A stretch of DNA of 22,621 bases, from the IMG/VR virus record IMGVR_UViG_3300032116_001400, positions 1 to 22,621 of that record. One strand, written 5' to 3'. Below the pieces are notes generated by a model. The model worked only from the letters and a program-made list of their open reading frames with translations. It was not told the DNA's origin and searched no databases. This document shows positions 1 to 22,621 of the stretch, in pieces; the stretch's first letter is position 1, and the number at the start of each line of letters is the position of its first letter. A program made the position numbers and the translations under genes. This DNA comes from a virus.

Positions 1-362
1 AATACTATGCTAAAAATGTATATAAAGATACATTGAAATTGGATGATAGTCTTGGTTTTGTTTCGGTAATAGATACTATAAAAGAAAATACAATTCATTA
101 TAGAACTTTTAATGCAAAGGTTAGAGAAAAAATTGTTGAACAAAAAATATATTTAAAAGAACCACCAAAAAGACAATTGTATTTTGGATTTGAAGGCACT
201 TTTGATAAAGCAGAAGTATTTAGAGGTGTTGGAACCGGTGTTGTTTATAAAACAAAATCTGATAAATTATATAAAGCAAATATTGGCGTTTTGAATTTAC
301 AAAATGATTTATCACCATATCTGAATGTGGGTATGTATTGGAAAATCAAATTAAAAAAATAA
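1..362 (+). CDS. 3' end of an unidentified beta-rich protein (5' truncated)
   Basis: The reading frame is open from the first bases, so the real start lies upstream; a TTG at 33 is only an internal codon. About 119 residues are visible, ending at the TAA at 360-362, which overlaps the terminase ATG by one base. The C-terminal half alternates aromatic/hydrophobic and polar residues (QLYFGFEGTF, GTGVVYKT, LNVGMYWKIKLKK), which suggests paired beta strands. A charged helical stretch (KVREKIVEQK) comes just before. Proteins with a helix followed by a small beta domain ending in 'WKIKL' remind me of inner-membrane spanin-like lysis proteins of Bacteroidota phages, but no membrane anchor is visible in this fragment. 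No function is assigned. Confidence 0.6.
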   Translation, partial: YYAKNVYKDTLKLDDSLGFVSVIDTIKENTIHYRTFNAKVREKIVEQKIYLKEPPKRQLYFGFEGTFDKAEVFRGVGTGVVYKTKSDKLYKANIGVLNLQNDLSPYLNVGMYWKIKLKK

Positions 363-1972
363 TGGCGGTACAAGGTGCACCAAAAAAAAATTTAAAAGAA
401 CTAATATCGGATGAATATCGTAAATGTGCGGGAGACCCCATTTACTTTATGAAAAAATATTGTATAATTCAACATCCGACTAGAGGAAAAATCCCATTTC
501 ATTTATACCAATTTCAGCAAGAATGCCTAACTGATTTTAAAGAAAATCGTTTTAATATTATTCTTAAAAGTAGGCAGCTTGGATTATCTACACTTTCAGC
601 TGGATTTATTCTTTGGAAAATGTTATTCAATCAGGATTTTAATGCATTGGTTATTGCAACTAAAGTAACGGTAGCAAAAAATCTTGTAGAAAAAGTTAGA
701 GTAATGCATGATTTACTTCCTGTTTGGTTAAGAGATGGTGGTAATTCTTCTGTTGAGGATAACAAACTTTCTCTTAAATTAAAAAACGGTTCGCAAGTAA
801 AAGCAATCGCATCTTCTCCAGATGCAGGACGTTCTGAAGCACTATCACTATTGGTAGTAGATGAGGCGGCATTCATTAGAGATATTGATGAAATTTGGTT
901 ATCAGCACAATCAACTCTATCAACGGGTGGTTCGGCAATCGTATTATCTACACCAAATGGTGTTGGTAATTGGTTTCATAAAATGTGGGTAGAAGGAGAA
1001 AATGGTTCAAATGGATTTAATACCATAAAATTACATTGGACTGTACATCCTGAAAGAAATCAAGAGTGGAGAAACGAACAGACACGTATATTAGGAATTA
1101 AAGGTGCATCGCAAGAGTGTGATTGTGATTTCGTTGGATCCGGTGATACTGTGATTGATCCACAACTATTAATGTGGTATAAGGATACATACGTTATGGA
1201 GCCAGTAGAGAAGAGAGGATTCGATGGCAATCTTTGGATATGGGAACATCCAAATTATAATAGGCAATATATGGTTGTTGCAGACGTAGCGAGAGGTGAT
1301 GGATCCGATTATTCAACGGCGCAAATAATTGATATAGAAGATTGTTCACAAGTTGGAGAATATAGAGGCAAAATTGATACAAAAGATTTTGGAAACTTCC
1401 TAACCGCATTAGCAACGGAATATAACAACGCATTACTTGTAGTAGAAAACTCAAACGTAGGTTGGGCAGCAATACAGCAAGTTATAGATAGGGGGTATCC
1501 TAATTTATTCTATATGAGTAATGATCTTAAATATGTTGATGTTGAAAAACAAATGTCTAACAAATATTATAGAGATGAAAGGCAAATGGTAGCCGGATTT
1601 TCTACCACAACAAAGACACGACCTCTTATCATTTCTGCATTGGACACTTACTTAAATGAAAAGGAAATATTAGTTAGATCATCAAGATTAATAGAAGAAT
1701 TATTTACATTCATATGGAATGGTGGTAGAGCGGAAGCAATGAAAGGGTATAATGATGACCTTACGATGGCATTGGCAATTGGATTGTGGGTAAGAAACAC
1801 CGCGTTAAGATTAAAGCAAGAGGGAATTGACTTAACGAAAGCAATGTTAGGATCTTCACAAATAAAAAAATACGAAGGAGTATATACTCCCGCATCTCAT
1901 TTAAAACAAAATCCATATGAAATGGATATGGGTAAAGGAGAAAAGGAAAATTTACATTGGTTATTGGGATAA
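362..1972 (+). CDS. Terminase large subunit (T4 gp17-type packaging ATPase/nuclease)
   Basis: This is the DNA-packaging motor: an ATPase that pumps DNA through the portal and a nuclease that cuts the concatemer. With Met at 362 it has 536 residues. The ATPase half has a Walker A-like KSRQLGLST (residues 69-77), Walker B LSLLVVDEA (161-169, with D167 and E168) and coupling motif STPNG (196-200). The RNase H-like nuclease half shows VVADVARGDG (D308), LLVVEN (E362) and NDDL (D465/D466), the usual three acidic positions. The frame extends upstream to a TTG at 338, but the ATG at 362 overlaps the previous stop (taATG) and is the better start. No small terminase gene is seen in the window. Confidence 0.95.
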   Translation: MAVQGAPKKNLKELISDEYRKCAGDPIYFMKKYCIIQHPTRGKIPFHLYQFQQECLTDFKENRFNIILKSRQLGLSTLSAGFILWKMLFNQDFNALVIATKVTVAKNLVEKVRVMHDLLPVWLRDGGNSSVEDNKLSLKLKNGSQVKAIASSPDAGRSEALSLLVVDEAAFIRDIDEIWLSAQSTLSTGGSAIVLSTPNGVGNWFHKMWVEGENGSNGFNTIKLHWTVHPERNQEWRNEQTRILGIKGASQECDCDFVGSGDTVIDPQLLMWYKDTYVMEPVEKRGFDGNLWIWEHPNYNRQYMVVADVARGDGSDYSTAQIIDIEDCSQVGEYRGKIDTKDFGNFLTALATEYNNALLVVENSNVGWAAIQQVIDRGYPNLFYMSNDLKYVDVEKQMSNKYYRDERQMVAGFSTTTKTRPLIISALDTYLNEKEILVRSSRLIEELFTFIWNGGRAEAMKGYNDDLTMALAIGLWVRNTALRLKQEGIDLTKAMLGSSQIKKYEGVYTPASHLKQNPYEMDMGKGEKENLHWLLG

Positions 1973-1974
1973 TC

Positions 1975-1986
1975 TTATATTTATAT
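1975..1986 (+). promoter_or_regulatory. TTATATTTATA-type element, candidate late promoter
   Basis: TTATATTTATAT lies in the 30-bp gap between the terminase stop and the ATG at 2003. Nearly the same string recurs in five other intergenic gaps of this window, always upstream of a gene. A promoter role is inferred from this recurrence. Confidence 0.4.
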
Positions 1987-2002
1987 GTTGAAAGTATAAC
2001 AA

Positions 2003-3118
2003 ATGAACGAAGATTTGAATAAATGGTTTAAAGAAAAATGGGTAAACATTGGCAAAAAAGTCGATGGTAAGCACCCACCATGTGGAACTTCGGGAGAAAA
2101 AAGTGGTTATGCTAAATGTGTTCCTGCAGCAAAAGCAGCGGGGATGAGTAAGAAGGAAAAAGAAAGTGCAACTCGTAGAAAGAGAGCGGCACAAAATGAT
2201 GCAGATAGGGGTGGTAAGAATAGTAGTGGACAAGGCAAAACACCTATATATGTTTCTACTAAACCAAAAAATGAAGATTGGAGTCAGAAATATAAAAATA
2301 GTATAGATTGTAATAACCCAAAAGGGTTCTCTCAAAAAGCACATTGTGCTAAAAAAAAGAAAAATGAAATTATGACTATAGAAGAAAAAATGGAATTATT
2401 TTTGGAAAAGAATTGCCCAACTGATCCAGGTAAATGGTCGGCATCTAAAGCGGCAGCAAAATCTAAATTTGATGTATACCCATCAGCTTACGCAAATGGT
2501 TGGGCTGCAAAAAATTATAAATCAAAAGGTGGTGGTTGGAGAACTTGTAAAGAAAGTGTTCAATTAGATGAAGGTTGTTGGGATGGGTATCAACAGGTCG
2601 GAATGAAAGAAAAAAATGGTAAAATGGTTCCTAATTGTGTACCAATAAACGAAAATATAAATGAAATGAAACTTATTAACTTATTACCTGTAAATTTACA
2701 TAAAGAAGATAACCATATGCCAAATCATCCTGAAAGAAGAGATGATGATAGTGAAATAAACTATGGTACAGTTGAACCTGATGAATATGATGTAGAAGAT
2801 GAAGATATGGAAGATTTCATATCCTTTATGCGTACATACTCAAAGGAATTAAACGAAGCAACTTGTCCTTGTTTATTAGAAGCAGAATATCAAGGTAGAG
2901 ATGTTCCATTGGGAAAACCAATGAGAGGAGATGTTAAAAAATTTAAAGTATACGTAAAAAACCCAGCTGGTAATGTGGTTAAGGTAAACTTTGGTGACCC
3001 TAATATGAGGATTAAAAAATCAAATCCTGATAGAAGGAGAAGTTTTAGAGCAAGACACAATTGTGATAATCCTGGCCCAAGAACTAAAGCAAGATACTGG
3101 AGTTGCCGTAAGTGGTAA
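2003..3118 (+). CDS. Cys-motif mosaic protein, conserved phage structural/assembly type, function unknown
   Basis: The 371-residue protein looks assembled from short modules. Residues about 1-70 are basic and contain HPPCGTS and YAKCVPAAKAA followed by SATRRKRAAQ. Residues about 91-116 hold DWSQKYKNSIDCNNP and GFSQKAHCA. Residues about 140-180 hold DPGKWSASKAAAKSKF and YPSAYANGWAAKNYK. Next comes CWDGYQQVGMK with PNCVP. An acidic linker follows, and a basic C-terminal domain contains FKVYVKNPAGNVVKVNFGD, FRARHNCDNPGP and ARYWSCRKW. From memory, several of these modules recur in proteins near head genes of T4-like phages, in different combinations. Paired Cys (and some His) in each module could bind a metal; this is inference. 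The position between terminase and portal suggests a head role. A methionine near the middle (MKLINLLPVN) could be an internal start. Confidence 0.8.
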   Translation: MNEDLNKWFKEKWVNIGKKVDGKHPPCGTSGEKSGYAKCVPAAKAAGMSKKEKESATRRKRAAQNDADRGGKNSSGQGKTPIYVSTKPKNEDWSQKYKNSIDCNNPKGFSQKAHCAKKKKNEIMTIEEKMELFLEKNCPTDPGKWSASKAAAKSKFDVYPSAYANGWAAKNYKSKGGGWRTCKESVQLDEGCWDGYQQVGMKEKNGKMVPNCVPINENINEMKLINLLPVNLHKEDNHMPNHPERRDDDSEINYGTVEPDEYDVEDEDMEDFISFMRTYSKELNEATCPCLLEAEYQGRDVPLGKPMRGDVKKFKVYVKNPAGNVVKVNFGDPNMRIKKSNPDRRRSFRARHNCDNPGPRTKARYWSCRKW

Positions 3119-3167
3119 TTTGGTAAACCCAAAAAAATTTCGTATATTAAAAAAAATTTTACACTAA

Positions 3168-4910
3168 ATGGCAGATAAATCTATATTCGGCAGGTTACAA
3201 AAACTATTTTCAACAAACACTATAATTCGTAAAACTCCAGATGGGGTAAAGGTTGTAGATACGGATGAGTATCAATCTATGACAACCAATCTTGTTGATC
3301 GTTTTATGAAATTAAAGGTTAGTAATTATGCAGGCGGAGTAGAATCCGGATTGGCATATCAACAAGTCCGTATTGATCTTTTTAGAGATTATGATTCAAT
3401 GGATATGGATCCAATCATTAGTGCCGCACTTAATGTATATGCGGATGAGTGTACTGCTAGAAATGAATTTGGAAATGTTTTAAAAATTCATCATGAAGAT
3501 GATAATATAAAACAAATTTTAGAAAACTTATTTTACGATATTCTAAATATAGAACATAATTTGTGGATGTGGAGCCGTAATTTGGTAAAATACGGTGATT
3601 TTTATTTACAATTGGAGATGGCAGAAGGATTGGGTATTGTAAATGTTTTACCATTATCAACGTATGAAATGAGTAGAATTGAAGGATTTGATCCACAAAA
3701 TCCACAAAGAGTTAAATTTGTTTACGCTCCATATCAAAATCCATATAATGCAGTTGGACAAAGTGCAAAAAAAGAATACGAAAATTACGAGATTGCACAC
3801 TTTCGTTTGAATGGTGATGCAAACTTTTTACCATATGGTAAATCAATGATAGAGGGCGGCCGCCGAGTTTGGAAACAATTATCACTTATGGAAGATGCAA
3901 TGCTAATTCATAGAGTGATGCGTGCACCGGAAAAAAGAATATTCAAAGTTGATGTAGGTAATATTCCCCCAAATGAGGTTGATAATTACATGCAGAAAAT
4001 TATAAACAACTCCAAAAAAGTACCATTTGTTGATGAGAGAACAGGCGAATATAACTTAAAGTATAATATTCAAAACCTTATCGAAGATTATTATATGCCA
4101 GTTCGTGGTAATGATAGTGGAACATCAATTGATACCCTAAAGGGGTTGGAATATAATATGATTGATGATATCAACTATTTAAAAGGAAAAATGTTAGCCG
4201 CACTTCAAATTCCAAAAGCATTTATAGGATATGAAGAAGAAACAAATGGTAAAGCTACTTTAGCGGGAATGGATGTTCGTTTTGCAAAAACGATTGAGAG
4301 AATCCAAAGAACTATGATTTCCGAATTGACAAAAATAGCTATAATTCATTTATATGCACAAGGAATAAACGATGAGAGATTGACTAATTTTTCTTTAGAA
4401 TTAACCATTCCTTCAAAAATATATGAGCAAGAAAAAGTTGAATTGTATACTGCAAAAGTACAACTAATAACATCCATGCAACAAACAAAGATGTTCTCTA
4501 AAGAATGGATGTATGAAGCAATTATGGGAATGGCCAAAGATGAACAAGATCAACAAACATTGGCCGTATTGGAAGATACAAAACAACAATTCCGTTTAAC
4601 ATCTATCGAAACGCAAGGTGTAGATCCTGCGAAAGAAACAGGAACAGAAGCACCTACAAACGTTGAAGAAGAAATTGCAAAAATAAAAGCTGAATTGGAA
4701 GAAGATGGTGTTGGTAGACCTAAAGATTCTGTTAGATATGGTAAAGATGACCATCCGGAGGGAAGAGACCCATTAGGAATTAAAACTCTTAAACAAAAGG
4801 AAGGATCGGTAAAATATAAACCAAGAAAAACACCATATTTAGAAATATTCAAAGATATGAATGGAAATAAAAAGAGAATTTTGACAGAGGATATAACAAA
4901 AGAGCAATAA
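3168..4910 (+). CDS. Portal vertex protein (T4 gp20-type)
   Basis: The portal is the dodecameric ring at the unique head vertex: it starts prohead assembly, carries DNA during packaging and later binds the neck. The length, 580 residues, is close to T4 gp20. The recognisable region begins with LAYQQVRIDLFRDYDSMD and continues DPIISAALNVYADE (about residues 63-94), the gp20-type 'all sides of the diagonal' N-terminal motif. Further conserved stretches are YGDFYLQLE, the stem-like region with VMRAPEKRIFKVDVGNIPP, and KMLAALQIPKAFIGYEEE (about residues 344-361). The C-terminal 80 residues are charged and probably flexible. The gap upstream (3119-3167) is A-rich with a weak variant of the recurrent element (cgtatattaa) and no Shine-Dalgarno sequence. 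Confidence 0.93.
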   Translation: MADKSIFGRLQKLFSTNTIIRKTPDGVKVVDTDEYQSMTTNLVDRFMKLKVSNYAGGVESGLAYQQVRIDLFRDYDSMDMDPIISAALNVYADECTARNEFGNVLKIHHEDDNIKQILENLFYDILNIEHNLWMWSRNLVKYGDFYLQLEMAEGLGIVNVLPLSTYEMSRIEGFDPQNPQRVKFVYAPYQNPYNAVGQSAKKEYENYEIAHFRLNGDANFLPYGKSMIEGGRRVWKQLSLMEDAMLIHRVMRAPEKRIFKVDVGNIPPNEVDNYMQKIINNSKKVPFVDERTGEYNLKYNIQNLIEDYYMPVRGNDSGTSIDTLKGLEYNMIDDINYLKGKMLAALQIPKAFIGYEEETNGKATLAGMDVRFAKTIERIQRTMISELTKIAIIHLYAQGINDERLTNFSLELTIPSKIYEQEKVELYTAKVQLITSMQQTKMFSKEWMYEAIMGMAKDEQDQQTLAVLEDTKQQFRLTSIETQGVDPAKETGTEAPTNVEEEIAKIKAELEEDGVGRPKDSVRYGKDDHPEGRDPLGIKTLKQKEGSVKYKPRKTPYLEIFKDMNGNKKRILTEDITKEQ

Positions 4911-4923
4911 ACTAATACAAAAG

Positions 4924-4934
4924 TATATTTATAT
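4924..4934 (+). promoter_or_regulatory. TTATATTTATA-type element, candidate late promoter
   Basis: TATATTTATAT lies in the gap after the portal gene, 20 bp before the ATG at 4955. It matches the element seen at 1975, 13393 and elsewhere. Function is inferred from recurrence only. Confidence 0.4.
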
Positions 4935-4954
4935 CTGATTAATTGTACAAATTG

Positions 4955-5827
4955 ATGAAAAAAATAAAACATTCAAAATTTAAAAATACAGGATTCATTT
5001 TTGAATTGCTTGTAAGGCAGGTTACATCCGAAATACTTTCGTCCAACAAATCAATAGCAGAAATTATTTTAAAAGAATTTTTTAATTCTAAAAAAGAATT
5101 ATCAAAGGAATTGAAGTTATATCAATACCTTATAAATGAAAAGTATAATTCAGAAGCAAAGGCTGAAAAGTTTATTGATACAATATGCGAAGCTAGAAAA
5201 AGATTGGATGAAAAAAAATTAATAAAAGAAAAATATTCTTTAATTAAAAAAATAAAAGAAAACTATAATATAGATGATTTTATAAAATCACCAATATCAA
5301 ACTATAAATCGTTGGCATCAATATATAAGATATTTGAAGTTGTTACAACAAACGAACAATACGATCCAACTGATATAGTAAGTTCTAGATTTACAATTAC
5401 GGAAAATATAATAAACACATCTATTCAAAATAAAGATGCAAAAATAAAAGATGCTGTTTTAGAAGAATATAAAAAACAAGATGAAGATTTAAGAGCGGTT
5501 TCTTATAAACTGCTTGTAGAATCCTTCAATAACAAATATAAAAATTTATCATCTGAACAAAAATTATTATTGAAAGAATATATTAATAATATTAATAACA
5601 CAGGTAAATTAAACGATTTCGTTGCAACCGAAGTTACAAAATTATTAGAATCTTTGAAAGAAGTTGGATCTAAAATTTCCGATAAAGTTACAAAGATAAA
5701 ATTGGCAGAAACAATATCAAATATTAAAAAGATAAAATCTGTTAAAAAAATAAAAGAACAACATCTATCAGCCATGATGATGACATATGAACTATTAACC
5801 GAATTAAAAAATAGTTTAAATAAGTGA
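4955..5827 (+). CDS. Conserved helical prohead-cluster protein, function unknown
   Basis: The protein has 290 residues and is rich in Lys, Ile, Asn and Glu, predicted almost fully helical with no membrane segment. The N-terminal stretch KIKHSKFKNTGFIFELLVRQ looks like a conserved head: from memory, similar 'KHSKxKNTGxxFELLxRQ' sequences occur just after the portal gene in marine T4-like phages, with no known role. The frame opens at a TTG (4943), but the ATG at 4955 gives the conserved start. In T4 the genes after gp20 encode small core proteins (gp67, gp68), so a core role is possible by position; no sequence similarity to them was established. Its stop TGA overlaps the next start (gTGA). 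Confidence 0.75.
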   Translation: MKKIKHSKFKNTGFIFELLVRQVTSEILSSNKSIAEIILKEFFNSKKELSKELKLYQYLINEKYNSEAKAEKFIDTICEARKRLDEKKLIKEKYSLIKKIKENYNIDDFIKSPISNYKSLASIYKIFEVVTTNEQYDPTDIVSSRFTITENIINTSIQNKDAKIKDAVLEEYKKQDEDLRAVSYKLLVESFNNKYKNLSSEQKLLLKEYINNINNTGKLNDFVATEVTKLLESLKEVGSKISDKVTKIKLAETISNIKKIKSVKKIKEQHLSAMMMTYELLTELKNSLNK

Positions 5828-6255
5828 AAAATATAGATATCAATAGTATAAAAGAAATCATAAGACAAATCATCAGAGAAAAGATGATTGATGAAATGAA
5901 TAGTACTGCGAATGCACAGGGGTATAATACACCAAAAGCATTTGGTAAGCCTGGAAATGAAAAAAAGAAAGGAAAAAGATTAGCAGATTTAACCGGATAT
6001 TCGGTTGTTAGTGAAAATCGTTGGCTAGAGTTAAAAAGAGATGAATCAACCGCACAGGCAAAAATAGGTAGAGGAATTTCCAATATCAACAAACAATTAA
6101 AAGAAATGGAAAGGTTTCTTAATTGGTATGGTAAGATTAAAAACGAAAGTGGTGTAGATAACAAATCTTATTGGAAAAGAACAAATAATCATATTTATGC
6201 TATAAAAGAAAGATTATTAAAATTAGACCAAAAAATAAGACAAATATCCGAATAA
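5824..6255 (+). CDS. Small basic helical protein of the prohead cluster
   Basis: The 143-residue protein begins at a GTG that overlaps the upstream stop (GTGA at 5824-5827), an arrangement typical of translational coupling. The N-terminus is an amphipathic helix, INSIKEIIRQIIREKMIDE, with (I)xE sites. The middle is Lys/Gly-rich (GKPGNEKKKGKRLAD), and the rest is a helical hairpin with LKEMERFLNWYGKI and YAIKERLLKLDQKIR. No known fold is recognised. The N-terminus resembles that of the next protein (LKELIKEVIKEE), which suggests a shared targeting or core-binding peptide. Confidence 0.65.
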   Translation: MKNIDINSIKEIIRQIIREKMIDEMNSTANAQGYNTPKAFGKPGNEKKKGKRLADLTGYSVVSENRWLELKRDESTAQAKIGRGISNINKQLKEMERFLNWYGKIKNESGVDNKSYWKRTNNHIYAIKERLLKLDQKIRQISE

Positions 6256-6256
6256 A

Positions 6257-6559
6257 ATGAATATAAATCAATTAAAAGAACTTATTAAGGAAGTCATTAA
6301 AGAGGAGCAAGATTATCAACAATTATTTAAAACTATGTTAGATAAAAGTGGTAAATCTATAGAATCCATGTCCGATGAGGAAAAAAAGAAATTTTTCAAT
6401 GCAGTTGATAAGGCATATAAAGCAAAGCAAGAGGGAAAGTTGAGAGGATATAATGAATTGACTGATAAGCAAAAACAAATTGATGTTGATAAGGATGGTG
6501 AAATTGAAGGATCAGACTTAGCAACATTGAGAGCAAAAAACGAAGAAAAAAAAAAGTAA
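6257..6559 (+). CDS. EF-hand-like prohead-cluster protein; probable upstream part of a frameshifted product
   Basis: The zero-frame product has 100 residues and starts one base after the previous stop. It has an N-terminal helix MNINQLKELIKEVIKEE, then MSDEEKKKFFNAVDKAYKAK, a phrase I recall from other phage virion-cluster proteins. A canonical EF-hand loop follows, DVDKDGEIEGSD (residues 76-87), with D at loop positions 1, 3 and 5, G at 6, I at 8, and acidic residues at 9 and 12. This predicts calcium binding. It ends NEEKKK at a TAA immediately after A AAA AAG. The -1 frame continues into a membrane protein without a good start of its own, so a 237-residue fusion is likely. Confidence 0.75.
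   Translation: MNINQLKELIKEVIKEEQDYQQLFKTMLDKSGKSIESMSDEEKKKFFNAVDKAYKAKQEGKLRGYNELTDKQKQIDVDKDGEIEGSDLATLRAKNEEKKK
6550..6556 (+). other. Candidate -1 ribosomal frameshift site A AAA AAG
   Basis: An A10 run (6546-6555) ends in the heptamer A AAA AAG in the zero frame, the same slippery heptamer used in E. coli dnaX. It is followed directly by the zero-frame TAA (6557-6559). Slipping back one base gives Lys-Lys-Val-Asn-Glu-Asn-Phe and enters the downstream frame, which stays open to 6969. A lost A in a long homopolymer would look the same. Confidence 0.55.
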
Positions 6560-6969
6560 ATGAGAACTTTGCCGTAGGATTATTATCCGTTTTGGGTAGT
6601 ATCATTATTGGTAAAGTTGTTTTTTATTATTTATATGATTTAGTTAGAAGGGGAATGAGTTATTTCTCCGGAAAACCAAATTACAAAGATGCGGTTAAAA
6701 AAGTTTTAGATTCAATGGCAAACAATAAAAGAGTTGCGGATGATATATCTAAAATAATTGACCCAGAAAGAGGAATGGATAATGGAACGACTGATAAAAT
6801 TGTGAAGATGGGGTACGTTCAAAATAGTATTCAAAAAGTTATAGATAAAAATAAAGATGGATTGGATAAGACGGAATTGGAAAATCAATTAAAAATTATA
6901 ATTTCCAAGTCTTGGGATGATTTAGGTGATAAGGCGGTAGATAAAGTAAAAAATGATTTAAAAAAATGA
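6556..6969 (+). CDS. Single-span membrane protein, probably made as the -1 frame extension of the EF-hand gene
   Basis: This is the frame that continues after the slippery site; 137 codons run to the TGA at 6967-6969, which overlaps the protease ATG (ATGA). The hydrophobic segment NFAVGLLSVLGSIIIGKVVF (from about 6565) runs into YYLYDLVRRG, a plausible membrane span with a positive flank. The only conventional start, TTG at 6592, falls inside this span, which argues that translation enters from upstream. The soluble part contains a degenerate, one-residue-short EF-like loop (DKNKDGLDKTEL, 6844-6879) and amphipathic helices. A membrane protein in the head cluster may tether the assembling prohead to the membrane; this is inference. 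Confidence 0.65.
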   Translation, partial: VNENFAVGLLSVLGSIIIGKVVFYYLYDLVRRGMSYFSGKPNYKDAVKKVLDSMANNKRVADDISKIIDPERGMDNGTTDKIVKMGYVQNSIQKVIDKNKDGLDKTELENQLKIIISKSWDDLGDKAVDKVKNDLKK

Positions 6970-7556
6970 ATAAGAATCTTCTGATAGAAACACACCTTTT
7001 TGAAGCAAAGCTTGTAAAAGAAGAGAATGGAACTTATTTAGTTTCTGGTATCTTACAAAGAGCCGGTGCTCCAAATCAAAATAATAGAAGATATCCAAAA
7101 GAAATTCTTGAAAGAGAGTGTAAAAAGTATAATCAACTAATTAAAGAAAGAAGAGCATTGGGTGAATTGGATCATCCAGATTCCCCAGTAATAAATTTAA
7201 AAAACGTATCACACAATATCAGAGAAATTTGGTGGGAGGGTGATGATGTTATGGGAAAAGTTGAAATATTATCAACACCATCCGGCAATATCCTAAAAGA
7301 ACTATTAAAGAATAATATTCGTTTGGGAATTTCATCAAGAGGATTGGGTTCTGTAAAAGAACTTAATGATGGAACTGTTATGGTACAAGAAGATTTTGAA
7401 TTGGTAGGGTGGGATTTTGTTTCAAACCCATCAACACATGGAGCATTTATGGCACCATTACAGGAGAGTAAGCAGTGGGCAAAAATAGCAGAAGAATGTG
7501 GAAAATGGTGTAGAGCACAAGACCTTATGAGAGAAATTATAATTGAATTAAATTAA
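6966..7556 (+). CDS. Prohead core protease (T4 gp21-type serine peptidase)
   Basis: The protease sits inside the prohead and, once activated, cuts scaffold, capsid and other core proteins after Glu in (L/I)xE sites, clearing space for DNA. The 196-residue product has NRRYPKEIL near residues 40-48, then GELDHPDSP (His70), MGKVEIL, and the serine region LGISSRGLGSV (Ser123/Ser124), followed by FELVGWDFVSNPS (Asp150 nearby). These are the conserved His and Ser blocks of the T4-type prohead peptidase family. The N-terminus NLLIETHLFEAK has two (L)xE sites that could be self-cleavage points. Its ATG overlaps the upstream TGA, so production may be coupled to the frameshifted membrane protein. Confidence 0.92.
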   Translation: MNKNLLIETHLFEAKLVKEENGTYLVSGILQRAGAPNQNNRRYPKEILERECKKYNQLIKERRALGELDHPDSPVINLKNVSHNIREIWWEGDDVMGKVEILSTPSGNILKELLKNNIRLGISSRGLGSVKELNDGTVMVQEDFELVGWDFVSNPSTHGAFMAPLQESKQWAKIAEECGKWCRAQDLMREIIIELN

Positions 7557-7561
7557 TATAA

Positions 7562-8092
7562 ATGGCAAAGTTAGTAAATTTTATACCTGGTAGACAAATC
7601 CAAAAAGAAGCATTGGATGATATGGATGCTCCATTACCGGCCCAAATGGAACGGTTTTTGGATAGAGCCATAAGAGTAATTAGAGGATATAATTTATCTA
7701 GAAAAAAAGAACAATTTGTGATAGCAAAGATTATTGATGCATTGGGATTAAGCCCGGCTGAATTATCGCAAGCAGTTCAAAAATTGAAAAAAAATAAAGT
7801 AGTAAGTAGATTAAATGAAGCTCCTGATATGGATATTTCATCGTTGGTTAAAAAAATAGAAAAACATACCGATAGAAATGCACATACCGATGCAGTAATT
7901 GAATTGGCAAAGTTTTTAAAACAAAAAAAGTTTGAAAATATTTTAAATTCAATTATGGATATTCATCTTGAAATGGGTAGTATGCCAGCAGAACTTTCAA
8001 AATTGAGAGGACAGATATTGGATGAACTTATGAAGATGGTAAGAAATAAGTACGGAAACGATATTTATAAACAAATAAATTCGGTATACTAA
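7562..8092 (+). CDS. Conserved helical prohead-cluster protein, function unknown
   Basis: The 176-residue protein starts 5 bp after the protease stop. It is helical and has no membrane segment. A likely conserved block is MERFLDRAIRVIRGYNLSRK followed by FVIAKIIDALGLSPAEL (about residues 29-66). The second half (DISSLVKKIEKHTDR and a Lys-rich helical stretch) ends in a hairpin-like region LDELMKMVRNKYGNDIY. I recall similar 'FLDRAIRxIxGYNLSRKKEQ' sequences between protease and scaffold genes of marine T4-like phages, unannotated. The position suggests a core or chaperone role; nothing more can be supported. Confidence 0.75.
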   Translation: MAKLVNFIPGRQIQKEALDDMDAPLPAQMERFLDRAIRVIRGYNLSRKKEQFVIAKIIDALGLSPAELSQAVQKLKKNKVVSRLNEAPDMDISSLVKKIEKHTDRNAHTDAVIELAKFLKQKKFENILNSIMDIHLEMGSMPAELSKLRGQILDELMKMVRNKYGNDIYKQINSVY

Positions 8093-8622
8093 TGATAAAA
8101 TTAAAACATATATTAAGAGAAACTGAAGAGTTTCAACAATTACCATCGGAAGTTAAAAAACACTTTTTAGAAATAATTTCAACGTATGGTCAGCATAGAG
8201 AAAGTATGCAAAGAAAATCTGATATTAGACAGATTGCAGAAACTTTGGGAGCAATTGCAGATGCCGCACAAGAATACACTTTAAGAGAAGGCGGTGATTG
8301 GTTTGATAGAGTGACCATTAAGAGAAATATGAATGAACTTAAAAAATTACAATCTGCATTCGAAAAGGAATCGGTAGAAGCAAAAGCACAAGAACAAAGA
8401 TTGGAAGCTCTTTACGAAGATATGGGGCATGTGTTAGGTAGATACTTTGAAATAGCAGAAATAACTGAAGAGCAAATGCACCAAAGATTGGGATTACAGG
8501 AAAAAGCACCTGAAGGGTGGGAAAAAACAGTAAAGGCAATGAAAGATGAGCCAGAAGTAGATAACCCATGGGCATTGGCACATTGGATGAAAGGACAAGG
8601 ATATAAATCTCACAAAAAATAA
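8092..8622 (+). CDS. Helical prohead-cluster protein with C-terminal NPWALAHWMK motif
   Basis: The 176-residue protein has its ATG overlapping the previous TAA by one base (taATG). It opens with MIKLKHILRETEEF, a short tag ending in an LRE cleavage-type site. The middle is a long charged helix (KKLQSAFEKESVEAKAQEQR). The C-terminal motif DNPWALAHWMKGQGYKS (about residues 156-172) resembles a 'NPWALAxxMKxxGY' tail that I recall from many phage head-cluster and structural proteins of unknown role. With the N-terminal tag, this fits a protein packaged in the prohead core. No catalytic motif is visible. Confidence 0.75.
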   Translation: MIKLKHILRETEEFQQLPSEVKKHFLEIISTYGQHRESMQRKSDIRQIAETLGAIADAAQEYTLREGGDWFDRVTIKRNMNELKKLQSAFEKESVEAKAQEQRLEALYEDMGHVLGRYFEIAEITEEQMHQRLGLQEKAPEGWEKTVKAMKDEPEVDNPWALAHWMKGQGYKSHKK

Positions 8623-8624
8623 TT

Positions 8625-8996
8625 ATGGAACAATTAGCATCACTTTTATTACATAGTAGAACACAGGCACACACATTTCATTTAGGTGTGAAGGGTGTAG
8701 GTGCATTATCTGCACATTTGGCATTAGGTCACTACTATGATACAATTGGTGGTATGGTTGATGGGTTAGTAGAGGTTTATCAAGGTAAAGAAGGATTGAT
8801 TAAATTACAACCTATAAGTGGGTTGGATACAAATTGTGATATAAAAAATATCATTTCATATTTTGATAAACTATGCAAAATTGTTGCAAAGTTACGTCAG
8901 GATGAAAAACTACAAGATAGTTGGATTCAGAATGATATTGATACGGTAGTTTCGTTACTTTATTCTACAAAGTACAAACTAACCTATCTTCAATAA
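8625..8996 (+). CDS. Ferritin/Dps-like small protein, putative iron-binding
   Basis: The 123-residue protein is four-helix-like. The stretch HTFHLGVKGVGALSAH followed by LALGHYYDTIGGMVDGLVE resembles the first two helices of Dps/ferritin-like proteins. His19, His31, Asp46 and Glu50 have the same spacing as the E. coli Dps ferroxidase residues H51, H63, D78 and E82; the fifth ligand position (D67) is Gly35 here, though Asp39 is near. The C-terminal half (ISYFDKLCKIVAKLR and WIQNDIDTVVSLLYST) would form the other two helices. It is shorter than Dps (about 167 residues) and lacks the DNA-binding tail. From memory, small ferritin-like DUF proteins occur in phage genomes. Iron chemistry is inference; a purely structural helical bundle is the alternative. 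Confidence 0.7.
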   Translation: MEQLASLLLHSRTQAHTFHLGVKGVGALSAHLALGHYYDTIGGMVDGLVEVYQGKEGLIKLQPISGLDTNCDIKNIISYFDKLCKIVAKLRQDEKLQDSWIQNDIDTVVSLLYSTKYKLTYLQ

Positions 8997-9268
8997 TGCC
9001 CCTATCAGAAAAGCAATCTAGTTTTATATCTAATAATTGGAGTATCATTGTAGGTATTCTCACAGTAGCATTTGCTGCGGGTGGTATATTTAGCGAATTT
9101 CGTTTGATGCATAAGGAAATTGATGAAATAAAAAAAGAAACCGATTCAAAGGTGCAACAAATTATAGAAGAAAGAGAAAGAAAGAATAATTGGTTACAAG
9201 AACAAGAAGAAAGAATTGATGAATTAGAAGAGTGGAAATCATTTGAAGATGGCAGAAAATCAAAATAA
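8996..9268 (+). CDS. Small membrane protein with coiled coil
   Basis: The 90-residue protein starts on the last base of the previous stop (taATG). The N-terminal 13 residues are polar; WSIIVGILTVAFAAGGIFS (about 15-33) is a single membrane span. The remainder is a charged coiled coil (FRLMHKEIDEIKKETDSK, then IIEERERKNNWLQEQEERI). One span plus a coiled coil fits an inner-membrane spanin, or a membrane anchor for head assembly. There is no lysis gene beside it, so neither is favoured. It is the last gene before the regulatory gap and the scaffold gene. Confidence 0.7.
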   Translation: MPLSEKQSSFISNNWSIIVGILTVAFAAGGIFSEFRLMHKEIDEIKKETDSKVQQIIEERERKNNWLQEQEERIDELEEWKSFEDGRKSK

Positions 9269-9364
9269 TTTCTAAAAATTAGTATTTTCTTTAGTTTTCT
9301 AAAAAATTTTTATATATATTATCAAATATCCCATTACATATGGGATTTCTACATTTAGACATAG

Positions 9365-9393
9365 TTGATTAATGAATACCCTTCTCTTATAAG
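9365..9393 (+). promoter_or_regulatory. Sigma70-like promoter candidate for scaffold and capsid genes
   Basis: TTGATT (9365-9370) and TATAAG (9388-9393) are separated by 17 bases; they match the -35 and -10 consensus at 4/6 and 5/6 positions. It stands before the two most highly expressed late genes. In an AT-rich genome such matches arise by chance, so support is moderate. Confidence 0.4.
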
Positions 9394-9458
9394 GTGTGAC
9401 CGAACAATCAGCATAATTACATTGGAGTTTCCTACGAAATAACTTCACTAACAAAATT

Positions 9459-9464
9459 AAGGAG
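9459..9464 (+). promoter_or_regulatory. Strong Shine-Dalgarno site AAGGAG
   Basis: AAGGAG lies 8 bases before the scaffold ATG at 9473. Most other starts in the window lack such a site, so it marks the scaffold gene for strong initiation. Confidence 0.75.
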
Positions 9465-9472
9465 AAAACAAA

Positions 9473-10681
9473 ATGGCAAATTCAAAATTGTTAAAAGAAG
9501 CAATTGCCGATGCTAAAGCCGTAAAAGAAACCGCATTAGCAAACGCAAAACTCGCTCTTGAAGAAGCATTCACTCCAAGACTTCAATCTATCTTATCTCA
9601 AAAATTGAGAGCAGAAGCTGAAGCAGAAGAGAAAGATGCAGAAAAAGTAGACGAGGAATTGGATTCTACAGGCATTGGTTCTTCTACTTCTAATCCTAAA
9701 TTAGATGCTCATACTGAATTTGAGGCTGGCTCTACTGAAACATCTTCCGCTGCACCAGGTGCAGAAGTTGATGATTACAAAAAGGTAGCAGACATCAACG
9801 AAGAAGAAGGTATGGAAATGGGTGATGACGAAGCTGAAAAGCAAAACGAAATCGCACAATTAAAAGCTAGATTAGCAGAATTAGAAGCTGGAGAAGGTGA
9901 TGATGAAGAAAATCCAATGGGAATGGATGATATGGGTTCAGAAGATGAATTCAATTTCGATTCCGAAGAAGGTGGTGGTGAAGAATTCGATGCATTGGGT
10001 TCCGAAGAAGGTTCGGATGAAGATGACTTGGATTTGGAAGCTATTATCAGAGAACTTGAAGCACAATTAGGTGATGAAGAAGGTTCTGAAGAAGTACCTG
10101 CAGAAGAAGATCCAATGGCTGAGAATTTAGCAGATGGTTCAGAAGCTGGTACTGATAAAGGTGAAGATCCTAAAGTGGTTGTAACCAACGAAGAAGAAAT
10201 GAAAGATGACGAAGAGAAAAACGAAGTTATCGATTTAGAAGAAATTCTTCGTGAAATGGAAGCAGATATGAAAGGTGATGAAGAAGAAATGAAAGATGAA
10301 GCTATTAAAGCTGAATTGAATGAAGCTTACAAAACCATCAAATCTCTTCAAAAAACAATCAACGAAGTGAACTTATTGAACGCTAAGTTGTTGTTTGCAA
10401 ACAAATTATTCAGAGCTCATAACATGACCAACGAACAGAAGGTTAAGGTTATCGAAACTTTGGATAGAACAAAATCAGTTAGAGAAGTTAAATTGGTATA
10501 CTCTACATTAGCAGAGAATTTCAAATACTCTACTTCTAACAAATCTACTAAAAAATCTATTTCCGAAGGAATCGCTAGTAAAGTGGTTAAATCAACCGCT
10601 CCTAAAGCAGCTAAGCAAGTAATTGCAGAATCTGCAGATTTCGCAGACAGATTTAGAAAGTTGGCAGGTATTATTAAGTAA
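9473..10681 (+). CDS. Prohead core scaffold protein (T4 gp22-type)
   Basis: The scaffold forms the internal core on which the capsid assembles and is degraded by the protease. The 402-residue product has a helical N-terminus (LLKEAIADAKAVKETALANA, then LEEAFTPRLQSILSQKL). A very acidic, low-complexity middle (about 100-280, rich in Glu, Asp, Gly) follows. The helical C-terminal domain contains INEVNLLNAKLLFANKLF and IETLDRTKSVREVKLVYSTL, the part most like gp22-type scaffolds. Many (L/I)xE sites are present (LKE, LEE, IRE, LRE, LAE). A short repeat, DLEAIIRELEAQL (187-199) and DLEEILREMEADM (254-266), occurs in the acidic part. Codon use favours C-ending codons (aac, ttc) more than neighbouring genes, as in the capsid gene. 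Confidence 0.9.
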   Translation: MANSKLLKEAIADAKAVKETALANAKLALEEAFTPRLQSILSQKLRAEAEAEEKDAEKVDEELDSTGIGSSTSNPKLDAHTEFEAGSTETSSAAPGAEVDDYKKVADINEEEGMEMGDDEAEKQNEIAQLKARLAELEAGEGDDEENPMGMDDMGSEDEFNFDSEEGGGEEFDALGSEEGSDEDDLDLEAIIRELEAQLGDEEGSEEVPAEEDPMAENLADGSEAGTDKGEDPKVVVTNEEEMKDDEEKNEVIDLEEILREMEADMKGDEEEMKDEAIKAELNEAYKTIKSLQKTINEVNLLNAKLLFANKLFRAHNMTNEQKVKVIETLDRTKSVREVKLVYSTLAENFKYSTSNKSTKKSISEGIASKVVKSTAPKAAKQVIAESADFADRFRKLAGIIK

Positions 10682-10709
10682 TTAACAAAATAATTAAAAA
10701 TTAATTAAA

Positions 10710-12317
10710 ATGGATTTAAAACAAATTATGCAAGGGAAAAACCCACAAAACATAATGCTTGAGCAAACCAGAGGTTTGAAAAGCAAGTGGGAAAAAACAG
10801 GATTACTCGAAGGAGTTGGTTCTGAAACGCAAAAGCATGGTATGGCAGTAATGCTTGAAAACCAGGCAAAGCAATTACTTGATGAAGCTACTAGAACAGG
10901 TACTTCAGCAGGTTCAGAAGAGTGGGCAGGTGTAGCTCTTCCATTGGTTAGACGTATCTTTGGTTCAATCGCAGCTAAAGAGTTCGTTTCTGTACAACCA
11001 ATGAACTTACCATCAGGTCTTATTTTCTATATGGATTTCAAATATGGTACTAACACTACATTAGGTAGACCAGCTTCTGGTTCTTCTATGTTCGGTAACG
11101 GTGGCGGATTTGGTAAAGATAATTTAGCTCCTTCTGGAAACAAACTTGGTTCTACTCAAGAAACTGAAGGTGGTCTTTACGGTGCAGGTAGATTCGGATA
11201 TACAATCAACGATACTACTGCAACAGTAACCGCAACTGTAACTACAGCTTCTTGGTCTGATGTAAATTTTGATAATGATTTATCAGCATCTATTGCATCT
11301 GCTAATTCAAGAGTAATGAAAGTTAAAGTTGGTTTACCAGCTGATGCTGATTGGCAAGGTGTTAGAGCATTCAAAATTTCAGGTTCTGCAACTACAACGT
11401 TGTTCCCAGAATATACTATCGTTGATAGTTATGGTTCTGCATCATTCGTACTTTCTGGATCTGCAGTTACCGATACAAACGTTGCAACGCAAGTATTGAC
11501 TTATCATTTACAACCAACAGATTACAACAGAGGTGATTTCGAAGATAAAGGTTCTGACCTTCCAATTCCTGAAATCGAACTTGAATTGAAATCTGAACCA
11601 ATCGTTGCAAAAACTCGTAAGTTAAAGGCTATCTGGACTCCAGAATTGGCACAAGACTTGAACGCATACCATTCAGTAGATGCGGAAGCTGAATTAACTC
11701 AAATGCTTTCTGAATATATCTCTCTTGAGATTGATTTGGAAATCCTTGAAATGCTTCAGCAAAATGCATTCACTACTGATTACTGGTCTGCAAGAGTTGG
11801 ATATGATTGGAACGGTTCTGGTTTCGCAATCGATGCAAACGCAGCAGCAGCATCTGCTTACACAAAGAGCACTTGGTATCAAACTTTGGGTATCAAATTG
11901 CAGAAAGTTTCTAACAAAATTCACCAATTGACTATGAGAGGTGGTGCAAACTTCTTGGTTGTATCTCCAAACGTAGCAACAATTCTTGAATCTATGAACG
12001 GATTCTCTGCAAACCCAGGTAAAGATGCTTTACAGTTCGCAGCAGGTGTTACTAACATTGGTTCAATCTCTAACAGATATGATGTGTATAAGAATCCTTA
12101 TATGACTGAAAACGTAATCTTGTTAGGTTTCAAAGGTTCTAACTTCTTCGAAACAGGAGCAGTTTACGCACCTTATGTACCATTGATTATGACTCCGTTA
12201 GTTTATGACCCAACCAACTTCACTCCAAGAAGAGGTGTGATGACTAGATACGCTAAGAAAATCGTAAGACCAGAGTTTTACGGTAAGATTATCGTTGAAG
12301 GTTTACACTCTCTCTAA
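10710..12317 (+). CDS. Major capsid protein (T4 gp23-type)
   Basis: This HK97-fold shell protein has 535 residues, against 521 for T4 gp23. The N-terminus carries a propeptide with TGLLEGVGSE; cutting after Glu34 (LLE|G) would give a 501-residue mature chain. Recognisable parts are PLVRRIFGSIAAKEFVSVQP and MNLPSGLIFYMDFKYGT (about 87-124), and the C-terminal GAVYAPYVPLIMTPLV and FTPRRGVMTRYAKK, all gp23-type. The region about 165-270 is Thr/Ser-rich and probably holds an inserted surface domain. It is 28 bp after the scaffold, with no Shine-Dalgarno sequence but an A/T-rich leader; probably co-transcribed with the scaffold and ended by the terminator at 12364. Confidence 0.95.
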   Translation: MDLKQIMQGKNPQNIMLEQTRGLKSKWEKTGLLEGVGSETQKHGMAVMLENQAKQLLDEATRTGTSAGSEEWAGVALPLVRRIFGSIAAKEFVSVQPMNLPSGLIFYMDFKYGTNTTLGRPASGSSMFGNGGGFGKDNLAPSGNKLGSTQETEGGLYGAGRFGYTINDTTATVTATVTTASWSDVNFDNDLSASIASANSRVMKVKVGLPADADWQGVRAFKISGSATTTLFPEYTIVDSYGSASFVLSGSAVTDTNVATQVLTYHLQPTDYNRGDFEDKGSDLPIPEIELELKSEPIVAKTRKLKAIWTPELAQDLNAYHSVDAEAELTQMLSEYISLEIDLEILEMLQQNAFTTDYWSARVGYDWNGSGFAIDANAAAASAYTKSTWYQTLGIKLQKVSNKIHQLTMRGGANFLVVSPNVATILESMNGFSANPGKDALQFAAGVTNIGSISNRYDVYKNPYMTENVILLGFKGSNFFETGAVYAPYVPLIMTPLVYDPTNFTPRRGVMTRYAKKIVRPEFYGKIIVEGLHSL

Positions 12318-12363
12318 TCTTTGAGAAGATTGGATAAGTAATAAACTTACAATAAACTAAAAG

Positions 12364-12388
12364 GGGGAAGTATTTACTTCCCCTTTTT
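12364..12388 (+). terminator. Rho-independent terminator after the major capsid gene
   Basis: GGGGAAG (12364-12370), a 6-base loop TATTTA, and CTTCCCC (12377-12383) form a perfect 7-bp stem followed by TTTTT. It lies 47 bp after the capsid stop. Confidence 0.9.
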
Positions 12389-12398
12389 ATTTTATATT

Positions 12399-12409
12399 GA
12401 TATTTATTT
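12399..12409 (+). promoter_or_regulatory. TTATATTTATA-type element, candidate late promoter
   Basis: GATATTTATTT follows the terminator and lies 11 bp before the ATG at 12421. The short distance to the start would give an almost leaderless transcript if it were a -10-like box. Confidence 0.35.
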
Positions 12410-12420
12410 AAAAAGATAGA

Positions 12421-13365
12421 ATGCCAAATCCCGGAGATATTATAATATTTAAAGCGTGGGAACTTAATAAATCAACTGTATTAGATAGTTCCGATGTACT
12501 TGTCAAAAAAAATGACGGGGATTTTGGTTATGTAAATATGTTGGATGTTGTAAATACAACTGCAACAACAGGTTCAATCTATATGACAGGAAGTATAGAA
12601 ACCGTTGACCACATTGATTTTTCTTTAACAGCAACACCACCACACAAAGAGGGTAGAATACATTGGGATGCTGATAGAAAAACTTTAGAAATTGATACGG
12701 AGATAAATAATTTTATGATTTCCGCAGGACACGTTAATGTTGTTCGTGGAAAAAATACTACAACAGGAACGTTAACAAAAGGAACGGTTGTTTATATAAC
12801 AGGCAATTCCGGTCAATTCGCAACATTTGGAACTGCAAGTTGGGATAGTGAAACAAGGTCTGCAATTACATTTGGAATACTTCCACAAGATATAGCACAA
12901 AATAATAGTGGGTATGCTGTAACTTTAGGAGAAGTAACGGGCATAAACACAAATGGGTTTACACCGGGTACTTTATTATATTTAGGAGCAAACGGTACAT
13001 ATACGGCAACAAAACCACAAGCACCTTTACACCAAGTTCGTTTAGGGCAAGTTGTTGTAGCATCTACAAATGGTATCCTACAAGTAAAAATCGATAACGG
13101 CTGGGAATTGGATGAATTGCACGACGTTAGAATTAATACAGGTTCACTAAAAGATGCCGAAACAAATAATGGTGGAAGTACCTTATATCGCACAGGTTCA
13201 TTGTGGAAAAATAACGATGAAGTCCGATTAGTACAATCTACTATGATACTTGCAACGGTTTCCCAATCATTAAATTTTGCAGATGATAATTCCGCAGCAT
13301 TAGGAGGTGTTCCAGCCGGAGGATTGTATCATACAAATGGTACAATCAAAATTAGATTAGTTTAG
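12421..13365 (+). CDS. Virion surface protein, capsid-decoration or fibre-like
   Basis: The 314-residue protein is rich in Thr, Gly, Asn and beta strands. The central part VVRGKNTTTGTLTKGTVVYI, then GYAVTLGEVTGINTNGFTPG and LYLGANGTYTATKPQ, has the repeated 'G-x-V-Y, G-x-L-Y' pattern of small beta-barrel domains seen in phage fibre and decoration proteins. The C-terminus, ADDNSAALGGVPAGGLYHT and KIRLV, matches a short ending I recall in many phage structural proteins ('GGxPxGxLYxxxxxxxxR'). Position directly after the capsid gene favours a head-decoration or head-fibre role. It is its own transcription unit, between a terminator and another candidate promoter. No enzyme motif is seen. Confidence 0.7.
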   Translation: MPNPGDIIIFKAWELNKSTVLDSSDVLVKKNDGDFGYVNMLDVVNTTATTGSIYMTGSIETVDHIDFSLTATPPHKEGRIHWDADRKTLEIDTEINNFMISAGHVNVVRGKNTTTGTLTKGTVVYITGNSGQFATFGTASWDSETRSAITFGILPQDIAQNNSGYAVTLGEVTGINTNGFTPGTLLYLGANGTYTATKPQAPLHQVRLGQVVVASTNGILQVKIDNGWELDELHDVRINTGSLKDAETNNGGSTLYRTGSLWKNNDEVRLVQSTMILATVSQSLNFADDNSAALGGVPAGGLYHTNGTIKIRLV

Positions 13366-13392
13366 TAAAAAATTTACCCCTATTTTTTATTC

Positions 13393-13403
13393 TTATATTT
13401 ATA
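13393..13403 (+). promoter_or_regulatory. TTATATTTATA-type element, candidate late promoter
   Basis: TTATATTTATA lies 29 bp before the ATG at 13433. Its context (tcttatatttata) is the same as at 1973-1985, which makes this pair the closest match between two sites. Confidence 0.4.
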
Positions 13404-13432
13404 GTAGTATAACTCTATAAAATAAAATAATA

Positions 13433-14641
13433 ATGTCTGTAAATACGTATTGGTCAGGCTCAACCGCAAGTGCATTTTTAATAGCATCGGCATCCGGTGA
13501 GGCAACTCCATTTGGAATATATGATAATGATTCCGATTTTAAATCCGATGCACCGAAAACAGCAGTTTGGGTTGCAAAAAGATTAGGATATCCAATTATT
13601 AATATAGAATTGGATAATCCACAAATATGGGCATGTTTTGAAGAAGCAACCTCTGAATATTCTGCACAAATAAATCAATTCAATTTAAGAAATAACCTCG
13701 ATATATTGAGAGGTCAACCGAAAGGAAAAGTTTCAAGTTATTCACAAACATTGGTTGATGGTTCATTTTTACCAACTGCAATCCGTATGTCACAACAATA
13801 CGGAACACTTGCAGGAGTTGGAGGAACGACTAGAATAAAGAGGGCATATGTAAATTTAACATCTTCGGTACAAACTTATGGTTTGATGCAAGCGGCCATC
13901 GATGTTGAAAGTTCACAATCATTTCAAAGTTTATATACGGGCAGCTCAACTATTGATGTTGTTCGTGTTTATCACGAAGCAGTTCCGGCAATTACAAGAT
14001 TTTTTGACCCATATTCGGTGGGTGCACAGGGAACTTTGAATTTAATGAGCGAATTGGGATTTGGTAATTATTCACCGGCCGCACAATTTTTAATGATGCC
14101 TATATATGAGGATTTATTAAGAATGCAGCATATTGAATTTAATGATACTATTAGAAAATCTGCGCACACATTTAACATTGTAGATAATCATTTAGAAATA
14201 TTTCCTGTTCCAACGGCAAGGGGCCCGCAAAAAATATACTTTGATTATATGAGTAGGGATGAATTTGAGCATGATTCGCAAACGATTCAGGCAGATTCCC
14301 TTTCCGATTATTCTGATATACCATATGATTTTATCCAATATTCAAACATAAATGATGTTGGTAAGCAATGGATAAGGAAATATACTTTAGCATTGGCAAA
14401 AGAACTATTGGGAGCAATTAGAGAAAAATATAATTCAGTTCCAATTCCAGATGGTGAGGTAACATTGGATGGTGCAGCATTAAGAGCAGAGGCACAAGTT
14501 GAAAAAGATGCATTGATAACTCAATTGAGAGAAAATTTGGAAGAATTGAGTAGAAAAAATGTAATGGAAAATAAAGCACATGAGGCGGATCACCATCAAC
14601 AAATGTTACAAAAAGTACCTTTAAAAATATATGTAGGATAA
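13433..14641 (+). CDS. Neck protein (T4 gp13-type)
   Basis: In T4, gp13 and gp14 seal the filled head and join it to the tail. The 402-residue product contains VAKRLGYPIINIELDNPQIW and CFEEATSEYS (about 48-77), which lines up with the gp13 region '[21 protein letters not shown]'. The C-terminal part, WIRKYTLALAKELLGAIREK, then VPIPDGEVTLDGAALRAEA, also matches the gp13 ending 'KDYAVALAKRQWGQNLGKY... VPLPGG... LNG'. It is about 90 residues longer than T4 gp13, from an N-terminal extension (STASAFLIASASGEATPFG) and a middle insertion. It heads the operon of neck and tail-completion genes. Confidence 0.8.
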   Translation: MSVNTYWSGSTASAFLIASASGEATPFGIYDNDSDFKSDAPKTAVWVAKRLGYPIINIELDNPQIWACFEEATSEYSAQINQFNLRNNLDILRGQPKGKVSSYSQTLVDGSFLPTAIRMSQQYGTLAGVGGTTRIKRAYVNLTSSVQTYGLMQAAIDVESSQSFQSLYTGSSTIDVVRVYHEAVPAITRFFDPYSVGAQGTLNLMSELGFGNYSPAAQFLMMPIYEDLLRMQHIEFNDTIRKSAHTFNIVDNHLEIFPVPTARGPQKIYFDYMSRDEFEHDSQTIQADSLSDYSDIPYDFIQYSNINDVGKQWIRKYTLALAKELLGAIREKYNSVPIPDGEVTLDGAALRAEAQVEKDALITQLRENLEELSRKNVMENKAHEADHHQQMLQKVPLKIYVG

Positions 14642-14642
14642 T

Positions 14643-15110
14643 ATGCCAAAGTTTATGCTAGATAGGGACTTGCAACTTTTTAGAAGTGTAGCAAGAGAGT
14701 TGGTAGATACGGTGATACAAAATACTTGCGTTTTATTTAAAATAAATTTAAATGAAACAAAAGTAAATATCTATGGTGAATCTGTAAATAAAACTTGGTA
14801 TCCTGGAGTTGAGTTATATGTTTTAATTGATAAGGAGCCTGAAACTGCCGTATATGAGGGGTTTGGTTCTGACAACCAACAGAATATAACTTTTAAATTT
14901 GATAGATTATTATGTGAAGAACGAAATGTTTATCCTGAAATAGGCGATGTTATTTATTTCGATAATTCTTATTATGAAATAGATAATACAAATGAGGTAC
15001 AATTTATTGGTGGATTACCTGGAGAAAATAGTGATAGAAATTGGAGTATTGTATGTTCTACTTTTATGGTAAACAAAGCAACATTAAATATAGAAGAAAG
15101 AATTAATTAA
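14643..15110 (+). CDS. Neck protein (T4 gp14-type, probable)
   Basis: The 155-residue protein starts 1 bp after the gp13-type stop. The N-terminal part is helical (LQLFRSVARELVDTVIQNT); the rest is beta-rich with WYPGVELYVLIDKE and the segment YPEIGDVIYFDNSYYEIDN. That 'GDxIYxxxxxxFEI' signature is what I associate with gp14-type neck proteins, where it is followed by an Asn/Gln-rich strand and VCSTFMVNKA here. It is shorter than T4 gp14 (256 residues), so this call rests on the signature plus its place between gp13- and gp15-type genes. Confidence 0.65.
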   Translation: MPKFMLDRDLQLFRSVARELVDTVIQNTCVLFKINLNETKVNIYGESVNKTWYPGVELYVLIDKEPETAVYEGFGSDNQQNITFKFDRLLCEERNVYPEIGDVIYFDNSYYEIDNTNEVQFIGGLPGENSDRNWSIVCSTFMVNKATLNIEERIN

Positions 15111-15115
15111 AAAAG

Positions 15116-16234
15116 ATGTCTACAAATCCATTAAGAAATAATACAAGAATAAATCAAATCAAAGTAAATAAGCAAGATTTGAAACAAAGTGTAACTCTAT
15201 TTGATATAGATTATGCAATGATGTCTTATTTGGAAGATACAGTTTTACCTAATTTGGATGAAAACGGAACGGTTTTAAAAATACCTGTAATATATGGTAA
15301 CTCGGAAAGATGGAATGGTGCAAGGAGACAGGGCGTATATAGGGATGCAAAAGGAAAAATACAACTTCCTTTAATGATGATTAGGAGAACAAGTGTTGCT
15401 AAAAACGAAGCAATGTCTATGTTAAATAGGCATGTTTCATATGCAACAATACGAAAATATTCACCTGAAAACAGATATGATAGATTTAGTTTATTAGGAT
15501 CAAATACGAAACCGAAATACGAATTATATAACGTAACTATGCCGGATTATGTAGAAATAAACTATGATTGCATGGTTTGGACAAACTTTACAGAACACTT
15601 AAATACGGTTATTGAGCAACTACAATTTGCAGGATCATATTGGGGTGATAAAGATAAGTTCAAATTTAACACATCGGTTGGGGAATTCAATGTTGTTAAT
15701 GAGGTTGGAGAAGGAACGGAGAGAATTAATAGAGTTGAGTTTTCATTAAATGTAAAGGCATATTTACTTCCTGAAACATTTGATGGAGAAGCAACTACTA
15801 AAAAATCAATATCAGTAAATAGATTTGTAGTATCAACGGAAACCGATATGACCGGAAATGGTAGACTTGAAGGATTACTCACAACACCTTCACCATACTA
15901 TGATAACAAAGACCTTATAGATTTCTTATCATTGAATAATAGTAGAGTTGAGACTCCCGTAGCAAATAATACAATAACATTTGCAGGCATCAAACCAATA
16001 AAGGCCCCACCACTATTATCATCGGTAATATCGGGTACAATAACATTAAGTGGTGAACCGTATGATATTAAAGTTTATATAAATGGTGTTAGATACTATT
16101 ATGGTACTCACTTTGGAGTATCCTATGCAACTGCGCCGGGAAACTTAACTATAACATTTTTACCATTGATTTTAGGATTCGATGTTGATACGGAAGATGA
16201 AATAACTATAACAGGTAAATTTATTGATATATAA
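15116..16234 (+). CDS. Tail completion/sheath-terminator protein (T4 gp15-type) with added C-terminal domain
   Basis: gp15 forms the hexameric cap at the head end of the contractile tail. The 372-residue product shows KIPVIYGNSERWNGARRQG, PLMMIRRTSV, then YELYNVTMPDYVEINYDCMV and FTEHLNTVIEQLQFAGSYWG, followed by RINRVEFSLNVKAYLLPE. These match, in order, the gp15 pattern of a strand with 'PITYAS', a conserved Pro/Arg strand, the 'YELSIFTRYEDDMFQIVEQI' block and the final 'RRIEWSLTFEVNGWMYP'. Residues about 300-372 are extra compared with T4 gp15 (272 residues): a small beta domain, KVYINGVRYYYG to DEITITGKF, that also appears in the two following genes. Confidence 0.82.
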   Translation: MSTNPLRNNTRINQIKVNKQDLKQSVTLFDIDYAMMSYLEDTVLPNLDENGTVLKIPVIYGNSERWNGARRQGVYRDAKGKIQLPLMMIRRTSVAKNEAMSMLNRHVSYATIRKYSPENRYDRFSLLGSNTKPKYELYNVTMPDYVEINYDCMVWTNFTEHLNTVIEQLQFAGSYWGDKDKFKFNTSVGEFNVVNEVGEGTERINRVEFSLNVKAYLLPETFDGEATTKKSISVNRFVVSTETDMTGNGRLEGLLTTPSPYYDNKDLIDFLSLNNSRVETPVANNTITFAGIKPIKAPPLLSSVISGTITLSGEPYDIKVYINGVRYYYGTHFGVSYATAPGNLTITFLPLILGFDVDTEDEITITGKFIDI

Positions 16235-16563
16235 TGAAAAGAACTTTACTTGATATAACTCAAAAAATATCTAGAAAAATAACGGGAGTATATTTAACAC
16301 CCAAAAATTTAAATGATTCAAACTATTATATATTTGAAGCCAAAAATTATAGATTTGTAGAAATTTTAAGAGAAGTTGAATATAGAAAGGTGCAAGATAG
16401 AGTTACCATTCGTATAAATACACAAAATATTTCTAATAGAGATTTTTTGATAGAAGATGGTGTAGATGGGATTGTTGTGAAGTTTATAAAAAATAATTTC
16501 CAATATGAGTTGGATACAAATGATGAAATTTATTTAAAAGGAGATATAGAACAATATGCTTAA
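16234..16563 (+). CDS. Small virion-cluster protein with shared beta domain
   Basis: The 109-residue protein begins on the last base of the gp15-type stop (taATG). The first half, RTLLDITQKISRKITGVYLT, is mixed and contains VEILREVEYRKVQDR. The second half (56-109: VTIRINTQNISNRDF, VVKFIKNNFQYELDTNDEIY) lines up with the C-terminal domain of the gp15-type protein and of the next protein. The role is unknown; position suggests a tail-completion or tail-fibre attachment part. Its end overlaps the next gene by 8 bp. Confidence 0.65.
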   Translation: MKRTLLDITQKISRKITGVYLTPKNLNDSNYYIFEAKNYRFVEILREVEYRKVQDRVTIRINTQNISNRDFLIEDGVDGIVVKFIKNNFQYELDTNDEIYLKGDIEQYA

Positions 16564-17044
16564 TAGATTTAATTCAAATGCCAGAAAACTCAATAGAGTT
16601 TTACCGAAAATAAATACAAATAATTTAAATGATGATTTGTATTTAACGGGTAGTTTATTGAATATAGATATACCATCCACACAATCATATCAATCAAACG
16701 TAAGAGTACAAACTACTACAACAAAAATAACAAATAATAAAAATACTATAAATGAATTTCATAATGAAATTTTACAATATAGTGGTAGGTTGATTAAAAA
16801 ATCGGTTGATTCGTATAGTAATGATGGATTTGGAAAACTTATTTTAAATAATACTGTACTTGATTACGGCACAGAGGGTGCATCTCCTGATAATTTCGAA
16901 ATAATAGTTGGCGGATTGCATATTCCTGGAAACTATACAATTAAAGAAGTTGGAACAGATGTTGTTATAACATTGAACGATTCGTATATAGATTTTGATT
17001 CACAACACATAAATGATATTTATGTTATAGGTAAATTTAAATAA
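16556..17044 (+). CDS. Virion-cluster protein with shared C-terminal beta domain
   Basis: The 162-residue protein begins inside the end of the previous gene; an AAGGAG-like site (16538-16543) stands 12 bases before its ATG. The N-terminus is Asn-rich (RFNSNARKLNRVLPKINTN). The Thr/Asn-rich middle may be extended. Residues about 89-162 form a beta domain, LILNNTVLDYG, then FEIIVGGLHIPGNYTIKE and INDIYVIGKFK, matching the 'I-x-V-x-G ... Y-x-I ... D-I-x-I-x-G' pattern of the two genes before it. The pattern is common in phage fibre and baseplate-type proteins, so a structural role is likely. Confidence 0.65.
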   Translation: MLNRFNSNARKLNRVLPKINTNNLNDDLYLTGSLLNIDIPSTQSYQSNVRVQTTTTKITNNKNTINEFHNEILQYSGRLIKKSVDSYSNDGFGKLILNNTVLDYGTEGASPDNFEIIVGGLHIPGNYTIKEVGTDVVITLNDSYIDFDSQHINDIYVIGKFK

Positions 17045-17530
17045 ATGGCAACACTAATACAAATAAAACAAATAGAGAGTAGTTCGTTCTTAATACAGGC
17101 AGCAGTACTTGCACAAACATTTACCGAATCTGTAACGGCTGTAGTTGATTATATTGGAGTGGTATCCGCATCATCGCAATTGACCGGTGCATATGATTTA
17201 AGATATGCGCTTAGTGGAACAGTTGGAGGTGGGGCATCCGATTGGAATAATCTAACAGGAATACCACAAGGATTGATATCATCATCAGCTCAATTGGATG
17301 GAACAACTCTTAAAAATATCACAATATCTACTGCTGATGCTGATTCTTACTCATTAATAGTGAGTGGTGCTATGGGTGTCGTGGATGCAAATAACTTACC
17401 AGAAGGACCTAATGCGGATGATACAAATGTTCCTGCACAGATTTATTTAGCAGGAGGAACTGTTCTTCCGGCAGACCCATCGGCTAGTGGAAGTGCGGAT
17501 GCAAATATTATAGATCAAGGAGAGTGGTAA
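17045..17530 (+). CDS. Short fibre-type structural protein
   Basis: The 161-residue protein starts directly after the previous stop. It is poor in charge and rich in Ser, Ala, Gly. The N-terminal helix (LIQIKQIESSSFLIQAAVLA) could trimerise. The segment DWNNLTGIPQGLISSSAQLD resembles a linker I recall from marine phage tail-fibre proteins ('IPxGxISSSAQ'). The C-terminus ends NIIDQGEW, which resembles the end of the next, much larger fibre (NVIDGGSF). It is probably a small fibre subunit or adaptor. Confidence 0.6.
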   Translation: MATLIQIKQIESSSFLIQAAVLAQTFTESVTAVVDYIGVVSASSQLTGAYDLRYALSGTVGGGASDWNNLTGIPQGLISSSAQLDGTTLKNITISTADADSYSLIVSGAMGVVDANNLPEGPNADDTNVPAQIYLAGGTVLPADPSASGSADANIIDQGEW

Positions 17531-17543
17531 TCAAAAAAAAAAT

Positions 17544-17555
17544 GATATTTATATA
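17544..17555 (+). promoter_or_regulatory. TTATATTTATA-type element, candidate late promoter
   Basis: GATATTTATATA stands in the 70-bp gap before the fibre gene, 45 bp before its ATG at 17601. That distance would leave a leader that includes the GGAGAA ribosome site at 17585-17590. Confidence 0.4.
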
Positions 17556-17600
17556 TTGAATAACCATAATTAATTAATTTTAACGGAGAATAACTAAAAT

Positions 17601-20552
17601 ATGGCACAAATAATTAAGCACAGGCGTGGTAGTTTAGAAGCACTATCAAACGTAACCGCATCACTATCAAAGGGTGAAATAGTAATAGCATCGGGTTCAT
17701 CCAATATATCACCTACTAATGGATCATCCATTGTATTTGCAGCAGTTGAAAATGGACAAGTACAGGCTGTAAACAGAGTATTGCGTGGAACAACCGTACC
17801 CAATACATTTTCAAACGCAGCTTATAATGGATTAGTTAATGGTGTTCCATATTATGTTAGTGCATCAAACGTTACACCAACTTTATATTTGTTGGGAACC
17901 GATGCAAATGAAGCCATAAATTTAATAGGTAACATACAACCATTCTCCCAATCGGTTGATACAAGATTGGATGCATTGGAACAATCAATTGGAGCAGGCG
18001 ATGTTGGAACAAGTATAAATTTCTTAAACGCATATACTGGATCTAATAATGCTAGACTTAATGCAATTGAAGTATCTACAGGATCTATAAACAATTTTAC
18101 CGCATCGACTGCAGCAAGCTTAACTAACTTAAACGTATCATCCGCATCACAGCAGACCAGTATTAACGCAATAAATGTTAGTACGGGTTCATTAAATACA
18201 TTTACCGCATCCGCTGCAAGTAGATTAACTAATTTAGAATTAGATTCGGCAAGTAACGATGCAAGTGTTGCAAGTTTAAATTCATACACTGCATCGGTGA
18301 GCGCCAGCTTGTGGAATTTGAATACATATACTAACTCCGTAAGTGCGAGTATATTGAATTTAAACATCAGTTCGGGTTCACAACAGGCATCTCTAAACGC
18401 ATTGAGTGTAAGTACCGGATCGTTAAACACATATACGGCATCCGCAACTAGCAGATTTAATAATTTAGAATTAACTTCAGCAAGCGTAAATGCAAGTGTT
18501 GCGGCATTAAATATCAGTACATCATCTTTGAATGGTTTTACTGCATCAACTGCTGCAAGTTTGACTAACTTAAACGTATCATCCGCATCGCAGCAGGCTT
18601 CAATAAATGCGATAAATGTTAGTACAAGCTCATTAAATACATTCACAGGATCTGCAGCAAATAGATTGAGCAGTTTGGAATCCAAAACTGGATCATACGC
18701 AACTACCGGATCAAATACATTTAACGGTACACAGGTCATTAGTGGATCTGTATATATAACGCAAGATTTAATAGTAATAGGTTCATCATCTATTTCAAAT
18801 ATTAGTGCTAGTGTTCTTAACATTGGTGATAATCAAATAACATTAAATACATTCACACCTGCAATTAGGTTTGGTGGTATAAGTGTTATTGATTCGGGAT
18901 CAACGGGTGGAACGGGTTCATTGTGGTGGGATAGTGTGAATAATCACTGGATATATGAACATCCAGCTGATTCGGAAGATCCTTATAATTCTGCAATGCT
19001 TATCTCCGGCCCTAAAAACACCGGAACATTAGGAAATGAAGTTGGATTGACAAGTGGTTCGTTCCCAATGGCAATTGGTGATGACCATATATCAAGTTCA
19101 ATAATGTCACAGGCTACTGATAATACAAAAGTTATTATAGCAGGTGGTTTGGATGTTCTGGCTGAATTAAGTGCATCCACTATTACGGGTATTGGAAATG
19201 TTACATCATTCTCCCAATCAGTTGATAGTAGGTTGGATGCAGTTGAGGCATCAATTGGTGGTGGTTCTGTAACATCTGCAATCAATGCATTGAATGCAAG
19301 TACCGCATCATTAAATGCATCCAGCGCATCCCAACAGACTAGCATAAACGCATTAAATGCAAGTTCCGCATCGCTCAATACATTTACAGCATCTGCAGCG
19401 AGTAGATTAAGTAATCTTGAAACAAAATCGGGAAGTGTAGATAGTAGTGTAAGTAATTTAAACTTATACACTGCATCTGTAAGTGCTAGTTTGTGGAATA
19501 TTAATACCTACACAAATTCAGTTAGTGCAAGTGTATTAAACCTCAACATCAGTTCTGGTTCACAACAAGCTTCAATTACTGCATTGAGTGTGAGTACGGG
19601 ATCCATAAACACATTCACATCATCCACAACTAGTAGATTAAACAATTTAGAATCTACATCTGCAAGTTCAACTGCGGGATTAACGGCAATAAACGCATCG
19701 ACAGCATCACTAAACTCATATACAGCATCTGTAAGTGCTAGTTTGTGGAATATAAACACTTATACCAACTCTGTAAGTGCAAGTGTATTAAACCTCAATA
19801 TAAGTTCTGGTTCACAACAGGCAAGTATTAGTGCATTGAGTGTGAGTACAGGTTCTTTAAATACATTTAGTGCATCAACCGCTGCATCATTAACAAACTT
19901 AAACACATATACGGCGGCGGTAAGTGTAAGTGTATTGAATTTAAATATCAGTTCGGGTTCGCAACAGACAAGCATTAATGCATTGAATGTCAGTACAGGA
20001 TCTATTAATACATTTACTGCATCGGCATCTAGTAGATTAAATAATTTGGAATTAGATTCCGCAAGTGCAGATGCAAGTATCGCTGCTTTAAACGTATCTA
20101 CGAGTTCAATAAACTCATATACATCATCATTAAAATCTGCAATATCTGTAAATGGAACCAACCTTACAGTTATAGGAGATTTGACTGTACAAGGTAGTAC
20201 CGTAACATTAAATACAACCGAACTTGTTGTAGAAGATAAGTTAATAGTATTGGCATCGGGATCAACGACATCATTGCAATCCGATGGTGCAGGTATATAC
20301 ATATCTGGATCTGGAGCAACATTTACCTACGCAAATACAGGCGACGCGTGGACAGCAAATAGACCTTTTAGCGGTTCAGCATTTACCGGATCATTCAATT
20401 TACCAACGGGTGGTTCAAGTAAAAGAATTGTTTTTAGAGAAACAACGGGTAATTTGGATTTGGTCATTGCACCTACCGTTGATGGTGATTTCTTACAATG
20501 GAACGGAAGTGCATTTACAATGAGTAATGTTATAGATGGTGGTTCGTTTTAA
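17601..20552 (+). CDS. Large heptad-repeat tail-fibre protein
   Basis: The 983-residue protein starts MAQIIKHRRGSLEALSN with LSKGEIVIAS, a common N-terminal motif of T4-type fibre/structural proteins. Two long Ser/Thr/Asn/Ala-rich heptad blocks follow (residues about 138-360 and 538-845), each preceded by a copy of FSQSVD-x-RLDA-x-E-x-SIG (114-131, 536-553). Between them is a beta module (370-525) with TQVISGSVYITQDLIVIGSS and LWWDSVNNHWIYEHP. The C-terminal module has NLTVIGDLTVQGSTVTLNTT and KLIVLASGS...DGAGIYI, a pattern familiar from marine phage fibres. It ends DFLQWNGSAFTMSNVIDGGS. The heptads predict a long trimeric rod between globular parts. It likely forms a tail or surface fibre; the receptor is unknown. 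Confidence 0.82.
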   Translation: MAQIIKHRRGSLEALSNVTASLSKGEIVIASGSSNISPTNGSSIVFAAVENGQVQAVNRVLRGTTVPNTFSNAAYNGLVNGVPYYVSASNVTPTLYLLGTDANEAINLIGNIQPFSQSVDTRLDALEQSIGAGDVGTSINFLNAYTGSNNARLNAIEVSTGSINNFTASTAASLTNLNVSSASQQTSINAINVSTGSLNTFTASAASRLTNLELDSASNDASVASLNSYTASVSASLWNLNTYTNSVSASILNLNISSGSQQASLNALSVSTGSLNTYTASATSRFNNLELTSASVNASVAALNISTSSLNGFTASTAASLTNLNVSSASQQASINAINVSTSSLNTFTGSAANRLSSLESKTGSYATTGSNTFNGTQVISGSVYITQDLIVIGSSSISNISASVLNIGDNQITLNTFTPAIRFGGISVIDSGSTGGTGSLWWDSVNNHWIYEHPADSEDPYNSAMLISGPKNTGTLGNEVGLTSGSFPMAIGDDHISSSIMSQATDNTKVIIAGGLDVLAELSASTITGIGNVTSFSQSVDSRLDAVEASIGGGSVTSAINALNASTASLNASSASQQTSINALNASSASLNTFTASAASRLSNLETKSGSVDSSVSNLNLYTASVSASLWNINTYTNSVSASVLNLNISSGSQQASITALSVSTGSINTFTSSTTSRLNNLESTSASSTAGLTAINASTASLNSYTASVSASLWNINTYTNSVSASVLNLNISSGSQQASISALSVSTGSLNTFSASTAASLTNLNTYTAAVSVSVLNLNISSGSQQTSINALNVSTGSINTFTASASSRLNNLELDSASADASIAALNVSTSSINSYTSSLKSAISVNGTNLTVIGDLTVQGSTVTLNTTELVVEDKLIVLASGSTTSLQSDGAGIYISGSGATFTYANTGDAWTANRPFSGSAFTGSFNLPTGGSSKRIVFRETTGNLDLVIAPTVDGDFLQWNGSAFTMSNVIDGGSF
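18012..18680 (+). repeat. Heptad-coding repeat block 1 of the first fibre gene
   Basis: The protein runs in 7-residue units such as SLNTYTA, SATSRFN, NLELTSA, SVNASVA, ALNISTS, SLNGFTA, with Leu/Ile/Val at the second position. This gives a 21-base DNA period and a higher-order repeat of 77 residues (11 heptads). Confidence 0.8.
19212..20135 (+). repeat. Heptad-coding repeat block 2 of the first fibre gene
   Basis: The same units recur after the central beta module, including two near-copies of SVSASLWNINTYTNSVSASV (about residues 626-645 and 710-729). Stretches of nearly 30 identical bases occur between copies (for example around 19475 and 19727). Confidence 0.8.
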
Positions 20553-20572
20553 TCAATAAATAATATAAAAAT

Positions 20573-20600
20573 AAAAACCCTTCTTCGGATGGGTTTTTTT
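20573..20600 (+). terminator. Rho-independent terminator after the first fibre gene
   Basis: AAAAACCC (20573-20580) pairs with GGGTTTTT (20591-20598). The inner part is closed by a C-G pair around a TTCG tetraloop (20584-20587), and a run of T follows to 20600. A stable UUCG loop with a U tract is a strong terminator. Confidence 0.88.
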
Positions 20601-20611
20601 ATTTAAATAAA

Positions 20612-20622
20612 TTATATTTATT
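20612..20622 (+). promoter_or_regulatory. TTATATTTATA-type element, candidate late promoter
   Basis: TTATATTTATT follows the terminator and precedes the second fibre gene by about 53 bp. A ribosome site AAGGAT (20661-20666) lies between it and the ATG at 20676. Confidence 0.4.
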
Positions 20623-20675
20623 CTGGTAGTATATACTACTCTGTTGTTATATAACTTTTAAAGGATACCATAGAT

Positions 20676-22621
20676 ATGGCTCAAAGTATTATTCTGAAAC
20701 GCTCGGCGTTGTCGGGCAAAGTTCCTACTACATCTTCTCTTGCTATTGGTGAAATTGCAATCAATACATTTGATGGTAGGGTATTTTTGCACGTCTCTTC
20801 ATCAACAACGCAATCCATTCAACACATTGTAACAACAAATAGTATAACAACGGGATCAATTACGTTGACAAGAACGGGATCCTTTGGAGAAATAGTAGTA
20901 ACACAGGATGGTAATTTCCAACGAGATATTTTTGTAACAAGAGATATAGTTGGAAACGGTGATTTGGATATTGGTGGGTCAATAACGGCATCTTTACAAA
21001 ATGGATATATTTGGGTAGGAAACGCATCGAATGTAACCAAATTATTAGCAACATCATCTCTTGTACCTGGAAACATATACATAACATCATCAGCAAATGC
21101 ACCATCTACCACATATGATAATATGATATGGTATGATAGTGATACTGGAAAATCATATATAAGATATAATGATGGGATATCCACACAATGGATACTACAA
21201 TCTGATCCAACGGTAAATACAGGCCCAACTCTATTATCACTACAAGATGTAACGGATATTGGATATACAACCGATAATCCAATTATAATAACAAATACTA
21301 CAAACGCAACCTCATCGGGTTCAGGTGCACTCATCATAAGTGGTGGTGCAGGATTTATGATGGATGTGTGGGCTAGAAAGTTCTATGGTGACGGTAGCGG
21401 ACTTACGGGAGTAGTGGCAAGTTATACGGAAACTGATACTTTAGATTCTGTATTGGGAAGAGGAAATTCATCTGCAAATTCGATAGTATTAACGGGTACT
21501 ACAAACGCAACATCAAAAGCAACGGGAGTAATCAGAGTTGCGGGTGGTATTGGAGTACAAAAAGATATATGGGCAGAAAATTTAATATTAGTCGGTACTT
21601 TAACTGCATCCTTACAGAGTGGATATGCTTGGGTTGGTAACTCCGTTGGTAGTGCTAGTGCGGTTGCAACATCAAGTTTCTCCACACTATTACCATCCGG
21701 AATACTATCTTCATCAAACGCAACATTTAGTAGTTATACATCATCAATAAACACATTTACAGCATCTACTACAAGTAGGCTTAATAATATAGAATTAGAA
21801 ACTGCGAGTGCGGATGTGAGTATTTTTGCATTGAATGTTAGTACGGGATCGTTAAATACATTCACAGGATCAACAAATAATAGATTAAATAATATAGAAC
21901 TTACATCCGCAAGTTTAAATGCAAGTAGGTTGGCTATAAATGCAAGTACGGGTGCACTTAATACGTACACTGCATCTGTTAGTGCAAGTTTATGGAATTT
22001 GAACACTTACACTAATTCTGTAAGTGCTAGTATATTCAATCACAATATAAGTTCTGGTTCACAACAGGCAGCAATTGCAGCATTAAGTGTAAGTACGGGA
22101 TCAATAAACACATTTACAGCATCTACAAATAGTAGATTAAATAATTTAGAATTAACATCGGCAAGTACTAATGTTAGTTTGGTAGCACTAAATACTTCAA
22201 GTGGTTCATTAAATACGTATACTTCATCGGTTAGCGCTAGTTTATGGAACTTAAATACATACACAAATTCTGTTAGCGCTAGTATATTGAATCATAATAT
22301 TAGCTCTGGTTCACAACAGGCAGCAATTGCGGCATTAAGTGTAAGTACGGGATCACTAAATACCTTCAGTGCATCAGCAACTAGCAGATTTAATAATTTA
22401 GAATTAACATCGGCAAGTACAAACGCAAGTTTGGCAGCACTAAATGCAAGTACAGGGGCACTTAATACATATACTGCATCTACAAATAGTAGGTTAAATA
22501 ATTTAGAATTAACTTCAGCAAGCGTAAATGCAAGTTTAACAAATCACAATATATCATCAGCATCACAACAAGTCAGTATAACTGCTATTAATGTATCTAC
22601 AAATTCATTAAATAGTTTTAC
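20676..22621 (+). CDS. Second heptad-repeat tail-fibre protein (3' truncated by the window)
   Basis: The frame is open for 648 codons and runs off the end. It begins MAQSIILKRSALSGK with SLAIGEIAINTFDGRVFL, the same class of N-terminal motif as the previous fibre. Beta modules follow: TASLQNGYIWVGN and TASLQSGYAWVGN are copies, as are ITNTTNATSSGSGALIISGG and LTGTTNATSKATGVIRVAGG; MIWYDSDTGKSYIRYNDG lies between. From about 21738 it is all heptad repeats (SRLNNIELETASADVS, VSASLWNLNTYTNSVSAS, SSGSQQAAIAALSVSTG). The repeat is shared with the upstream gene, so the two may form related or alternative rods. The C-terminal part, where receptor binding would sit, is outside the window. Confidence 0.82.
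   Translation, partial: MAQSIILKRSALSGKVPTTSSLAIGEIAINTFDGRVFLHVSSSTTQSIQHIVTTNSITTGSITLTRTGSFGEIVVTQDGNFQRDIFVTRDIVGNGDLDIGGSITASLQNGYIWVGNASNVTKLLATSSLVPGNIYITSSANAPSTTYDNMIWYDSDTGKSYIRYNDGISTQWILQSDPTVNTGPTLLSLQDVTDIGYTTDNPIIITNTTNATSSGSGALIISGGAGFMMDVWARKFYGDGSGLTGVVASYTETDTLDSVLGRGNSSANSIVLTGTTNATSKATGVIRVAGGIGVQKDIWAENLILVGTLTASLQSGYAWVGNSVGSASAVATSSFSTLLPSGILSSSNATFSSYTSSINTFTASTTSRLNNIELETASADVSIFALNVSTGSLNTFTGSTNNRLNNIELTSASLNASRLAINASTGALNTYTASVSASLWNLNTYTNSVSASIFNHNISSGSQQAAIAALSVSTGSINTFTASTNSRLNNLELTSASTNVSLVALNTSSGSLNTYTSSVSASLWNLNTYTNSVSASILNHNISSGSQQAAIAALSVSTGSLNTFSASATSRFNNLELTSASTNASLAALNASTGALNTYTASTNSRLNNLELTSASVNASLTNHNISSASQQVSITAINVSTNSLNSF
21738..22621 (+). repeat. 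Heptad-coding repeat block of the second fibre gene
   Basis: Units match those of the first fibre, with a superperiod of 84 residues (12 heptads) between copies of VSASLWNLNTYTNSVSAS. A 39-base stretch (22497-22535) is identical to 18459-18497 in the first fibre gene. The block continues past the window. Confidence 0.8.

Follow-up and report, generated by a model that had tools for sequence, protein, structure and literature searches.

The window analysed here is a 22.6-kb virus record (22,621 nt) that contains a T4-type head and packaging module with genes for a terminase, a portal protein, a prohead protease of the gp21 family and the major capsid protein gp23. An ORF of 100 codons that begins at position 6257 lies between the portal and prohead protease genes, and the original prediction proposed that a −1 frameshift at its 3′ end joins it to a membrane protein. 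The features of the locus are as follows.

From 338: terminase, a context gene of the head and packaging module
3168–4910, plus strand: portal protein (phrog_213, E 3e-62), context
6257–6559, plus strand: frame-0 ORF for the short product of 100 aa, with an amphipathic N-terminal helix, a helical region, a calcium loop and a C-terminal KKK
6546–6555, plus strand: run of ten A (A10), possibly also a site of transcriptional slippage
6550–6556, plus strand: slippery heptamer A_AAA_AAG in frame 0, overlapped one codon earlier by A_AAA_AAA
6556–6969, plus strand: −1-frame extension of 137 aa (VNENFAVGLLSVLGSIIIGKVVFYY...), with a hydrophobic span and an all-helical domain and without a usable start of its own
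6557–6559, plus strand: frame-0 stop TAA immediately 3′ of the heptamer (TAA or TAG in relatives)
6557–6564, plus strand: 8-nt spacer between the slippery site and the hairpin
6565–6618, plus strand: stem-loop, presumed frameshift stimulator (5′ arm 6565–6588, loop 6589–6593, 3′ arm 6594–6618)
6568–6624, plus strand: hydrophobic segment FAVGLLSVLGSIIIGKVVF, presumed membrane span, with an invariant Lys (K20)
6966–7556, plus strand: prohead core protease (T4 gp21 family), whose ATG overlaps the stop of the fusion
10710–12317, plus strand: major capsid protein gp23 (PF07068, E 1e-76), context

Frame 0 runs from the ATG at 6257 and ends GAA GAA AAA AAA AAG TAA, with the G at 6556. The heptamer is thus set exactly on the stop, as predicted, and the −1 frame continues as GTA AAT GAG AAC TTT (VNENF...) to the TGA at 6967–6969. 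The predicted fusion length of 237 aa (100 + 137) and the overlap of this TGA with the protease ATG at 6966 are both confirmed, and the first ATG, GTG or TTG of the −1 frame is indeed the TTG at 6592 (codon 13), inside the hydrophobic stretch.

In the T4 gene order, the core proteins gp67 and gp68 sit between the portal and the protease, and the ORF at 6257 occupies the same interval; it does not lie between a major tail protein and a tape measure gene, where tail-assembly chaperones are encoded. Pfam and PHROG searches return nothing naming gp67 or gp68 among the matches to this gene. No match to the short protein or to the −1 extension is found among INPHARED phages, and none to the extension in the GTDB genomes. 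The nearest isolates by capsid and protease are Microcystis phage Mel-JY01 and the Flavobacterium phages immuto, in which neither part is present upstream of the protease.

Two further A runs were recorded in the window. A second A10 run on the plus strand (17533–17542) is intergenic, between an ORF that ends at 17530 and a fibre-like repetitive ORF (17601–20552, 983 aa); the latter carries many near-identical Ser/Ala/Asn-rich repeats (SASLWNLNTYTNSVSAS...), probably encodes a fibre and yields long spurious antisense ORFs. An A9 run at 382–390 in the 5′ part of the terminase gene (CCA AAA AAA AAT TTA) is the sole other coding run of nine or more A seen in the long ORFs of the window.

The short protein is predicted to be helical, with an N-terminal amphipathic helix (MNINQLKELIKEVIKEE) and one calcium loop of the dockerin/EF-hand type (DVDKDGEIEGSD). 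The loop follows the pattern DxDxDG.I...[DE], and its positions D76, D78, D80, G81, I83 and D87 are invariant in 29 proteins. The case for calling the upstream product an EF-hand protein is weaker than the original prediction had it: the loop is of the dockerin type (D at position 12), and the Pfam matches stay below the curated cut-off (Dockerin_1 scores 16.6 bits where 22.9 are required, and the best member has E 1e-3). The extension contains the anticipated membrane span, predicted from a 19-residue Kyte-Doolittle mean of 2.23 and including K20, and the helical domain past the span is modelled confidently (pLDDT 88). The second EF-like domain that had been suggested for the extension is not a family feature: DKNKDGLDKTEL is confined to close relatives of the window, and the family consensus DSTNGELDETEL lacks the loop. 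A structure search with the membrane product finds no match in the PDB (best E 1.2). It gives one viral match (E 1.4e-7), to the uncharacterised protein A0A6J5M8K1 (204 aa) from an uncultured phage.

Relatives of one or the other part lie at 164 loci, many of which overlap, in three scans of viral contigs, and the short, EF-hand-type protein has relatives on at least 435 contig stretches. Fifty non-redundant lineages of the membrane domain were defined (>5% different over 240 nt). The combination of an A9–A12 run, a frame-0 stop within one codon of the run and the membrane domain in the −1 frame is kept in 47 of the 50, and all 47 of these slip lineages have an in-frame slippery heptamer (A_AAA_AAG, A_AAA_AAA or A_AAA_AAC). 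The exceptions are L162 and L168, in which the domain has an in-frame ATG, and L113, in which it lies in the +1 frame. A single-frame fusion is found in none of the 71 distinct sequences, and the relatives come from many separate metagenomes. In ten related contigs (1.5 Mb), every domain-bearing genome has an A10 run at the junction and only three A10 runs occur elsewhere; A10 runs are entirely absent from the 209-kb and 106-kb contigs of two phages without the domain.

These results bear on the alternative named in the original prediction, the loss of one A through a sequencing error or a true mutation, and likewise on assembly error or decay of a single-frame gene. Homopolymers are error-prone and the frame of L113 is odd, but a lost A is ruled out, since the run and the stop are kept in 47 of 50 lineages from many metagenomes and none is fused. 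The −1 frame shows purifying selection, and a 46-nt deletion within the EF-hand gene accounts for L113. By this comparison the gap between the reading frames is not a sequencing error, and error or decay as the source of the arrangement is vanishingly improbable. Replication errors are frequent in long A runs (PMC3711429) and could lead to phase variation, in which A10/A11 switching through replication slippage would give some phages the short form and others the fusion; this reading was rejected because none of the 71 distinct sequences is in the fused state, and it would leave the hairpin without a role, which makes it highly unlikely. With the run, the stop, coding selection in the −1 frame and the hairpin all conserved across relatives, the comparative evidence indicates that the candidate frameshift is very probably real.

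In the −1 frame, dN/dS between relatives is 0.14 for codons 1–6, 0.31 for codons 1–12 and 0.29 for codons 13–45, and the remaining two frames have values above these. Since dN/dS is low from codon 1, selection begins at the codon following the slip, ahead of nearly all potential starts. The first in-frame start of the extension is scattered among relatives from codon 5 to beyond codon 50 and is conserved in none of these positions, and the first codons (GTA, ATA, CTA, TTA, GTT and ATT) are not standard starts; an open, coding −1 frame without its own start is the arrangement expected of −1 programmed ribosomal frameshifting (PRF). Two separate proteins, the membrane protein being initiated at one of these non-standard codons, by re-initiation, or at the internal TTG, would be in keeping with the stop immediately before the domain and with the free-standing versions of the domain that have an ATG. 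However, the first codons vary, the TTG, ATG and GTG positions are unconserved and mostly within or past the span, and a TAAATG past the run is in frame 0 and terminates after four codons. Re-initiation was rejected because of these unconserved starts and because the conserved A-run and hairpin would be left unexplained, and separate initiation in general appears very unlikely.

The sequence at 6565–6618 of the window folds into a hairpin of −20.2 kcal/mol (z −4.7 against dinucleotide shuffles). In a synonymous-shuffle test, 54-nt stretches along the −1 frame were compared with sequences in which the protein was kept and synonymous codons were drawn. In the clade of the window, the stretch starting 9 nt in has a mean z of about −4.1, and 32 of 34 lineages fall below −2 at the hairpin; the mean z of the other stretches is +0.5 to −1.7, and starts 27–63 nt in are near 0. 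In the hairpin alignment, 78.7% of cells are paired compared with 32–51% when the partner is slid, there are 48 compensatory cells, and none of 500 shuffles reaches the covariation score. The 8-nt spacer in the clade of the window falls within the approximately 5–9 nt past the slippery site at which a structure is expected for −1 PRF, and the slippery A_AAA_AAG, stop, spacer and hairpin together reproduce the standard anatomy of such a signal. RNAalifold returned a consensus energy of only −0.45 kcal/mol for the whole 29-sequence alignment, after which transcriptional slippage was the first-favoured reading; single folds and the synonymous-shuffle tests then revealed the strong hairpin that averaging had hidden.

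The hairpin is weak at the same place in the VVNEG sister clade (13 lineages, z −1.2 to −1.9) and in L162 and L168 (mean z −1.25), and L166 is slip-bearing yet without it (z −0.3). Upstream of the run, the sequence of the window itself folds (z −5.9 against dinucleotide shuffles); across relatives, structure is not conserved in stretches ending before the run (mean z +0.4 to −0.9), and inspection by eye revealed no conserved Shine-Dalgarno-like stimulator. A hairpin at the right spacing with compensatory changes makes ribosomal −1 frameshifting the best mechanism, and the gene at 6257 is likely to carry a −1 PRF cassette. In the clade of the window, a ribosomal slip, perhaps aided by transcriptional slippage, is likewise the probable source of the fusion as judged from the conserved signals.

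The length of the A-run bears on the contribution of the polymerase. In 63,306 coding codons outside the junction, one run of nine or more A is seen against 58.6 expected from synonymous shuffles, whereas the bare heptamer A_AAA_AAG in frame occurs elsewhere about as often as expected (46 against 46.2). Long A runs are avoided in every frame, and the avoidance tracks run length rather than the in-frame heptamer. At the junction, A9–A12 is maintained in all 47 slip lineages through varied residues (EKKK, QKKK, VKKKK, VKKKR and QKKN), and this length exceeds what a heptamer requires and matches what polymerase slippage requires, a homopolymer of about 8–9 or more A. Poly-A runs of such size slip in bacterial transcription (PMC4256274, PMC3711429, PMC5009743), as in dnaX (PMC3711429) and in the A11 run of Citrobacter tssM1, where slippage of approximately 20–25% adds an A (PMC4256274).

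If the polymerase added an A (A10 to A11) in some transcripts, normal translation would give the 237-aa fusion. This explanation agrees with the retention of A9–A12 by compensating amino acids, with the avoidance of long runs elsewhere, with the status of A10 and A11 as known slippage sites (PMC4256274, PMC3711429) and with the lack of a strong hairpin in the VVNEG clade. However, transcriptional slippage needs no downstream hairpin, as RNA that is not yet made cannot affect the polymerase at the run, and the hairpin is strongly selected in the clade of the window. Additionally, apart from the deletion variant L113, the domain invariably occupies the −1 frame, and the avoidance of long runs may stem from replication errors instead. 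Transcriptional slippage as the mechanism in its own right is rather unlikely. The near absence of such runs from other coding DNA suggests that polymerase slippage may contribute to ribosomal frameshifting, and it could dominate in the VVNEG clade, where the hairpin is weak.

Natural variants reveal how the cassette has changed. In L162–L164 and L168, the membrane domain is a free-standing gene with an ATG and begins MIKLKSILIEVMKKKSVNEN... In the tree, L162 and L168 are close to the slip-bearing L166 and nested within the slip-bearing set, which indicates that the own start is probably a derived state. The new N-terminus of these lineages resembles the N-terminus encoded by a nearby gene of the head region (MIKLKHILRETEE at 8092), so that the membrane domain follows such a tag wherever its N-terminus can be read, either by fusion or on its own. 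The upstream partner varies as well: L166 has an additional domain before KKKK, L019, L036 and L037 have a different C-terminal part, and in the EVFNKMAQKKK group the cassette sits behind an altered upstream partner. In L135 (601–1689), the EF-hand gene is joined to its upstream neighbour in one ORF, and an A11 run and a stop still precede the membrane domain. The cassette thus survives changes of its partner (L166, L135, L019/L036/L037). In L113 (2239–2508), part of the calcium loop is lost to the 46-nt deletion, which also shifts the frame and places the domain in +1, where it would need a +1 shift or one A fewer.

Two observations were made elsewhere in the related contigs. L166 encodes a further small protein at 4418–4855 (MSQKEPLNELGLLAILGTIAFFGFI...), a few genes past the protease, with its own start and probably membrane-bound. 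The large related contigs L173 (1457–1466) and L174 (reverse strand, approximately 1259–1268) have another A10 run in common, which lies some 9.3 kb upstream, in frame within another ORF (LDEKKNLKEKLS), and is possibly another slippage site.

In the proposed ribosomal mechanism, the majority of ribosomes would terminate at the TAA at 6557 and release the 100-aa soluble protein. The hairpin at 6565–6618 would hold up a fraction, which would move back one base on A_AAA_AAG, with tRNALys re-pairing on AAA/AAA, and bypass the stop. Reading in the −1 frame would give a 237-aa protein with the shared N-terminal part, the membrane span and the helical domain, at a ratio to the short form set by the slip; extra-A transcripts from the A10 run may encode the identical fusion. 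A broader reading, a dual-mode recoding cassette that combines a polymerase-slippery A9–A12 run, a ribosomal heptamer and a hairpin with a constant membrane domain and a changing upstream partner, is put forward tentatively.

The shared N-terminus may be a prohead-targeting tag, in line with the concept of the capsid targeting sequence in T4 internal proteins (PMC3012670), and such a tag would bring both forms together in the assembly of the nascent head. As a probably minor protein, anchored in the membrane and associated with the prohead, the fusion could, we infer, tether either the core or the portal to the inner membrane; alternatively, it could be packaged and become membrane-active on DNA entry. 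That the gene supplies a soluble major and a membrane-bound minor form of one prohead-associated protein is conceivable but somewhat doubtful.

Among tailed phages, the best-known cases of recoding are those of the tail chaperones, and here a conserved frameshift in the head region would add a membrane domain. The cassette suggests that soluble and membrane-bound forms are made in a fixed ratio for head assembly or for DNA entry. Gene callers will either overlook the membrane domain or start it at the false TTG. The set of A-run lengths, with and without the hairpin, and the own-ATG relatives are good material for separating ribosomal from transcriptional slippage. If the dual-mode cassette is true, it would be the first such recoded gene in a T4-type head module and would set how much prohead protein is soluble and how much is tethered to the membrane, a few relatives having swapped the slip for a separate start.

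The kind of mechanism is already known; a description of this gene family, its location and its membrane extension was not found in a literature search. The signal is like the −1 PRF of dnaX and IS elements in its A_AAA_AAG heptamer, nearby stop and downstream stem-loop at short spacing, but here 9–12 A are kept, the stop is right at the heptamer, there is no clear Shine-Dalgarno-like element, and the gene belongs to a phage head region and gains a membrane extension. The slip in E. coli dnaX leads to the shorter product, whereas here it would lead to the longer one. The transcriptional-slippage genes Citrobacter tssM1 (A11), Shigella spa13 and mxiE and Thermus dnaX (PMC4256274, PMC5009743, PMC3711429) share the long A/T run and two length variants, and an extra A would give the identical fusion here, but the present locus has a conserved downstream hairpin with compensatory changes. 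T4 gp67/gp68 and the capsid-targeted internal proteins are similar in the position between portal and protease and in an N-terminal helix with L/IxE motifs resembling protease sites, but there is no sequence match. The T4 core and internal proteins are not known to be recoded or to have a membrane domain. As in lambda gpG/gpGT and other tail-assembly chaperones (PMC5009743), a −1 slip near the end of a small morphogenesis gene would produce a minor C-terminal extension, but here the gene lies between the portal and the prohead protease rather than between the tail protein and the tape measure, and the extension is a membrane domain.
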